From assembly GCF_025753795.1 (NCBI RefSeq), contig NZ_JAOWPS010000001.1, positions 372,001-436,000 on the forward strand: DNA of 64,000 nucleotides. Direction: 5' to 3'. The DNA comes from Mesorhizobium sp. YC-39. Its GTDB lineage: Bacteria; Pseudomonadota; Alphaproteobacteria; Rhizobiales; Rhizobiaceae. The translations under genes were made by a program, and so were the position numbers. Below, piece after piece: positions 1 to 64,000 of this stretch. Every line of letters begins with the position of its first letter. Position 1 is the first letter of the stretch. The notes beneath the pieces were generated by a model, which saw nothing but the letters and a program-made list of their open reading frames with translations, made no database searches and was not told the DNA's origin.

Positions 1-1
1 C

Positions 2-1627
2 ATGCGGCTGCACTATGCTGAGCTGCTGGCCGTACTCCTCAGGCACCGGTTCATCGTTCCCGTCATTGCAGCCCTGGTGCTCGCGTTGGGCACTCTGCTG
101 TCGACGCTCGTCGGTCGCGATTTCTTTCCCGCGATCGACGGCGGCCAGATCCAACTCCATGTGCGGGCCCCCGCCGGAACCCGGATCGAGGAGACGGAGA
201 AGATATTCCAGGCTGTCGAGGACAAGATCCGCGAGATCGTTCCCGATCGCGACCTCCAGCTTGTCGTCGACAATATCGGCCTGCCGGCGCGTGCCTACAA
301 TTTGGCGTTCACGGACGGATCGACCATCGGCGTGAATGACGGCGTGATCCTGGTCTCATTGAAAGACGGCCACGCGCCGACCGCCGACTATGTGCGCAAG
401 TTGCGCGCAGCGCTGCCCAGTGCCTTTCCAGACGTTCTGTTCTACTTCCAGTCGGCCGACATCGTCACGCAGATCCTCAATTTCGGACTGCCGGCGCAGA
501 TCGATGTCCGTACGGTCGGCTATGACCGCGCAACCAATCTGCGGATCGCGATGGAACTGCGGCGCCGCATCGCAGCCATTCCCGGTGTAGTCGACGCACA
601 CCTGCAGCAGGAAGTCGACGCGCCGGCGTTCTATGCCGATATCGATCGCACGCGGGCGGCGCAGCTCGGCCTCGATGCCAGCACGATCGCCAACAACATC
701 AATGTGAGCCTGAGTTCCTCCGAGCAGGTGTCGCCGAACTTCTGGACCGACCCGACCACGGGCATTCCCTACTATCTGGCCGTTCAGACGCCGGAGAACA
801 AAATCGCGTCACTGAACGATCTCGGCAACACGCCAGTGTCCTCAACCATCAACACGGCCGGTGCACAGGTTCCTGGGCAGCTTAGCAACGTCGCGACGTT
901 CAAGCGCGACAGTCTCCCGACCAACGCCAACCAGGCGAACGTCCAGCCGGTCTACGAAGTCTATGCAAGCGTCCAGGGCCGTGATCTGGGAAGTGTCTCC
1001 AGCCAGATCAGCGCGGTCGTTGCCGACCTGCAGAAGCAGCTTTCGCCGGGAAACAACATCCAGGTCCTGGGCCAGATCCAGAGCATGAACGATGCCTTCT
1101 GGGACCTCGGCATCGGCATCCTGTTCGCCGCCGTGTTCGTCTACTTGCTGATGGTCGTGAACTATCAGAATTTCGGCGACCCCTTCGTCGTCATCCTTGC
1201 CTTGCCGGCGACCTTGTGCGGCATCGTGACGATGCTGTTCATCACGGGCACGACGCTCAACGTGCCTTCACTGATGGGAGCTATCATGGCGGTCGGGGTC
1301 GCTTCGGCCAATTCCATCCTGCTCGTGACCTTCGCCCGGGACCAGCAGTTGGCCGGCAAGTCCGCGTTCGACGCGGCGATCGAAGCCGGTCATACCCGGA
1401 TCAGGCCCGTGCTCATGACCGCGGCCGCGATGATCGTCGGCATGGTCCCCATGGCGATCGGCGGAGCGGGCGAAGAGCAGAATGCCGCGCTGGCGCGCGC
1501 GGTCATCGGGGGGCTTTTGTTTGCAACGCCCACGACGCTCCTCGTCGTGCCGTACCTGTTCGCGATGCTGCGCAGCGGACAGGACGGCAAGACGGCTCAC
1601 GGCGTCTTCGACGAGGAAATCGCATGA
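2..1627 (+). CDS. RND efflux pump permease, C-terminal half (5' truncated by window edge)
   Basis: Inner-membrane proton-driven RND (AcrB/HAE1-type) permease; only the last 541 residues are in the window. The visible part begins at the transmembrane helix that normally opens the second repeat of the protein, followed by a periplasmic porter/docking portion (start LVGRDFFPAIDGGQ) and the closing helix bundle with the usual GVASANSILLV and RPVLMTA motifs. The first in-frame ATG lies at base 2, but full RND proteins are about 1,030 residues, so the gene almost certainly starts upstream. Its TGA overlaps the ATG of the adaptor gene by 4 nt, so the two are one operon with permease before adaptor. 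Substrate is unknown. Confidence 0.9.
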   Translation: MRLHYAELLAVLLRHRFIVPVIAALVLALGTLLSTLVGRDFFPAIDGGQIQLHVRAPAGTRIEETEKIFQAVEDKIREIVPDRDLQLVVDNIGLPARAYNLAFTDGSTIGVNDGVILVSLKDGHAPTADYVRKLRAALPSAFPDVLFYFQSADIVTQILNFGLPAQIDVRTVGYDRATNLRIAMELRRRIAAIPGVVDAHLQQEVDAPAFYADIDRTRAAQLGLDASTIANNINVSLSSSEQVSPNFWTDPTTGIPYYLAVQTPENKIASLNDLGNTPVSSTINTAGAQVPGQLSNVATFKRDSLPTNANQANVQPVYEVYASVQGRDLGSVSSQISAVVADLQKQLSPGNNIQVLGQIQSMNDAFWDLGIGILFAAVFVYLLMVVNYQNFGDPFVVILALPATLCGIVTMLFITGTTLNVPSLMGAIMAVGVASANSILLVTFARDQQLAGKSAFDAAIEAGHTRIRPVLMTAAAMIVGMVPMAIGGAGEEQNAALARAVIGGLLFATPTTLLVVPYLFAMLRSGQDGKTAHGVFDEEIA

Positions 1628-2874
1628 AACCGAGGGACCATCTGGATCAGCCCGACGACATGGTGATGAATGGCGCAACGGAGCGGCCGCCGCGCCGAGG
1701 CGGAGGCTGGCTGCTTGGATTGGGCGCGCTGACCCTGCTGACGACGGGACTGGCCTATGGCGTCCAGGGATACTATTCGCGCAACCGCGAGCTCGCGGCG
1801 GCCGCCGAACAGGCGCGTGACTTCATCCCGCAGGTGCGTGTTGCGGCGGTAAGGCCGAGCGACGACATCGTGCAAGTCAGTCTGCCCGCCACCACAACTG
1901 CCTACGACGTCGCCGACATTTTCGCACGGGCCAGCGGCTATATCGAGACGCGTGAGGTCGATATCGGGGACAAGGTCAAGAAGGGACAGTTGCTGGCCAA
2001 GATTGCCGTGCCGGAACTCGATGACCAGATTTTACAGGCCCAGGCAACCTTGGGACAGCTCAAGGCGGCGCTGCAACAGGCACAAGCCAATCTCGATCTC
2101 GCCAAGGTGACGTGGCAAAGAGACAAACCCCTGGTGGACCAGGGCTGGATCACCAAGCAGCAGGGTACGATCGACGTCCAAAGCCTCAAGGCACAGGAGG
2201 CGGCTGTCGGCGTTGCGCAGGCCAATGTGAATGCACAGCAGGACCAGCTGCGCGTGCTCGACCAGCAACAGGCCTACCAGCAGGTCGTCGCCCCGTTCGA
2301 CGGCGTCATCACTCAACGCAACGTCGATATCGGCAGCCTGGTGCAGGCCGACACGACCAACAGCACTTTCCTGTTCGCCATCATGCAGGGGGATGTGATC
2401 CGTGCCCAGGTTTACGTCCCCCAGGACCAGGCATTTGGACTAACCCCGGGGGTCAAGGCTGTGCTCCAGGTCCCCGAAATCCCCGGCCGTACCTTCCCGG
2501 GCACGGTGACGCGGATCGCCGATGCGCTGGCACCGGGCACGCGCACCTTGCTGACCGAAATCGACATTCCTAACCCCGACGGTGTCCTCACGCCCGGCAC
2601 CTATTGCACCGTCGAACTCCAGATTCCGCGCAAGACGCCCAGCTTCTCCGTGTCGGCAGATGCGATCATCTTCAACGCCGATGGCTTGCAGGTTGCCGTG
2701 GTCGAGGACGGCGTTGCGCATATTCGAAAGATATCGGTGGCGCGCGATCTCGGAACGGAGGTCGAGGTCCGTGACGGCGTCAAACAGGGGGATCTGGTGA
2801 TCCTGAATCCGCCGGTCGAACTTGCCGAGGGCAGCAAGGTGCAGATCAGTCCTGCAGCCGTCGGAACACCCTAG
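1624..2874 (+). CDS. RND periplasmic adaptor (HlyD/AcrA-type membrane fusion protein)
   Basis: Adaptor of 416 residues that would link the permease to an outer-membrane channel. The start at 1624 is chosen because ATGA overlaps the permease stop. A Pro/Arg/Gly-rich cytosolic N-terminus leads to one membrane anchor at about residues 28-47. Then come a biotinyl-lipoyl half-motif (ASGYIETREVDIGDKVKKGQ), a Gln/Ala-rich coiled-coil hairpin at about 140-220, the second lipoyl half (APFDGVITQRNVDIGSLV) and a beta-barrel domain. No outer-membrane factor follows, so the pump probably borrows one, possibly the NodT-type channel at 28.8-30.3 kb (inference). Confidence 0.92.
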   Translation: MKPRDHLDQPDDMVMNGATERPPRRGGGWLLGLGALTLLTTGLAYGVQGYYSRNRELAAAAEQARDFIPQVRVAAVRPSDDIVQVSLPATTTAYDVADIFARASGYIETREVDIGDKVKKGQLLAKIAVPELDDQILQAQATLGQLKAALQQAQANLDLAKVTWQRDKPLVDQGWITKQQGTIDVQSLKAQEAAVGVAQANVNAQQDQLRVLDQQQAYQQVVAPFDGVITQRNVDIGSLVQADTTNSTFLFAIMQGDVIRAQVYVPQDQAFGLTPGVKAVLQVPEIPGRTFPGTVTRIADALAPGTRTLLTEIDIPNPDGVLTPGTYCTVELQIPRKTPSFSVSADAIIFNADGLQVAVVEDGVAHIRKISVARDLGTEVEVRDGVKQGDLVILNPPVELAEGSKVQISPAAVGTP

Positions 2875-3152
2875 TTCCGTTCACCCTGGTTCAGTTCAAG
2901 GCGCCCGGCGTGAAATCGCGACCATCGTCCTTGGCGCCATACACGAACCGAACACCAGCACTCCATACTACCTTATACATGAATGATACTTTGATATGCT
3001 ATGTATTACTTCCGATCGTTGCTAAATAATCGATGCAGGCCGAGAACAGTAGAGGCGAGACGAACATCGCAACCCGAAGCTTCCCGAGTGCCTGTAGCCG
3101 GAATGCGCGGTGGACAAACGGCCGCCTTCCTCAACGAAAAGGAGATCTAATC

Positions 3153-3389
3153 ATGCGTTCTATCCCTCTGAAGGCGGCGCTTGCCGCGATGATCGTCGCC
3201 ATCCCACTCACCGGCGCCTTTGCCGCCTCGTCGCGCGGCGGGGACCATGACGGCAATCACGGCCATGGCCAAGGCGGCAGCAGCCTGTACGGCGACTTCT
3301 CGCAGAATGGATGGTTTGACGGCATCAATTCGTTCAAGGCCCATCCGACTGCGGGCAAGAACCTCCTCCAGCAGTTCATGGGTGAATGA
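3153..3389 (+). CDS. Small secreted protein with C-terminal GINSF motif
   Basis: 78-residue protein of unknown function. A cleavable signal peptide is evident (hydrophobic core at residues 8-24 ending GAFAAS). The mature part is short, His/Gly-rich (DHDGNHGHGQGG), then has NGWFDGINSF near the end. Start ATG 3153 follows a good ribosome site (AAAAGGAGA, 3137-3145). The C-terminal G-W/M-F-x-GIN-x-F pattern recurs in the small secreted protein at 17256-17522, suggesting a small family. A GC-rich hairpin follows within 30 nt. Monocistronic; periplasmic location is predicted only from the signal peptide. Confidence 0.7.
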   Translation: MRSIPLKAALAAMIVAIPLTGAFAASSRGGDHDGNHGHGQGGSSLYGDFSQNGWFDGINSFKAHPTAGKNLLQQFMGE

Positions 3390-3413
3390 GAAGGCCCTAC
3401 CGTCTCGCCGCAG

Positions 3414-3440
3414 CCCCGCCGTCTCTCAGGAACGGCGGGG
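3414..3440 (+). terminator. GC-rich hairpin after the small secreted protein gene
   Basis: Inverted repeat CCCCGCCGT (3414-3422) / ACGGCGGGG (3432-3440) with a 9-nt loop, 25 nt beyond the stop at 3389. No T-run follows, so it may be a transcript-end stabiliser or a weak terminator rather than a classical intrinsic terminator. Confidence 0.5.
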
Positions 3441-3546
3441 TCTGCAGCATGAAGCCTACGCATGCCAAAGGCGCAGAGACCAGCCGCCTGCAGGAAAGCC
3501 TGGCTACCTGGAGTATTCCTCAAACCAGGCATGGTTTCGACTTCGA

Positions 3547-4347
3547 TCATGAACATGCAGCGCCGCTAACAAACCTTTCGACCTGGCGGTTCGTTCGCAT
3601 CGTCTGCCGGCATCGACTTGGCGCAACTGTTTTTGACCCAACCGTACTTGGCCCGACCGTGGCTGGGACAACGAACCGGAAAATGCTGCCGTGCGGAAGA
3701 TTGGGCGTGGCCCACAGCCGACCGCCGTGGGCCGTGATGATGGAGCGGCATATCCACAGTCCCAAACCCATGCCCTCGCACTTGGTCGTGAACAGGGGAT
3801 CGAAGATGTGCTCGACAAGCGCTGGATCGAGCCCCGTGCCCGTGTCCTCGACTGCAACCAGCACATCCCCATTTTTGTCGAGCCGGGTGCTGATCCGCAA
3901 CTTTCGTTGCCGATCCTGCACGGTGCGCATCGCCTCGATGCCGTTCGCGACCAGGTTGGCGACGACTCGTTCCAATTGACCGCGATCACCCCTGATCGGC
4001 TCCAGGTTCTCAGCGAGTTCGACCTCGACCGCGATGCGGTGAAGGCGCAGATCGAGGCTGACAAGATTGAGGAGGTCCTTGATCAAGTCGTTGATGTCGA
4101 GCTTAGCCGCCATGGGCGGGGATTTTCGGACCAGATCCCCAATACCTCTGACGACATCGGCGGCGCGAAGGGTGTTGCCGATGATCCGTTCGATGGCCTG
4201 TTTCGCCTCATCGAGATTCGCCGGGTCTCTCGTCAACCACAGCAAGGCGGTTTCCGCGTTTGTCAGAATGGCGGTAAGCGGCTGGTTCACTTCATGCGCG
4301 ATGCACACCGCGCGCTCGCTTATTGCTGTCGATTGGGTGCCATACAT
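3547..4347 (-). CDS. Histidine kinase lacking a sensory domain (HisKA-HATPase only)
   Basis: Two-component kinase core with no input domain. The phosphoacceptor H-box reads CIAHEVNQPLTAILTNAETA, the N-box is VVANLVANGIEAM, the G1 box VEDTGTGLD, and the F/G2 region DPLFTTKCEGMGLGLW. Start ATG at 4347 has AGGAG 10 nt upstream; a GTG at 4518 would add 57 residues that look non-coding. With the ATG start it has 266 residues and only about 17 precede the histidine. The last 40 residues after the ATPase domain are atypical. No response-regulator gene is adjacent, so partner and signal are unknown. It may be the remnant of a larger PAS kinase related to those at 10-12.4 and 34.2-35.6 kb. Confidence 0.72.
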   Translation of the reverse strand: MYGTQSTAISERAVCIAHEVNQPLTAILTNAETALLWLTRDPANLDEAKQAIERIIGNTLRAADVVRGIGDLVRKSPPMAAKLDINDLIKDLLNLVSLDLRLHRIAVEVELAENLEPIRGDRGQLERVVANLVANGIEAMRTVQDRQRKLRISTRLDKNGDVLVAVEDTGTGLDPALVEHIFDPLFTTKCEGMGLGLWICRSIITAHGGRLWATPNLPHGSIFRFVVPATVGPSTVGSKTVAPSRCRQTMRTNRQVERFVSGAACS

Positions 4348-4736
4348 TAGATACGGGCTCCTACGGCAAGAGGGGTGCGATTTGGTCGTGAGCGGTACCG
4401 AGGGCTGCAGCAGATCAATCCGCCTGACCGTGCGAATGGGCGCGATGAGACTATTCCCTCTGCCGGGGAGGAAATCTTCCGGAGCGTTCGGTGTGATGAA
4501 GCTATGCGAATGTCCCACATCATGACCCTCTCCTGCGTGGCGATTGCCTGGAATTCATGCCATGGATTATCCGCCCTATGAGCTGTGATGCGAGTTTAGC
4601 GTTGCAAATAGCTGTAAATATCCGCGCCCAAGACAGACAGTGAATAACCACATGCGTTGAGGATCGCTCCAACGCTTGGCGGTGACATGAAAAAGAGCCA
4701 TGGGGTTGAAGGCGAACCGCGACTGGTTTGCCGATC
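4348..4736. other. Intergenic region, no gene recognised
   Basis: 389 nt between the kinase start and the end of the winged-helix/ATPase regulator, both on the minus strand. It must hold the promoter of the kinase gene. The part at 4560-4690 is somewhat AT-richer than its surroundings. No RNA, repeat or clear terminator seen. Confidence 0.4.
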
Positions 4737-7646
4737 TCAGTTAGTCGAGTTCAGCTCTTCGAGAAGTCGGCGCGCGGCAACGAGGTCTTGGGTTCCAAAT
4801 CCCTCTGTAAATCGCTGATGGATGTCCTCGAGCATGGAGCGGGCGTCCTTGCCCCGGTCGTGCTCCTTCCACAGGCGCGCCAGCGGGATCGCAGCTCTCA
4901 GCTGCCAGCTCAAGGCCGATTGCTTGCGGGCGCAATCGATCGAGCGAAGCAGTGCACGCTCAGCCGCCGGAAGGTCCGGTCGCGGTTGCGTCAGCAGGAT
5001 TTCGCCTCGGGCCCGCAGCAAGTCGGGTAACCACAATATCTCGCCGATCTGCTCCGCACGCGCCACAGCCTCGTCTATCGTGGCCAGCGCTTCCTGCGGC
5101 CGTCCGGAAAGGGCCAGTCCTTCGGCCAAGGCACGCCGCGTCGGCAGCGTCACGATGCGATATTGATCGGCATCCATCGCCTTCAGCCCCGCCCGCAAGA
5201 TCTCGACGCCCGATGGCGCATCGCCGCGCGCGACCATGAGTTCACCTTTCAGCGCGAGGCTGACGGCGCGATAGGGAGCAAGGGAGTATTTGATAGCCTG
5301 CTCGATTACGATTTCGGTATGCTCTTCCGCTGCCCTGAAGTCGCCACTCCAGTGGAGAACAGGGACGAGATAGATGAGAGCAATGCAATATGAGACTGGG
5401 TGATCGTAGCTCTGCGCTCTCTTGATTCCCTGACGTGCCACTTTGCAACCCTGATCCGCGAAGCCGCACAGCCACAAGGACCTGGCGAGCGTTGCGAGCC
5501 CCGATACATGGTGGTCGTGGCCAAAGAAGCTCACCCTTCCCAGCCTGAAATCCGACGCCAGCTTCGAGCCTTGTTTGCAGTGGCGCAGCGCAGCCGCCTG
5601 ATTGCCGGTCAAGTGATATGATCCGCCCAGCATCCATTCCGTCATGGCGTTTTCGGTCGGGCCTCCACTGGCCTTGGCAACGGCGGCGCTTCGTTTGGCT
5701 GCCGCCAACGCGCCGCTGAAGTCGCCCTGGCGAGTGAGAAAAATGTAGAGTCCAGAAAGCAGCTGGAGTTGATGCCGTCCATCCTGCAAAATCTCGGAGA
5801 GTTCCAGGCCGCGCTCGATCCCGGCCCTGACTTCCAGGCTGTTGCCGCGGGCGTACATGGATGACATCGCCAGGGCTCCCTGGAGTTCCAGTTCCCATCG
5901 CGTCCCGTGATCCGCCTCCCGCAGCGCGCCCAGGGCTCGCCGGCACCATTGCTGACACTCATCCAGCAGTGAAAGCCCCAGGAATAGCGGAGCCGCATGG
6001 GCAGCCAGCTCAATGGCGAGAGACCGGTCATCCGAGCTGGAAAAGCTCCATGCGAGCGCTTTGCGAACGTTGTCGATGTGGGGAGCGTGGACGGCAACGT
6101 TGGGGCCATCAAAAGCCGACCCTTTGGCCATGCCCTGCTTGAGAAGGCCGGCGAAGTAGCAGGCATGGCGTCTTGCGGTCGCTTCTGCCTCCCCGCTTTC
6201 CGCGAGCTTCGTCGCAGCATAGGCACGTGTCGTGTCCGGGAGCCGGTAGTAGGCAGGCCCGCCTGTCGACGAGATCCAGATGAGAGACTTATCAGCCAGG
6301 CTGAAGATCGCGTTGGTGACTGTTAGCGTTTTGCCACCGGCATCCCCGGCGACCGCATGCGTCGCCGCCAGCGTGAATTGGCCAACGAACACGGACAGCC
6401 TGCAGAGAATTCTCTGTTCGTCCGCCGACAGGAGCCTGAAGCTCCAGTCGAGCATGGCCTGCAGCGTTTGATGCCGAGGCAATGCGCTGCGCCGGCCCTG
6501 CAGGAACAGCCCGGCGCTGCTGTCCAGGAGATTGGCGGTTCCTTGAATACCATGGGTACCCACACGACTGGCGACCAGCTCGATCGCCAGAGCGATTCCA
6601 TCGAGCCGGCGGCAGATTTCCGCAACGATTGGAGCGTCGGTGTCGCTGAGCTGGGCCTCGTATCCGCTCGATGCCGCTTTCTTCATGAAAAGCTGCACGG
6701 CGGGCGTAGCGAGCGCCTGAACGGCAGACGGCGTGTCGTCGAGTGGACTGTCGAGAGGCATGAGCAAATACACGTTCTCGGATTCAACCCGCAACGCCTC
6801 GCGACTGGTCGTCAATAGGTGCACTGACGGCGCTGCGCGGAAGAGACGTTCGCAGAGCGGCGCAGCCGTCTCGATCACATGCTCGCAATTGTCGAGAACG
6901 ACGAGAATCCGCTTGTCAGCCAGGAAGGCGCGTATGTACGGCTCGTGATCCGGGCCCTGGACAAAGCAGCCGAGTGCCGAGGCGACGGCACTGGGAACGT
7001 CTGCCGGGTTGGTGAGCGAACCGAGGACGACAAAGCAAACCGCATCGTCGCCGAATTCCTGGCGCAGCGCATTGGCGACTGCCACGGCGACGGTCGTCTT
7101 GCCTATGCCACCTGGTCCGACCACACTGACGAAGCGCCGCGACAAGAGCAGCGAGGACAGCGTGGTGACGGTCTCGCTGCGGCCGACCAGCAGCTGCGAT
7201 GGTGACGGGAAATTCGCGGGCCGCGCCGGGTTTGCACGAGCAGCTATCGGGGCAGTGCCGCCCGCGCCGGAGCGCCGGACCGGTGCAACGAAGGTGTAGC
7301 CCCGGCCGGGAACATTGACGATGTACCGGACGCCATCCTTGCCGCCCCCCAGCACTTTGCGAAGGGCGGCGATGTGCACGCGAAGATTGGCTTCCTCGAC
7401 GAAGACGCCCGGCCAAACGAGATCGATCAGCTCTCGCCCGCTCACCACCTCGCCCGGCCGGCCGGTCAACGCAATCAGCACGTCGAGAGCGCGGCCGCCT
7501 ATGGCGACAGGTTTGCCATCCCTGAGGAGCACCCGCTCTGCCCCGATCAAGCGAAAGGAGCCGAAAGACAGTTCGCCGCCATTTGTGACAGCCGACCCGG
7601 CCCCTGGCGGCCCCATGCTCGAAGATCCGGGTGGCCTTCTTTGCAT
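4737..7646 (-). CDS. Winged-helix regulator fused to STAND-type ATPase and helical repeats
   Basis: Large one-component regulator of 969 residues. Residues about 25-122 form an OmpR/PhoB-type winged helix (GGRALDVLIAL; LRKVLGG; IVNVPGRGYTFV). Next comes an NB-ARC/AAA-like ATPase with Walker A VGPGGIGKTT at about 176-185, Walker B ILVVLDNCEHV, and the sensor-like TSREALRV. Roughly residues 540-969 are TPR-like helices that probably bind a ligand or partner. This architecture is known from bacterial STAND regulators, where ATP and effector binding drive oligomerisation. The ATG at 7646 has AAAGG about 10 nt upstream. The target genes are not evident; it stands alone between unrelated signalling genes. 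Confidence 0.85.
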   Translation of the reverse strand: MQRRPPGSSSMGPPGAGSAVTNGGELSFGSFRLIGAERVLLRDGKPVAIGGRALDVLIALTGRPGEVVSGRELIDLVWPGVFVEEANLRVHIAALRKVLGGGKDGVRYIVNVPGRGYTFVAPVRRSGAGGTAPIAARANPARPANFPSPSQLLVGRSETVTTLSSLLLSRRFVSVVGPGGIGKTTVAVAVANALRQEFGDDAVCFVVLGSLTNPADVPSAVASALGCFVQGPDHEPYIRAFLADKRILVVLDNCEHVIETAAPLCERLFRAAPSVHLLTTSREALRVESENVYLLMPLDSPLDDTPSAVQALATPAVQLFMKKAASSGYEAQLSDTDAPIVAEICRRLDGIALAIELVASRVGTHGIQGTANLLDSSAGLFLQGRRSALPRHQTLQAMLDWSFRLLSADEQRILCRLSVFVGQFTLAATHAVAGDAGGKTLTVTNAIFSLADKSLIWISSTGGPAYYRLPDTTRAYAATKLAESGEAEATARRHACYFAGLLKQGMAKGSAFDGPNVAVHAPHIDNVRKALAWSFSSSDDRSLAIELAAHAAPLFLGLSLLDECQQWCRRALGALREADHGTRWELELQGALAMSSMYARGNSLEVRAGIERGLELSEILQDGRHQLQLLSGLYIFLTRQGDFSGALAAAKRSAAVAKASGGPTENAMTEWMLGGSYHLTGNQAAALRHCKQGSKLASDFRLGRVSFFGHDHHVSGLATLARSLWLCGFADQGCKVARQGIKRAQSYDHPVSYCIALIYLVPVLHWSGDFRAAEEHTEIVIEQAIKYSLAPYRAVSLALKGELMVARGDAPSGVEILRAGLKAMDADQYRIVTLPTRRALAEGLALSGRPQEALATIDEAVARAEQIGEILWLPDLLRARGEILLTQPRPDLPAAERALLRSIDCARKQSALSWQLRAAIPLARLWKEHDRGKDARSMLEDIHQRFTEGFGTQDLVAARRLLEELNSTN

Positions 7647-8214
7647 CTTTTTACGACCTTTAACTCGTCAAGACCGGCCCTCCGGGGTCATGTTGAGCGG
7701 CGTCCGAAGGAAGTAGCGAACCAGAGCCGCCAACGCATCCTGGTGCTGCGCTGCGCGACGCGAAGAAACGACAATTCTCTCGGTGGCAGCAGATGGAATG
7801 CATTGCGCTAGTCCTTGTTGATGAGGTCTGGGACCAAGGTCCGTTCAAGGCTGAAAGGCGCGGTCGGTGGTAAGGGATTTTGCTCCCCAAATCTGTATTG
7901 GACCAATCTTGGCCCTGGCAGGTCCGCTTTCTGATCGTCGCTTTAGAGGCTCCCATGGCAGGTGGGGGCAGACGGCCCGCTCAAACGCGCCGTAGCGCTT
8001 CATGCAATGCCGTTTCACGAAGGGCAGGGCGCTGTGCCACCGAGAATGTCCTGCAACTCCGACATCGATGACCCGCTCCGAGCTCCCCTCGACAGCGATC
8101 GGGCAGAATGTCGTTCCACGCGCTGCCGCGGAGAGAGCGCAAGGATAAAGGAAGCGTGTCCGAGCCTCCACTCTGGCTTGGTACAGATCCGTATCCGATC
8201 GGCGGGTTGGACTA
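7647..8214. other. Intergenic region, no gene recognised
   Basis: 568 nt between the ATPase regulator start and the end of a FixJ-like regulator. Short open frames exist on both strands but have no ribosome site, and their predicted proteins resemble nothing. The promoter for the ATPase regulator should lie near 7650-7750. Confidence 0.4.
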
Positions 8215-8967
8215 CTACCTAGGTCTATCCAGAATAGCCCTGAGGCTAGTTACGGGAGCAGGTGCCGAGCGCAGCAGTTCGGCCATCCTGACCAGGTCTG
8301 CCAGGGATTGCGCGCCCATCCTTCTCATGACTTGAGCACGATAAATCTTAACCGTGGATTCTACCACGCCAATCCTTCCGGCAACCTGCTTGTTCATCAA
8401 TCCTGCCGTCACGAGATCCATCACCTCGCGCTCGCGCTCGCTTAGCGTCTGAAATCGGGTGAAAGTCTCGATCGCCTGCCGATTGCTTTCGAGGCGCATG
8501 CCGTCCAGCTCGATGGCTCTTGTGACGGCATCCAGCATTTCCTGTTCGCGAAACGGCTTTGTCAGAAAGTCGACGGCACCTGCCTTCATGGCTCTCACCG
8601 CCATCGGAACGTCGGCGTGGCCGGTCATGAATATGATTGGAATACGGACGCCGGCTGCGACAAGGCGGGCCTGAAAGTCGAGACCGCTGATGCCGGGCAT
8701 ACGAATGTCCAGCACGAAGCAACTCGCAAGGTCGGGCAATTCCATGTTCAACAGCTCGGTCGGAGACGAGAATGCCTCGCTCTGCAAACCGACGGAGTCC
8801 AGCAAATCAACCAGCCCTTCGCGCATCGAAACATCGTCTTCGACGATGAAGACGAACGCATTTTGGGTAGTCCGGGCATAAATGGGGGCAGCCACCGAAC
8901 GAGCGTATGACTGCGTCGGCCGCAGCAGCAGGCCTTCATATTTTCGGGTTATCAGATCACTTGTCAT
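8215..8967 (-). CDS. FixJ-family response regulator (receiver + LuxR-type HTH)
   Basis: Response regulator of 250 residues. The receiver has acidic residues VEDD, phosphoacceptor Asp in CFVLDIRMPG, Thr in FMTGHADVP and Lys in LTKPF. It is joined to a C-terminal LuxR/FixJ helix-turn-helix (LSEREREVMDLVTAGLMNKQ). About 30 extra residues precede the receiver. The gene overlaps the end of the stand-alone receiver gene by 11 nt; GGGGAG sits just upstream of tandem GTG-ATG codons and I take the ATG. It is the last gene of the cassette that starts at 12443, so phosphoryl transfer from that kinase is likely (inference). Confidence 0.88.
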   Translation of the reverse strand: MTSDLITRKYEGLLLRPTQSYARSVAAPIYARTTQNAFVFIVEDDVSMREGLVDLLDSVGLQSEAFSSPTELLNMELPDLASCFVLDIRMPGISGLDFQARLVAAGVRIPIIFMTGHADVPMAVRAMKAGAVDFLTKPFREQEMLDAVTRAIELDGMRLESNRQAIETFTRFQTLSEREREVMDLVTAGLMNKQVAGRIGVVESTVKIYRAQVMRRMGAQSLADLVRMAELLRSAPAPVTSLRAILDRPR

Positions 8968-9358
8968 CACTACTCCCCTCTGGTGAGGCCAAAACGGCCA
9001 GGGCGACCGCCGCTAGCAATGCTGAAGCATCGAAGGGCTTTCGAAAGAAACCATGATGACTTTCAGCCGCCGCGCGCCTTTGGTCTGCGGCTTCATGGCG
9101 CGCCGTAATGAAAATGACGGGCAAGTCGGGACGCACTTTTCGCGCTCGCCGGCGCAGCTCGAAGCCGTCGACAACTGGCATGCCGATATCGGCAATCAGG
9201 CAATCTATCTTACGCAACACGTCGCGTTCGAGGAGAGACTGAGGGGATGAGAACAAACAAACCGAGTGCCCCGCCGACTCTAGGAGATCCTCGATCGACT
9301 CGAGGACCCGAACGTCGTCATCGACAACCGCGATCGTTGATTTCCGTGCTGCTTTCAT
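8957..9358 (-). CDS. Stand-alone response regulator receiver protein
   Basis: 133 residues made of a CheY-like receiver only: VVDDDVRVL acidic pocket, phosphoacceptor Asp in LIADIGMP, Thr in FITARHE and Lys in FFRKPFD. No output domain. Its ATG overlaps the stop of the preceding FixJ-like gene (ATGA at 9355-9358), and its own end overlaps the next FixJ-like gene. A lone receiver between two DNA-binding regulators could act as a phosphate sink, a relay step or a modulator of the kinase; the sequence does not decide which. Confidence 0.85.
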   Translation of the reverse strand: MKAARKSTIAVVDDDVRVLESIEDLLESAGHSVCLFSSPQSLLERDVLRKIDCLIADIGMPVVDGFELRRRARKVRPDLPVIFITARHEAADQRRAAAESHHGFFRKPFDASALLAAVALAVLASPEGSSDDK

Positions 9359-10002
9359 TTCGAAGATGTTCCCGCGCGCCGAGAATGGGTTACTGGTACC
9401 TGCAGTCTTTCGGCGATCCTCACGAGATCGGCCAGCGATGCAGCCTGCATCTTGTGCATGATCTTGCTGCGGTGGATTTGCAGCGTCACCTCACTGATCC
9501 CAAGTTCCGCAGCCGCCTGCTTGTTGAGAAGACCGCTGATGACCAGTGGCAGAACCTGGCGTTCGCGAGAGGTCAGGGAGGAAAGGCGCCGCTTTAGCGT
9601 CACAAGCTCGGCCCGCTCCAGGCGGGCGCCGCAATCCCGATCGATCGCCGTGTGGATGGATTTCATCAACTCGGTTTCGCTGAACGGTTTGGTGAGGAAA
9701 TCCACGGCGCCGCGCTGGATGGCGCGTACAGAAGATGGAATGTCACCGTGTCCGGTGATGAAGATGATAGGCGGATGTTGCTCGTGGTCGGTCTGTTTCT
9801 GGAATTCCAACCCGTTGATATCAGGGAGTTCGACATCGAGGATCAGGCAACCGGGCAAGTCCGGCCGGGGAAAAGCCAGATAGTCGGCAATCGAGTTGAA
9901 GGCGACGGAAGCCAGGCCTCTTGCCGCCAGAAGCTCGCACAGCGCCTCGCATATGCGCTGGTCGTCATCAACGATGAAAACGAGGCAGTCGTCCTGGGTC
10001 AT
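9355..10002 (-). CDS. FixJ-family response regulator (receiver + LuxR-type HTH)
   Basis: 215 residues from the ATG at 10002, chosen because it overlaps the kinase stop (ATGA at 9999-10002); a longer frame to 10074 would run into the kinase's ATPase domain. Receiver: FIVDDDQRI, Asp in LILDVELPD, Thr in FITGHGDIP, Lys in LTKPFSE. Output: LuxR-type helix-turn-helix with LTSRERQVLPLVISGLLNKQ. Encoded directly after the four-PAS kinase, it is the most probable cognate partner of that kinase. It resembles the regulators at 8215-8967 and 33522-34190 closely enough that they look like paralogues. Confidence 0.9.
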   Translation of the reverse strand: MTQDDCLVFIVDDDQRICEALCELLAARGLASVAFNSIADYLAFPRPDLPGCLILDVELPDINGLEFQKQTDHEQHPPIIFITGHGDIPSSVRAIQRGAVDFLTKPFSETELMKSIHTAIDRDCGARLERAELVTLKRRLSSLTSRERQVLPLVISGLLNKQAAAELGISEVTLQIHRSKIMHKMQAASLADLVRIAERLQVPVTHSRRAGTSSK

Positions 10003-12443
10003 GCCGCGTCGCCCGATTGGATCGGCAACGTAAACGAGAACACCGTTCCCCTTGGCTCGATGTTCTCTGCCCAAAGCCGGCCGTCGTGTGATTCCAGTAT
10101 CGAGCGGCAGATTGCCAGGCCCATACCCATTCCCCCCGCCTTCGTCGTGAAGAACGGTTCGAAAATTCGTTCTGGTTCGGCAATTCCGTCGCCGTTGTCG
10201 CTGACGTCGACCAGGATCGCATTCTCTCCACAGCGGCGTGATCCAAACTTGAGCGATTTCGACACGTCGATTGTCGACTTCATTGCGTCGATCCCGTTGC
10301 GGACCAGATTAACCAGCACCTGCTGCATCTGTACGCGGTCCGCGAGCACCGGCGGCAGGGCCGCATCGAGATCCGTCTCAACGAAGATGCCCTGCGAGAT
10401 TATTTCATCGAACATCAGCTGACGCACCTCGCTGATCACCTCGTTGAGATTGATTGAAGTTCTGGACGAAGCGGTCTGTTTGAAGAGTGCTCGTATCCGG
10501 CTGACGACCTCGGCCGCTGCCATGGAATCGCGTACCATTCGCTCCGCGGTAATGCGTGCCCGCTGCAGGTTTGGAGGATCCGCCGACAGCCAGCGTTGGC
10601 AGGCATGACTGTTGGTGATGACAGCCGCCAAGGGCTGATTGACCTCATGCGCGATCGAGGCCGACAGCTCGGCGAGGCTCGCAAGCTGCGAAGCGCGCGA
10701 AAGCTTGTCCTGCGTCGCACGAACGATGTCATGGGCTCTCATTTCGTCATCGATGTCGATGATGACGCCATACCATTTCACGATGCGGCCATCGTCGTCC
10801 CGTAGCGGCTGGGCGCGATTATCAACCCAGCGATAGATGCCATCGCCCCGGCGGTTGCGGTACCGCATGGCGAAAGGCTCCCCGGTCTTCAATGAGTGGA
10901 TCAGGCTTCTCTTCACAGCCTCCAAGTCATCGGGATGCATAAGGCGTCCAAGTGCCCCGTCCAGCTTGGTACCCTCCTTGGGCTCACTGTGGTCGATCTT
11001 GCGGCCATAGTAGGTTTCCAACTGCTTGTTGATGTAGGCTGGTTCACCCTCGGGAGTGACGGACCAGACGAGTGTCGGTATGGTGTCGACAAGCTGCTGG
11101 AGTTCATACTGTCTGGCTCGCAGCGCCTCCTCGGCCCGCTTGCGATCGTCGATATCGGTGTTACTCCCGAACCAATGGATCACAATGCCGGAGGCATCGA
11201 GCACTGGTTCGCCTTGGAAAAGGAACCAGCGGTATTGGCCATCGAAGCGGCGCAGCCGTGCCTCGATCTCGCCCGGCGCACCCGCTGCCAGGAGAGATCG
11301 CCAGTATTCGACAAGCCGGTCCCGATCGTCCGAATGTATGGCGGCAGTCCAACCCCAGTCGCTTGCCTGCTCCTGAGACAGGCCCGTGTATTCGAGCCAT
11401 CTCCGGTTCAGGAATTCGGTGGATCCGTCTGGGTGGGCGGACCAGACCAGTGTCGGAAGAGCGTCGATCAGCCGCTGGAGCTGAAGCTCTTTGGCCTCCA
11501 AAGCCTGTTCCACTCTCTTGAAGTCATCGATGTCGGTGAACAGGCCGTACCAGCGTATGACTTTGCCATCCTCGTCGAAAATTGGTTCGACGCGCGCATG
11601 GAACCAGCGGTATACGCCATCGTGTCGCCGCATGCGGTACGCGCGGTCCATTGGCTCGCCGGTTTGAATGCAACGCTGTCGCGCTGCCGCAACGCTGTCG
11701 CGCTCGTCGGGATGAATGATGCTGAGAAAGCCCAGCCCACTCAGTTCGAAGAGGTCCAGTCCAAAATAATCCCTTTGCGTCTTGTTGGCGTAGTCTTGAT
11801 TGCCTTCGGAGTCAGCGGTTGCGATCATCCCCGGGATGTTGTCGAGTATTGACCGGACGCTGTGCTCGCTCGCGCGCAGGGCTTCCTCCTGGACCTTCTG
11901 GTCATCGATATCGAGCAAGATTCCATACCATCCGTTGAACTTGCCGTTCCGATCGTGCCTGGGGCAGGCCGCGACACGGAACCAGCGATAGGTGCCATCG
12001 TGGCGACGAAGCCGGTACGCGCCATGAAATTCCTGGCCATTCTCCAGGCATTGCGACATGAGGCCTGCAGTTCGGTCGAAGTCCTCCGGATGAATAACCT
12101 GCCGACAATGGAGATTACCGGTGTCGCCGGTGCCGAGATAATCCCGAAGGCTCGTGTTCACCTTGGCCAACCGGCCTTCCGTGTCGACGATCCATGCCAG
12201 TCCGGGAATGCGCTCCAGGAATTCACGCGTGTCATACACAGCGCGGTCCAACGCAGCCTGCCTTTGCGACTCTTGAATGAGAAAGCCGGTCACGATCGCA
12301 ATTGCGGCAAGGAGGGCCAAACGCATGTAAGTATGGCGCACGGTGATCTCTTCCTGTTCGCCGGACAGCCAGAACACCAACAAGCCGACGCCGGAAATGG
12401 CTATGGCCAAGCCATATGTCCGCAGCGGCGACATTGCTTTCAT
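9999..12443 (-). CDS. Membrane histidine kinase with four tandem PAS domains
   Basis: 814-residue sensor kinase. Two hydrophobic segments near the N-terminus (about 8-26 and 40-58) form a hairpin anchor. Four consecutive PAS_3/PAC units follow, each ending in a WYG- or WFG-containing strand and a DIDD/DIDDQ linker (for example YGILLDIDDQK, YGLFTDIDDFK, FGSNTDIDDRK, YGVIIDIDDEM). The kinase core has H-box SIAHEVNQPLAAVITNSHA, N-box LVNLVRNGIDAM, G1 DVSDNGDGI and FFTTKAGGMGMGLAICRS. The ATG at 12443 has GGGAG 9 nt upstream; the open frame extends to 12506 without a better start. No haem-binding residues can be assigned with confidence, so the signal is unknown. First gene of a four-gene coupled operon. 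Confidence 0.9.
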   Translation of the reverse strand: MKAMSPLRTYGLAIAISGVGLLVFWLSGEQEEITVRHTYMRLALLAAIAIVTGFLIQESQRQAALDRAVYDTREFLERIPGLAWIVDTEGRLAKVNTSLRDYLGTGDTGNLHCRQVIHPEDFDRTAGLMSQCLENGQEFHGAYRLRRHDGTYRWFRVAACPRHDRNGKFNGWYGILLDIDDQKVQEEALRASEHSVRSILDNIPGMIATADSEGNQDYANKTQRDYFGLDLFELSGLGFLSIIHPDERDSVAAARQRCIQTGEPMDRAYRMRRHDGVYRWFHARVEPIFDEDGKVIRWYGLFTDIDDFKRVEQALEAKELQLQRLIDALPTLVWSAHPDGSTEFLNRRWLEYTGLSQEQASDWGWTAAIHSDDRDRLVEYWRSLLAAGAPGEIEARLRRFDGQYRWFLFQGEPVLDASGIVIHWFGSNTDIDDRKRAEEALRARQYELQQLVDTIPTLVWSVTPEGEPAYINKQLETYYGRKIDHSEPKEGTKLDGALGRLMHPDDLEAVKRSLIHSLKTGEPFAMRYRNRRGDGIYRWVDNRAQPLRDDDGRIVKWYGVIIDIDDEMRAHDIVRATQDKLSRASQLASLAELSASIAHEVNQPLAAVITNSHACQRWLSADPPNLQRARITAERMVRDSMAAAEVVSRIRALFKQTASSRTSINLNEVISEVRQLMFDEIISQGIFVETDLDAALPPVLADRVQMQQVLVNLVRNGIDAMKSTIDVSKSLKFGSRRCGENAILVDVSDNGDGIAEPERIFEPFFTTKAGGMGMGLAICRSILESHDGRLWAENIEPRGTVFSFTLPIQSGDAA

Positions 12444-12983
12444 TTTCGGATACTCCCGACGCGGCTCCTGCTGCCGCGCGAGCGACCTCAGGGCCTCGCC
12501 CCACAAGAAGGCAACATGATCGGTCCCCCGAGATGTCGGACTTCCACCGCACTATATCAGAATAGAATGCCGCCCAGGCATAATGGAAAGACGTGATGGA
12601 CAGCCGGTCGCCCGCCGCTGCCGTTGCACCGTGAACTGGGCGGACAGCTGCGGGTGACGCTCAAATATGTGTATTCCCGGGGCACCGGGCCGACTGACAC
12701 CGGTCTGCCGAGCATCCCCCCGGGACCGACAGGCCCGGACCGGACACGCAGCGTCCATCGCCAGGTACACGCTGCAACCTCAGGACTGATAACCGCAAGG
12801 AAGGGCCAGTGGCCGCAAAGCAGACAAAGCCGTTCCACAAGCCAGCCGGTATGCTGCTGCCGAACGTGATCGAAGGCGGCCCAAGGTCACGATGTGACCG
12901 TCTGCGACGGACGGCTTCCAAGGTCGAAGCCGCCGATTTTCTGCGGTAGCGGTTGCCGGTGAAATAAGACGAGGAGACTACAA
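12444..12983. other. Divergent intergenic region
   Basis: 540 nt between the kinase (minus) and a small secreted protein (plus), so it should carry promoters for both. A 46-codon frame (GTG 12809 to TAG 12949) has AAGGAAGG upstream, but its product resembles nothing and I do not call it a gene. No repeat or RNA structure stood out. Confidence 0.35.
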
Positions 12984-13280
12984 ATGGACTGCAATCGAGC
13001 GCTGCTGCAGATTTCATCGATTGGCGCCGGCGTTTTCATGTCGATCTGTCTCACGGGCACCGTAGCGACCGCCACAGCCAAGGACCAGAACACCGCGGCA
13101 ACCGTCGTTGCCGACCAGGTGCGAAGCCAAGGCTTCCGTTGCAAAAATCCGACTTCTGCGGAGCGCATTGAGGCCGAGTCCGCCCCCAATCAGACCGTCT
13201 ACCTGCTCAAGTGCGAGGGCATGACCTACAGGGTGCTCTTGATTCCAGATCAGGCAGCTGAAGTGGCCAAAGTTGACTGA
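12984..13280 (+). CDS. Small exported protein of unknown function
   Basis: 98 residues. The N-terminus has a signal-peptide-like hydrophobic run (about residues 7-31, ending ATATA). The mature part has two cysteines (FRCKNPT and LLKCEGM) about 28 residues apart that could pair, and ends in a YRVLLIPDQAAEV strand. GAGGAGA lies about 8 nt upstream of the ATG. It is encoded ahead of the HtrA protease gene at 13543 in the same direction, with a 262-nt gap, so co-regulation is possible but unproven. I do not recognise the family. Confidence 0.6.
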   Translation: MDCNRALLQISSIGAGVFMSICLTGTVATATAKDQNTAATVVADQVRSQGFRCKNPTSAERIEAESAPNQTVYLLKCEGMTYRVLLIPDQAAEVAKVD

Positions 13281-13314
13281 CGCCCAATGCGGGCCTCAGC
13301 GAGGAGACACTTCC

Positions 13315-13416
13315 ATGCGAAATGGTCTTTCTCGAAAGAAACTGCGCCGTCCCGCAAGTAACTGCCGCAGCCTTGCAAACAAAACACAATCCGGAAGCGG
13401 GCCAGTACCAGCTTAA
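13315..13416 (+). CDS. Possible 33-residue basic small protein
   Basis: Open frame of 34 codons starting at ATG 13315 with GAGGAG 9 nt upstream (13301-13306). The product is Arg/Lys/Asn-rich with one cysteine and no recognisable domain. It sits between the small exported protein and the HtrA gene. The only support is the ribosome site and position; it could equally be non-coding leader sequence. Confidence 0.22.
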   Translation: MRNGLSRKKLRRPASNCRSLANKTQSGSGPVPA

Positions 13417-13542
13417 GTAAATCGGTTCGATCGGGAGTCCATCAGCGAGGCTAGGGCATCCGATCGGCCATACGCCGGATAGACGGTTCCGCATGCGGAA
13501 CGCGCCACGGCGCCAGGACCAAGCCTCGCACGGATCGCGACC

Positions 13543-15069
13543 ATGTCAACTTTCAACATCCTCCGCAGGCACCGCGCCGTGCTGCTTTTCTCTGCCGTCC
13601 TCGTAGCGCCGCTCGCTGCTGGGGTCGCTCTGAACGCGAGTCTGGCCGATACGCAAACGGGGCCTTCACCGGTTGGCTCCACCATTTCCGCTTCGGCCAC
13701 CTCCTATGCTCCAATCGTTGCGGCCGACAAGCCGGCGGTGGTGACGATCACGTCGATCGTGAAAACTTCATCGGCGCCCGATGATCAAATCCAGCCCTCG
13801 GACAGCGGTCTGTCGTCCGATGAGCGGTTGCCTCAATTCTTCGGCAATCGGGGAATCCCGGCACCCAAGGCACCACCGCAAGGAGCAACGCAACTGGCAG
13901 AGGCCCTCGGTTCCGGCTTCATCATCAGCTCAGACGGCACCATCGTCACCAACAACCACGTCATCGACGGAGCTTCGGATATCATGGTGACGCTTGACGA
14001 TGGAACCGAGCTGCAGGCGACCCTTGTCGGCCACGACGCAAAGTCGGACCTTGCGGTCCTGAAAGTAAAGGCTGGAAAGCCCCTTCCCACTATCGCCTGG
14101 GGTAATTCCGACGGCCTCAGGGCAGGCGACCCGATTCTGGCGATTGGCAATCCGTTCGGTATCGGAACGACAGTCACTGCGGGAATCGTGTCCGCCCGCG
14201 GGCGCGACCTCAACAGTGGTCCCTACGACGATTTCCTTCAGATCGACGCGCCGATCAACCACGGCAATTCGGGTGGGCCTCTTGTCGACACCCGCGGCGC
14301 TGTCGTGGGTATCAACACCGCGATCTACTCGCCCAATGGCGGCAGCGTCGGCGTCGGATTTGCGATCCCCTCCAATGAGGCCAAACAGATCGTCGCCAAG
14401 CTGGTGAAGAACGGTTCGATCGAGCATGGGCTGCTCGGCATCGAGATGCAGCCGATTACAGCGGATCTCGCCAACGCCCTCGGTCTGCCGACGCCTGAAG
14501 GTGCTTTGGTCGCTCATGTCGGCGATGGATCGCCCGCCGCTCATGCGGGCATCGAGACCGGCGACGTCATCACCGGATTTGCCGGTCAAACCATCAAGGA
14601 GCCCAAGACCCTGTCTCGAGCCGTGGCGGATCTCTCGCCGGGAAAAAGGGAGACGCTGTCCGTTTGGCGCGATGGGAAGACAGTTGCGTTGTCGGTCGTC
14701 GTCGGCGGCAATGACGACAGCGTCAAACAGGTGGCCGCAATCAACTCTTCCCAGCCGATGCATTCCAGTTTTCCAACACTCGGTCTGGCGCTTGGTGACC
14801 TCGATCTAACCGTCCGCCAGGCCTTGAATGTGCCTTCGCAGGTGCGTGGTGCCGTGGTCGAGGGTGTCGATCCGGACCAGCCGGCAGCCACCTCCGGCAT
14901 TGAATTGGGCGACATCATCATCTCGGTCAATCGCGTGCCGGTACAGACTGCTAAGGAGACGAGCCAGGCCATTAGCGCCGCAACAAAATCCAGCAAGAAG
15001 TTGGTGCTGCTGCTGATCAAGCGTGGCGAACAGCAGACCTTCATCGCTGTGCCATACGGCAATGGTTAA
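13543..15069 (+). CDS. degP: DegP/HtrA-family periplasmic serine protease with two PDZ domains
   Basis: 508-residue Do-like protease for periplasmic protein quality control. A basic N-terminus plus hydrophobic stretch (residues 10-35) gives an export signal. The trypsin-like domain holds the full catalytic triad: His139 (TNNHVID), Asp169 (KSDLAVLKV) and Ser243 (NHGNSGGPLV). Two PDZ domains follow (about 290-380, with LLGIEMQPI, and 415-505). Length is normal for the family. The ATG at 13543 has no strong Shine-Dalgarno upstream. The gene's final codons are part of a 24-bp tandem duplication. An envelope-stress role fits the surrounding pumps and sensors. Confidence 0.93.
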   Translation: MSTFNILRRHRAVLLFSAVLVAPLAAGVALNASLADTQTGPSPVGSTISASATSYAPIVAADKPAVVTITSIVKTSSAPDDQIQPSDSGLSSDERLPQFFGNRGIPAPKAPPQGATQLAEALGSGFIISSDGTIVTNNHVIDGASDIMVTLDDGTELQATLVGHDAKSDLAVLKVKAGKPLPTIAWGNSDGLRAGDPILAIGNPFGIGTTVTAGIVSARGRDLNSGPYDDFLQIDAPINHGNSGGPLVDTRGAVVGINTAIYSPNGGSVGVGFAIPSNEAKQIVAKLVKNGSIEHGLLGIEMQPITADLANALGLPTPEGALVAHVGDGSPAAHAGIETGDVITGFAGQTIKEPKTLSRAVADLSPGKRETLSVWRDGKTVALSVVVGGNDDSVKQVAAINSSQPMHSSFPTLGLALGDLDLTVRQALNVPSQVRGAVVEGVDPDQPAATSGIELGDIIISVNRVPVQTAKETSQAISAATKSSKKLVLLLIKRGEQQTFIAVPYGNG

Positions 15070-15100
15070 CATCAGACATACGGCAATGGTTGACATCAGA
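15053..15100 (+). repeat. 24-bp tandem duplication over the HtrA stop codon
   Basis: Two adjacent 24-bp copies (15053-15076 and 15077-15100) differ at one base. The first contains the last sense codons and the TAA stop of the protease; the second repeats the same codons with TGA in place of TAA. Looks like a recent slippage duplication. Confidence 0.85.
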
Positions 15101-15352
15101 TATGCCAAAACCGCCGGGACGGGACCGTCAGATTGACGCGAAAACGATTTCAGTCTCCTGGAGGGACGAAATTGCAGGTCGCCGAGCTGGCGCCCCCCTT
15201 GGCAAGAGCGATGAAGCGGAAGCGGAACGGGCACGGAAAACGCGCCCGCCAATTGCGCCAGAAACCAGATCTCCGACCAAGGGCCAGGGGAGGTGAGAGC
15301 CAGCACAAAGTCTCGATCGAAGAGCGCTGGCTTCACAGGGGACGTCCAGGGT

Positions 15353-16411
15353 CTATCCGAGGCTCCGCTGGTAAGCACTCGGCGTCAGGCCGGTCGCCTT
15401 GCGAAAAGCGGCCGTGAATGAGCTGGTTTCGCTATATCCGACAGTCAATCCGATGTCCGTCACCGAATGAGCGCGCGTCGCAAGGAGACCTTTGGCATGC
15501 TCGATTCGACGGCTGGTAAGGTACCGATGCGGAGGCATCCCAAAAGACAGCTTGAAGGCGCGGCAAAAATAGCATGGGCTCAACCTGGCAAGCTGCGCGA
15601 GAGTGGCGAGCGGTACCGGTTCGCCCAAATGCGCTTCGATATGCGCCGTGACTATCCGCTGCTGCCAAGCCGCAAGCCCGCCTCGAAGCTGGGGTTCGGC
15701 TCTCGGCGTCCCCTCGTGGAAATGGATCAGCTCATGAGCTAGGACGATGCCCAGTGCTTCCAGGTAGCACCGATTCTCCGGGGTTGGAGTTTCGAGCGAC
15801 CTCATCAGTTTGAGGGCCGTGCCCAAAAGCGTTGCGTCCTCAAAGAAGAGCTTCGCCGCGAACGTCACATCTGTCATGCCAGCGTTGAACGGAACTTGCA
15901 GCTTGGCAGGATCAAGGTAGACAAACATGAGACGCGCAAACGTCCGCGGCGCATGCCATTCAAGATATTCGCGACCGGCGGGCACCAAGGTAAGCCGGCG
16001 ACCAAAATCCCGCAGTTTCGATCGGGGTAAACCTTCGACGAAGGTATCACCGTCTCGCCGCGTGCCCTGCTCGTAGACCACCAGCAAGTGCATGGGCGCG
16101 CGAAACCGGAATTCGAATTTGTCATGACCGGCGGCTTGGACCACCTCGGCAACGATCCCATCCGAAATCGCCGTGCGACTGCTCACAGCGTCGGCTGAAG
16201 ATATCTCGACACGGTAATCGGCCCCTTCGGCGCTCCGGCGCCGGAACTGCGCATGCGCCACGGAGTTGGTACGTTGTGCCTTTCCGCCGTTGAACGGAGC
16301 ACGCCAATCCGCCGACAGGAGTGGTCCCATTTGCTCCGGTCGCCGAGCATTGGCTGCGAAGGCAGCAATCGCGAGTGTATCGATGTCACTGGAGGCAGGA
16401 TTCATCAACAT
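15353..16411 (-). CDS. AraC-family transcriptional regulator
   Basis: About 352 residues. The C-terminal 100 residues form the double helix-turn-helix of the AraC/XylS family (LATLAQLARLSPCYFCRAFK and the signature near VTDIGLTVGYSETSSFTAAF, ending GLTPSAYQRS). The N-terminal 240 residues are a probable effector-binding domain with no metal-site motif I can identify. Several start codons are in frame (GTG 16423, ATG 16411, ATG 16405); I choose 16411 with AGGA 13 nt upstream, which is only a moderate ribosome site. It is not beside an obvious metabolic target. Confidence 0.85.
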   Translation of the reverse strand: MLMNPASSDIDTLAIAAFAANARRPEQMGPLLSADWRAPFNGGKAQRTNSVAHAQFRRRSAEGADYRVEISSADAVSSRTAISDGIVAEVVQAAGHDKFEFRFRAPMHLLVVYEQGTRRDGDTFVEGLPRSKLRDFGRRLTLVPAGREYLEWHAPRTFARLMFVYLDPAKLQVPFNAGMTDVTFAAKLFFEDATLLGTALKLMRSLETPTPENRCYLEALGIVLAHELIHFHEGTPRAEPQLRGGLAAWQQRIVTAHIEAHLGEPVPLATLAQLARLSPCYFCRAFKLSFGMPPHRYLTSRRIEHAKGLLATRAHSVTDIGLTVGYSETSSFTAAFRKATGLTPSAYQRSLG

Positions 16412-16859
16412 GGCTTGGCGCACATCCTTCGGGTTATCCCATCTGATGTCAGCGTAAGGCGCCAGCGATGATTTATCCCATTCTACATCCGTCGGCTGTT
16501 ATAGAGTATTGGTTTGAACTACTCATACTTTGGTTTGTGATTGGATGTCGCGATCGATAGTAATGGTATTTGTGCCGCGCGGGCCAGTTGGCCGGTTCTT
16601 CAATTGCGGCCGTTCCCAGGTGATTGGTCGATTTGGCGCTACTGGACGTCACGTCTTGATGATCTTGAATGAGGTTCCCCTGCATGGCTTGGGCTTTTTG
16701 ACGTTCCGCGCGAAATCCGCAAGCTGGATGCAAAGCCGGCAAGAACGACGAAGCACCGGCGGCAAAAAGCACTAGGTTGTAGATCGGCGCTGCGATCGCT
16801 GGTTTCGATCCCATTTCCGTCCACCATCGTGGCAGTGCTCCACTCGTGCCAGATTGATC

Positions 16860-16977
16860 CTGCGGGCCTCTCCCCTCCCTCGCCCGCTGATCGATTGTGA
16901 AGGCGCTCTTCCCCCCGGGAGCGTTTCTCACCGCTCGAGTTCTTGGGCCGATGACATGCTGTCATCGGCCCATTTTT
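16860..16977 (+). ncRNA. Candidate small RNA with C-rich anti-Shine-Dalgarno segments
   Basis: The 3' end is set by the perfect terminator at 16945-16977; the 5' end is a guess. Two C-rich stretches could pair with ribosome-binding sites: CCTCTCCCCTCCCTCGCCC (16867-16885), and the loop of a small hairpin, CGCTC (16904-16908) / GAGCG (16919-16923), whose loop is TTCCCCCCGG. Hairpins with CU-rich loops plus an intrinsic terminator are typical of alphaproteobacterial trans-acting small RNAs. No convincing promoter was located. Confidence 0.35.
16945..16977 (+). terminator. Strong intrinsic terminator without an upstream gene
   Basis: Perfect 12-bp stem GGGCCGATGACA (16945-16956) / TGTCATCGGCCC (16960-16971), 3-nt loop, followed by A and five T residues (16973-16977). 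The T-run is on the plus strand only, so the transcript it ends runs left to right; no coding gene lies upstream on that strand. Confidence 0.85.
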
Positions 16978-17255
16978 CCTCCTGCCTCCCAAGCGAACCG
17001 ATTCACGGTCGCCGAGCGTTGCCGGCGTCGGCACCTTTGGCGATGCGACTTGCTTGCGGCGCGATGCATCGCGCGATTTCGCAGACAAGGATCTGACGTC
17101 GCAACTGGCGCTCGACCGCCTCATCGCGACGTCCTGGACAGGAAGGAATGGACAGTGCTGTCGGCGTTCGCCAAGCTTTGTCACAGGTGGGGCCTACTCA
17201 AGTCGACGGCGCGGTCAAGGCAGCCTCAACCGCGCGTCGCGTGAGGCCTTTGTCA

Positions 17256-17522
17256 TCAAAACCCGTTGATGCCCGAAAACATGCCGGAATCGGCCGAGGG
17301 ATACTCGTCCCCGTTCTTATCGGGCTGCGATACGGGCTTCTTGGCCGATCTGGTTGTCGGTGCTTGAACGTGCCTCGGCAACAATGAGTGGTTGCTGTTC
17401 GTTTTTCGTTCGACATGATCGAACTTCGCCCGCGTGTGTCCATGAGGCGAACTTGCTGCAGCGGCCCAAGCGGTCGACAGGAGGACTGCCGCGACTGCAG
17501 CCGCGATTGAGAGAGAGCTCAT
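17256..17522 (-). CDS. Small secreted protein with C-terminal GINGF motif
   Basis: 88-residue protein. The ATG at 17522 is chosen for its ribosome site (AGAGGTG) and because it begins a clear signal peptide (MSSLSIAAAVAAVLLSTAWA). The mature part is basic and His/Ser-rich, then ends in DSGMFSGINGF at the C-terminus. This matches the ending of the small protein at 3153-3389 (GWFDGINSF). The open frame extends 40 residues further upstream without support. Function unknown; export to periplasm or outside is inferred from the signal peptide. Confidence 0.62.
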   Translation of the reverse strand: MSSLSIAAAVAAVLLSTAWAAAASSPHGHTRAKFDHVERKTNSNHSLLPRHVQAPTTRSAKKPVSQPDKNGDEYPSADSGMFSGINGF

Positions 17523-17823
17523 GTGTTTCACCTCTTGTTCTGTGGCGCAGCCGGCGAAACTCGAATTGGCGACAGAATTGTCGCTCATGCCGGCGATGTT
17601 TAAATAGGTTCGAAACACGTCTCGATGCACTATACGAAACACATCCGGCGTGGCTGTAATTGGTTATCTTCATAGGATTGGAGTATAATTCGGCCAACAA
17701 GAAGTGAGGCGGAGCATAGACCAGGGCGGTCCTCGTCGTCGATTGGTCCGAGGCCCTCGCATGGCGGCCTCGCCTCTGGCCGCGAAGGATCCTGGTCATG
17801 TTCATACACAACGCGGCGCGCGG
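17523..17823. other. Intergenic region, no gene recognised
   Basis: 301 nt between two minus-strand genes; it is AT-richer at 17600-17700, where the promoter of the small secreted protein is expected. Nothing else recognised. Confidence 0.35.
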
Positions 17824-18729
17824 TCAGTCGAAGATCGGCTTTCCGATCGCGTTTGAAAAGATGTTGCCGAGATAGAAGTGGAGCTGTGCGCGCACGCCGA
17901 TGTCGCGGCCCGAACTCTCGTTGATCGGAATGATCGCCTCCACCCCGAGTTGAGCGTACTCGCCCACCCAGATGACGCCAGGATTGATTGTGCCCGTGGT
18001 CTCTCCAGCCGACGGCCCGTCCAGCGGCGTCTGCATCGCGAATTCCACCAGCGGTACCAAACCCTCCGCGAAGCGGTGAGCATTCCCCTTGCCGGCGGAA
18101 TACGAATTGGTCAGCAGGCTGTATTCCAGGGCGAAGCCCCATTGCAGGATGTTTGGGTTGTCGACCCTGGTGGTGCCGGTCACGGTGTTGGATTCGGTTG
18201 GCAGTGCGACTCCGAGGGTCGCGGTGACATTGACCGGGCGCAGCCACGCCATCGAGTCCGACAGATCGCCGAAGCCCTTGCCCACGTATATGGTTGGCGT
18301 CAGCGTGGAGAACGACTTGGCCCCGATCTCGGACGATCCGGTGCCGCCCAGCGCCAGCGTGCCGCCTGCCGAGAGCACGAACTCATGCTCGGCACTGGAA
18401 TAGAGTTCATACTGCGTGCCGAGCATGAGATTGTCGAAGCCCGCCCGTGTGCTCCCCTGATCGATCATGCGGTAGTTCGCGGTGAACGAGACCGACCAAT
18501 CCGGGGTGATGAGCTTGCTGTAGGAGAAAGGAAAGTCGATCTCGCGCGAGGCGGTGTCAGGCAACTGCGTCAATTGGGGAAAATTGACGAAGTCGGCCGG
18601 GGTGGGAACGACGGTCGCCAGGGTAGAGGGAAAGAAACGATCCCCGACGTAGGACGCTGACGCTTCCGAACTTGCAACGAGAGATAATAAGAAGCAGGGC
18701 ACCGTCAGGTGCCAGGCTCGGTTAGCCAT
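17824..18729 (-). CDS. Outer-membrane beta-barrel protein, phenol-degradation MetA-like
   Basis: 301 residues with a signal peptide (residues 1-25, ending SEASA). The rest alternates polar and hydrophobic residues with many aromatic strand ends (SVSFTANYRMI, YELYSSAEHEFVLSAGGTL, YLGNIF), the pattern of an outer-membrane barrel. Length and the repeated glycine-rich strand pairs fit the MetA/transporter-like barrels that Rhizobiales encode in many copies; this assignment is by look only. AGGAG lies upstream of the ATG at 18729. No transport partner is adjacent, so a substrate cannot be named. Confidence 0.7.
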   Translation of the reverse strand: MANRAWHLTVPCFLLSLVASSEASASYVGDRFFPSTLATVVPTPADFVNFPQLTQLPDTASREIDFPFSYSKLITPDWSVSFTANYRMIDQGSTRAGFDNLMLGTQYELYSSAEHEFVLSAGGTLALGGTGSSEIGAKSFSTLTPTIYVGKGFGDLSDSMAWLRPVNVTATLGVALPTESNTVTGTTRVDNPNILQWGFALEYSLLTNSYSAGKGNAHRFAEGLVPLVEFAMQTPLDGPSAGETTGTINPGVIWVGEYAQLGVEAIIPINESSGRDIGVRAQLHFYLGNIFSNAIGKPIFD

Positions 18730-18792
18730 CCCACTCTCCTACCGAAAAATTCACCCTTAAGGCCGGGCGCCCACAATCGAAGGCGACGGTGA

Positions 18793-19362
18793 TCAGGATT
18801 CGGCCTCGATCACCTCGAAGCGTCCGTGCCGAGCGCTTCGTCGTCCATGGGTTTCGCCTGCATCCACTGGCTGCAGGAATTGCGGACGATCATCCCTTTG
18901 GCCCCTCGCGCATCGGACCGTCCGCAAGGGGCGCGGATGAGACAGGGGCGGTTCAGTCTGGGCATCGTCTTTCTCTACAAACCAAAGCAAGGCGATCAAC
19001 GCATCCGAATAAATGGCGAGGCAAATCAAAAACGATCTGGCGCTGGCGTCCGTGGTCCAGCCCGCGAGCACGGCAAAAAGACAGGGCGGTGCCATCACGG
19101 CGAAGAGTTCGAACCAGCGCGACTTACCGAGACACCCGCGCCATGACAACGCATCGAAGATCGGCGAGTCGAGCGGGCCTGTGCCGGCGGCAACTGCGGA
19201 GCCAAGCACCGAACCATGCCGACCGTAACCCATGCGGAAGGAGCGCCCGAGCCGGACAGCGCCCATTGCGATGCCTTGCTCTGTGAGGGCCAGGCCGGCC
19301 CGCAGCACGCCCCAACCTCCGGCGGAGGACTTGTAGGGCCGCATCGACTTCCTGGACGCCAT
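18793..19362 (-). pseudogene. Possible chimeric remnant: molybdo-oxidoreductase N-terminus joined to a membrane segment
   Basis: Open frame of 189 residues with GAGGA before the ATG at 19362. The first 25-30 residues (SMRPYKSSAGGWGVLRAGL) look like the start of YdeP/FdhF-type molybdopterin oxidoreductases, which begin with a Y-x4-GGWG motif, but the expected iron-sulfur cysteines do not follow. Residues around 95-145 instead form two hydrophobic helices (FELFAVMAPPCLFAVLAGW and SFLICLAIYSDALIALLWF). The last 50 residues are Arg-rich and look out of frame. I read it as a scar or chimera; it could also be an unrelated small membrane protein. Confidence 0.4.
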
Positions 19363-19687
19363 GCATTGAAATCCTCGTGGTCGAGCGTCGAGTGTTGCGC
19401 TCAAGCAAAGAAAATATCTTTCGCAAACGCCGCTCTGGTTCGAATTTCGCCCGTTGCGTTCCTTGGCTTCTTCAATTGGCTTTCATGCAAAGCCCACGTG
19501 TCGAGCGCTGATTGCGCGCGTGGCTCTAGCAGCGTTCGCCATTCTTGCCAGGAATATCCCTCCGATACCTACCCGATAGGGCGCCATAAGTAACCGTTTC
19601 ACCAATTAGCTTACGCAGCCATACCAATGGATGATTCAAGTCGATGGCAAAACCTATGCATGCTTCCAGAAGGAGAAGGAGCAACGA
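19363..19687. other. Divergent intergenic region
   Basis: 325 nt between the possible remnant (minus) and a small Cys-rich frame (plus). No recognisable gene, RNA or repeat. Confidence 0.35.
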
Positions 19688-19945
19688 ATGAAATGCCTAA
19701 GCTGCGTGCATGAGGTGAAAATACCTCACCAGTACTACTTTTGCTCTCTGGAATGTTTCGACGAGACAACCCGCAACACCAAATGGAGGATGTTGAGCGA
19801 TGGACTTCCGCCCACTGGTTTTCCTGCTGGTGGCCAGCCCCGCACTGGCTCAGGATCATACCTCCCACGTCCCGGCTGGGCCTCCCGAGGGCAACTACGG
19901 CCAGGGGCACGAGAAGTGGCACGACATCTACATGGGGATGCATAA
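19688..19945 (+). CDS. Possible small zinc-finger-like protein
   Basis: Up to 85 residues from ATG 19688, which has GGAGAAGGAG 9 nt upstream. The first 40 residues carry C-x2-C-x12-C-x3-C (CLSCVHEVKI... FCSLECFDE), compatible with a zinc-binding site. The second half overlaps the next gene in another frame and is probably shadow sequence, so either the protein is short and degenerate or its end evolved by overprinting. No named family recognised. Confidence 0.3.
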   Translation: MKCLSCVHEVKIPHQYYFCSLECFDETTRNTKWRMLSDGLPPTGFPAGGQPRTGSGSYLPRPGWASRGQLRPGAREVARHLHGDA

Positions 19946-20162
19946 CACGCTGGGTGGCTCATGCTGCCACGGCGGGGACTGTCGGCCAACGGTTGCCAAG
20001 TTCGAGGGTGGAAAGTGGTGGGGTAAACTCAACGGAGTATGGACGCCGATCGAGCCGTCCAGAAGAGTGCCTGAACACCCCTACTCATGGAACGAAACAG
20101 CCCACATTTGCGCGGCTGGGAAAAACGTCTACTGCTTCATACCCCCCGACAACGGGACCTGA
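19800..20162 (+). CDS. Secreted Cys/His-rich protein (SCCHGGDC motif)
   Basis: 120 residues with a short signal peptide (MDFRPLVFLLVASPALA). The mature protein contains GGSCCHGGDCRPTVAKF, a WNGVWTPI-like strand (KLNGVWTPIEP) and two later cysteines (HICAAGKNVYCF). Four or five cysteines in an exported protein suggest disulphides or metal binding. Conserved hypothetical proteins with an S-C-C-x3-D-C-R motif are common in rhizobia, but none has a function known to me. GGAGGATG precedes the ATG at 19800. Confidence 0.7.
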   Translation: MDFRPLVFLLVASPALAQDHTSHVPAGPPEGNYGQGHEKWHDIYMGMHNTLGGSCCHGGDCRPTVAKFEGGKWWGKLNGVWTPIEPSRRVPEHPYSWNETAHICAAGKNVYCFIPPDNGT

Positions 20163-20414
20163 ACCTCCCCCGCTGAGCCGCGAACCAAGCTCATCGTACT
20201 GTCTCGCGTCGGCGGACCGGACGAGCCGCGCAGGTCTGCCCCCGTACCGCGCGCAGCGACTTGACGCTGGGCAATCTATGAGAACATGACCGGGGCAATC
20301 ACGACCAATCACCGCCTGGAGCCTGTTCCATCCCGATGGAATCGGGACGGGCTCTATCTCAAGTCTGACCAAGATCCTATCCTGAAACCGGTTCCCCCTT
20401 GTCGGGGTCGTGGT

Positions 20415-23400
20415 CTAGCCGGCCGGGTGCGTCGTTTCGGAGAAGAGTTCGCCCTGCTCGGGTTCCACAGGCGGTGTTTTTGCGCCTCGCAAGCCACCCA
20501 GGAATTTGCCGAGCCGCTCAAGATACAGGTAGACCACCGGCGTCGTGTAGAGCGTGAGAACTTGCGACAGCACCAAGCCACCCACGATCGTGTAGCCGAG
20601 CGGCTGGCGGATTTCCGATCCGGCGCCGGTGCCCAGCATCAACGGCACGCCGCCCAGCATCGCCGCCATGGTGGTCATCAGGATCGGCCTGAAACGTATG
20701 GTGCAAGCCCGGTAGATCGACTCCTGCGGACTGAGACCTTCGTTCCTCTCGACCTGGAGCGCAAAGTCGACAAGCATGATGCCGTTCTTCTTGACGATGC
20801 CGATCAGCAGGATAACGCCGATCAGCGCTATCACGCTGAAGTCCATATGGACCGCCATCAGCAACAACAAGGCGCCGATAGCGGCTGAAGGCAGCGTCGA
20901 CAGAATTGTAATCGGATGGATCAGGCTCTCGTAGAGCACTCCGAGGATGATGTAGATCACCACCAGGGACACTCCGATCAGGATTGGTGTGCCTGACAAC
21001 GCCGACTGAAAGGCTTGCGCATTGCCCTGGAGGCTGGTTGCAAGCGAAGCAGGCTTTCCGGCATCGCGTTCGAACTGCTGGATAGCGGCGACCGCATTTC
21101 CGAGCGCCGCCCCGGGTTTTAGATTGAAGGAGATCGTGACCGCCGGAAACATGCCCTGATGATTGATCACGATCGGCGCGGCCTTCGTCACGCTGGTCAC
21201 CAGCGCGCTTAACGGCACCTGCTGCCCTGTCGAAGAATTCAGATAAATATCCTTGAGCGCTTCGGGGCCGTACTGGAATTCCGGGCTGACCTCGAGAACG
21301 ACGTGATACTGGTTGAGCTGGGTAAACATCGTGGAGACGATGCGCTGGCCGAAGGCATCGTCGAGCGTGTTGTCGATCGTCGATGGAAGGATACCGAAAC
21401 TCGACGCGACTTCGCGATTGACGGTCACGTCGAGCAGTGGTCCGGCATTCTCCTGATCGGTGGCCACGTCAACGATTCCTGGTATCCCTCTAAGCTTGTC
21501 GAGGAAGATCGGCGCCCAATGGTTGAGCTCGTTGGAATCGGCATCGGCCAGAGTATATTGATACTGCGTCTTCGAAACCCGACCGCCGACAGTGATGTCC
21601 TGCGCCGCTTGCATGTAAAGCGCTATGCCTTGGGTCTTGGCGAGTTGGGATGACAGCCGGCTGATCACCTGATCGGCGCTGACGTCACGCTGGTTGTTGG
21701 GCTTCAAGGCAATGTACATCGTCCCTCGATTGAGTGTGCTCCCGCCAGTTGCTCCTATCGAGGCTCCGACCGAAGCTACCGCCGGATCCTTCAGCACAAC
21801 GTTGGTTATCGCCTGCTGGCGCTCGGCCATGGCCGGGAACGAGATATCCTGATCGGCCTCTGTGACGCCGATAATCAGGCCGGTGTCTTGTTGCGGGAAA
21901 AAGCCCTTCGGGATGACAAGGTAGAGATAGCCGGTGACGGCAATCGTTCCGAGCATGACGAGCAGCGTAATGAAAGTGTGCCGCAGGACGATCTTCAGGC
22001 CCCGTTCATACAATCCAAGCAGCGCGTCGAAGCCGCGTTCGCAAATATTGTAGAGCCGCCCGTGCCTGACGTTGGCCTCGTTCTTGAGCAGACGCGCACA
22101 CATCATTGGCGTCAGCGTGAGCGAGATCACCAGCGACAGGATCAGTGAGACGCTCACCGTCACGGCGAATTCCTGGAAGAGTTCGCCGACATAACCTCCC
22201 ATCAGAAATAGTGGAATGAATACGGCGATGAGTGACAGCGTAATCGAAATGATGGTGAAGCCGATCTCGCTCGAGCCCTTCAGCGCAGCCTCCATCGGGG
22301 TAAGGCCTTCTTCGACGTGGCGGACGATGTTCTCGATCACGACGACTGCATCGTCGACGACGAAGCCGACCGCGATCGACAAGGCCATGAGCGACAGATT
22401 GTCGAGGCTGTAACCAAGCGCATAGAGCACGGCAAAGGTGCCGACGAGCGAAAGGGGCACGGTTACTGCGGGAATGACTGTGGCCCAGAAATTGCGCAGG
22501 AACAGGAATATCACCATCACCACCAGAGCGACGGTCAGCATCAACGTAAATTGCACGTCCGCGACCGAGGCACGGATGGTTTGTGTGCGGTCCGAAACGA
22601 CCGATACCTTGATGCCGGGCGGGATCGAGGCTTGCAACTGGGGCAACAAGGCCTGAATGCGGCCGACCGTCTCGATCACATTGGCACCGGGCAGGCGCCG
22701 GATGGCCAGCAAGATAGCGGGCTTCTTGTCGAACCAGGCGGCTACAAAGTGGTTCTCAGGCCCGTCGATCGCGGTGCCGATGTCGCGGATGCGCACAGGC
22801 GAGCCATTGCGATAGGCGACGACAATATCATTGTAAGGGTCAGGTTTGAGCAGCTGATCGTTGGTGTTGAGCGTGAAGGTTTGACGCGGGCTATTGAGCG
22901 TGCCCTTCGCAATATCAACATTGGCCTCGCCGAGCACGTTGCGAACATCTTCAAGTCCAATGCCGCGGGCCGCGGCGGCTTGCGGATTGATCTGCACACG
23001 GATCGCCGGCTTCTGCTGGCCGCCAATCCCGACAAGACCGACGCCGGAGATTTGCGAGATCTTCGGCAGCAGGATGTTTTCCGCATAGGCATCGACCGTC
23101 GTCAGCGGCAGGGTATCGGATGTCAGTGCGAGCACCAGGATCGGCGTATCCGCCGGATTAACCTTGCGGATGGTCGGCGGATAGGGGATGCCCAGCGGCA
23201 GATCGGGGCTGGCGGCATTGATCGCCGACAGCACGTCAACCGCCGCACTGTCGACGCTCCGGCTCAGGTCGAACTGAACGGTGAGCTGTGTGCTGCCAAG
23301 CGCGCTGGTCGAAGTCAGCTGGGTAACGCCGGGGAGCTGGCTTATCTGCTGCTCAAGCGGGGTGGCTACCGACGACGCCATGGTTTCGGGATCGGCGCCG

Positions 23401-23555
23401 GGCAACTGCGCTGACACCTGAATCGTGGGAAAGTTGACGTTCGGCAAGGATGCGACCGGCAGAAGCTGATAGGTGGCGAGCCCACACAGCAGCAGACCCA
23501 CCATCAGCAGGCCTGTCGCGATCGGCCGGTGAATAAAAGGGGCCGAGATATTCAC
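20415..23555 (-). CDS. RND multidrug efflux permease, MdtB/MdtC-like
   Basis: Complete 1,046-residue HAE1-type RND transporter in the inner membrane. It shows the two-repeat layout, with N-terminal helix RPIATGLLMVGLLLCGLA, porter domains, the helix-4 charged motif (SIAVGFVVDDAVVVIENIVR), the second-half start (LVIPKGFFPQQDTG) and the closing LIGIVKKNGIMLVDFAL and RPILMTTMAA. The PQQDTG element and the VDDAVVVIEN helix resemble MdtB/MdtC rather than AcrB. Translation starts at GTG 23555, which overlaps the adaptor stop (GTGA). No second permease is present, so it is probably a homotrimer. Confidence 0.93.
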   Translation of the reverse strand: MNISAPFIHRPIATGLLMVGLLLCGLATYQLLPVASLPNVNFPTIQVSAQLPGADPETMASSVATPLEQQISQLPGVTQLTSTSALGSTQLTVQFDLSRSVDSAAVDVLSAINAASPDLPLGIPYPPTIRKVNPADTPILVLALTSDTLPLTTVDAYAENILLPKISQISGVGLVGIGGQQKPAIRVQINPQAAAARGIGLEDVRNVLGEANVDIAKGTLNSPRQTFTLNTNDQLLKPDPYNDIVVAYRNGSPVRIRDIGTAIDGPENHFVAAWFDKKPAILLAIRRLPGANVIETVGRIQALLPQLQASIPPGIKVSVVSDRTQTIRASVADVQFTLMLTVALVVMVIFLFLRNFWATVIPAVTVPLSLVGTFAVLYALGYSLDNLSLMALSIAVGFVVDDAVVVIENIVRHVEEGLTPMEAALKGSSEIGFTIISITLSLIAVFIPLFLMGGYVGELFQEFAVTVSVSLILSLVISLTLTPMMCARLLKNEANVRHGRLYNICERGFDALLGLYERGLKIVLRHTFITLLVMLGTIAVTGYLYLVIPKGFFPQQDTGLIIGVTEADQDISFPAMAERQQAITNVVLKDPAVASVGASIGATGGSTLNRGTMYIALKPNNQRDVSADQVISRLSSQLAKTQGIALYMQAAQDITVGGRVSKTQYQYTLADADSNELNHWAPIFLDKLRGIPGIVDVATDQENAGPLLDVTVNREVASSFGILPSTIDNTLDDAFGQRIVSTMFTQLNQYHVVLEVSPEFQYGPEALKDIYLNSSTGQQVPLSALVTSVTKAAPIVINHQGMFPAVTISFNLKPGAALGNAVAAIQQFERDAGKPASLATSLQGNAQAFQSALSGTPILIGVSLVVIYIILGVLYESLIHPITILSTLPSAAIGALLLLMAVHMDFSVIALIGVILLIGIVKKNGIMLVDFALQVERNEGLSPQESIYRACTIRFRPILMTTMAAMLGGVPLMLGTGAGSEIRQPLGYTIVGGLVLSQVLTLYTTPVVYLYLERLGKFLGGLRGAKTPPVEPEQGELFSETTHPAG

Positions 23556-24724
23556 GGGATTGCTTGCTGCACTGCGCTTTGCAGGGCGGCTTCATCAGCG
23601 GCTCTACCCTGCAGCACTTGGACGGGGGTGCCCTGCGCGAGCCTGTACTGTCCGTCGACCACGACAGTTTCGTTCGCCTTGAGGCCCGAATCGATGAGAG
23701 CTTGTCCCCCGGTCAGCTGTGCGACAGTGACAGGCCGCATCTGCGCGGTTCCATCAGGTGCGATCACATAAACATAGGAGCCATTCGGACCTTGCTGCAC
23801 CGCCGACGCGGCGATCGTCAGCCCCCCAGTGCGGGTATCAAGAAGCAAACGCGCATTCACCAGTGCTCCCGGCCAGAGTTGCTTGCCAGCGTTCGGAAAC
23901 GTGGCCCGGAGGCGGATCGTACCTGTCGTCTGGACGATCTGGTTGTCGACAAGCAGGAGCTTGCCTTCGTCGAGCTTGGTCTTGTCGTCCTGGCTGTACG
24001 CAAAGACCGTAAGCGGCCCCTTGGCCATCTGCTGCTGGATTTGAGGGAGCGTTTCCTCGGGCAGCGTAAAGATCAACGAGATCGGTTGGACCTGCGCAAC
24101 GTCGACCAGACCAAAAGTATCGGTCGGATGAATGATGTTGCCTTCGTCGATCTGCCGGATACCCGTTACACCGTCGATCGGCGAGGTCAGACGGGTGTAG
24201 CTCAGATTGATCTGAGCGGCCTGTAACAGAGCCTCGTCTGCCTTGATTGTCGCCTGGAGCTGGATGACCTGAGCCTTCTGCGTGGCCACCAACTGGGAAG
24301 TGGCAAAGCCTTTCGCCAGCAGTGGCGTGTAGCGGTCCAGATTTGCCTGCGCGTTGACGAGTTGCGCCTGGTCGCGATCGCGGGTCGCGGTAATCTGATC
24401 GATTTGTGCCTGATAGGGATCTGGGTCGATCTGCGCCAGCAGATCGCCCTTTTTCACTGTCTGACCTTGCGTGAATGCGATCTTCGTAATCGGTCCTGAA
24501 ATCAGGCTGTGCACCACCACGTTGTTGTAGGCGATCACCGTTCCCACTCCACGAAGGTAGATCGGCACGTCGTGACTGGCTACTTTTCCGGCAACGACCG
24601 GAACCGCCGGCGCGGGAACAGAGGCCACCGCAGGTTCGGAAGGATCGTAGATATGCTTGGCTGCAAACCCAACGCCGCCGATCAAGATCAGCAGCGCGGC
24701 AACAATGACGGGTCGCTTGCGCAT
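23552..24724 (-). CDS. MdtA-like RND periplasmic adaptor
   Basis: 390-residue membrane-fusion protein, first gene of the pump operon. A hydrophobic N-terminus (VIVAALLILIGGVGFAA) anchors or exports it. Lipoyl half-motifs occur at VVVHSLISGPITKIAFTQGQ and TSPIDGVTGIRQIDEGN, flanking a coiled coil rich in Gln and Ala (about residues 110-170). Domain order and length match MdtA. The ATG at 24724 lies 33 nt after the stop of the upstream secreted-protein gene, so the three genes may be cotranscribed. No TetR or two-component regulator is adjacent, although MdtABC relatives are often under envelope-stress control. Confidence 0.92.
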   Translation of the reverse strand: MRKRPVIVAALLILIGGVGFAAKHIYDPSEPAVASVPAPAVPVVAGKVASHDVPIYLRGVGTVIAYNNVVVHSLISGPITKIAFTQGQTVKKGDLLAQIDPDPYQAQIDQITATRDRDQAQLVNAQANLDRYTPLLAKGFATSQLVATQKAQVIQLQATIKADEALLQAAQINLSYTRLTSPIDGVTGIRQIDEGNIIHPTDTFGLVDVAQVQPISLIFTLPEETLPQIQQQMAKGPLTVFAYSQDDKTKLDEGKLLLVDNQIVQTTGTIRLRATFPNAGKQLWPGALVNARLLLDTRTGGLTIAASAVQQGPNGSYVYVIAPDGTAQMRPVTVAQLTGGQALIDSGLKANETVVVDGQYRLAQGTPVQVLQGRAADEAALQSAVQQAIP

Positions 24725-24756
24725 CGAAGGCTCCTACAAAGACGGGATCGCTTTTT

Positions 24757-25437
24757 TCAGCAGCCGGACGCCGACAGCGTGTTTGTGCCTGTCACATCCG
24801 TGCTGCCGCAGGTTGGAACCGTTACCAGTGGACTTGTCACCGGATCGGCTAAATCGGGTGTTGGAATGCTAATTATCGGGCTCACTCCCAAATTGCTGAG
24901 TTCCGAAGACCCCAGCGGAATCCCAGCCGGGGTCCCAAGACCCGTGGACGATGTCCCGGACGATGTGCCAGTGGTGGTGGACAGTATCGATGTGGTGCCG
25001 GAAGGCGACGCGCTCGACGCCGTCGTGCTACAGGTACCCAATGCTGTTGAAGGCATCGGGTTCACAGACGTCCCGCTCATGGTTGTGGTTCCGTCAACCC
25101 CTCCGCCATCGAAAGTGGAAAGGGTGGAGGTCGTTCCGGCAACTTCGGAGGGTGACGCCAGAACACTTGGCGCCAGGACATTGGTGCACCCGGGATTGCT
25201 CGTGCCTATGGAGCCGGATGTCGTTGGCGAGCCAGGCGCGGTCAAGCCACCGGGATCGAGTTCGACCGCGCCCAGAGGAATACCAACCGGATTGAGGGGC
25301 GAACCGACTGCAGAGAGGGGCGAAGTCATTCCTGTTGTGGGCGTGCTGACTTGCGCCAGGCTCGGCCCGCTGAACAACAGAGCGATCACAATTGCGGTCA
25401 GCAAGATTGGCGTCGCAACATCATTGTCATTTTGCAT
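24757..25437 (-). CDS. Secreted low-complexity Ser/Thr/Gly/Pro protein with IPLG repeats
   Basis: 226 residues from ATG 25437 (an open frame reaches 25509). A signal sequence (TAIVIALLFSGPSLAQ) is followed by a disordered-looking Ser/Thr/Gly/Pro chain. Two copies of a degenerate unit, NPVGIPLGAVELDPGGLT and TPAGIPLGSSELSNLGVS, sit at opposite ends of the chain. Cysteines occur in loosely matched contexts (NPGCTNVLA, LGTCSTTA, VPTCGSTD, SASGC at the end). The ribosome site is weak. It precedes the MdtAB-like operon by 32 nt, so it may be an envelope or surface component made together with the pump. No function recognised. Confidence 0.6.
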   Translation of the reverse strand: MQNDNDVATPILLTAIVIALLFSGPSLAQVSTPTTGMTSPLSAVGSPLNPVGIPLGAVELDPGGLTAPGSPTTSGSIGTSNPGCTNVLAPSVLASPSEVAGTTSTLSTFDGGGVDGTTTMSGTSVNPMPSTALGTCSTTASSASPSGTTSILSTTTGTSSGTSSTGLGTPAGIPLGSSELSNLGVSPIISIPTPDLADPVTSPLVTVPTCGSTDVTGTNTLSASGC

Positions 25438-25909
25438 TGGAACTACCGTCGTTTCGTGTGTCCGGGAGAGGCATGCGTAAAGGAACGTCATTGGGCCGTT
25501 CGAACGCATTTCGCCGGGTCAGATCGGAGAGGATGCCAGATGGAGGGGGAAGCGCTCTTCCGTAAAGGCGGCTGGATTTCCCTATTCGCACGCCGACCCC
25601 GCGCATTCCGCAAAGTGAAGTCTCCGCTGCAAACCAATGTATGAGTCATTCAGACTTATGCTGCGCTTTCGTATACCTTTGTGGGATGGATCGCGTGGTC
25701 GCCAACACTCTAATCTAAACAGAAGGAGAGACAGCCAATTGCCCGAATAACGCATGGGTCGAAACGAGCCCGTGACCGCTAGTTCCTGAGTGGCAAGCCG
25801 GCTTCCGCCGAAGCCTGTCAGCGGCCTCGCAAACCGATAGCGGTCGCTACAGGCGAAATCGACGACATCGGGAAACGTCTCAGATCAGTTCGCATGAGAG
25901 AGGCGCCCG
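25438..25909. other. Divergent intergenic region
   Basis: 472 nt between the secreted-protein/MdtAB operon (minus) and the EmrAB-NodT operon (plus); both promoters should lie here. The stretch 25620-25700 is AT-richer. No convincing operator palindrome, RNA or small gene found. Confidence 0.4.
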
Positions 25910-27208
25910 ATGTCCCAGACCGCCAGGATCAGTGTGCTCCGCCAAGCCAGTGGCGGATCCAAGATGCCGCCGGCAAGCGCCCCTATCGGGGAGACATTTA
26001 CGATCGCTCGCGCGCCGAACCGCACTATCTCCACAACCGCCGATAGCCGCCCTGGTGAAGGCGGTCATGGCCAACAAGCTCCAGGAGGCCCGCCGCCGGC
26101 GGACGGGCAGCCCGAGGCGAGCGTCGGAAGCGAGCGCGCGGGCGGACCAGGCGGTTCAGATAATGGACACCGAAACCGCCGGCCAGCGGTCTTCATCGTC
26201 GGTTTCATTGTCCTGGCTGCTCTTGTCCTCGGCGGGTCCTACTACTGGTACGCGAACCTCAACCTGGTGAGCACGGATGACGCCTATGTCGATGGGCGGG
26301 TTGTCACCATCGCGCCGCAGGTTTCGGGCCTCGTCGTGTCGCTGGACGTGACTGACAACCAATATGTTCACAGGGGTGATCCGCTGATCCATATCGATCC
26401 GCGCTCATACATGAGCGAGCGGAACCGGGCGCAGGGGACCCTGGACAGCGCCAGGGCGCAAGCTGCGGGGGAACGGCTGGCGACCGAGATCGCTCGCAAG
26501 AATTTCCCCGCCCTGTTCCAACAGGCCCAGGCTCAATTGGCGACGGCACAGGCCAATTTGACAAAGGCCCAGTCCGACTATGACCGGCAGAGCACTTTGC
26601 CGAAAGCCGCGACAACGCAGCAGGAGGTTGATGCCGCGTTGGCGGCGCTGCGCCAAAGCAAAGCGCAAGTCATGCAAGCCGAAGCCCAGGTTCAGCTGAG
26701 TTCACCGGTCGAGCAGCACATCGGCCAGAGCGATGCGCAGGTCGAACAGCAGAACGGTCAAGTCGAACAGGCTCAAGCGCAGCTTGATCAAGCCGAGCTC
26801 AATCTCTCCTGGACGGTCGTGACGGCGCCGCAGGACGGCTGGATAACCCGGCGCAACGTGGAAATGGGCAACTACGTCATGCCTGGGCAGCAGATTTTCT
26901 CAATCGTTCCGCCGGACATGTGGATCACGGCCAACTTCAAGGAAAACCAGCTTGATGGTCTGCGGCCCGGCCAGAGCGTAAAGATTGACGTGGATGCCTA
27001 TCCTCGGCTCGACCTGCGTGGCCATGTCGACAGTATCCAGATGGGATCCGGCTCGAAGTTCACCGCCTTCCCACCCGAAAACGCCACCGGCAATTTCGTA
27101 AAGATCGTCCAACGCGTGCCGGTCAAGATCGTCATCGACAGCGGGCTCGATCCCAAGCGTCCGCTGCCGCTCGGCATATCGGTGGTTCCGACGGTATCGG
27201 TTCGATGA
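25910..27208 (+). CDS. emrA: EmrA-type membrane fusion protein
   Basis: 432-residue HlyD-family adaptor of a major-facilitator tripartite pump. An unusually long cytosolic N-terminus (about 90 residues, Pro/Gly-rich) precedes one membrane helix (AVFIVGFIVLAALVLGGSYY). Then come STDDAYVDGRVVTIAPQVSG, the hallmark opening of EmrA, a long Gln/Ala-rich coiled coil and a barrel domain. The last codons overlap the next ATG by 4 nt. The start at 25910 has GAGAGG upstream; a later start would shorten only the unconserved leader. Confidence 0.9.
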   Translation: MSQTARISVLRQASGGSKMPPASAPIGETFTIARAPNRTISTTADSRPGEGGHGQQAPGGPPPADGQPEASVGSERAGGPGGSDNGHRNRRPAVFIVGFIVLAALVLGGSYYWYANLNLVSTDDAYVDGRVVTIAPQVSGLVVSLDVTDNQYVHRGDPLIHIDPRSYMSERNRAQGTLDSARAQAAGERLATEIARKNFPALFQQAQAQLATAQANLTKAQSDYDRQSTLPKAATTQQEVDAALAALRQSKAQVMQAEAQVQLSSPVEQHIGQSDAQVEQQNGQVEQAQAQLDQAELNLSWTVVTAPQDGWITRRNVEMGNYVMPGQQIFSIVPPDMWITANFKENQLDGLRPGQSVKIDVDAYPRLDLRGHVDSIQMGSGSKFTAFPPENATGNFVKIVQRVPVKIVIDSGLDPKRPLPLGISVVPTVSVR

Positions 27209-28791
27209 GCAGCGCTCCAGCCGAGGCCAGCGCGACCTGGAAGCCCCGTTACAATCCCTGGCTCATCGCGGTTTCGGTGACCCTTGCCGCCTTTATGGAA
27301 GTCCTCGACACGACGATTGTCAATGTGGCCTTGCCGCACATCGCCGGCAGTCTGTCGGCGAGCAATGACGAGGCGACCTGGGCGCTCACCTCCTACCTGG
27401 TGGCAAACGGGATCGTGCTGACCATTTCTGGCTGGCTGAGCGATCTCTTCGGGCGCAAGCGCTATTTCCTGATCTGCATCACCATGTTCACGGTCTTCTC
27501 GTTCTTGTGCGGGACGTCGACCAGTCTGGGCGAACTGATCGTCTTCCGGCTGCTGCAGGGTTTCTTTGGTGGCGGCCTGCAACCGAACCAGCAGTCGATC
27601 ATCCTGGACACGTTCCCACCGGCCAGGCGCGCGGCCGCATTCGGCGTGACGGCGATCGCTACGATCGTCGCACCGGTCCTCGGCCCGACGCTGGGCGGCA
27701 TCATCACCGATCAGTCGACCTGGCGCTGGATCTTCTTCATCAACATACCCGTGGGCATCCTCGCGGTTTTTTTGAACGCGATCCTCGTCGAAGATCCGCC
27801 TTGGGTGAAGAACAGGAAGAGCCGGGGGCTCGACTACGTTGGCCTGTCGCTCATCACGCTTGGTCTCGGATGCCTGCAGATCATGATGGATCGCGGCACG
27901 GATGACGATTGGTTCGGTTCGCCCTTCATCGTGTTGATGGCGCTGCTCGCTTTCCTGGGAATCGCGGGCGCGATCGGCTGGCTGCTGATTGCCAAGAAAC
28001 CGATCGTCAATCTCGACGTGTTCAAGGACAGGAATTTCACCGCCGGCTGCGCAATGATCGCGGTGATGGGCAGTATCCTCTACGCTAGTGCCGTCGTCAT
28101 CCCGCAGCTCGCACAACAGGTTCTCGGCTATACCGCAACCTGGGCGGGGCTCATTCTTTCTCCAGGCGGCATCGTCGTCATCGTCCTTATTCCATTGGTG
28201 GGACGTCTCATGACAATCGTCCAGACGCGGTTCGTCGTGGCTGCCGGTTTTCTGGTGATGGGATTTGCGCTCTTCTTCTCGAGCCATCTGGCACCGAACA
28301 TCGATTTCCCGACACTCGTGCTGATGCGCAGTTTGCAGGCAGCCGCGCTAGCGTTTTTGTTCGTGCCCATCAGTACGACCACCTATCTCAGTTTGCCACG
28401 CGAACTGAGTGGCGACGGGGCTGCCCTCTTTTCGATGGTTCGCAACGTGTCCGGTTCGATAGGGATTTCCGTCGCAACCTCGCTCGTCACCGAGCGGAGC
28501 CAGATCCGGCAGTCCTATCTGTCGGAATGGGCCTCGCCCTTTCATCAACCCTACGACGTGCTGGTTGATCAATACGAACGTGCGTTGACGGCGACGGGGC
28601 ATGCCGCGGGATCGGTTCATGGAATGGCGGTTGGAAAGGTCTACCAGGTCTTCCAGACGCAAGTTGCCGTCCTCGCCTATTCGGACGTCTTTCTGTTTTT
28701 CTCCTTTGTCGCCTTCCTCGCCGTTCCCTTTTGCCTCCTGCTATCCGGCAAGAAGGCAGCCGACGGCGAGGGCGCCAGCCACGCGGATTGA
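27205..28791 (+). CDS. emrB: EmrB/QacA-type MFS drug transporter (DHA2, 14 helices)
   Basis: 528-residue proton antiporter of the DHA2 family. Helix 1 carries LAAFMEVLDTTIVNVALPHI, the family motif D1 (LDTTIVNVALP). Motif A is GWLSDLFGRKRYFLICI and motif C appears as ITAIATIVAPVLGPTLGG-like sequence near residue 150. Length and hydrophobicity fit 14 helices. The ATGA overlap with emrA and the outer-membrane factor 3 nt beyond make a complete tripartite system in one operon. Typical substrates of the family are hydrophobic weak acids and uncouplers; the actual substrate here is unknown. Confidence 0.93.
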   Translation: MSSAPAEASATWKPRYNPWLIAVSVTLAAFMEVLDTTIVNVALPHIAGSLSASNDEATWALTSYLVANGIVLTISGWLSDLFGRKRYFLICITMFTVFSFLCGTSTSLGELIVFRLLQGFFGGGLQPNQQSIILDTFPPARRAAAFGVTAIATIVAPVLGPTLGGIITDQSTWRWIFFINIPVGILAVFLNAILVEDPPWVKNRKSRGLDYVGLSLITLGLGCLQIMMDRGTDDDWFGSPFIVLMALLAFLGIAGAIGWLLIAKKPIVNLDVFKDRNFTAGCAMIAVMGSILYASAVVIPQLAQQVLGYTATWAGLILSPGGIVVIVLIPLVGRLMTIVQTRFVVAAGFLVMGFALFFSSHLAPNIDFPTLVLMRSLQAAALAFLFVPISTTTYLSLPRELSGDGAALFSMVRNVSGSIGISVATSLVTERSQIRQSYLSEWASPFHQPYDVLVDQYERALTATGHAAGSVHGMAVGKVYQVFQTQVAVLAYSDVFLFFSFVAFLAVPFCLLLSGKKAADGEGASHAD

Positions 28792-28793
28792 TC

Positions 28794-30332
28794 ATGGGCC
28801 AAGATTTGCGCGCCGTTGCAGCGATTTCAGTCATGTTCGCGCTGGCAGGTTGCACTGTCGGACCGGATTTCATTCGGCCTGATCCGGGCCTGCCAAAACG
28901 CTGGTTTGCGGACGGCGCGGCAGCTGCGCCGGTGGGCTCCGAGGGGTCCAGCGCGACGGTTATCGAGCCCGTCGACCCCGCTTGGTGGCAGGCCTTTCGA
29001 GACGCGACCCTTACCTCGCTCATGCAGCGCGTCGCCGACGCCAACCTCGATGTGAAGACCGCGACCGTCCGGCTCGCAGAAAGCCGTTTTCAGCGCGCCG
29101 CCGTGGCCTCCGCCCAACTGCCTGGCCTGAATGGCAGCGCCAGATACCAACATCAGAATCTTAGCGATGTGAGTGCCAAAGGCAGCCTGATCGAAGGTCT
29201 CCTTGGTTCGCCGAGCATTTCTTCCGCAAAGCCGGCCGATCTGTTTACTGGCGGTTTCGATGCTTCGTGGGAACTCGATCTTTGGGGGCACGTCCGCCGC
29301 CAGGTCGAAGCTGCGGATGCGCAGATCCAGTCTTCCGAGGAGCAGCGGCGTGACGCGCTCGTCTCGAGCCTCGCCGAAACCGCACGCGACTATATCCAGC
29401 TGCGCGGCACGCAGACCCTGATCAGGATCGCCAACCACAATCTGAAGATCCAGCAGGACATTTTGCAGCTGACGCAAACGCGCCAGCTGCAAGGCTTGAC
29501 GACCAGTCTGGACGTCGAGAACGCCGCCGCGCAGGTCGAAGCCATCCGTGCCCAGCTGCCCAGCCTGCAACAACAGGAAGCGCAGCAGATCAACGCCGTG
29601 AGCTTTCTGCTCGACCTGCCGCCCGATGCGCTGCGCGGCGAACTCGCCACCGGCAAACAGGTGGTGCCGATGCCTGCCCGGGTTCCGGCCGGCATTCCTT
29701 CCGATCTCGCGCGGCGGCGGCCGGACATTCGCGCCGCGGAAGCGCAGCTTCACGCGGCCACCGCCGACATCGGCGTGGCAGTTGCCGAATTCTATCCATC
29801 CATCCAGCTGAATGGGTCGGTGGGCTTCGACGCCCTCAAGGTCGGGAGTCTGTTGACGGCCAGGGCGATCACAACCAATCTCGGTCCGAGCATTTCGATA
29901 CCGATTTTCCAGGGCGGCCGGCTGAAGGCGACACTGGAGCTTCGCAAGGCCCAGCAGGTCGAGGCGGCGATCGCCTACCACAGGACAGTGCTGCGAGCCT
30001 GGCACGAAGTTGTCGATGCCCTCATCGACTACCGCACCGAACGGCAGCGGCGCGCCCGACTGGCCAGGCAGGTCGAGCATCTGCGACAGGCCTTGTCGCT
30101 GGCCCGTGACCGCTACAATGACGGAGTCACCGAGTTCACCACCGTGCTCGACACCGCACGCACATTGCTGCAAGCCGAACAGGATCACGCACAGAGCACG
30201 ACCAACATCTCGATCGACCTCGTCCAATTGTACAAAGCGCTCGGTGGCGGGTGGGAATTGACGTATCCGAACGCGCCACCCGAGCCACCGATCAGCGCCC
30301 AACGACCGTCGAAGGCAAGGAAACCAACATGA
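28794..30332 (+). CDS. NodT-family outer-membrane efflux lipoprotein
   Basis: 512-residue TolC-like channel of the RND/NodT group. The ATG at 28794 is chosen because it begins a lipoprotein signal (FALAGCTVGPDF, lipobox LAGC) 2 nt after the emrB stop. The body has two repeats of an outer-membrane efflux domain: WWQAFRDATLTSLMQRVADAN at the start of repeat 1, SLAETARDYIQLRG, and LARRRPDIRAAEAQLHAATA near the start of repeat 2. It completes the EmrAB pump and might also serve the two RND pumps in the window that lack a channel (inference). Confidence 0.92.
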   Translation: MGQDLRAVAAISVMFALAGCTVGPDFIRPDPGLPKRWFADGAAAAPVGSEGSSATVIEPVDPAWWQAFRDATLTSLMQRVADANLDVKTATVRLAESRFQRAAVASAQLPGLNGSARYQHQNLSDVSAKGSLIEGLLGSPSISSAKPADLFTGGFDASWELDLWGHVRRQVEAADAQIQSSEEQRRDALVSSLAETARDYIQLRGTQTLIRIANHNLKIQQDILQLTQTRQLQGLTTSLDVENAAAQVEAIRAQLPSLQQQEAQQINAVSFLLDLPPDALRGELATGKQVVPMPARVPAGIPSDLARRRPDIRAAEAQLHAATADIGVAVAEFYPSIQLNGSVGFDALKVGSLLTARAITTNLGPSISIPIFQGGRLKATLELRKAQQVEAAIAYHRTVLRAWHEVVDALIDYRTERQRRARLARQVEHLRQALSLARDRYNDGVTEFTTVLDTARTLLQAEQDHAQSTTNISIDLVQLYKALGGGWELTYPNAPPEPPISAQRPSKARKPT

Positions 30333-30379
30333 CTATGTCGAGGTTTGTTGTGGCACGCAGTGCTGAAAGCCGGCGCTAA

Positions 30380-30480
30380 TGCATGTCGCGCAAAGTGCGC
30401 AGCGGTTTTGCGACAACGACATGCATGAAAACAAGAACTTAAAGCGCGTCGCATGAATCCGTTCAAACGCGACGCGCTTT
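30380..30480. repeat. Rhizobial-type palindromic element
   Basis: Two adjacent inverted repeats: TGCATGTCG (30380-30388) / CGACATGCA (30417-30425), and AAAGCGCGTCGC (30441-30452) / GCGACGCGCTTT (30469-30480). Located 48 nt after the NodT-type gene. Such palindromes recur between genes in Mesorhizobium-like genomes and may also stabilise or end the pump mRNA. Confidence 0.75.
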
Positions 30481-30616
30481 AGATCACTTCCTGGGCCTCA
30501 TCACGCCTTTGGAAATCGGTCAAGCCCCCTCTCGGCGGACTTGACCGTTGCACCATGGGACTGTGCCGCCATCGGGGAAACCGCTTCGATCCGATCACCC
30601 GGTCGGCGAGGTTGGA

Positions 30617-30922
30617 TCACGGGCAAGAGTGCCACATTCCACTGGGCCCATCGTAACTCTGATTTACGGCATCGAACGAGCAGTAAGCAGCATCGGTGTC
30701 GTAGTTCCACCAAGGCTGAAAGTGATATTCCCCATCGCTGAAAACGACCTTGTGGTGCGGGTGTTGGTGCTGGCGGTTGCCAATGCCGCCACCGCTAAAG
30801 TCGCTAAAGTCTACGGCATGACCATCGCTGCCGTTGCCGCGCGCCATGGAGACCGTCGCCGTGCCGGTCGCCAGCATCACGCCCAAAGTAATCTTCGCCA
30901 ATGTTGTCGCTAATTTTCTCAC
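30617..30922 (-). CDS. Small exported His/aromatic-rich protein (GTG start)
   Basis: 101 residues. The start is GTG at 30922, with AGGAG 7 nt upstream. It opens with a signal peptide (KLATTLAKITLGVMLATG, then TATVSMA). The mature part has HQHPHHKVVF and YHFQPWWNYDTDAAY, two cysteines (AYCSFD and the WHSCP end), and is rich in Gly and Asp. Its signal peptide matches that of the Gly-rich protein at 31180-31605 almost residue for residue (LGxMLATGxATxSMA), so the two are tandem paralogues with diverged mature parts. Function unknown. Confidence 0.6.
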   Translation of the reverse strand: MRKLATTLAKITLGVMLATGTATVSMARGNGSDGHAVDFSDFSGGGIGNRQHQHPHHKVVFSDGEYHFQPWWNYDTDAAYCSFDAVNQSYDGPSGMWHSCP

Positions 30923-31115
30923 GATACGCTCCTGAAAATTGAGAACAGTACTTATATTAGTCATGTATTTCATTCTCGAAATAGCGCCTATGTTTGACAG
31001 AGATATATCATCATCTATGGCTATGACTCGTTGGGGGCACGACGGCATCGGCAGTACGAAACGAATTCCAGCCGGGCCGCAGTTCGGTAGACGTGCGAGG
31101 CAAAATCCTTGGGTG

Positions 31116-31153
31116 TTCGAATCCGGCCCCCACTCGTGGGGTCCGGATTCGAA
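31116..31153. other. Near-perfect 17-bp hairpin between the two paralogues
   Basis: Arms 31116-31132 and 31137-31153 pair over 16 of 17 positions with a CTCG/CGAG loop. It begins 27 nt after the stop of the Gly-rich gene on the minus strand, where a terminator would lie, but no T-run follows. The arms contain the tRNA T-arm-like string GTTCGAATCC. Confidence 0.6.
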
Positions 31154-31179
31154 GAGGCCGTGGTGGATCACGGACAATA

Positions 31180-31605
31180 TCACGGACAATATGGGTAAAG
31201 GCCGAGATACCCTTCGTATGGATACGGATACGGGTAACCGCAGTAGCCGTCGTCATAATAATCACTACCGAAGCCGCGGCCCCTTCTGAACCTGTGACCG
31301 TCGCGGACATGGACGCCATGGACATGCGCCTCACCGCCCAAGCCTGCGATACGACCGCCACCGGCAACGCCTACGCCGTGCTCACCGCCAAAGCCGCCGC
31401 CCCCGAAATGACCGCCGCCAAAGCCCCCGAAATGGCCGCCGCCCCCCATGCTTTCGGCATGACCGCCACCGCCAAAGCCGCCGCCGCCAAAGCCTCCGCC
31501 GTGTCCGCCGCCGCCACCGCCGTGCGCCATTGACATCGTCGCCGAACCGGTTGCCAGCATTGCGCCCAGAGCAATCGTCGCCAAGATTGTTGTTGTCTTT
31601 TTCAT
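31180..31605 (-). CDS. Small secreted glycine-rich protein
   Basis: 141 residues from ATG 31605, with AGGAG 9 nt upstream. A signal peptide (TTILATIALGAMLATGSA) leads to a long Gly/His/Phe tract made of GGGFGGG and GGHFGG units (about residues 30-90). A basic stretch (GHRFRRGRGFG) and a Tyr/Pro-rich end (YPYPYPYEGYLG, final YCP) follow. Such proteins can form extracellular or periplasmic fibrous or metal-binding layers; nothing here proves which. Upstream sequence at 31610-31730 is AT-rich and probably carries its promoter. Confidence 0.62.
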   Translation of the reverse strand: MKKTTTILATIALGAMLATGSATMSMAHGGGGGGHGGGFGGGGFGGGGHAESMGGGGHFGGFGGGHFGGGGFGGEHGVGVAGGGRIAGLGGEAHVHGVHVRDGHRFRRGRGFGSDYYDDGYCGYPYPYPYEGYLGLYPYCP

Positions 31606-31984
31606 AATACACTCCTGTAGTTGAAGCTTTCTAAGTCGTCGAAAGCTACCTGTATGTAGATGCAGGAGGCATTTCTCAGTATAATACACTTGTTTGATAT
31701 ACGTATATCTCTTAACTACACACGTTACTTTTTGATCGCATTGGCAGTGCCGGCAATTCGCCCTACGGACGGCCAGCGCTTCGATCCTGGCGGGTGGGAA
31801 GTACGCAACTCCGCGATTGCTGGCCATGTCGTGGCAGCTCACGAGCGGCTGGAATTGCTTAAAGCCGGCTGTCTCGCCTCATTGGTTTTTGCGATTTTCC
31901 CGGAACCAGCCGGGCGCAGCCGTGCTGCTCAGCGCCGGTTTGCGCTCCGGTCCGACCGTCCTGTCCTTCGGCGCCGTCGTCCAT
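31606..31984. other. Intergenic region, AT-rich promoter zone
   Basis: 379 nt between rpoH (minus, ends at 31985) and the Gly-rich gene (minus, starts at 31605). The AT-rich block 31670-31740 stands out in a GC-rich window and likely contains the promoter of the secreted-protein gene. No coding frame with support. Confidence 0.4.
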
Positions 31985-32875
31985 CTATTCCACACTGACA
32001 ACGGTCTGGATTTCATCCCGTTTCGCATAGACAACCTTCACCGCATTTTGCAGTTTTTCAAAGGCGCGCATCTCAATCTGGCGCACACGCTCGCGCGAAA
32101 CGCCGAATTCGTTGGAGAGATCCGCCAAACTCCTCGGGTCATCCGCAAGCCGGCGCGCCTCGAGGATACACCGTTCGCGCGCGTTGAGCACGCCAAGCGA
32201 GTCGATCAGCGCCCTGCGCCGGTTGGAGGCTTCTTCGAACTGAACGAGCCTGTACTCCTGGTTGTCCTCGCTCTCGACCAGCAGATCTTGCCATTCGCTT
32301 TCGGGCAGACCTCGCAGGGGCGCGTTGAGCGACGTGTCACCGCCCAGGCGGCTGTTCATGTAGACAACCTCCTTCTCCGTCACGCCAAGGTCGCTTGCAA
32401 TGAGTTCCACCTGATCTGGATGCAGGTCACCGTCGTCCAGCGCCGAGAGGCGAGCCTTGAGCCGCCGCAAATTGAAGAACAACTTTCTTTGATTGGGCGT
32501 CGTACCGATCTTCACCAGCGACCAGGAGCGCAGGACATATTCGCGAATGGACGCCTTGATCCACCAGATCGCATAGGTCGCCAAACGAAAGCCGCGCTCC
32601 GGTTCGAAGCGATTGACCGCCTTGATCAGACCGATGCTGCCCTCTGATATTACCTCTGACATCGGCAGCCCGTATCCGCGATAGCGCATGGCAACCTTGG
32701 CAACGAGGCGAAGATGCGACACCACCAGCTGGTGAGCGGCCTCCGGATCGTTGTTCTCGCGCCAGCGTTTCGCCAGCGTTTGTTCCTGCCCCTGCGTCAG
32801 CATGGGGAGATGTTTGATGGCGTCGAGATAACGGCGAAGCCCGCTTTCGCTCGAAAAATCTGCTGTGCGTGCCAT
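31985..32875 (-). CDS. rpoH: RNA polymerase heat-shock sigma factor RpoH
   Basis: 296-residue sigma-70-family factor. Region 2 is intact (EVISEGSIGLIKAVNRFEPE and FRLATYAIWWIKASIREYVL). The RpoH box NQRKLFFNLRR is diagnostic for sigma-32. Region 4.2 holds SLADLSNEFGVSRERVRQIE. AAGGAG lies 7 nt before the ATG at 32875. Rhizobia carry several rpoH copies; this one sits beside two-component genes and could be the secondary, stress-specific copy rather than the main heat-shock factor (inference). A 16-bp tandem repeat lies in its upstream region. Confidence 0.95.
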   Translation of the reverse strand: MARTADFSSESGLRRYLDAIKHLPMLTQGQEQTLAKRWRENNDPEAAHQLVVSHLRLVAKVAMRYRGYGLPMSEVISEGSIGLIKAVNRFEPERGFRLATYAIWWIKASIREYVLRSWSLVKIGTTPNQRKLFFNLRRLKARLSALDDGDLHPDQVELIASDLGVTEKEVVYMNSRLGGDTSLNAPLRGLPESEWQDLLVESEDNQEYRLVQFEEASNRRRALIDSLGVLNARERCILEARRLADDPRSLADLSNEFGVSRERVRQIEMRAFEKLQNAVKVVYAKRDEIQTVVSVE

Positions 32876-32935
32876 GAAGCACTCCTTACCTACGTCGCAG
32901 GGGAATCAGTTGTTTCTCGACGCCCATGGACTTTC

Positions 32936-32967
32936 GATGTTGGCTTCTCTGGATGTTGGCTTCTCTG
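32936..32967 (-). repeat. 16-bp perfect tandem repeat upstream of rpoH
   Basis: GATGTTGGCTTCTCTG occurs twice in direct succession (32936-32951 and 32952-32967), 61 to 92 nt upstream of the rpoH start codon, where promoter or leader elements would lie. Confidence 0.85.
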
Positions 32968-33029
32968 TTCGACGCTGCCGCTATCTGCCGCCCCCTTCGC
33001 TTGAAGGGCGAAGGTGCACCCAGGTGCCG

Positions 33030-33404
33030 CTAGGGCGTGCCATGGAGCACAGAATCGATACAGCTGATCATGGCCTGGCTATCCAACGGCTTGCGGAAGA
33101 AGCCGATGGCGCCCGTTTCTCGAGCGCGTTTGCGGAAACGCTCCTCGGGAAAGGCGGTGATCAAAATGGTCGGTATGTGATAGCCATGTTCGATCAAATG
33201 ATCCTGCAGCTCTATTCCTGTCATTCCGGGCATCTGGATATCGCAGATCAAGCACGACGTGTTTTCCAGATTAGATGACCTCAGGAAATCCTCGGCCGAT
33301 TCGAATGCAAATGCGATGAAACCCAACGATCTAACGAGGCTTGCAGTTGCAAGTCGAACGGACTCATCGTCGTCGATGATCGAGATCATCGCGTTACGGG
33401 TCAA
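33030..33404 (-). CDS. Stand-alone response regulator receiver protein
   Basis: 124 residues from TTG 33404, selected because GGAGG ends 9 nt upstream; ATG 33389 is the alternative. A CheY-like domain only: ISIIDDDESVR acidic pocket, phosphoacceptor Asp in LICDIQMPGM, Thr in LITAFPEE and Lys in FFRKPLD. The gene lies between rpoH and the FixJ-like/kinase pair, all on one strand, so it may share a phosphorelay with them. It is similar in kind to the lone receiver at 8957-9358. Confidence 0.85.
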   Translation of the reverse strand: MTRNAMISIIDDDESVRLATASLVRSLGFIAFAFESAEDFLRSSNLENTSCLICDIQMPGMTGIELQDHLIEHGYHIPTILITAFPEERFRKRARETGAIGFFRKPLDSQAMISCIDSVLHGTP

Positions 33405-33521
33405 TTCACTATTCCTCCGTGCTTGCCGATGACCCAAGCATTGCTGTTTCAACGACTGTTTCTCGGCGAGATACTGCGCCTTCGGCCGCGAAAGCGAAAG
33501 TTATACAGAGGTGTAACAAAG

Positions 33522-34190
33522 TTATTTCCCGGGAGCGTCTATCCCCAGGGCGCCGGCCATCTTCACCAGGTCGGCTAGAGTTCTGGCGCCCATTTTCTTC
33601 ATCAGGCGCCCGCGGTGGATTTTCACCGTGATTTCACTGAGTTGCATCTCGCCGGCGATTTGCTTGTTCATCAATCCAGTCGCGACAAATGCCATCACTT
33701 CGCGCTCCCGAGGGGTCAGGGTGCGCAGAAGGCTCTGCAGCTCCGACAGCGCCAGGTCTCTCTCTCGCCGTTGCCTGTCGCGCTCCAGAGCGCCGGCGAC
33801 TGCATCCAGAATATCCTGATCCCGGAAGGGCTTGGTGAGGAAATCGACCGCGCCGGCCTTCATGGCTCGCACGGACATCGGAATGTCGCCGTGACCGGTC
33901 ATGAAAATGATCGGCAGGTGAATGCCTGCCTTGCCCAACTGCGTTTGAAATTCGAGTCCGCTCACCTCCGGCAGCCTGATATCGAGCACAAGGCAGCTTG
34001 GACCGTCGGGAAGCCGACTATTCAACAGTTCGGGAGCAGAACCGAAAAGCTCGACGCGCGTACCGACAGATCGGAAGAGGCTGCTTAAAGCTTCACGCAA
34101 TGACGGATCGTCGTCCACGACCAGAACAGTCGGAGGCACGGCGCCGTTGTTGCCTTGTGACTGGGAGGGAGAGACGGGGCGTCGGATCAT
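33522..34190 (-). CDS. FixJ-family response regulator
   Basis: 222 residues; the ATG at 34190 overlaps the kinase stop (ATGA at 34187-34190). The receiver has VVDDDPSLR, Asp in LVLDIRLPE, Thr in FMTGHGDIP and Lys in LTKPFRD. It is followed by a LuxR-type helix-turn-helix (LTPREREVMAFVATGLMNKQ). It is the obvious partner of the kinase at 34187-35626. It is strikingly similar to the regulator at 8215-8967, sharing the whole PxxVRAMKAGAVDFLTKPFR segment, so the two systems are probably duplicates or may cross-talk. Confidence 0.92.
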   Translation of the reverse strand: MIRRPVSPSQSQGNNGAVPPTVLVVDDDPSLREALSSLFRSVGTRVELFGSAPELLNSRLPDGPSCLVLDIRLPEVSGLEFQTQLGKAGIHLPIIFMTGHGDIPMSVRAMKAGAVDFLTKPFRDQDILDAVAGALERDRQRRERDLALSELQSLLRTLTPREREVMAFVATGLMNKQIAGEMQLSEITVKIHRGRLMKKMGARTLADLVKMAGALGIDAPGK

Positions 34191-35626
34191 GACCCGGCAT
34201 CCTTTTCGACGCGTGGCAGGGAAAATTGGAATATCGCGCCGCCGCCTGGATTGGGCACGATCCATACATGGCCTCCATGTGACTCAACGATCGACCGGCA
34301 GATCGACAGCCCCATGCCTATTCCATCCGCCTTGGTGGTGAAGAAGGCCTTGAACAGCTGACGCGCACTATCGGGATCGATGCCTGGTCCAGAATCCTGG
34401 ACCCTCACATTTGCCTGGTTCGATTCATCGATCGACGTCGTAACGAGAATTTCGCGGAAGTCAGTGTTACTGGAGGCCATTGCCTGAATCCCGTTGATCA
34501 GCAGATTGATCAAGACCTGTTGAAGCTGGACACGGTCGCCAAGTGCGGGCAGCGGCCGGTTGGCTAGATCCAGTTTCAGGGTAACGCGATTTGCAACGAG
34601 CTCATGCCGCACCAACACGAGGGATTCGTTGACGAGCTCGTTCACGTCGACAAGGGCCATCTGGATGTCACCCTTCTTGGACAACGCCCGGATTCGATGG
34701 ACGATATCGCTGGCGCGTTGAGCGTCAGCGATGCTCCGCTTGACCGCGCTGCGGACCTCATCCAGATCGGGCTTGTCCCGATCGATCCATCGTAGGCACG
34801 CCTCACCATTCATAACGATGCCGGCCAGCGGCTGATTCACCTCGTGCGCGATCGAGGCCGTCAATTCACCCAATGTGGTGAGGCGTGTCACATGGGCGAG
34901 TTCGGCCTGGGCCTTCAGGACCTCGGTTTCGGCGCGCCTGCGCTGTGATATGTCCGTATTCGTTTCGAGAACCGCCAACGGTTGGCCATCGGCATCCTTC
35001 TTCAGCGACCAGCGGCTGGAAACGACAACGACGGATCCGTCCCGCTTCGTGTGCACGAGCTCGCCTTCCCAGCGCTCGGAGCTGAGCAGTTGCCGATTGA
35101 TCTCGTTCAACTTGGCTGGAAAGACTGTCTGCAGGAGCTGATGGGTGGACTTTCCCGCCGCGTATTGGGCGGACCAGCCGTAAATGGCTTCAGCGCCACG
35201 ATTCCAATAAGTGATTATACCGCCCATGCTGCGCACGAAAATCGCATCATGCGTCAAATCGAGCAGTTGGGCCTTTTCAGATAGATCGGTCGAGGTCGAC
35301 TGGTTTTTAAGCACAAGAAGGGTGGTAATGGCGATGGCCGCGATGCTCATGAGGCAGCGGCTGAGCGCGCCTCCACTGGCTTCCTCTCCGTGAACAAACC
35401 AGAAGCTCAATGAGGTGAGCGCTATACAGGCGAATGAGCACAAGACAATGCCACGCCTACGGAAGGCGGCGCCTGCGAGCAGAATAACGACCACATAGAG
35501 GACCGCGACCGCTCCAGAAAATGGATCAATCGTATCGACAACGAATATTCCGGCCGCCAGCAGGATGGCTAGAGGCGCCACCAGCCACGAATTGCCGGAT
35601 GCTGGCGGAGATAGTCTGTGCCGCAT
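34187..35626 (-). CDS. Membrane PAS histidine kinase
   Basis: 479 residues from ATG 35626 (a GTG at 35686 would add 20). An N-terminal block of four hydrophobic segments (for example VAPLAILLAAGIFVVDTI and GAVAVLYVVVILLAGAA) precedes one PAS domain (LLDLTHDAIFVRSMGGIITY, WNRGAEAIYGWS, TDISQRRRAE). The kinase core has SIAHEVNQPLAGIVMNGEA, LINLLINGIQAM, DSGPGIDP and FFTTKADGIGMGLSICRS. It is coupled to the FixJ-like regulator downstream. The signal is unknown; the membrane block resembles four-helix sensor modules rather than a periplasmic receptor. Confidence 0.9.
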   Translation of the reverse strand: MRHRLSPPASGNSWLVAPLAILLAAGIFVVDTIDPFSGAVAVLYVVVILLAGAAFRRRGIVLCSFACIALTSLSFWFVHGEEASGGALSRCLMSIAAIAITTLLVLKNQSTSTDLSEKAQLLDLTHDAIFVRSMGGIITYWNRGAEAIYGWSAQYAAGKSTHQLLQTVFPAKLNEINRQLLSSERWEGELVHTKRDGSVVVVSSRWSLKKDADGQPLAVLETNTDISQRRRAETEVLKAQAELAHVTRLTTLGELTASIAHEVNQPLAGIVMNGEACLRWIDRDKPDLDEVRSAVKRSIADAQRASDIVHRIRALSKKGDIQMALVDVNELVNESLVLVRHELVANRVTLKLDLANRPLPALGDRVQLQQVLINLLINGIQAMASSNTDFREILVTTSIDESNQANVRVQDSGPGIDPDSARQLFKAFFTTKADGIGMGLSICRSIVESHGGHVWIVPNPGGGAIFQFSLPRVEKDAGS

Positions 35627-36006
35627 AAGGTCTCTGCTCGGTTCCTGGTCGACGCTTGCGCTGCTGATCGACTCTCCGTGGCGCACCTTCCACCCTAGCC
35701 AACAGAATCCTTTCTGCTTGTTCGAAATTGCGGTCGTCGGTGCCTGATTGCACCTTTGTCACTGCAACGCCTCGCCGCAAACCAAATCTCCAGGGATCGA
35801 GCGCCCGTCAACGACACAGGCTTGAGAGCGAGCCTTGCGGAAAACACGCAAATCAGAGCCGGCGAAGGCAACAACGCACAAGTCTTGGCGGCAACGAGAG
35901 CGGTATGACGAAACAGGATTACGCCCGGTTCAACGCCTAGGCGGAACCCACCCGCTCGCCTTTTTACATCCGGCGGCGTTTCTCGGCTGAATTGAAGGAG
36001 GAACTC
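35627..36006. other. Divergent intergenic region
   Basis: 380 nt between the kinase (minus) and the HdeD-like gene (plus). It must contain promoters for both. No repeat, RNA or gene recognised. Confidence 0.4.
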
Positions 36007-36588
36007 ATGGCACATGCGATCGAACGGTCCGGCAGTCTCGGCTCAGCCTTCCCGGAGTTGCGTGCAAAATGCTGGCTTTTTATCATGCTCGGCATCGCCC
36101 TGCTGAGCCTGGGCTTTCTGGGATTCGCGAACTTGTCCGCCGCTCCGGTGCCATCCGTCTTCTATATTGGCGTGCTGATGTCGGTAGCCGGCATCGCGCA
36201 GGTTGTGCACGCTTTCAATATTCAGGGATGGAGATCGTTTGCATTCTGGCTGTTAAGCGGCGTCGCCTATGCAATCGCCGGTATCGCCGCGTTCCGCAAT
36301 CCACTGCTTGCAGCCTCGGCTTACACGCTCGTGCTGGCAATCACACTAATTGCGGCAGGCATTCTGCGGTTCTGGGTAGGCCTCCAGTCCAGGCGCCATC
36401 TGGCCTGGGGCTGGGTTGCGTTTTCAGGGGTAGTTACGCTTGTTGCGGGCCTTGTCATCCTCTTCGGACGGCCACTCAATACTTTGGCGGCGCCAGGCGC
36501 GATTCTGGCAATCGACCTGACCATGCAAGGTGCGACACTCTTGGCATTCGGCTTTGGACTGAAGAGCAGCGCGTTGTCATGGATGTAA
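36007..36588 (+). CDS. HdeD-family (DUF308) membrane protein
   Basis: 193 residues, nearly all hydrophobic. Six helices are apparent in three pairs (LFIMLGIALLSLGFLGFANL, FYIGVLMSVAGIAQVVHAF, FWLLSGVAYAIAGIAAF, LVLAITLIAAGILRFWVGL, WVAFSGVVTLVAGLVILFG and AILAIDLTMQGATLLAFGF). This pattern with recurring A-G-I-A steps is that of HdeD/DUF308, linked to acid resistance in E. coli. ATG 36007 is preceded by AAGGAGG. It could support membrane stress tolerance; no direct partner gene is next to it. Confidence 0.85.
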   Translation: MAHAIERSGSLGSAFPELRAKCWLFIMLGIALLSLGFLGFANLSAAPVPSVFYIGVLMSVAGIAQVVHAFNIQGWRSFAFWLLSGVAYAIAGIAAFRNPLLAASAYTLVLAITLIAAGILRFWVGLQSRRHLAWGWVAFSGVVTLVAGLVILFGRPLNTLAAPGAILAIDLTMQGATLLAFGFGLKSSALSWM

Positions 36589-36845
36589 AAATAGAAACAG
36601 GCGAGCGCGATAGCCTGAGCGTTCCCATTTGCCGCAAGCCGCCTGAGACGATCGCGAGCAGCGTTCCTCCGCATCGCTCCACCTCTGACAGCCACGATCA
36701 TCGTGCGATTCAGCTATTGCGTGCGTCAACAAGAAAGACCTCGTCAGCGCCCGATCAATATCGTGTGCCACGCGGACACTCATGCGGTCCGTGGCCGAAC
36801 CAATTCGCGCCGTCGAGAAGCCACCGCAGCAAGGAATGAAACAAA

Positions 36846-38072
36846 ATGAGCATAGTCACCGACAAGATATCCCGTCGAACCATGCTGGCGGCGACAGCAG
36901 CCGGCGGCTTGCTCACGACGGCGACACTGGCCCAGGCGCAGAAAAGTGACCCGATAGCCAACGGCCGCGGCGGCACCAACCCTGGTCCGATGAATCCTTC
37001 CCGAATAGCCCAGAACCCGGACCTGATGGTCCCACCGAACACGGATGCGGGTAGCCTGCCGAACCTGCGTTTCTCGTTCGACGATGCCCATATCCGACTG
37101 TCCGCCGGCGGCTGGACCCGGCAGGTGACCGCACGCGAACTCGGCGTCTCCAAGGACATTGCCGGCGTGATCATGCGCCTGAATGCCGGCGGCGTGCGTG
37201 AGTTGCATTGGCACAAGGCGGCCGAGTGGGCCTATGTTCTGTACGGGAAAGCACGCATCACGGCGGTCGATGCCAATGGCCACAATTTCGTCGACGACGT
37301 CGGCGCGGGTGACCTGTGGTATTTCCCGCCGGGCATTCCACACTCGATCCAGGGCCTTGATCCAGACGGGACGGAATTTTTGTTGGTGTTCGATGACGGC
37401 GACTTCGACGAGGACAACACCTTCCTTTTAAGCGACTTTCTGAAGCACACGCCTCCCGAGGTGCTCGCCAAGAATTTCGGCGTTCCGGCATCGAGCCTTG
37501 CGAACGTCCCCGATCCCAGCGCGCTTTACATGTTTCCCGCGCCGGTACCGGGGCCGCTCGGCGCAGACAAGATCGCGGGCGCGGTTGAGGTCCTGCAAAG
37601 CTTCAGCCACCGCATGATGGCGCAGGCTCCGATCAAGATGAAACATGGAACTGCGCGAATTACCGACAGCAGCGTGTTCCAAGCTTCCAAAACAATCGCG
37701 GCGGCCCTGGTCGAGGTCGAGCCGGGAGCTATGCGCGAGTTGCATTGGCATCCGAATACGAACGAATGGCAGTACTACATTCAGGGTCAGGCCCGTATGG
37801 GGGTGTTCGCGGCGTCAGGCGCCGCCCGCACATTCGACTTCCAGGCCAACGACGTCGGCTACGTACCCTTTGCCATGGGCCACTACATCGAGAACACAGG
37901 CAACACGACGTTGCGATATTTGGAGGTGTTCAAGAGCGACCACTTCGCCGATGTGTCACTGAATCAGTGGCTTGCCCTCACACCGCCGGAATTGGTCCGC
38001 GCCAGTTTGCGCGTCGACTCGCAGTTTCTGCACGCCTTGCGCAGGGAGAAGTCGCCCGTCGTGCCGGCCTAG
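36846..38072 (+). CDS. Tat-exported bicupin, oxalate decarboxylase family
   Basis: 408 residues. A twin-arginine signal (SRRTMLAATAAGGLL) marks it for folded export. Two cupin domains each show a metal site: ELHWHKAAEWAYVLYG with later IPHSIQG in the first, and ELHWHPNTNEWQYYIQG with later FAMGHYIENTG in the second. These give the three His and one Glu that bind Mn in OxdC. Bacterial OxdC turns oxalate into formate and CO2; whether this one does, or is a related oxidase or dioxygenase, is not shown. AAGGA lies 11 nt before the ATG. Confidence 0.88.
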   Translation: MSIVTDKISRRTMLAATAAGGLLTTATLAQAQKSDPIANGRGGTNPGPMNPSRIAQNPDLMVPPNTDAGSLPNLRFSFDDAHIRLSAGGWTRQVTARELGVSKDIAGVIMRLNAGGVRELHWHKAAEWAYVLYGKARITAVDANGHNFVDDVGAGDLWYFPPGIPHSIQGLDPDGTEFLLVFDDGDFDEDNTFLLSDFLKHTPPEVLAKNFGVPASSLANVPDPSALYMFPAPVPGPLGADKIAGAVEVLQSFSHRMMAQAPIKMKHGTARITDSSVFQASKTIAAALVEVEPGAMRELHWHPNTNEWQYYIQGQARMGVFAASGAARTFDFQANDVGYVPFAMGHYIENTGNTTLRYLEVFKSDHFADVSLNQWLALTPPELVRASLRVDSQFLHALRREKSPVVPA

Positions 38073-38082
38073 CGTCGCGCAC

Positions 38083-38500
38083 CCTATCTCTAGGCGTGCT
38101 GTCGCGCCTGAGAACAGCATTGCGGTGGGGGTGGCGGCCGAAGCGGGCGATCACCGCGCGGTGCCTGCGTGGCTGGGCTGCGCCCATCTCGCAGACCTGC
38201 CGCAGATGCGGTGGCGCCTCGTCGATCATGCGGTCCGCGATGGAGATGTTGAGGTTGGCGAGGTGGTCGGCCGGATCGGCGCATTCGCAGTGTTCCAGCG
38301 GTATCTTGAAGGTGGTCTTCTGCCAGACGTTTTCCAGCGCTTCGAAATGGCCGTTCTTCAGCCCTTCAAGCCAAAGGCGCGAGCCCTCTCGTCATAGGCA
38401 TGGGCGAGAGGGTCTTCGCCGACGCCGGCCACCAAGGCCCGCGCGTCGCGACCGCAACCCGTCTCGCTGTCGAGATCGTCCGTCCCATCGCGAGAACGTC
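38083..38500 (-). pseudogene. Frameshifted remnant of a DUF924-like gene
   Basis: On the minus strand one frame reads AHAYDERARAF (near 38370) and then hits a stop. Shifting one base continues it as WLEGLKNGHFEALENVWQ and, further on, HRAVIARFGRHPHRNAVL. The last string matches the C-terminal signature of DUF924 proteins (H-R-x-x-I-x-R-F-G-R-x-P-H-R-N-x-x-L). Neither frame has a start codon with a ribosome site, and the end runs into the bicupin gene. It therefore looks like a decayed gene. Family assignment rests on this one motif. Confidence 0.45.
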
Positions 38501-38547
38501 ATGCGTTTCGGGACGGACTCTAATCCGCCTGAAGCGTCATCATTGGT

Positions 38548-39042
38548 CTAGCGTGCGCATTCACGCAACAAAGTTGTGATGTTCGCATCAAGATTGCGGG
38601 CGACAGCAAGAGCCTCCAAACTACCATAAGAGAGCAGATAACTCTCCATTTTGTCATAGGAGACATGCACGCCATCGGGACGTTCATCGACAAGGACTGT
38701 GACTGGCGCGTAAGATCCAGCATCGGGAACGTACTTGACCATTTCTTTCATGATGAGTGGATTGCCCACTAGGAATCGCATGCTCCTTGGAGTGTCGAAT
38801 CCAGTTTCGCGGCGCAGAATAGCGCCCAAGTCGAATTCCGCGAAGAGCATAAGCCCTGTGCGGCCCAGGCCGCTTTGCACTGCACGCTCCAGTTCCGTGA
38901 AGGAATCTGCAGCCCTCGTCGCTTTGAAAAATTCGACCATGTCAGGTTGCCCGACCGCTAACTTGAGCGCGGCCACAACGGCGTCGAATGGTTTGGAACA
39001 TTTGAGGCTGAAACGCTCAACCTCGACCTTTGCGATTGTCAT
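38548..39042 (-). CDS. DUF302 family protein
   Basis: 164 residues from ATG 39042, with GGAG 8 nt upstream; ATG 39066 is also in frame. The C-terminal half fits the DUF302 fold (LMLFAEFDLGAIL, FLVGNPLIMKEMVKYVPDAG, VTVLVDERPDGVHVSYDKM). DUF302 proteins are small cytosolic proteins of unknown function, sometimes linked to redox or copper stress. The gene is followed closely upstream by a hydrolase gene on the same strand, with 68 nt between them, so cotranscription is possible. Confidence 0.82.
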   Translation of the reverse strand: MTIAKVEVERFSLKCSKPFDAVVAALKLAVGQPDMVEFFKATRAADSFTELERAVQSGLGRTGLMLFAEFDLGAILRRETGFDTPRSMRFLVGNPLIMKEMVKYVPDAGSYAPVTVLVDERPDGVHVSYDKMESYLLSYGSLEALAVARNLDANITTLLRECAR

Positions 39043-39110
39043 TTCTTTCTCCGCAACAGTTTTCATGAACAAAGGTGCGACCGATCGCGCCGCGATTATG
39101 CAACCGCCGG

Positions 39111-39971
39111 TTACGCTTCCAGGAAGGTCCGGACGTGGCTGACGAACAAATCGTGGTACTGAAACAGGGCGCCGTGGCCGGAATCGGGATAGAGCACCAG
39201 CTGGGCGTTGCCTAGAACCTTGAACATTGCGTAGGCATTGTCCGCCGGCAGCATGGTGTCGTGGCTGCCGCTGACTACAAGGGCAGGCTGGCGGATGGCG
39301 CGCAGGATGGCGTGCTCGGGATCAGGTGTGGCGCACCAGGTAATAAGCGCCTTGGCTTGCGGATCAGTCACCGTGCTGCCGTTATCGATGTCTCGATCTT
39401 CCTTACGGACCTTCGCGCGCTTCAGGAACGCCAGGCCGGCCGACTGGCTGGCGGACGACTTCGTGAAGAACAGTGGCAGGCGAGGGTCCGGGGCCTCGGC
39501 TTGGGAAAACGCATCCTTGAGAACTGCCAGCAGGTGTTCCTCTCCGCCTTTCGGAGCGGTACCGACGAGGATGAGTTTGCGGACCAGCCGTCCGTGCTCG
39601 GCGGCGATCTGCTGGGCGATACAGCCGCCAAGGGAAAAGCCCAGCAGATCGACTTCGGAAAGGGCGAGCAGGTTGATGAAGGTGACCGCGTCTCGGGCCA
39701 TCGCCGCTATATTGTCGGGCGTTTGGCCTGTCGAGCGGCCGACCCCGGCATTGTCGAAAGCGATCACCGGGCGATCGGCGGCCAGGACATTCACGACGGC
39801 GGGATCCCATGCATCGATGTTGCCCGAAAAATGCTGCAGGAGAACGAGCGGCGTTCCGGTCGATCGGCCGAGGCGGCGATAGGCGAAGCGGATTCCGCTG
39901 CTTTCGATGTAACGGGTGGGCGCCGTTTCCAGTGTCGCGGCGTCCTGGCTCATGGTGTCGAGTTCAGTCAT
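39111..39971 (-). CDS. Alpha/beta-fold hydrolase
   Basis: 286 residues from ATG 39971, chosen for GGAG 7 nt upstream; the frame extends further without support. Standard features: the oxyanion strand LVLLQHFSGNIDAWDP, nucleophile Ser in LLGFSLGGCIA, acid Asp near VVSGSHDTMLPADN and general base His in DSGHGALFQ. The H-F-S-G-N loop and overall length resemble 3-oxoadipate enol-lactonase or chloroperoxidase-like enzymes, but the substrate cannot be told. It forms a minus-strand group with the DUF302 gene and another hydrolase gene. Confidence 0.85.
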   Translation of the reverse strand: MTELDTMSQDAATLETAPTRYIESSGIRFAYRRLGRSTGTPLVLLQHFSGNIDAWDPAVVNVLAADRPVIAFDNAGVGRSTGQTPDNIAAMARDAVTFINLLALSEVDLLGFSLGGCIAQQIAAEHGRLVRKLILVGTAPKGGEEHLLAVLKDAFSQAEAPDPRLPLFFTKSSASQSAGLAFLKRAKVRKEDRDIDNGSTVTDPQAKALITWCATPDPEHAILRAIRQPALVVSGSHDTMLPADNAYAMFKVLGNAQLVLYPDSGHGALFQYHDLFVSHVRTFLEA

Positions 39972-40164
39972 GTCATTCTCCGATGCTTGGCATAAACAAT
40001 CGAGTGGGAGTAACCGGCGTGACCCAGCGACCGAAACTTTCCTCAAGCATGTCGCTGCAGCTGCCGCGGTCTTCGCTGGGTCTGGGCCGTTGGCGGTCCG
40101 AGGCATCTCACACGCCTCAAACGAAATGTGGGCGCCCCGGCACGGAAGTGCCGGAGCGGTATCG

Positions 40165-40935
40165 TCACTTCACGAGCGAGGCCTTTTCAATTGCCTCGGC
40201 GACTTCCTTCGCATGGACGACGAGCGAGGCATGGCTGCCGGCGACCTGCGTCGTCCGGGCATGCATCCTGGTTGCGAACATCTTCTGGGCCTCGGGTGCG
40301 ATGACCTTGTCCTTTGTGCTGATCACATAGAACGACGGCTTGTCGCGCCAGGCTGCGGTATCGACCGGCGCTTCGAACGCTGTGTGGTTCAACGGGAGTT
40401 GATGGTTTGCCAGCGATTCGGCGATCTCCGGAGGAAGGTCCGCCGCGACTGCCGAAGGAAATACTTTGGGATCGATGTAGAGGTCGCCCTTTTCGTCGGG
40501 ATGAATCGCCGCGCCGCCTTCGGTTGCCGGACCGCTCTTTGCCAGGGTGGCCAGGGATTGTCCTACGTCGGGCGCGAATGCGGAGACATAGACGAGCGCC
40601 GAGACCTTCGGATCGTCACCTGCTTGCGTGATGACAACGCCGCCCCAGGAGTGGCCAACGAGAACGGTCTTGCCGTTCTGTTTCGCGAGCGCCTGCCTGG
40701 TGGCATCAACGTCCGCTTCGAGGGAGGTGAGCGGATTTTCAACGAGCGTTACGTTGTAGCCCCTCCTCGTGAGGATATCGGCAACAGGCTTCCAGCTTGT
40801 CTGGTCGACGAAAGCGCCATGGACGAGCACGATATTGCGAGCCGCCCCCTTGGGCAGTTGAGCCGATTGGGCGGGTGCGGCAATTGTTGCACCGGCCATG
40901 AGGACTGTAGCGACTGAAAGTAGAAGATTTCGCAT
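40165..40935 (-). CDS. Exported alpha/beta-fold hydrolase
   Basis: 256 residues from ATG 40935, with AGGAG 7 nt upstream. A signal peptide (LLLSVATVLMAGATIAAPAQ, cut near QSA) is followed by an EstA-like hydrolase: NIVLVHGAFVDQTSW, nucleophile Ser in VLVGHSWGGVVI, Asp in ISTKDKVIAPE and His in AGSHASLVVHAKEVAEAI. This is the family of salicylate-esterase-like enzymes common in proteobacteria. It is divergently oriented to the AraC-type regulator at 41150, which is a plausible controller. Confidence 0.87.
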   Translation of the reverse strand: MRNLLLSVATVLMAGATIAAPAQSAQLPKGAARNIVLVHGAFVDQTSWKPVADILTRRGYNVTLVENPLTSLEADVDATRQALAKQNGKTVLVGHSWGGVVITQAGDDPKVSALVYVSAFAPDVGQSLATLAKSGPATEGGAAIHPDEKGDLYIDPKVFPSAVAADLPPEIAESLANHQLPLNHTAFEAPVDTAAWRDKPSFYVISTKDKVIAPEAQKMFATRMHARTTQVAGSHASLVVHAKEVAEAIEKASLVK

Positions 40936-41149
40936 TGATTGCTCCTGTTGGGATGACGGACGACGCGCGTCCGGGGATGGGCAGCCGTCTGTGCGAAGCC
41001 GCGGTTCTTCCATCTGCCGTTTTGCGAAATGGATGACCGCACGACGCATCGGGCCGCTGCGACATGAGATCGTCCGCGAAGGTCGCGGACGCTAGGGCAC
41101 AATCGTCCGAATGTTGTGTCTGACCGTCCGGAGGATTAACGTCAGTGGC

Positions 41150-42112
41150 ATGGACATCCTCGCTGAAGTGCTCGATCGCGTTCGCCTTGGCGGAACCTTG
41201 CTGTTCCACTTCGAGCTCGGCCATCCCTGGAATCTCGCGTTGCCAAGGCGCCCCTACGCCCTGTTCCACTATCTCAGCCGTGGCTCGGCTACCCTCGCGC
41301 TCGAACAGGGACGAGAACTCCACATGACAGAGGGCGACTTTGTTGTCGTCACGCGTGGCGAGCCCCACGTGATCTACTCGGATAGCCGGACGGAGCCGTT
41401 ACCGATCCTCGACATCGATCGACTAGCCGGGCGTCTTGGCCTCGTTCGTCACGGAGGCGGCGAGCAGCCGCTCGCGACGATGATCTGTGGTAATTTCACT
41501 GTGGCACGGCCCTCGCGCGGTAGCGTTTTGGAATTGCTTCCGCCCGTGCTTCTCCTGAAGCCGACGGAAGACGGAGGATGGCTCGAGGCGATTCTGCAAC
41601 GCATGGTGAGCGAGGCGGCGTTCGAGCGTCCCGGACAAGGCGTCGCGCTCTCACGTCTGACTGAAGTGCTCTTCGTCGAGGTGTTGCGAAGCTGGATCAA
41701 GTCGCTCGGCCCCGGAGAAGGCGGGTGGCTGGGGGCGATGGCGGACCCGCACATAGGACCGGCACTTCAGTTGATCCACGAACGACCGGATCGGCCCTGG
41801 ACGCTTGGCGACCTCGGGCAAAGCGTGGGACTTGGTCGTTCGGCGTTTTCGGCTCGCTTCACCAAGCTCGTTGGCGAGTCCATGTACCGCTATCTGATCG
41901 CACGCCGGATGTCGGAGGCCGCGTTTCTGCTCGAAACAAGCGACGACGGGATTGCACGGATTGCGAACCGTGTCGGCTACGAGACCGCGGCCGCATTTTC
42001 GAAGCTGTTCCATCGACATCACGGCCTATCGCCTGGCCGTTACCGAGCAGTTCGCCGCTCTGACGGTGGCCGAAGGCAAGGGGAGATTCTGGAAGCAGAA
42101 GTCGCCGATTGA
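41150..42112 (+). CDS. AraC-family regulator with N-terminal cupin
   Basis: 320 residues from ATG 41150 (GGAGGA 14 nt upstream; an earlier ATG at 41111 adds 13). Residues 1-190 are the cupin_6-type domain seen in AraC regulators (PRRPYALFHYLSRGSATLAL, GDFVVVTRGEPHVIY). Residues 205-305 are the two helix-turn-helix units (TLGDLGQSVGLGRSAFSARF and IARIANRVGYETAAAFSKLF, end GLSPGRYRA). Divergent from the exported hydrolase, with 214 nt between the two starts. Confidence 0.88.
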   Translation: MDILAEVLDRVRLGGTLLFHFELGHPWNLALPRRPYALFHYLSRGSATLALEQGRELHMTEGDFVVVTRGEPHVIYSDSRTEPLPILDIDRLAGRLGLVRHGGGEQPLATMICGNFTVARPSRGSVLELLPPVLLLKPTEDGGWLEAILQRMVSEAAFERPGQGVALSRLTEVLFVEVLRSWIKSLGPGEGGWLGAMADPHIGPALQLIHERPDRPWTLGDLGQSVGLGRSAFSARFTKLVGESMYRYLIARRMSEAAFLLETSDDGIARIANRVGYETAAAFSKLFHRHHGLSPGRYRAVRRSDGGRRQGEILEAEVAD

Positions 42113-42260
42113 CCCGCTCGCCCGTTCTCCGCGCCGTGATCGACACGTCAAATTGGACGGCACGGAAATCCGTATTCACGGAAGACGGACGGTTCTGGAA
42201 GGTCCGGTGATGGGCGGCGGCGGAGCGGCTCCAGCCAGAGTTCCCAGTTTTGTTCGGAAG

Positions 42261-42337
<77 letters not shown>

Positions 42338-42461
42338 CTTCAGGATCGACGATCCGGAAAACGAACCAGCCGGTAAACCGGCCAGCCACGGCTTCTTAGC
42401 GGAAGCGGAAGCAGGCTTCAACGGTCAATTGGGGTAGCTTCCTTAGGGCATAAGCGTGACC

Positions 42462-42650
42462 TCACCCCGCCGCCTCACCCTTCGCCGCCCGTCTCCGCAC
42501 CCCCACGTCGCCCGCTTCGGCTTCTTCGCCCCGCCAGCTCATCGCGTCCAGTTGCATCAGCTGCATCTCTGCCAACCGCGTCCATTGGCGCGAGATCAAA
42601 TAGTCGAGCTTTTCGTGCAGGTGCCGCACTTCCAGCTCTTCGCCGACTGT
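42462..42650 (-). pseudogene. C-terminal remnant resembling DUF1003
   Basis: A 62-codon stretch starts directly after the stop of the carboxypeptidase gene, in the same frame. It encodes EELEVRHLHEKLDYLISRQW and RLAEMQLMQLDAMSW, then a Glu/Arg-rich end. The first part has the look of the C-terminal helix of DUF1003 membrane proteins (E-V-R-x-L-H-x-K-L-D-x-L). The transmembrane part and a start codon are missing, so it is a scar, or it extends the carboxypeptidase only if the TAG stop is read through. Confidence 0.45.
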
Positions 42651-43592
42651 CTATGGATCCGGCAAACCAGGTGGCGGCAAACCGGGGAGTGGCGAAGCGG
42701 TCTGCTGCTGCCCTGCGTACATCAGCCTTGTCTTGGCATCCGCGCTCATCGGCGAGAGACTCCGCTGGATCAGCGCCTCGACATGGTCGTTGCGTTTGCG
42801 AGCGCTATCGGCGCCCATCACCACGATGATGAGCTGGCGCCCGCCGGTCTCGTAGGAGGTGACGATGTTGAAGCCGGAGGCCCTGATATAGCCGGTCTTG
42901 ATGCCGTTGACACCGCGCACCCGGCCCAACATGTCGTTATGGCCGCGCACCAGCCGGCCGCGGAACATGAAGTCGCTTTCGGAAAAATAGTGGAACTGCT
43001 GCGGGAAGCGGGCGCGCAGCGCCATGCCGAGCACCGCCATGTCGCGCGCGCTCGTGTGCTGGTCGCCGTCCGGCAGGCCCGAAGCGTTGCGGAAGACGGT
43101 GCTGCGCATGCCGATCTGGCGCGCCTTGGCCGTCATTATGCCGGCGAATGCCTCTTCGCTGCCGCCGAGATATTCGGCGACTGCAACCGCCACGTCATTC
43201 GCCGATTTGACGACGATCGCCCGGATCGCCGAATCGACATCGATCGTCTCGCCGCGCCTGAAGCGCAGCTTGGTCGGCGGCTGCCTTGCGGCATTGTCCG
43301 AGACCGGAATCTGCGTCTCTTTGCTGACGCGGCCTGAATCCAGCGCCTCGAACAGCAGGTAGAGCGTCATCATCTTGGTCAGCGACGCCGGGTAGCGCGG
43401 CGCCGTCGAATTCACCTCGAACAGCGTCTGGCCGGTTCTGGCATCGACGACGATAGCCGCATATTTCTGTGGCGCCGCCGGCACCGCCAGCATGCTGTCG
43501 GGCGATGTCGTCGTGCAGCCGGCGACGAGCGCCAACAGCGCGAAGGCCGCGACAAATCTTTGGATAAGCGGAAAGAGACGCGGTTTGGACAA
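42651..43592 (-). CDS. D-alanyl-D-alanine carboxypeptidase (penicillin-binding protein, class S11)
   Basis: 313 residues. It trims peptidoglycan stem peptides in the periplasm. A lipobox-like signal (LLALVAGCTTT) suggests lipid anchoring. All three active-site motifs are present: SxxK in YPASLTKMMTLY, SxN in KSANDVAVAVAEY, and KTG in NGIKTGYIRAS. The C-terminal domain common in PBP5-type enzymes is short here and ends in a Pro-rich tail (LPGLPPPGLPDP). The next codons beyond the stop continue in frame into a DUF1003-like remnant. Confidence 0.93.
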   Translation of the reverse strand: MSKPRLFPLIQRFVAAFALLALVAGCTTTSPDSMLAVPAAPQKYAAIVVDARTGQTLFEVNSTAPRYPASLTKMMTLYLLFEALDSGRVSKETQIPVSDNAARQPPTKLRFRRGETIDVDSAIRAIVVKSANDVAVAVAEYLGGSEEAFAGIMTAKARQIGMRSTVFRNASGLPDGDQHTSARDMAVLGMALRARFPQQFHYFSESDFMFRGRLVRGHNDMLGRVRGVNGIKTGYIRASGFNIVTSYETGGRQLIIVVMGADSARKRNDHVEALIQRSLSPMSADAKTRLMYAGQQQTASPLPGLPPPGLPDP

Positions 43593-43862
43593 AATGGTCT
43601 ATTCTGAAGGCAAGCTGTTGCTGAGACGGATTGAACCTAGCGTAACGCGCTTGCCCCGTCCATTTGGTTAATGCCGGTCTTGCCCGGGATTGCCGCCCGT
43701 CCACAGGCAGCGAAGACGGGTTGGAGCCATCGCGGATGCGTCGCCGGGAAATCGCCTGTTTCCTGCCAGCACCGCGGCTGTCTGATGTGAATTGCCTGTG
43801 GCTGCGCTTGCGCAACCGGCGCTGAGCGGGTTTTGCTGACGCGACAGAATCGGCAGGTGCGC

Positions 43863-44987
43863 ATGGACATTGTCACGATCAAGGCAAAAGGTATTTCGGT
43901 GTCGGTCGATCTTGCGGTCGGCCATCTCGCCGACATGGCGGCCGACATCGACGGCCGCCGGCTGAAGCCGCTGCATCGCGCGCCCTGGATCGACGAGCCG
44001 CGCGAGACGCTGCCGCAAGACCTCCCCGAGGGCACGGTGCACCTTTCCGGCGATTTCCTATGTGCGCCGTTTTCGCGCAGCGACGTCGAGGCAGCACCCT
44101 TGCATGGCTGGACGGCCAACAGCCCCTGGGATGTCGTTGCCTCCGAGCCGACGGCCGATGGCTGGCGGGCCACCTTCCGGCTGCGCCGCAAGGTCATGGG
44201 CGCTGTGGTCAACAAGATCCTGACCTTGCGTGACGGCCATCCATTTCTTTACCAGGAGCACGTCTTTTCCGGTGGTTCGGGCGCGATTTCCGTTGCCCAT
44301 CATCCGATGACGGCAATGAAGAATGGCGGCAGGCTCGCCTTCTCGCCGAAGCGGCTTGCCGCCACGCCGGCCGATCCGCTGGAGCCCGATCCGGCCCGCG
44401 GCCGCTTCCGCCTTGCCTATCCCGCCCGTTCAGCCGACCTGACGCGGTTTCCCGCCGCCGACGGCGGCACGCTCGATCTCGGCGACTACCGGATGGACCT
44501 TGAGCGTGAGGACTTTCTCACTTTGGTCGAGGCCGACCATGGCGGGCCGGGCTGGACCGCTCTGGCCCGGCATGCCGAGCAGGATCTGGTGCTGGTGCTG
44601 AAGAACCCGGCCGAACTGCCGGTCACCATGCTGTGGATCAGCAATGGCGGGCGCGACTACGCACCGTGGAGCGGCCGCCATCGTGGCGTGCTCGGCATCG
44701 AGGATGGGCGCACCGCACTCGGCCATGCCGCGTCGCTTGGCGACAACTGGTTGAAACGGGAAGGCGTGGCGACCGCCTTTGCCCTTGCCGAAGGCCGCAG
44801 TCTCTCCTTCCGCCATGTCATCGGCGCCTTGCCGCAGACCCGGGAAGGATCGCAGAACAACGGCGAGCCGCCGCGCGACATCGCGACCGGACAGGGAAAG
44901 ATGCGCATCCTGGCTGCCGATGGTACGACGCGAGACATTGCTTTCGACAGCGATTTCCTGCGGATCGGCCGGTCCGCTCCAGCCTGA
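43863..44987 (+). CDS. Galactose-mutarotase-fold protein of unknown substrate
   Basis: 374 residues from ATG 43863, with ribosome-site support only moderate. The beta-rich sequence with LHGWTANSPWDVV near residue 80 and HPFLYQEHVFSGGSGAISVA resembles aldose-1-epimerase-like carbohydrate-binding proteins, though not the classical GalM catalytic pattern. It is followed at 83 nt by a FrcK/uridine-kinase-like gene on the same strand, so both may act on a sugar or nucleoside. I cannot assign a reaction. Confidence 0.65.
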   Translation: MDIVTIKAKGISVSVDLAVGHLADMAADIDGRRLKPLHRAPWIDEPRETLPQDLPEGTVHLSGDFLCAPFSRSDVEAAPLHGWTANSPWDVVASEPTADGWRATFRLRRKVMGAVVNKILTLRDGHPFLYQEHVFSGGSGAISVAHHPMTAMKNGGRLAFSPKRLAATPADPLEPDPARGRFRLAYPARSADLTRFPAADGGTLDLGDYRMDLEREDFLTLVEADHGGPGWTALARHAEQDLVLVLKNPAELPVTMLWISNGGRDYAPWSGRHRGVLGIEDGRTALGHAASLGDNWLKREGVATAFALAEGRSLSFRHVIGALPQTREGSQNNGEPPRDIATGQGKMRILAADGTTRDIAFDSDFLRIGRSAPA

Positions 44988-45069
44988 ATGCGCGGCGTGG
45001 TTTGAAATTTCCGCGAATTGTCGCCAAGATGCGGCCGAAATTGTCTCACGAATCCAGGCTGACCCTCCG

Positions 45070-45690
45070 ATGTCCGAGATTGCCCATCTCGCTGCCACCA
45101 TCTTCAAGCGCGCCGGCAAGGCGAGCCGCTTCATTGTCGCCATCGCCGGCCCTCCGGGCGCCGGTAAGTCGACATTGTCGGCCAGCCTGCATGATCTGCT
45201 GCCGGAGGGCACCTCGGAGGTCGTGCCGATGGACGGCTTCCACTACGACGACATCGTGCTCGAGCAGCGCGGCCTGCGCGCTCGCAAGGGAGCTCCTGAA
45301 ACCTTTGACTTTGCCGGCTTCGAGACGCTGCTGAAGCGCATCCGCGCCGGCGAGCCGGATATCGCGATTCCCGTGTTCGATCGCAGCATGGAACTGTCGC
45401 GCGCCGCCGCCTCCATCGTCGGCACGCAGACCAAATTCATCTTGGTCGAAGGCAACTATCTCTTGCTTGACGAGGAACCTTGGTCACGACTGGCGCCTTT
45501 GTTCGACTTCTCGATCTTTGTCGATGTGCCGCGCGCCGAACTCGAGCGCCGGCTGCTCGAGCGATGGCACGGTCATGGCCGCTCCGACGAGGATGCCCGC
45601 GCCTGGATCGCTTCCAACGACATGCCGAACATCGACCGCGTGCTTGGCCGCCGCCGGCCTGCCGATCTGGTGATCGGCGATCCCGCCTAA
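45070..45690 (+). CDS. P-loop kinase of the uridine kinase/FrcK family
   Basis: 206 residues from ATG 45070; a longer frame to 44779 overlaps the preceding gene and is rejected. Walker A is AIAGPPGAGKSTLSASL (residues about 24-40). The substrate-site strand is VVPMDGFHYDDIVL, then FDFAGFETLLKRIRAG, VPVFDRS-like IAIPVFDRSMELS and ILVEGNYLLLDEEPW. These are the hallmarks of the uridine kinase/pantothenate kinase-like group, which includes FrcK of the rhizobial fructose operon. The phosphorylated substrate is uncertain. Confidence 0.8.
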   Translation: MSEIAHLAATIFKRAGKASRFIVAIAGPPGAGKSTLSASLHDLLPEGTSEVVPMDGFHYDDIVLEQRGLRARKGAPETFDFAGFETLLKRIRAGEPDIAIPVFDRSMELSRAAASIVGTQTKFILVEGNYLLLDEEPWSRLAPLFDFSIFVDVPRAELERRLLERWHGHGRSDEDARAWIASNDMPNIDRVLGRRRPADLVIGDPA

Positions 45691-45777
45691 TTCGCCGAAG
45701 GCCTGGGCCGGAACCTTAAGACTTTCAGGCCGTTGTGGTCGACACGGCAATTGTGCCGCCACGAGGGAAACCGTCCG

Positions 45778-46149
45778 ATGGCAACCAAGGCAAGGAAACC
45801 TGCGCCCGCCAAGGGCAAAGCAGTTCAATCCAAATCAGTCCAGTCGAAAACGGGCGCCGGTCCCGCGATCGCCGCGCGCTCCAAGGATGCAAAGCCGGTT
45901 TTCGGCAAGGCAGCGCCGAAGAAGGTCGTGCCAGCGGCCAAGGCAGCTGCAAAAGCCGCCCCAAGACCTGCCAAGCCCAAAAAACCGGCAACCAGCGGCG
46001 GCTCCATTGCGGGCAGCGCCATGCGCACGGTCAAGACCACAGCCAATGTTGCCGCCGGCGCCGTTGTCGCCACCGCCAGGGGCGCAGCTTCCCTAGCCGC
46101 TTCCGTCATGGGCAAGGGTGGCTCCAAAACCAGGGCCAAGGCAAAATAG
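45778..46149 (+). CDS. Lys/Ala/Pro-rich histone-H1-like protein
   Basis: 123 residues from ATG 45778, with GAGGGA upstream. The first two thirds are a basic tail with AKAAAKAAPRPAKPKKPA-type repeats, like eukaryotic H1 tails and bacterial HU-tail or AlgP-like proteins that bind DNA nonspecifically. The last third (TVKTTANVAAGAVVATARGAA and following) is small-residue-rich and could form an amphipathic helix. A nucleoid role is an inference from composition. Low-complexity composition makes family placement unreliable. Confidence 0.7.
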   Translation: MATKARKPAPAKGKAVQSKSVQSKTGAGPAIAARSKDAKPVFGKAAPKKVVPAAKAAAKAAPRPAKPKKPATSGGSIAGSAMRTVKTTANVAAGAVVATARGAASLAASVMGKGGSKTRAKAK

Positions 46150-46164
46150 GCGGCTACGGTCGGT

Positions 46165-46872
46165 TTATTCAGGCCGGGCCGGGATGCTGAGGCCCCTTTG
46201 CACTGCCGGCCGGGCAAGGCCGCGCTCCAGCCATGCCGCGACATCGGGAAAGTCGTCAAAGCCGACGAGCTCTCGCGCCTCATAGAAGCCGATCAGATTG
46301 CGCACCCAGCCCAGCATCGAAATATCGGCGATGGTGTAGTCGTCATCCATGATCCATTTGCGGCCCTTCAGCCTGGTTTCGAGCACGCCGATCAGCCGCC
46401 GCGATTCGTCGCGATAGCGCTCCAGCGGCCGCTTGTCGGCGATCTCGCGCCCGGCGAATTTGTTGAAAAAGCCCACTTGTCCGAAGATCGGCCCGATCGA
46501 GGCCATCTGGAAGAATACCCACTGGATCGTCTCGTAGCGCCGCACCGGGTCGGCCGGAATGAGTTTGCCGGTCTTGTCGGTAAGGTAGAGCAGGATGGCG
46601 CCGGATTCGAACAGGCCGATCGGTCTGCCGTCGGGGCCGTCCGGGTCGATCATCGCCGGTATCTTGCCATTCGGGTTCAGCGACAGGAATTCTGGCGTCC
46701 AGCTTTCGTTCTTGCCGATGTCCACAAAATGCGCCTCGTAGGGCATGCCGAGCTCCTCCAGCGCGATCGAAATCTTCACGCCGTTCGGCGTCGGAGACGA
46801 ATAAAGCTGGATGCGGTCGGGATGATGGGCTGGCCAGCGCGTGGCGATCGGAAAGGCGGACAGGTCGGTCAT
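46165..46872 (-). CDS. Glutathione S-transferase (Ure2p/YfcG-like)
   Basis: 235 residues, with AGGAG upstream of ATG 46872. The N-terminal thioredoxin-like domain starts IQLYSSPTPNGVKISIALEE, and SLNPNGKIPAMIDPDG with cis-Pro and FESGAILLYL forms the glutathione site, as in Nu/Ure2p-type enzymes. The helical C-terminal domain includes YTIADISMLGWV. It likely acts in disulphide or peroxide reduction in the cytosol. It ends convergently 16 nt from the histone-like gene. Confidence 0.92.
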   Translation of the reverse strand: MTDLSAFPIATRWPAHHPDRIQLYSSPTPNGVKISIALEELGMPYEAHFVDIGKNESWTPEFLSLNPNGKIPAMIDPDGPDGRPIGLFESGAILLYLTDKTGKLIPADPVRRYETIQWVFFQMASIGPIFGQVGFFNKFAGREIADKRPLERYRDESRRLIGVLETRLKGRKWIMDDDYTIADISMLGWVRNLIGFYEARELVGFDDFPDVAAWLERGLARPAVQRGLSIPARPE

Positions 46873-47003
46873 CGGAACTCCTGGGCGGGGATTTTACGCC
46901 GGGCGGCGCGGGCACGGCGAAAGAGAGTTATTACAGCGCCCGGCGCGATCAATATGCGCACAAAAAGTTTCAGCCTGGCGGGATCGTGGCACGGTGCTTG
47001 CGG

Positions 47004-48212
47004 TCAGATAGCCTTGAACGCCAGCACTGCATTTGTGCCGCCGAAGGCGAAGCTGTTGCTGATCGCGGCGCGCACCTTGCGCTCGCGCGCCACATTCGGC
47101 GTGATGTCGAGATCGCAATCGGCGTCGGCTTCGCGAAAATTGGCCGTCGGCGGCACGATCCCTTCGCGGATCGCCATGACGCAGGCGATCAACTCGAGCG
47201 CGCCCGACGCGCCGAGGCAGTGGGCGTGCATCGATTTGGTCGACGAGATGGAAAGCCTGTGGGCATAGTCGCCAAAGACGCGCTTGATCGCCGCCGTCTC
47301 GATCTGGTCGTTGGCCTTGGTGCCGGTGCCATGCGCATTGAGATAGTCGATATCTTCCGGATTGAGCCCGGCATCGACGAGGCAGAAGCGCATCGCCGCC
47401 TCCGGCCCTTCGATGGTCGGCGCGACGATGTCGGACGCGTCGGCGGAAAGTCCGGCGCCGGCTACCTCGGCAAGAATATCGGCGCCGCGCGCCATCGCAT
47501 GCTCGTAGGTTTCCAGCACCACCATGCCGGCGCCTTCGCCAAGCACCAGGCCCTGGCGATCGGCCGAAAACGGCCGGCACGTATCGGGCGCCAGCACCCT
47601 CAGCGCCTCCCAGCCTTTCAGGATGCCCCAGACCAGCGGCGCGTCGGTGCCGCCGGCAACCATGACATCGGCACGGCCGAGCCTGATCTGGTCGACCGCC
47701 GAGGCAATGGCGTGGTTGGACGAAGAGCAGGCCGAGGTGATGCCGAAGACTGGTCCGCGCAGGCCGAGATTCATACTGACATGGCCGGCGGCGGCGCTCG
47801 GCATCACTTTCGGCACGGTGAAGATGCCGGCGCGATTCTTTCCTTCGAGCAGGATGGAGCGATAGCTCTCCTCGATCGCCTCCCAGCCGCAGACGCCGAC
47901 GCCGACGATGGTGCCCATCCGGTAGGTGTTGTCTTGGTGCGGAGCCAGGCCTGCCTGCTGCGCGGCTTCGCGCGCGGCGATCGTCGCCAGCAGGCTGAAG
48001 CGGTCCATCGACACGGTCTGCTTGCGGTCGATGCCGTGATCGGGAAGCTCCCTGATTTCGCAGCCGACCCTGACCTTCAGGTCATGCAGCTCCGAATTGA
48101 CGATCGGGCCGATGGCCGAGCGGCCGGCGCGCATTTCGCTCCAGATCGCAGGCGCATTGGTGCCGAGCCCGCAAATGCCGCCGATGCCGGTAATGACGAC
48201 GCGCTTGTGCAT
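47004..48212 (-). CDS. NodE-like beta-ketoacyl-ACP synthase
   Basis: 402 residues, KAS II type (thiolase fold), for condensation of malonyl-ACP onto an acyl chain in the cytosol. Catalytic triad: Cys162 ([15 protein letters not shown]), His294 ([12 protein letters not shown]) and His331 ([14 protein letters not shown]). The whole chain, from [17 protein letters not shown] to [10 protein letters not shown], resembles the nodulation ketosynthase NodE more than FabF (for example [29 protein letters not shown]). It lies 4 nt after a NodF-like carrier gene, so the two form a matched pair. Product chain is unknown; no other nod gene is near. Confidence 0.92.
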
Positions 48213-48216
48213 TCAG

Positions 48217-48471
48217 TCAGGCTTTTTTCGCTATCAGCGCGCGAACCGCCTCGACCATGTCGCCAACATTCTTCAGATTGCTCCAGGCATCGACCGTGTT
48301 CATCTCGATCTCGATGCCATACTCCTCCTCGAGATCGAAGATGATCTCGGTCAGTTCCAGCGAATGGATGCCCAGTGCTGTCAACTCGGTATTGGTGGTG
48401 ATTTCTTCGCCACCGGGCTCGGCATGAGCCTTGATCTTCGCGATGATGTCCGTTGCCAGCTGATCAGCCAT
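48217..48471 (-). CDS. NodF-like acyl carrier protein with HSL instead of DSL motif
   Basis: 84 residues. The sequence (MADQLATDIIAKI; TELTALGIHSLELTEIIFDL; YGIEIEMNTVDAWSNLKNVG; VEAVRALIAKK) tracks NodF closely, including the DAWSNL segment. The carrier serine is Ser37. The residue before it is His, where almost all carrier proteins have Asp (D-S-L), which could change recognition by the phosphopantetheinyl transferase. It is the first gene of a two-gene operon with the ketosynthase and diverges from ureD. Confidence 0.9.
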   Translation of the reverse strand: MADQLATDIIAKIKAHAEPGGEEITTNTELTALGIHSLELTEIIFDLEEEYGIEIEMNTVDAWSNLKNVGDMVEAVRALIAKKA

Positions 48472-48570
48472 TCGGTTTCTTCCCCAACCTTGTCGTTTCC
48501 CGACGCCAACTGATCAGCGCCCCTTTGTCCCCGGATTCGGATCGTCGTCGCCCTTTTACCCCATCAGGCG

Positions 48571-49515
48571 TTGCATGACCGCTCCAAGGTGGCTCCCTCT
48601 ATAGAAACCGAAACGCTGTCAAGCAACAAGCTATATATCGACAAAGCCGTGGGAGTGCTTAACGTTGGCGTCGTGGACACGATCGAACATGACCAGACTT
48701 CGGTTCCGCCGGCCCAGCGCGTCGCCGGAATGGCGCGGCTTGCCTGCGACAGGAATAGCGACCGCACGCGCCTGCGGCGCCTCTATCAAGATGGTTCCGC
48801 CAAGATCCGCATGCCGGCCGTCTCAGCCGATCCGCTGGAAGCCGTCCTGATCAATACCGCCGGCGGACTGACCGGCGGCGACCGCCTCGGCTGGGAGATC
48901 GATGTCGGCACCGGCGCTTCCGCCACCATAACGACTCAGGCCTGCGAGAAGGTCTATCGGGCGGAATCCGGCCGTGCGGAGGTGCGAGTGAGGCTGAGCG
49001 TCGGCGAGCATGGCCGCATTGCCTGGCTGCCGCAGGAAACCATTATCTTTGACCGATCGGCCTTTGCCCGCAGGCTCGATGTGGAACTTGCCGCCAATGC
49101 CGAGGCGCTGTTTCTCGAGGCGACCGTCTTCGGCCGCCTCGCCATGGGCGAACGCGCTGCCCAGGGCAGTTTCCATGACCGCTGGCGGGTCAGCCAGGAC
49201 GGCGTGCTCGTTCATGCCGAGGATTTCCGCATCGGGCCAGACATTGCGGCCACTCTCGGACGTTCCGCTGTGGCCGGCGGCGCCATCGCCATGGCGACGC
49301 TGCTGATGGTCTCGCCGCGCGCGGAGGCTTTGCTCGACCCGGCCAGGCAGATCATCGGCGCTGAGGGCGACGCCAGTGTCTGGAGCATGAAGAAATCTGG
49401 CAAGCTTCTTGCGAGGCTGTTCGCCGCGGACGGCTACCAGCTCCGCAAGCGGCTGGTTCCGCTCGTCGAATTGCTCAACGGACGGGCGGGTCTGCCCAAA
49501 TTATGGTCACTTTGA
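48571..49515 (+). CDS. ureD: Urease accessory protein UreD
   Basis: Scaffold chaperone that binds apo-urease together with UreF and UreG for nickel insertion. 314 residues from ATG 48571; GTG 48649 would give 288. The extra N-terminus is not obviously conserved, so the start is uncertain. The family core is present: RLYQDGSAKIRMPAV, AVLINTAGGLTGGDRL, TTQACEKVYRA, GRIAWLPQETIIFDRSAF and RKRLVPLVELLNG. First gene of the urease cluster, 43 nt before ureA. A CTATAT hexamer at 48631-48636 may be part of a promoter if the later start is right. Confidence 0.93.
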   Translation: MHDRSKVAPSIETETLSSNKLYIDKAVGVLNVGVVDTIEHDQTSVPPAQRVAGMARLACDRNSDRTRLRRLYQDGSAKIRMPAVSADPLEAVLINTAGGLTGGDRLGWEIDVGTGASATITTQACEKVYRAESGRAEVRVRLSVGEHGRIAWLPQETIIFDRSAFARRLDVELAANAEALFLEATVFGRLAMGERAAQGSFHDRWRVSQDGVLVHAEDFRIGPDIAATLGRSAVAGGAIAMATLLMVSPRAEALLDPARQIIGAEGDASVWSMKKSGKLLARLFAADGYQLRKRLVPLVELLNGRAGLPKLWSL

Positions 49516-49558
49516 TTTCGATTACGCCACTCTTTGTTGATGCCATCCGGGAAAACGC

Positions 49559-49861
49559 ATGAACCTGACGCCAAGGGAAAAGGACAAGCTGCTCATTGCC
49601 ATGGCGGCCATCGTGGCGCGCAAGCGGCTCGAACGCGGTGTCAAGCTCAATCATCCGGAGGCGATCGCCCTGATCAGCGACTTCGTCGTCGAGGGCGCTC
49701 GCGACGGCCGCCCGGTCGCCGAGCTGATGGAGGCCGGCGCCCATGTCGTGACCCGTGCGCAGGTGATGGAAGGCATCGCCGAGATGATTCACGACGTTCA
49801 GGTCGAAGCGACGTTTCCCGATGGCACCAAGCTGGTGACGGTGCACGAGCCGATAAGATGA
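49559..49861 (+). CDS. ureA: Urease gamma subunit UreA
   Basis: 100 residues, standard length. Smallest structural subunit of the nickel enzyme that hydrolyses urea to ammonia and carbamate. Typical sequence: [40 protein letters not shown], and the end [27 protein letters not shown] lies just ahead of the ATG. The next urease subunit gene, ureB, is separated from it by two small genes. Confidence 0.97.
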
Positions 49862-49886
49862 GGGCCGATAAGGTGAGGAGAGAAAA

Positions 49887-50141
49887 ATGCTTGAACTGCG
49901 CCCCAACTGCGAATGTTGCGACAAGGACCTGCCGCCGGAGGCGACGGATGCACTGATCTGCACCTTCGAATGCACCTTCTGCGCCGATTGCGCGACAAAT
50001 GTGCTGGGCGGCGCCTGTCCGAACTGCGGCGGCAATTTTGCGCCGCGCCCGATCCGCCCGGCGGCGAAACTGAAGAAATACCCCGCCTCGACCAAGCGCG
50101 TGCTCAAGGCCGAAGGCTGCGGTCCGCGCAAAGCAGCCTGA
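49887..50141 (+). CDS. DUF1272 small zinc-ribbon protein
   Basis: 84 residues. Eight cysteines in pairs (CECCDKDLP, CTFECTFCADC, CPNCGG) make one or two zinc ribbons, as in DUF1272 proteins of unknown role. The C-terminal 30 residues are basic (KLKKYPASTKRVLKAEG). It has GAGGAGAG before the ATG and lies inside the urease operon, 25 nt after ureA. A link to nickel handling is possible but not shown. Confidence 0.88.
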   Translation: MLELRPNCECCDKDLPPEATDALICTFECTFCADCATNVLGGACPNCGGNFAPRPIRPAAKLKKYPASTKRVLKAEGCGPRKAA

Positions 50142-50173
50142 CCGGCATGATCCCCAGTAGAGAAGGCATATCG

Positions 50174-50767
50174 ATGATCCCTGCTCCGATGAAACGCACC
50201 ACGCTCTCGGCGATCCTGCTTCTGGCCGCGGCGATGCCTGCCTATGCTCATGTCGGCATCGGCACGACATCGTCCTTCACGGCTGGCTTCTTCCATCCGC
50301 TTTCCGGCCTCGACCACATGGCGGTGATGATCGCCGTCGGCCTGTGGGCGGCGTTCAAGGGCGGCAAGGCGATCTGGGCCTGGCCGCTCGCCTTCGTCGG
50401 CGTCATGCTGGTGGGTGGCGCGCTCGGCATGGCGCATGTGCCCGTACCCTTCGTCGAGCCGGGCATATTGGCGTCGGTCGTAGCGCTCGGCCTGCTGGTC
50501 GCGATGGCTGTCGATCTGCCGGTCTCGGCCGGCGTCGCCATCATCGGCCTGTTCGCGCTGTTCCATGGCTATGCCCATGGCACCGAGGTGCCGGAAAACG
50601 CCGGTGGGCTGGAATACATGGCCGGCTTTGCCGTCGCCACGGCAGCACTCCATGCCGTCGGCATCGCTGCCGGCCTCGGTCTCGGCTTGCGATTCCGCGG
50701 CCTTGCACGTGTCGCCGGTGGTGCATGCGCCGCTGTCGGCGTCGGCCTCGTCTTCGGCGTTCTGTGA
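50174..50767 (+). CDS. ureJ: HupE/UreJ-family nickel permease-like protein
   Basis: 197 residues. A signal peptide ([13 protein letters not shown]) is followed by [35 protein letters not shown] and [19 protein letters not shown]. The conserved H-P-x-S-G-x-D-H and F-H-G-x-A-H-G motifs are the metal-binding signatures of HupE/UreJ. About six helices follow. It is thought to bring nickel or cobalt into the cell for urease or hydrogenase; here the context is urease. ATG 50174 has AGAAGG 7 nt upstream; ATG 50189 is an alternative. Confidence 0.9.
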
Positions 50768-50775
50768 GGCTGGCG

Positions 50776-51081
50776 ATGATCCCGGGCGAAATCATCACTG
50801 CGAGCGGCGACATCGAGCTGAACAAAGGCCAGCCGACCGTCACCTTGAAAGTGGCCAACAGCGGTGACCGGCCGATCCAGGTCGGCAGCCACTACCATTT
50901 CTTCGAGACCAATGAGGGGCTGAAATTCGATCGCGACAGAGCGCGGGGCATGCGTCTCGACATCGCCGCCGGCACGGCCATGCGCTTCGAGCCCGGCCAG
51001 GAGCGCGACGTCACGCTGGTGCCGCTCGGCGGCAAGCGCGAAGTCTATGGATTTCAGCAGAAGATCATGGGCGCCCTGTGA
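50776..51081 (+). CDS. ureB: Urease beta subunit UreB
   Basis: 101 residues from ATG 50776, 8 nt after the ureJ stop. Sequence typical of the family: [66 protein letters not shown]. It packs against UreC in the trimeric enzyme. The normal next gene, ureC, is not directly adjacent: a palindromic repeat and two minus-strand genes intervene. Confidence 0.97.
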
Positions 51082-51112
51082 GATCGAGGGCGTCAGGCGG
51101 CCTCGGCCTAGA

Positions 51113-51155
51113 GCATGATCCCGAAAAGTTGCAGACTTTTCGGACAAGATCATGC
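51113..51155. repeat. Palindromic element after ureB
   Basis: Nested inverted repeats: GCATGATC (51113-51120) / GATCATGC (51148-51155) outside, CCGAAAAGT (51121-51129) / ACTTTTCGG (51135-51143) inside. A related, less perfect element covers the stop codon at 60414-60452. It probably belongs to a dispersed rhizobial intergenic family and may act on ureB mRNA stability. Confidence 0.75.
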
Positions 51156-51208
51156 GAAAAACAAAGACTTAGAGCAGGATGACCGGTTCGACTTCAATTC
51201 ATACTGCT

Positions 51209-51703
51209 CTAGTTGGACGGCTTGGCCGCGGCGTAGATGACGATCCTTCCCGGATCGTCGAATTCGACGGCGAGAACGTCTTCGGTCGTCACGCGATGCG
51301 AGTCGATGGCGTTGAACAGCAGCGCATTCGCCTCGATCTCCTTGCGCAATTCCGCAATGTCATCCTGATGTTGCTCGACCTTGCTCTCGATCGCCGGCGG
51401 CGGGCCGCCTTCCGTGCGTGCAGCGTCGGTCAGGAATACGATATCGACCTTGTCGAGCTTGGATGTCTTGCGCACCGTGCCGATGTTTTCGCGCGTCCGG
51501 TCGATCGCAGTAGCGACCTTGCGGGCCTCCACAGCCGTGTTGGTCTCTTCCTGCCTGACCTCCGAGCCGACGATCCGGTCGACGGTGTCAGGGTTCTCGA
51601 GACTTTGCGCGTTGAGCTTGGCATAGGGGATGCTGGCCGCGAGAAACGCCAACGCGGCGATCGCATGAAGCCATTTAGCATCGGGGAAGGTGGTTATCGC
51701 CAT
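51209..51703 (-). CDS. Hypothetical exported protein with coiled-coil
   Basis: 164 residues. A hydrophobic N-terminus (LHAIAALAFLAASIPYA) may be a signal or anchor. The remainder is charged and helical, with a predicted coiled coil around KVEQHQDDIAELRKEIEAN and an end DDPGRIVIYAAAKPSN. No recognised domain. It is transcribed against the urease genes, and the palindromic element lies before its stop. Role unknown. Confidence 0.6.
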   Translation of the reverse strand: MAITTFPDAKWLHAIAALAFLAASIPYAKLNAQSLENPDTVDRIVGSEVRQEETNTAVEARKVATAIDRTRENIGTVRKTSKLDKVDIVFLTDAARTEGGPPPAIESKVEQHQDDIAELRKEIEANALLFNAIDSHRVTTEDVLAVEFDDPGRIVIYAAAKPSN

Positions 51704-51829
51704 CGTTCGCTCTCGGTGTCCTTTTCGAATTTGGCTTCAGGGCCAAAAGATCGAAACGAATCCTGCCCGGAGAAGGTTCCCCGCTCGACGCGGCAGGCCG
51801 GCCTTGTGCCGGCCCGCCGCAGCCGGTCG

Positions 51830-52213
51830 TCAACTCGCTTTCTTGGTAATCAGGGTCAGCGCGCCATCATTGCTCATGCTGGCGGCGATCACTTGTGCCG
51901 AGGTGAGTCCCTTGGCTTCAAGCGCGGACTTGACCTTCGGGGTCGCGTCGATCGAACTACGCAGTTTCTGCAGGCCGGCGTCGCCACGCTGGGCGATCAC
52001 CTGGTTGACCTGCGTCTGCGTAGCCTGGGGCAGCTCCTTGATGTCGACGATGTTGACGCTCTGGATCGTCGGCGCGGCCGGCTGAGCTCCAGGCGCCGGC
52101 GGGGATGCTGCGGGCGGTTGAGCCGGCGCGGGCTGGGCAGGTTGTTGCTGGGCGCTGGCGGCGCTCGCCAGGGCAAGAGTGGCGGCTGCCGCGAGAAGTA
52201 TCGTTTTGCGCAT
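51830..52213 (-). CDS. Small exported Pro/Ala/Gln-rich protein
   Basis: 127 residues. A clear signal peptide ([20 protein letters not shown]) is followed by a Pro/Ala/Gln linker ([20 protein letters not shown]) and a folded-looking C-terminal part ([20 protein letters not shown] and [20 protein letters not shown]). Anchored or periplasmic by inference. The gene faces away from ureC, with 178 nt between the two starts. No family recognised. Confidence 0.65.
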
Positions 52214-52391
52214 GGATTTTCCTTTCCATCGATTGGCAAACGGTCGGTTTGGGGTGACCCGGCCACCTCAAAGGGTAAATGGGAGCGCAAGGTGTCGCTC
52301 AGCGGGTCATTGCGTGACCATAGGATGGCGACAATGTGGGCCGGGCTTCGACAAGCCGTATCTTGGGGCCGTATTTCGGGAGCAATTGCTG

Positions 52392-54104
52392 ATGGCTAGA
52401 ATCACCCGCGCCGCTTATGCCCAGATGTATGGCCCGACAGTCGGCGACAAGGTGCGGCTTGCCGACACCGAATTGTTCATCGAGGTCGAAAAGGATTTCA
52501 CCTTGCATGGCGAGGAGGTGAAATTCGGTGGCGGCAAGGTGATCCGTGACGGCATGGGCCAGAGCCAGGTATCGCGCGCGCAAGGCGCGGTCGACACTGT
52601 CATCACCAACGCGCTGGTTGTCGATGCCGTGACCGGCATCGTCAAGGCCGACATCGGCCTCAAGGACGGCCGCATCGCGGCAATAGGCAAGGCCGGCAAT
52701 CCGGATACGCAATCGGGCGTCACCATCATCATCGGCCCCGGCACGGAGATCATCGCCGGCGAGGGCAAGATCCTGACTGCCGGCGGCTTCGACGCGCATA
52801 TCCATTTCATCTGCCCGCAGCAGATCGAGGAAGCGCTGATGAGCGGCATCACCACCATGCTCGGCGGCGGCACAGGCCCGGCGCATGGCACGCTGGCAAC
52901 CACCTGCACGCCGGGGCCGTGGCACATGGCGCGCATGATCCAGTCCTTCGACGCCTTCCCGATGAATATCGGCCTGTCGGGCAAGGGCAACGCCTCGCTG
53001 CCGGCGGCACTTGAGGAGATGGTGCTGGCCGGCGCCTGCTCGCTGAAGCTGCACGAGGACTGGGGCACGACGCCGGCGGCCATCGACTGCTGCCTGTCGG
53101 TTGCCGACGATTACGACGTGCAGGTGATGATCCACACCGACACGCTGAACGAATCCGGCTTTGTCGAAAACACGGTCGCGGCGATCAAGGGCCGCACCAT
53201 CCATGCCTTCCACACCGAAGGCGCCGGCGGCGGCCATGCGCCGGACATCATCAAGGTCTGCGGCCTGCCCAACGTCATCCCGTCCTCGACCAATCCGACG
53301 CGTCCTTATACGGTCAATACGCTGGCCGAGCATCTCGACATGCTGATGGTCTGCCACCATCTGTCGCCGTCGATCCCCGAAGACATTGCCTTTGCCGAAA
53401 GCCGCATCCGCAAGGAGACCATCGCCGCCGAGGACATACTGCACGACATCGGCGCCTTCTCGATCATCTCGTCGGACAGCCAGGCCATGGGCCGCGTCGG
53501 CGAAGTGGCGATCCGCTGCTGGCAGACCGCCGACAAGATGAAGCGCCAGCGCGGTTCGCTGCCGCAGGAGACCGGCAACAACGACAATTTCCGCGTCCGC
53601 CGCTACATCGCCAAATACACGATCAACCCGGCCATCGCGCATGGCCTGTCGAAGGAGATCGGCTCGGTGGCGGTGGGAAAACGCGCCGACCTCGTGCTGT
53701 GGAACCCGGCCTTTTTCGGTGTAAAACCTGAGATGGTGCTGGTCGGTGGCTCGATCGCCGCCGCCCCCATGGGCGATCCCAACGCCTCGATCCCGACGCC
53801 GCAGCCGATGCACTACCGGCCGATGTTCGGCGCCTATGGCAAGGCGCTGACCAACTCGTCGGTGACTTTCGTCTCGAAAGCTGCGCTCGATGACGGCCTG
53901 CAAGCAAGGCTCGGCGTCGACAAGGCCATGGTCGCGGTCGAAAACACCCGCGGCGGCATCGGCAAGCATTCGATGGTGCTCAACGACGCCACCCCTTATG
54001 TCGAGGTCGATCCCGAAACCTACGAGGTGCGAGCCGACGGCGAATTGCTGACCTGCGAGCCGGCAACGGTGCTGCCGATGGCGCAAAGGTATTTTTTGTT
54101 TTGA
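52392..54104 (+). CDS. ureC: Urease alpha (catalytic) subunit UreC
   Basis: 570 residues, the usual length; the open frame runs upstream to 52179 but ATG 52392 begins the conserved [19 protein letters not shown]. Nickel and catalytic residues are all in place: His136 and His138 (FDAHIHFI), carbamylated Lys219 (SLKLHEDWG), His248 (MIHTDTLNE), His274 ([10 protein letters not shown]), His322 (VCHHLSP) and Asp362 (SSDSQAMGR). Together with UreA and UreB it forms the enzyme that hydrolyses urea. The gene is separated from ureB by 1.3 kb. Confidence 0.99.
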
Positions 54105-54170
54105 TGCTGGATTCTGGGCGGGCTTCACCCGGTGATTGGCTTGGGATCGAAAACGGGGCATTATGCAGTC

Positions 54171-54665
54171 ATGAACAAGATCCAAATCCAGCGCCGGCAT
54201 AAGTCTACACCCTACGAGATCGACTATGCTCAGTGGTGCGCCGAACAGGGCGCATTGCTGCGCGAAGGTCGTCTATCCGACCTCGATCGTGAGAACCTTG
54301 CCGAGGAGATCGAAAGTTTGGGGCGGAGTGACAAACGAGAGATCGAGAGCAGGCTGGGTACTCTGCTCCTGCACTTGCTTAAGTGGCAGTTCCAGGCAGA
54401 GAAGCGCAAAGCAGGGTGGCTGTTGACGATCCGCGAACAGCGACATCAGATCAAGAAGTTGATCAACGAAAGCCCGAGCCTAAAGGCCTATCCACGCAAG
54501 CAGCTCGCTAGCGAGTTCGAATTTGCGAGATTGAAAGCGGCTGACGAGACGGGGTTACCCGAAAAGGATTTTCCTGCCGATTGTCCCTATCCGATTGCAG
54601 ACGTGCTGGATCGGGATTTTTTCCCCGGCGCTCCGTGGTCGTCGGATCAGCTTGTTCGCGAATGA
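54171..54665 (+). CDS. DUF29 family protein
   Basis: 164 residues from ATG 54171 (the frame reaches 54132). DUF29 signature features: YAQWCAEQGALLREGRLSDL, ENLAEEIESLGRSDKREIES, LLLHLLKWQFQAEKR, and the end PYPIADVLDRDFFPGAP. All-helical, cytosolic, function unknown. DUF29 genes are often mobile or variable; here it splits ureC from ureE. Base composition is slightly less GC-rich than in ureC, which may suggest late arrival. Confidence 0.88.
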   Translation: MNKIQIQRRHKSTPYEIDYAQWCAEQGALLREGRLSDLDRENLAEEIESLGRSDKREIESRLGTLLLHLLKWQFQAEKRKAGWLLTIREQRHQIKKLINESPSLKAYPRKQLASEFEFARLKAADETGLPEKDFPADCPYPIADVLDRDFFPGAPWSSDQLVRE

Positions 54666-54728
54666 ATTGTCCCTTCTAGCGCGATGAGTTGCATAACCTC
54701 CTTGCGTTGGGAGCCTCGTTGATCGCCC

Positions 54729-55322
54729 ATGGAACAGCAGCTCGTTTCTGCCCATGACGTCTTCCCGCATATCCGCATCGTCATGGGCATGGTGATCGGT
54801 CTCGGCGTCACCCGCCTTTTGTCGGGGCTGGCCCGCATCGTCCAGCATCCCGGCCAGTACCGGATCTACTCCGTGCATCTGGCCTGGGTCGGCTCCATGC
54901 TGTTGTTGCTGGTGCATTTCTGGTGGTGGGAATTCGGCCTCTACACTCTCGAGACCTGGACCTTCGGCAAGTACCTTTTCATCATCTTCTACGCCATCAC
55001 CCTGTTCATGCTGTGCGCGCTGCTGTTCCCGGATTCGATGCTCGACTACACCAGCTACGAGGATTTCTTCTATTCGCGCCGCGCCTGGTTCTTCGGCCTG
55101 CTGGCGACGACCTATTTGCTCGACGTGATCGACACGTTGCTGAAAGGGCCGGAGCATTTCGCCCATTTCGGCATTGAATATTTGATCCGCACGCCGGTTT
55201 TCGTCGCGCTTTGCATTGTCGCGATCCTGGTGCGCGACCGTCGCTTTCATATCGCCTTCGTCGCCGGCACGCTGGTCTACCAGATATCGTTCATTCTGCG
55301 GCTCTTCGACACGATCGCCTGA
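54729..55322 (+). CDS. Six-helix membrane protein of unknown function
   Basis: 197 residues with six or so hydrophobic helices (IVMGMVIGLGVTRLLSGLA, LAWVGSMLLLLVHFWWWEF, YLFIIFYAITLFMLCALLF, AWFFGLLATTYLLDVIDTL, FVALCIVAILVRD, IAFVAGTLVYQISFILRLF). Many aromatics (HFWWWEFGLY) lie in the second helix. Well-formed gene within the urease region but no known link to urea or nickel. I do not recognise a family. Confidence 0.75.
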   Translation: MEQQLVSAHDVFPHIRIVMGMVIGLGVTRLLSGLARIVQHPGQYRIYSVHLAWVGSMLLLLVHFWWWEFGLYTLETWTFGKYLFIIFYAITLFMLCALLFPDSMLDYTSYEDFFYSRRAWFFGLLATTYLLDVIDTLLKGPEHFAHFGIEYLIRTPVFVALCIVAILVRDRRFHIAFVAGTLVYQISFILRLFDTIA

Positions 55323-55371
55323 GCGGCGATGCTCGGGATAGTCTAGGCTCCCTCGGAAAGGCAGATTCCAC

Positions 55372-55974
55372 ATGAAGCTCGACATCCGCACCGATTTCAC
55401 CAAATTCCCGCGCGCCGTTTCCGTGCTGACCGCCGGCGAGGTGGGAACGACCACACCATATGATCGTGTCGTGCTTGCCCATGACGAGCGGCATTTGCGC
55501 CGCCGCGCCATCGAGACTTCAGGCGGCGACAAGGTACTGGTCGATCTGCCCGAACCCGTCGCCCTCAACGACCGCGACCGGCTGGTGCTTGAGGATGGCC
55601 GCCATGTCGAGATCATCGCCGCCGAGGAGCCGCTTTACGATATCCGCGCCTTAAGCCCGGTTCATCTCACCGAGCTCGCCTGGCATATCGGCAACCGTCA
55701 TCTCGCAGCAAGCATCGAGGCGAACCGCATTCTCATCCTGCGCGATCATGTCATCAAGGCGATGTTGGAAGGGCTCGGCGCCACGGTCACGGATGTCCTG
55801 GAGCCGTTCGTACCGGTGCGCGGCGCCTATTCCGGCCATGGTCATGCTCATGCCGAGGCACACAGCCATGCCGAAGCGCATTCGCATGCCCATGGCGAGT
55901 CGCATTCTCATTCGCACAGCCACTCGCATGGTCATTCCCATTCGCATGATGACGGCCACCATGACCATGACTGA
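55372..55974 (+). CDS. ureE: Urease accessory nickel metallochaperone UreE
   Basis: 200 residues. Hands nickel to the UreD/F/G complex. The N-terminal domain has [20 protein letters not shown], and the metal-binding domain includes [13 protein letters not shown] and [10 protein letters not shown] with the dimer-interface His. The last 45 residues form a long His-rich tail ([20 protein letters not shown]), a nickel store. GGAAAGGCAG precedes the ATG. Its end overlaps ureF by 14 nt. Confidence 0.97.
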
Positions 55975-56638
55975 CCAGCCTTCCAGCATCGCCCTTTTGC
56001 GGCTGATGGCGTGGCTGTCGCCTGTTTTCCCGGTCGGCGGCTTTTCCTACAGCCATGGCCTCGAACGCGCGGTGCATGACGGGCTGGTCGCCGACGGCGA
56101 AAGCCTTGCCGCGTGGCTGGAGACGCTTGTTGAGATGGGATCGGGCTGGAACGACGCGGTGCTGTTTGCCGAGAGCTGGCGGCGCGCCCGTAACGGCGGC
56201 GACCTCGATGAGACCGCGGCGCTTGCCGAGGCCCTGGCCGGCTCGCGCGAGCGCCACACTGAAACCATGCTGCAAGGCGCGGCCTTCCTGAAGGCGGCTT
56301 CCGCCTGGCCCTGCCGGGTGCTGGAACGTCTACCGGCCGAATGCCCCTATTGCGTCGCTGTCGGCGCGGTGGCCGGCGGCAACGGCATCGCGCTCCAGGA
56401 CGCGCTGTCAGCCTTCCTGCAGGCCTTCTTCTCCAACCTCGTCCAGGCTGCGATCAGGCTCGGCGTCGTCGGCCAGACGGAAGCCACCGCGCTGCTCGCC
56501 GGCTTCGAGCCGTTGGCGCTGGAAACCGCGTCTCGCGCCGCCGGCTCGACCACAGATGATCTTGGCGGCTGTGCCTTCGTCTCCGACATCATGGCGATGA
56601 AGCACGAAACCCAGTATTCCCGGCTGTTCCGCTCATGA
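55961..56638 (+). CDS. ureF: Urease accessory protein UreF
   Basis: 225 residues from ATG 55961 (a second ATG is at 55967); the open frame extends further back through the UreE His tail in another frame. Core motifs: [58 protein letters not shown] and [17 protein letters not shown]. It acts with UreD to gate GTP-driven nickel insertion. Overlap with ureE and the ATGA link to the next gene show tight coupling. Confidence 0.96.
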
Positions 56639-57071
56639 TCGTGCTTGCCCTCATTCTCTCATTCGTCCTGCTGCTGATCACCACGCTGCATGTCTATTGG
56701 GGCATCGGCGGCATCTGGCCTGGCAGGGACGCCGCCTCCTGCGCCCATGCGGTGGTCGGCTTTCGCGACGTCGACGAGATGCCGGCGCCCTTCGCCTGTT
56801 TTGCCGTCGCCGCTTGTCTCGGCCTGGCGACGCTGTGGCCGATGGCGCTGGAGGGTGTTTTCGCCACGCCCTTTCCCAAGGCCGGGCTTGCCGCCGCATC
56901 ACTGCTCATCGCGCTGGTTTTCCTCGGCCGCGGCATTGCCGGCTTCACGCCCTGGTGGCGGCGGCTGGCGCCCGAACAGCCTTTCGCGCGGCTTGATGTC
57001 AGCTATTATTCGCCGCTCTGCCTGTTGATCGGGGCAGGCTTCGCCGTCCTCGCTATCACGGAGTTTTCCGC

Positions 57072-57075
<4 letters not shown>
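56635..57075 (+). CDS. DUF3995-like small membrane protein
   Basis: 146 residues with four helices ([76 protein letters not shown]). The [12 protein letters not shown] sequence is the DUF3995 hallmark. Overlaps ureF (ATGA) at its start and ureG (ATGA) at its end, so it is translated as part of the urease operon. Its role is unknown; it should be tested together with urease maturation or transport. Confidence 0.85.
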
Positions 57076-57713
<638 letters not shown>

Positions 57714-57799
57714 GCCATCGACACTCGTCTGCACCAAACGAAACCGGTTGCGCGCGTCGGCGGTGCGCGGCATCCTTCATTTTTTGACGGAGGTTTTCG

Positions 57800-58567
57800 A
57801 TGAGCATCGCCCGCCTGCAGAAGGAAATACTGACCAATCTGCCCTTCTATGAGGAGCGCGTCGATCTCGCTTGCGCTTTCCGCTGGACAGCGCGGCTCAA
57901 CATGCACGAGGCGGTGGCCAATCACTTCTCGCTGGCGGTCAACGAGGACGGCTCGCAATTTCTGATGAATCCTAACCAGGTGCATTTCTCGCGCATCAAG
58001 GCGAGCGACCTGCTTTTGATCGATGCCAACGATCCCGACACGCTGTCCGGGCCTAATGCGCCCGACCCGACGGCATGGGGCCTGCATGGCGCCATCCACC
58101 GCAATGTTGCCCATGCGCGCTGCGTCATGCATGTGCACTCGATCCACGCCACCGTGCTCGCCTCGCTGGCCGACTCGACGCTGCCGCCGATCGATCAGAA
58201 CTCGGCGATCTTCTTCAACCGCCATGTCGTCGACGGCCATTATGGCGGGCTGGCCTTCGAGGAGGAGGGCGAACGTTGCTCACAACTGCTCGTCGACCCC
58301 AAGGTCAAGGTGATGGTCATGGGCAATCATGGCGTGCTGGTCATCGGCGACAGCGTCGCCGATACCTTCAACCGTATGTTCTATTTCGAGCGCGCCGCCG
58401 AGACCTACATCAAGGCGTTGTGGACCGGGCGGCCGCTGCGCGTGCTTTCCGACGAGATCGCCGAGAAGGCGGCGCTCGAGCAGGAAGACTATCCTGGCCA
58501 GGCCGAGAGGCACCTTTCAGAGCTGAAAGCGATCCTCGACGAGCAGGAGCCGGTCTACCGGAACTGA
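57800..58567 (+). CDS. Class II aldolase/adducin family protein
   Basis: 255 residues with the class II aldolase fold. Zinc-binding His residues are visible in CVMHVHSIHATVLASL, and the catalytic helix includes NHGVLVIGDSVADTFNRMFY. The N-terminal NHFSLAVNEDGSQFLMNPNQ is the phosphate/substrate-binding segment of this family. It is GGAGG-led and lies 86 nt after ureG but is unlikely to belong to urease. In rhizobia such proteins act on sugar or polyol derivatives; the substrate is not clear. It ends convergently with the HAD gene. Confidence 0.88.
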   Translation: MSIARLQKEILTNLPFYEERVDLACAFRWTARLNMHEAVANHFSLAVNEDGSQFLMNPNQVHFSRIKASDLLLIDANDPDTLSGPNAPDPTAWGLHGAIHRNVAHARCVMHVHSIHATVLASLADSTLPPIDQNSAIFFNRHVVDGHYGGLAFEEEGERCSQLLVDPKVKVMVMGNHGVLVIGDSVADTFNRMFYFERAAETYIKALWTGRPLRVLSDEIAEKAALEQEDYPGQAERHLSELKAILDEQEPVYRN

Positions 58568-59203
58568 TTAACTAAGTCCGAGCTCAGCCCGCAATTCCTC
58601 GGCGCTGTTGATGACGATGGCGCCGGGCGGTCCCTCCATTCGCGCCTCCGGCCAGAAGATAGTCTTCATCCCTGCTGCGAGCCCGGCCATGGCGCCGGTC
58701 CGGCTGTCGTCGACCGCCACCGCCTGTGTGGGATCGACACCGGCCAGCCAGGCGGCGCGCAGGAACGGCTCGGGATGCGGCTTGCCCTCGCGCACATCGT
58801 TGCGGCTGATGGTCTTCATGCCGGGATAGGAAAGGCCGACCGCGCTCAAGTTTGCGTCGACGATCAGTCGGTCGGAATTGGACACCACCGCCTGCTCCAC
58901 GCCAAGCGCGCGCAGTTCGTTGAAGATCTCGATGGCACCGGCACGCGGCACCAGCGTCTCGGCCATCGGCAGGTAATGATCGTATTTGCGCACGATCCAG
59001 TCGTCGAAAGGCAGATCGAGGCCGAACTCGTCGCGCAGCATCTCGTAGACCGGCCATGCGGCAATGCCGAGCACCCGCTCGTGCAGGTTGGCGGGCGGCG
59101 CGATGCCCACACTGTGCAGCGCCGCCACCAAAGCCGCCTCATGCAGCGGCTCGCTGTCGACCAGCGTTCCGTCCATGTCCCAGAAAACCGCTTTCGGCGT
59201 CAT
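58568..59203 (-). CDS. HAD-superfamily sugar phosphatase
   Basis: 211 residues. Motif I FWDMDGTLVDSEPLH, motif II VVSNSDRLI, Lys in EGKPHPEPFLRAA and motif IV AVAVDDSRTGAMAG place it with beta-phosphoglucomutase-like/2-deoxyglucose-6-phosphatase-type HAD enzymes, often dephosphorylating sugar or polyol phosphates. The divergent neighbour is a SorC-type regulator, which may control it. The cap domain is of the small helical type. Confidence 0.9.
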   Translation of the reverse strand: MTPKAVFWDMDGTLVDSEPLHEAALVAALHSVGIAPPANLHERVLGIAAWPVYEMLRDEFGLDLPFDDWIVRKYDHYLPMAETLVPRAGAIEIFNELRALGVEQAVVSNSDRLIVDANLSAVGLSYPGMKTISRNDVREGKPHPEPFLRAAWLAGVDPTQAVAVDDSRTGAMAGLAAGMKTIFWPEARMEGPPGAIVINSAEELRAELGLS

Positions 59204-59464
59204 GCAAGAATCCCTCTTTCGATCCCCCTTAACGGGTTTGCGCCGGGAGATAAACCGTCGAACCTGTTATCGGCGGTGGCGGAGGGTGACGAATTACCGG
59301 AAATATGGTCGGCTCGAAATATGACGGAGGAGGCGATTGCCCACTACAAGCGCGTTGGCGGATGCAAGCAATTGCTCCGGCAATAGACAATTGCGCGCCA
59401 ACGCATTCCCTGCAAGAGTATAGAACCTTCGCTCGATGCTGAGCGGAGCTTGGGAGGCAGGACT

Positions 59465-60421
59465 TTGAATTCGCGGCAGGAAGGCAGCAACAGGCTGGAC
59501 GACGCGGCGCGCGCCGGCTGGCTTTATTATGTTGCCGGCAACACGCAGGACCAGATCGCCGCAACGCTCGGCATTTCCAGGCAGACGGCGCAACGGCTGG
59601 TGTCGCTGGCGGTGTCGGAAGGGCTGATCAAGGTGCGTGTCGATCATCCGATCGCCAATTGCCTCGACCTCGCCGCACGGCTGAAATCGCGCTTCGCACT
59701 CGACCTTGTCGAGGTGGTGCCGAGCGATCCCGCTTCGTCCTCCACCATCATCGGCGTCGCCGAGGCGGCGGCTGCCGAGATCGAGCGGCGGCTCCGGTCG
59801 CCGGAGCCGATCGTCATGGCCATCGGTACTGGCCGCACGCTGAAGGCGGCGATAGAGCAATTGCCGCCTATGGAATGCCCGCAACATAAGGTGGTGTCGC
59901 TGACCGGCAACATTTCGCCCGACGGTTCGGCCGCCTTCTACAACGTCATCTTCACCATGGCCGACCGGGTCAAGGCGCGCTCCTTCCCGATGCCACTGCC
60001 GGTCATCGCCTCCTCGCCGGAGGAACGCGATATGCTGCTCAACCAGCCGATGATCCAGCCGACGCTGGCGCTTGCGGCGGAGGCTGACGTCACCTTCGTC
60101 GGCATTGGCGACCTCGGCCCCAAGGCGCCGCTTTACGAGGACGGCTTCATTTCCGAGAGCGAGCTGAAAGCGCTGCAAAAGGCGGGCGGCGTCGCCGAAA
60201 TCGTCGGCTGGGTGTTCGACCGCGAAGGCCGGATGATCGAGGGCATCACCAATGAACGGGTATCGTCGGCAGCATTGCCGTCGCGCGAAAAATCACTGGT
60301 GATCGCGCTCGCCATGGGCGAACGGAAACTGCCGGGCATTCTTGCGGCGGTGAACCGGCGGCTGGTCAACGGCCTCATCACCGACGAGCGAACCGCAACC
60401 GCGCTGCTGGCTGGCGCATGA
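59465..60421 (+). CDS. SorC-family transcriptional regulator of polyol use
   Basis: 318 residues. TTG at 59465 with GGAGG 7 nt upstream is taken as start. The N-terminal helix-turn-helix is LYYVAGNTQDQIAATLGISR plus QTAQRLVSLAVSEGLI. The C-terminal sugar-phosphate-binding domain has VMAIGTGRTLKAAIEQL, GNISPDGSAAFYN and FVGIGDLGPKAPLYEDGF. SorC regulators respond to phosphorylated or free sugars; this one probably controls the smoEF transporter at 61965 and maybe the HAD gene. Its stop codon lies within a palindromic repeat. Confidence 0.92.
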   Translation: MNSRQEGSNRLDDAARAGWLYYVAGNTQDQIAATLGISRQTAQRLVSLAVSEGLIKVRVDHPIANCLDLAARLKSRFALDLVEVVPSDPASSSTIIGVAEAAAAEIERRLRSPEPIVMAIGTGRTLKAAIEQLPPMECPQHKVVSLTGNISPDGSAAFYNVIFTMADRVKARSFPMPLPVIASSPEERDMLLNQPMIQPTLALAAEADVTFVGIGDLGPKAPLYEDGFISESELKALQKAGGVAEIVGWVFDREGRMIEGITNERVSSAALPSREKSLVIALAMGERKLPGILAAVNRRLVNGLITDERTATALLAGA

Positions 60422-60452
60422 CCCCGAACCCTTGGTTCGGAAAGGATCATGC
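60414..60452. repeat. Palindromic element covering the SorC-gene stop
   Basis: Imperfect outer arms (GCATGACCC at 60417-60425 / GGATCATGC at 60444-60452) and a perfect inner pair CCGAACC (60424-60430) / GGTTCGG (60434-60440). It is related to the element at 51113-51155 (shared GCATGAtCC... arms) and includes the TGA stop of the SorC gene. Confidence 0.65.
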
Positions 60453-60533
60453 GCGAAAATGGAAATGCAGCGTCCTTTGCGTGTCCGCAGGACACGCGGC
60501 GCTGCATCTGATTTCCGATAAGCCCTGGCAAGG

Positions 60534-60722
60534 CTATTGGCGCCGGCCATATGGGTCGTTGCCATCGAGAAATCCCATGTCGCGTTGCAGATGCGGCGGC
60601 AATTCCCTTATGTCGAGATAGGCCCGTTTCCGCGCAACGTGCCGTGCAAATCCGCGTACCAGCCGCGAAAACCAGCCGTGGTCTGGAGTGAGAAGAAGCA
60701 GTTTTTCCTGTACCGTGGTCAT
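60534..60722 (-). CDS. DUF1127 small protein
   Basis: 62 residues. The C-terminal half RAYLDIRELPPHLQRDMGFL has the DUF1127 signature (R-E-L-x-x-L-x-R-D-x-G). In alphaproteobacteria such small Arg-rich proteins affect RNA metabolism or phosphate and carbon control, and in several species they are under LysR-type regulators. Here a LysR-type gene is encoded divergently 110 nt away, so it is a likely target. Ribosome site not obvious. Confidence 0.8.
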   Translation of the reverse strand: MTTVQEKLLLLTPDHGWFSRLVRGFARHVARKRAYLDIRELPPHLQRDMGFLDGNDPYGRRQ

Positions 60723-60832
60723 GATCGTCAGCCTTCGCTATGTCTGGAAGAAAGGGATCGTCGACCACAAATATCGGCCTGACAGTGCTCCGCTGCCAAT
60801 CAAACGTCGATCACGGCCCATAAGGAGGCCTT

Positions 60833-61741
60833 ATGCCCGAGCTCAACTCACGGCAGATCTCACAGCTCCCGCCGCTCGCCGCGATCCGGGTGTTCGAAGC
60901 GGTGGCGCGGCATCTATCCTTCACCAAGGCCGCCGAGGAGCTCGGCATGACGCAGGCGGCGGCGAGCTACCAGATCAAGCTCCTGGAAGAGCGCGTCGGC
61001 GCGCCGCTGTTCCTGCGCCGTCCCAAGCAGATCGTGCTGACCGAGGCGGGACAACGCCTGGCGCCCGCGGTCAGCGAGGCGTTCGCCCTGTTGAGTGGAG
61101 CCTATGCCGCCGCGCGCAGTGGCGCCGACGGGGTGCTGTGCGTCAGTACATTGCTGACCTTTGCCTCGAACTGGCTGGCGCAGCATCTCGGCTCGTTCCA
61201 GGTCGCGCATCCGTCGCTGGCGGTGCGCCTCGATACGTCGAACCGCCTTGTCGATTTCGCCCGTGAGGACATCGATATCGCCATCCGCTCGGGCGGTGGA
61301 AACTGGCCGGGCGTCGAGGTGCACAAGCTTTTCAATGCGGACTTCACGCCGATGCTGAGCCCAAAACTCGCGGCGAGCATCGGCGGCGTCAAGGAGCCTG
61401 CCGATCTGCTGCGCCTGCCCATCCTCGACCCCGGTGACATCTGGTGGCGGGACTGGTTTATCGCCGCCGGCCTACCGGTCGAGGAACTGGCCAAACGACC
61501 CGGCTCCAGCATGGGCGCGCAGGCCTATGAGGCGAACGCCGCGATTGCCGGGCAGGGCGTGGCGATCGTGACGGGGGCGCTTTTCAAGGCCGAGCTTGCC
61601 GATGGCCGCCTGATCCAGCCTTTCGATCTGGTCGGCGATGACGGCCATGCCTATTGGCTGGTCTACCCGACGGCGCGGCGCAACGTGCCGAAGATCCGTG
61701 CTTTTCGCGATTGGATCCTGGCCGAGATCGCTCGTCAGTAG
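60833..61741 (+). CDS. LysR-type regulator, GcvA-like
   Basis: 302 residues. The winged helix is LPPLAAIRVFEAVARHLSFT with KAAEELGMTQAAASYQIKLL, typical of GcvA/AmpR-group LysR proteins. The effector domain has VCVSTLLTFASNWLAQHLGS, DIAIRSGGGNWPGVEVHKLF and a C-terminal IRAFRDWILAEIAR. Strong AAGGAGG just upstream of ATG 60833. Divergent from the DUF1127 gene, so an autoregulated pair is plausible; the downstream smoE operon has its own promoter. Confidence 0.92.
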   Translation: MPELNSRQISQLPPLAAIRVFEAVARHLSFTKAAEELGMTQAAASYQIKLLEERVGAPLFLRRPKQIVLTEAGQRLAPAVSEAFALLSGAYAAARSGADGVLCVSTLLTFASNWLAQHLGSFQVAHPSLAVRLDTSNRLVDFAREDIDIAIRSGGGNWPGVEVHKLFNADFTPMLSPKLAASIGGVKEPADLLRLPILDPGDIWWRDWFIAAGLPVEELAKRPGSSMGAQAYEANAAIAGQGVAIVTGALFKAELADGRLIQPFDLVGDDGHAYWLVYPTARRNVPKIRAFRDWILAEIARQ

Positions 61742-61850
61742 GCGGGATAGTTTCTTCGGACAGGACGGGTCGCCGGAAGTCCGTTTCGCGGCTGGCAGAC
61801 CCATTCGAACCGTCTTCCAATGTCCCAAAACGTCCGGCGCAAGGCGTCGT

Positions 61851-61917
61851 GCTGCAGCTTTGTGCTGCGCTGCAGCAACGAATCCGGCTTGACATAATTA
61901 ACGGAGAGTGAGTAATT
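61851..61917 (+). promoter_or_regulatory. Putative smoE promoter and operator
   Basis: A TTGACA hexamer (61889-61894) is separated by 17 nt from GTAATT (61912-61917), 48 nt before the smoE ATG. Just upstream lies an inverted repeat GCTGCAG (61851-61857) / CTGCAGC (61870-61876), a candidate binding site for the SorC-type regulator. The -10 match is weak. Confidence 0.45.
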
Positions 61918-61964
61918 GCCCAAAGCCAAGGCAAATGCTCATCTTGGTTTATGGGAGGAATTTG

Positions 61965-63275
61965 ATGAAACTTCGCACGCTCACCCTGGGCCTGTTGTCG
62001 GCCAGCGCCCTTGCATTCGCCGCGCATGCCGAATCCATCACCATCGCCACCGTCAACAATGGCGATATGGTCCGCATGCAGAAGCTGACCGACGACTTCA
62101 CCAGCAAAAATCCCGACATCCAGCTTCAGTGGGTCACGCTCGAGGAAAACGTCCTGCGCGAGCGCGTCACCACCGACATCGCCACCAAGGGCGGTCAGTA
62201 TGACGTGATGACCATCGGCACGTACGAAGTTCCGATCTGGGCCAAGCAGAGCTGGCTCTTGCCGCTCGACAAGCTCGGCGACGACTACGACGCCAAGGAC
62301 ATCATCCCGGCCATCGCCGGCGGTCTCTCGGTCGACGGCAAGCTCTATGCCGCGCCCTTCTACGGCGAGAGCTCCTTCGTCATGTACCGCAAGGACCTGA
62401 TGGAAAAGGCAGGGCTGACCATGCCTGACGCGCCGACCTGGGACTTCATCAAGCAGGCCGCCGACAAGATGACCGATCGCGCCAATGGCGTGAACGGCGT
62501 CTGCCTGCGCGGCAAGGCCGGCTGGGGCGAGAACATGGCCTTCCTGACCGCCATGTCGAACTCCTTCGGCGCCCGCTGGTTCGACGAGAACTGGAAGCCG
62601 CAATTCGACCAGCCGGAATGGAAGAACACGCTGCAGTTCTACGTCGACCTGATGAAGGCCGACGGTCCGGAAGGCGCCTCGTCCAACGGCTTCAACGAGA
62701 ATCTGGCGCTGTTCCAGCAGGGCAAATGCGGCATGTGGATTGACGCCACCGTGGCCGCGTCCTTCGTCTCCGACCCGAAGAACTCGACCGTCGCCGACAA
62801 GGTCGGCTATGCGCTGGCACCAGACAATGGCCTTGGTAAGCGCGGCAATTGGCTGTGGGCCTGGTCGCTGGCCATTCCCGCCGGCACGCAAAAGGCGGAA
62901 GCGGCAGAGAAGTTCGTCGCCTGGGCAACCAGCAAGCACTACGCTGAACTCGTCGCTTCGAAGGAAGGCTGGGCCAACGTTCCGCCCGGAACGCGCTCCT
63001 CGCTCTACGCCAATCCCGAGTACCAGAAGGCAGCGCCCTTCGCCAAGATGACGCTGGACTCCATAAACGCCGCCGATCCGACGCATCCGACCGTCAAGCC
63101 GGTGCCTTATGTCGGTGTCCAGTTCGTCGCTATCCCCGAATTCCAGGGACTTGGCACCACGGTCGGCCAGCTTTTCTCGGCGGCACTCGCCGGCCAGTCG
63201 AGCGTCGACGATGCCTTGAAGCAGGCCCAGGACGCCGCCACCGCGGCGATGACCGAAGGCGGCTATATCCAGTAA
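61965..63275 (+). CDS. smoE: Sorbitol/mannitol ABC transporter substrate-binding protein SmoE
   Basis: 436 residues. Periplasmic binding protein of the polyol (SmoEFGK-type) family. A signal peptide (LTLGLLSASALAFAAHA) precedes SITIATVNNGDMVRMQKLTD. The family pattern VMTIGTYEVPIWAKQSWLLP, LYAAPFYGESSFVMYRKDLM and GKCGMWIDATVAASFVSDP matches MalE-like extracellular proteins of group 1. GGGAGG sits 6 nt before ATG 61965. The permease gene follows after a hairpin. Substrate is taken from family resemblance (sorbitol, mannitol). Confidence 0.92.
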   Translation: MKLRTLTLGLLSASALAFAAHAESITIATVNNGDMVRMQKLTDDFTSKNPDIQLQWVTLEENVLRERVTTDIATKGGQYDVMTIGTYEVPIWAKQSWLLPLDKLGDDYDAKDIIPAIAGGLSVDGKLYAAPFYGESSFVMYRKDLMEKAGLTMPDAPTWDFIKQAADKMTDRANGVNGVCLRGKAGWGENMAFLTAMSNSFGARWFDENWKPQFDQPEWKNTLQFYVDLMKADGPEGASSNGFNENLALFQQGKCGMWIDATVAASFVSDPKNSTVADKVGYALAPDNGLGKRGNWLWAWSLAIPAGTQKAEAAEKFVAWATSKHYAELVASKEGWANVPPGTRSSLYANPEYQKAAPFAKMTLDSINAADPTHPTVKPVPYVGVQFVAIPEFQGLGTTVGQLFSAALAGQSSVDDALKQAQDAATAAMTEGGYIQ

Positions 63276-63321
63276 GGCTCCTCCCGGTGCCGAAAGCCGG
63301 TAGCGCATCATGACCGGTAAC

Positions 63322-63349
63322 GGCCGCCCGAATCCCAGTTCGGGCGGCC
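63322..63349 (+). terminator. 11-bp hairpin between smoE and smoF
   Basis: Perfect arms GGCCGCCCGAA (63322-63332) / TTCGGGCGGCC (63339-63349) with a 6-nt loop, no T-run. In ABC operons such hairpins after the binding-protein gene protect its mRNA and lower downstream expression. Confidence 0.75.
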
Positions 63350-63396
63350 ACCTTCACCACCTGAAAATTGTGGCTGACCTTTGAAGGGTGACCGTC

Positions 63397-64000
63397 ATGG
63401 CTACTCAACAGACCCGTTCGCTTGCCCGTCTCATGATGGCGCCATCCGTGGTGCTGCTGTTCGTCTGGATGATCGTGCCGCTGGCATTCACCCTGTGGTT
63501 CTCTTTCCAGCAGTACAATCCGCTCAATCCGATCCGCGATGGGTTCGTCGGCTTCTCCAACTATGCGCTTTTCTATTCCAATCCAGCCTTCCTGCAGTCG
63601 ATCCTCAACACGCTGACCATCGTCGTCGCCGTGCTCCTGATCACGGTGATCGGCGGCATCCTGCTGGCGCTGCTGATCGACCAGCCGATGTGGGGACAAG
63701 GCATCGTGCGCATCCTCGTCATCTCGCCGTTCTTCGTCATGCCGCCGGTGGCTGCATTGGTCTGGAAGAACATGATCATGCATCCGCAATACGGCGTCTT
63801 TGCCGACATTGCGCGCTTCTTCGGCGGGCAGCCGATCGACTGGTTCGGGCAATATCCGCTGACCGCGATCATTATCATCGTCGCCTGGCAGTGGCTGCCC
63901 TTTGCGACGCTGATCCTGCTGACCTCCCTGCAGTCGCTCGACGGCGAGCAGAAGGAAGCCGCCGAGATGGACGGCGCCGGCTTCGTCAGCCGCTTCATCT
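63397..64000 (+). CDS. smoF: Polyol ABC transporter permease SmoF (3' truncated by window edge)
   Basis: The first 201 residues of a MalF-type inner-membrane permease. It opens SLARLMMAPSVVLLFVWMIV, continues with VVVAVLLITVIGGILLALLI and ends within the EAA loop region (EQKEAAEMDGAGFVSRF), the contact for the ATPase. Translation starts at ATG 63397 (GAAGGGTG upstream). It lies in the same direction 121 nt after smoE, so smoG and the ATPase gene should follow outside the window. Confidence 0.93.
   Translation, partial: MATQQTRSLARLMMAPSVVLLFVWMIVPLAFTLWFSFQQYNPLNPIRDGFVGFSNYALFYSNPAFLQSILNTLTIVVAVLLITVIGGILLALLIDQPMWGQGIVRILVISPFFVMPPVAALVWKNMIMHPQYGVFADIARFFGGQPIDWFGQYPLTAIIIIVAWQWLPFATLILLTSLQSLDGEQKEAAEMDGAGFVSRFI

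Follow-up and report, generated by a model that had tools for sequence, protein, structure and literature searches.

Whether an intrinsic terminator that follows no plus-strand gene can mark the end of a regulatory RNA is the question raised by a 64,000-nucleotide stretch of the Mesorhizobium sp. YC-39 genome, referred to here as the window. The original prediction placed an orphan small RNA (sRNA) candidate at 16860-16977 of this stretch. The reading favored here, with moderate confidence, is that the locus holds the gene of a trans-acting sRNA of about 127 nt, which would act through C-rich loops and perhaps be controlled by a neighboring gene product.

The terminator occupies 16944-16977 of the plus strand. 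A perfect 13-bp stem, TGGGCCGATGACA-TGC-TGTCATCGGCCCA (16944-16972), encloses a loop of 3 nt and is followed directly by five T residues at 16973-16977; the textbook terminator first described keeps its short loop, its T-run and its perfect stem, the latter being 13 rather than 12 bp long. Only two perfect stems of at least 10 bp (loop 3-8 nt) occur in the window, and a T-run follows this one alone. Stems of at least 12 bp with at least four T in five bases appeared in none of 20 dinucleotide shuffles of the window. On the minus strand the T-run is missing, the sequence there being AGAAC. A looser terminator scan of 12000-22000 returned 12 sites against 8.9 expected, indicating that terminators in general are not enriched and that this one is distinguished by its stem. 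As originally stated, no plus-strand gene leads into it: the last clear one is a DegP/HtrA-like gene at 13543-15069, and a minus-strand gene for an AraC-type regulator intervenes.

The predicted sRNA body covers 16851-16977 of the plus strand, where 16851 is the edge of a covariance-model match and not a mapped start. It is predicted to form three hairpins, the terminator being the last. The 128 nt up to the end of the T-run (16850-16977) fold at -59.8 kcal/mol (z -6.2), with none of 200 shuffles equally stable, and the shorter segment 16860-16977 reaches a z-score of -5.5, stabler than all 200 of its shuffles. Hairpin 1 (16852-16896) is built from stems 16852-16859/16889-16896 and 16863-16867/16882-16886. 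The C-rich stretch at 16867-16885, earlier taken for a free single strand, is largely the 14-nt loop of this hairpin (CTCTCCCCTCCCTC, 16868-16881), with its ends sitting in the stem. Hairpin 2 (16897-16931) carries the second C-rich loop that had been proposed, in which CCCCCC (16911-16916) is unpaired but the flanking TT and GG pair together.

Homologues over most of the query were found by DNA search in eight of 146 Mesorhizobium genomes: G000 (the source genome), G018, G028, G072, G073, G097, G100 and G159. The match in a ninth genome, G142, spans just 31 bases (E 8e-4), and this genome was left out of the count. A covariance search with this fold in related genomes, suggested alongside the original prediction, recovers the same 8 of 146 with R1, a model built from the eight copies. 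The score of the element itself, 146.6 bits, is high by construction, as the model contains this element together with its seven homologues. Larger R1 scans use stricter filters that can lose weak matches. Among 394 genomes sampled from the family they returned the source genome only, among 397 sampled from the order they added two weak matches (26-27 bits) to it, and 72,556 plasmid records gave nothing. The loci of the two weak matches fit no Rfam family at E up to 0.5, and these matches are taken for chance. Restriction to eight of the 146 genomes of the genus is counted against the favored explanation.

Comparison of these copies shows a constrained element with three predicted hairpins and an intrinsic terminator, lacking a conserved start-to-stop reading frame. 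Identity of G072 and G159, the most distant copies, to the six near ones, taken over six of the twelve pairs (all twelve give nearly the same values), is 0.60-0.87 per 20-nt bin across 16841-16980 and 0.21-0.41 in the eleven bins from 16981 to 17200. Conservation is high up to the T-run and then collapses. It is also low (0.09-0.43) in the thirteen bins at 16441-16700, between the AraC-type gene and a conserved block upstream of the element, leaving the sRNA body in a conserved island.

The seven homologues are predicted to share the three-hairpin layout, with z-scores of -2.9 to -6.2 and 0 to 2 of 200 shuffles as stable. Pairing in hairpin 2 is weaker in G018, where the helix is re-registered and the centroid keeps five pairs, a weakness counted against the favored explanation. 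Standard pairs fill 96.4% of pair cells, a share that falls to 31-55% if the partner is shifted by 1-3 columns, and all cells are paired across the 11 terminator pairs counted. Covariation is slight, consisting of one pair with a double change (G-C to A-U, in the terminator), a count matched in 57 of 500 shuffles, and this is held against the favored explanation; 33 of 500 shuffles reached the percentage paired, and 20 of 500 the covariation score. The case for structure therefore depends on kept pairing and folding energies more than on covariation. The T-run is 4-5 long across the eight homologues (TTTTT in G072), and CCTCCC in the loop of hairpin 1 and CCCCC in that of hairpin 2 are kept in all eight, CCTCCC by itself not being rare (21 occurrences on both strands of the window). 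No start-codon reading frame within the element is common to the eight copies. A coding body was rejected, the longest internal frame (TTG at +3) closing early in G018, G100 and G072.

Judged from sequence comparison, the element very likely represents a functional sRNA. The layout of a trans-acting regulatory RNA, as first proposed, is recognizable in its intergenic position, structure, own terminator and C/U-rich loop motifs, whereas action at ribosome-binding sites is something we infer.

At Rfam gathering thresholds, the element has no match. A low-threshold scan (E up to 5, in 791 bases around the element, one same-clan match of unnamed family being left out) gave four scores on the element that fall short of family membership: mmgR/suhB (RF00519) at 23.4 bits (E 0.02, threshold 41), ar14/NfeR1 (RF02344) at 17.2 bits against 58.8, SorY (RF02651) at 16.4 against 111 bits, and ar7 (RF02342) at 16.1 against 60 bits. 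A fifth match, to a miRNA family, lies off the element. For ar15/AbcR (RF02345), there is no match in the window at gathering threshold and none listed at the locus at E up to 5. No description of this locus was found in the literature by title or start of abstract, which does not prove its absence from print.

The source genome does carry five ar15/AbcR copies above the Rfam threshold elsewhere (L016-L020), as well as a 63-bit mmgR. The element could thus be a strongly diverged copy of ar15/AbcR or mmgR, that is, one more paralogue of the anti-Shine-Dalgarno (anti-SD) sRNAs of this genome, an alternative regarded as unlikely. The mmgR score of 23.4 bits is consistent with it, as is one ar15 copy, L020, which matches R1 over its full length at 21 bits with the CCUCCC loop, the UUCUUGG linker and the CCAUUUUU end aligned; the favored reading draws on the L020 match as well. 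However, that mmgR score lies under the Rfam threshold, ar15 is not among the matches listed at the locus, and weak mmgR matches mean little because the model, at E up to 10, matches 14 of 14 control genomes. Furthermore, R1 matches neither the mmgR copy nor any of the remaining four ar15 copies at E up to 5. Separately, locus L021, which has a sub-threshold mmgR-like match, matches R1 weakly at two places on its minus strand, 854-959 (23.1 bits) and 1508-1640 (17.2 bits). The second coincides with the mmgR-like match and has an 8-T tail, marking another possible sRNA of this kind.

The element nevertheless resembles several characterized sRNAs in form. Passages of PMC7143759 describe AbcR1/AbcR2 (ar15) with three stem-loops, a CU-rich anti-SD motif in an unpaired loop, an end terminator and a neighboring regulator gene, all of which recur here. 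The neighbor there is of LysR type, whereas here it is of AraC type, and the second motif here, CCCCCC, lies in a hairpin loop. NfeR1 (ar14), as portrayed in parts of the same source, likewise bears anti-SD motifs in hairpin loops, and sections of PMC3927594 describe such loop-borne motifs in the form of CCUCCUCCC loops. In contrast, the loops here are CCCCUCCC and CCCCCC (CUCCUCCC in G072 alone), and the final hairpin, with its 3-nt loop, is a terminator. With MmgR (suhB), for which passages of PMC7143759 mention a predicted anti-SD loop and report no direct target, the alignment reaches 23.4 bits and takes in a hairpin, a linker and a terminator of the GGGCCG type, hairpin 1 being extra here. 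The best reading is that the element works like the AbcR/NfeR1/MmgR group, yet by test it is a member of none of these families.

Upstream of the element lies a conserved block at 16701-16800, with no strand assigned, whose identity of 0.68-0.78 is nearly that of the sRNA. It contains GCAA at 16719, 16730 and 16739, and this spacing of 11 and 9 bases is identical in all eight copies, with a fourth GCAA next in six. The first GCAA lies at -131 to -133 (-120 in G072), a place kept even where the AraC-type gene is separated. In G072 and G159 the block stays beside the sRNA and away from that gene. Repeats on one helix face would suit an AraC-family protein, and the block is possibly an operator. 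GCAA is not rare in the flanks of G072 (5) and G159 (2). The pattern GCAA-N7-GCAA-N5-GCAA has two exact matches in the genome, its own site and one other, against one in the control; with a single further match, no regulon shows.

The same block bears on a second alternative, rated improbable, in which the terminator ends a longer plus-strand mRNA with a small ORF in the upstream block, the structured RNA being its 3' UTR or a processed piece. Conservation of the block at about the level of the sRNA would fit such a transcript, and so would the single frame that is open across it in all eight copies and has an ATG start in G073, G028, G097 and G072. In G000 and G018, however, no ATG, GTG or TTG precedes the conserved part in this frame, and G100 and G159 lack an ATG close before it. 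The ORF ends differ among copies, and the G028 translation has no Pfam match.

Between the block and the sRNA, a further conserved segment (16821-16850, plus strand) holds most of an inverted repeat, ATCgTGGCA / TGCCAGAT, that reaches 16854. Its cells are 96.8% paired, and its one double change is equalled by 48 of 500 shuffles. The repeat may form a further hairpin at the 5' side or serve as a site for a protein. Its overlap with the outer pairs of hairpin 1 would put the two in competition. A promoter scan recognized no sigma-70-like promoter near the element or in 16821-16850, which weighs against the favored explanation. A pattern for the proximal segment had no match in the source genome, but the genome's own site departs from this pattern, which makes the result uninformative. 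An origin as a mobile or repeated element was considered and rejected: an upstream 17-mer gives one exact copy in its genome, and allowing up to two mismatches yields 15 matches against 7 for a control. At 17039-17082 the upstream arm recurs in inverted orientation and with a partial match, a 16-bp palindrome lying alongside. This second arm is found downstream of the sRNA in five of the eight loci and is therefore not a defining boundary.

The term orphan, originally applied to the candidate, holds in that no plus-strand gene leads in, but it is misleading, as two genes accompany the element in all eight genomes. One is the AraC-type regulator gene (15353-16423, minus strand), with a Pfam HTH_18 match of 80.1 bits (cut-off 33.6). 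The other, convergent with the sRNA (17256-17522, minus strand), encodes an 88-aa protein of no known family whose start looks, by eye, like a signal peptide. Searches at E 1e-30 for the AraC-type gene and at E 1e-3 for the small gene returned the same 8 of 146 genomes as the sRNA; these eight have all three, and the other 138 have none of them. Because the genes are linked to one another, this common distribution counts as a single observation and not as several independent ones.

The AraC-type gene adjoins the sRNA in six loci. In G072 and G159, response-regulator genes separate the two, and the stretches examined there (6.2 and 16 kb) showed no counterpart of the window's DegP, outer-membrane-like and RND genes. 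The minimal common set is the AraC-type gene, the sRNA and the small gene. Named records in which the sRNA has an adjoining AraC-type gene are those of Mesorhizobium helmanticense, M. sangaii, M. sophorae, M. escarrei (L050, where the stretch examined includes half of the sRNA), Mesorhizobium sp. Root102 and the Rhizobiales isolate AFS083231, which are among the eight genomes already counted; the remaining 29 of the 35 loci in this AraC-type search are distant AraC-domain matches of 28-43% identity.

The element might instead act in cis on the convergent small gene, which co-occurs in all eight genomes, or on the divergent AraC-type gene, serving as a leader, an attenuator or an antisense element. 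This is very improbable, given that the T-run stands on the plus strand only, that G018 keeps the sRNA although one internal stop breaks its small gene, and that conservation is absent from the 220 nt that follow the terminator.

Other features of the neighborhood were also observed. The response regulators that intervene in G072 and G159 are related to those at 8215-12506 of the window (minus strand), where a PAS-domain sensor kinase lies with FixJ-like response regulators. The stretch that directly follows the small gene's stop codon, 17194-17255, is conserved (0.64-0.70) and can form a minus-strand hairpin, with a sub-threshold miRNA match at 17194-17247; it may be a 3' UTR element. Elsewhere in the window, 52542-52833 (minus strand) matches Rfam 5_ureB_sRNA (RF02514) at 104.8 bits. 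This family is antisense to ureB, and the match may just reflect likeness of the urease gene itself.

For the favored trans-acting sRNA, a mechanism can be proposed by analogy. Once transcribed, the RNA would expose unpaired CCUCCC in hairpin 1 and CCCCC in hairpin 2, which could pair with the G-rich ribosome-binding sites of several mRNAs. This pairing, probably with Hfq, would lower translation of the targets, as in AbcR and NfeR1, whose loop-borne anti-SD motifs cover ribosome-binding sites according to portions of PMC7143759. Such action through the C-rich loops is considered reasonably probable. Pairing of the first loop with 58 crudely defined gene starts of the window averaged -9.0 kcal/mol, while 1000 random 65-mers gave a mean of -8.4 (sd 3.7); such pairing is not enriched at gene starts, and no target is therefore claimed. 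An outer-membrane-like gene at 17824 was considered and set aside: it pairs at -15.5 kcal/mol in G000 through the motif CUCUCC, which is not general. Hairpin 1 has this motif in G000 and G028 alone, and hairpin 2 has it in G018 and G100; this limited spread speaks against claiming the gene as a target.

Transcription of the sRNA might in turn be controlled by the neighboring AraC-type protein, acting on the conserved block upstream. In Brucella, the regulator VltR is reported in PMC7143759 to activate the neighboring abcR1, which provides a precedent for a regulator-sRNA pair. By this analogy, control by the AraC-type protein is plausible but falls somewhat short of probable. A broader proposal, to be treated as tentative and on the whole doubtful, is that the AraC-type regulator, a dedicated anti-SD sRNA and a small exported protein form a compact, patchily distributed module, in which the regulator would activate the sRNA via the phased GCAA operator and the sRNA would constitute its own family, absent from most of the genus. 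If this is true, a single signal would alter both transcription and translation.

The locus thus probably represents a conserved, functional sRNA gene of a familiar kind, belonging to a small family that Rfam 15 does not cover at its thresholds and set in a fixed, informative neighborhood. This probable family would be added to the anti-SD sRNAs of rhizobia. The association of regulator, sRNA and small protein makes control of an sRNA by its neighbor directly testable, and the division between the eight genomes that have the unit and the 138 that lack it offers a natural presence/absence comparison.
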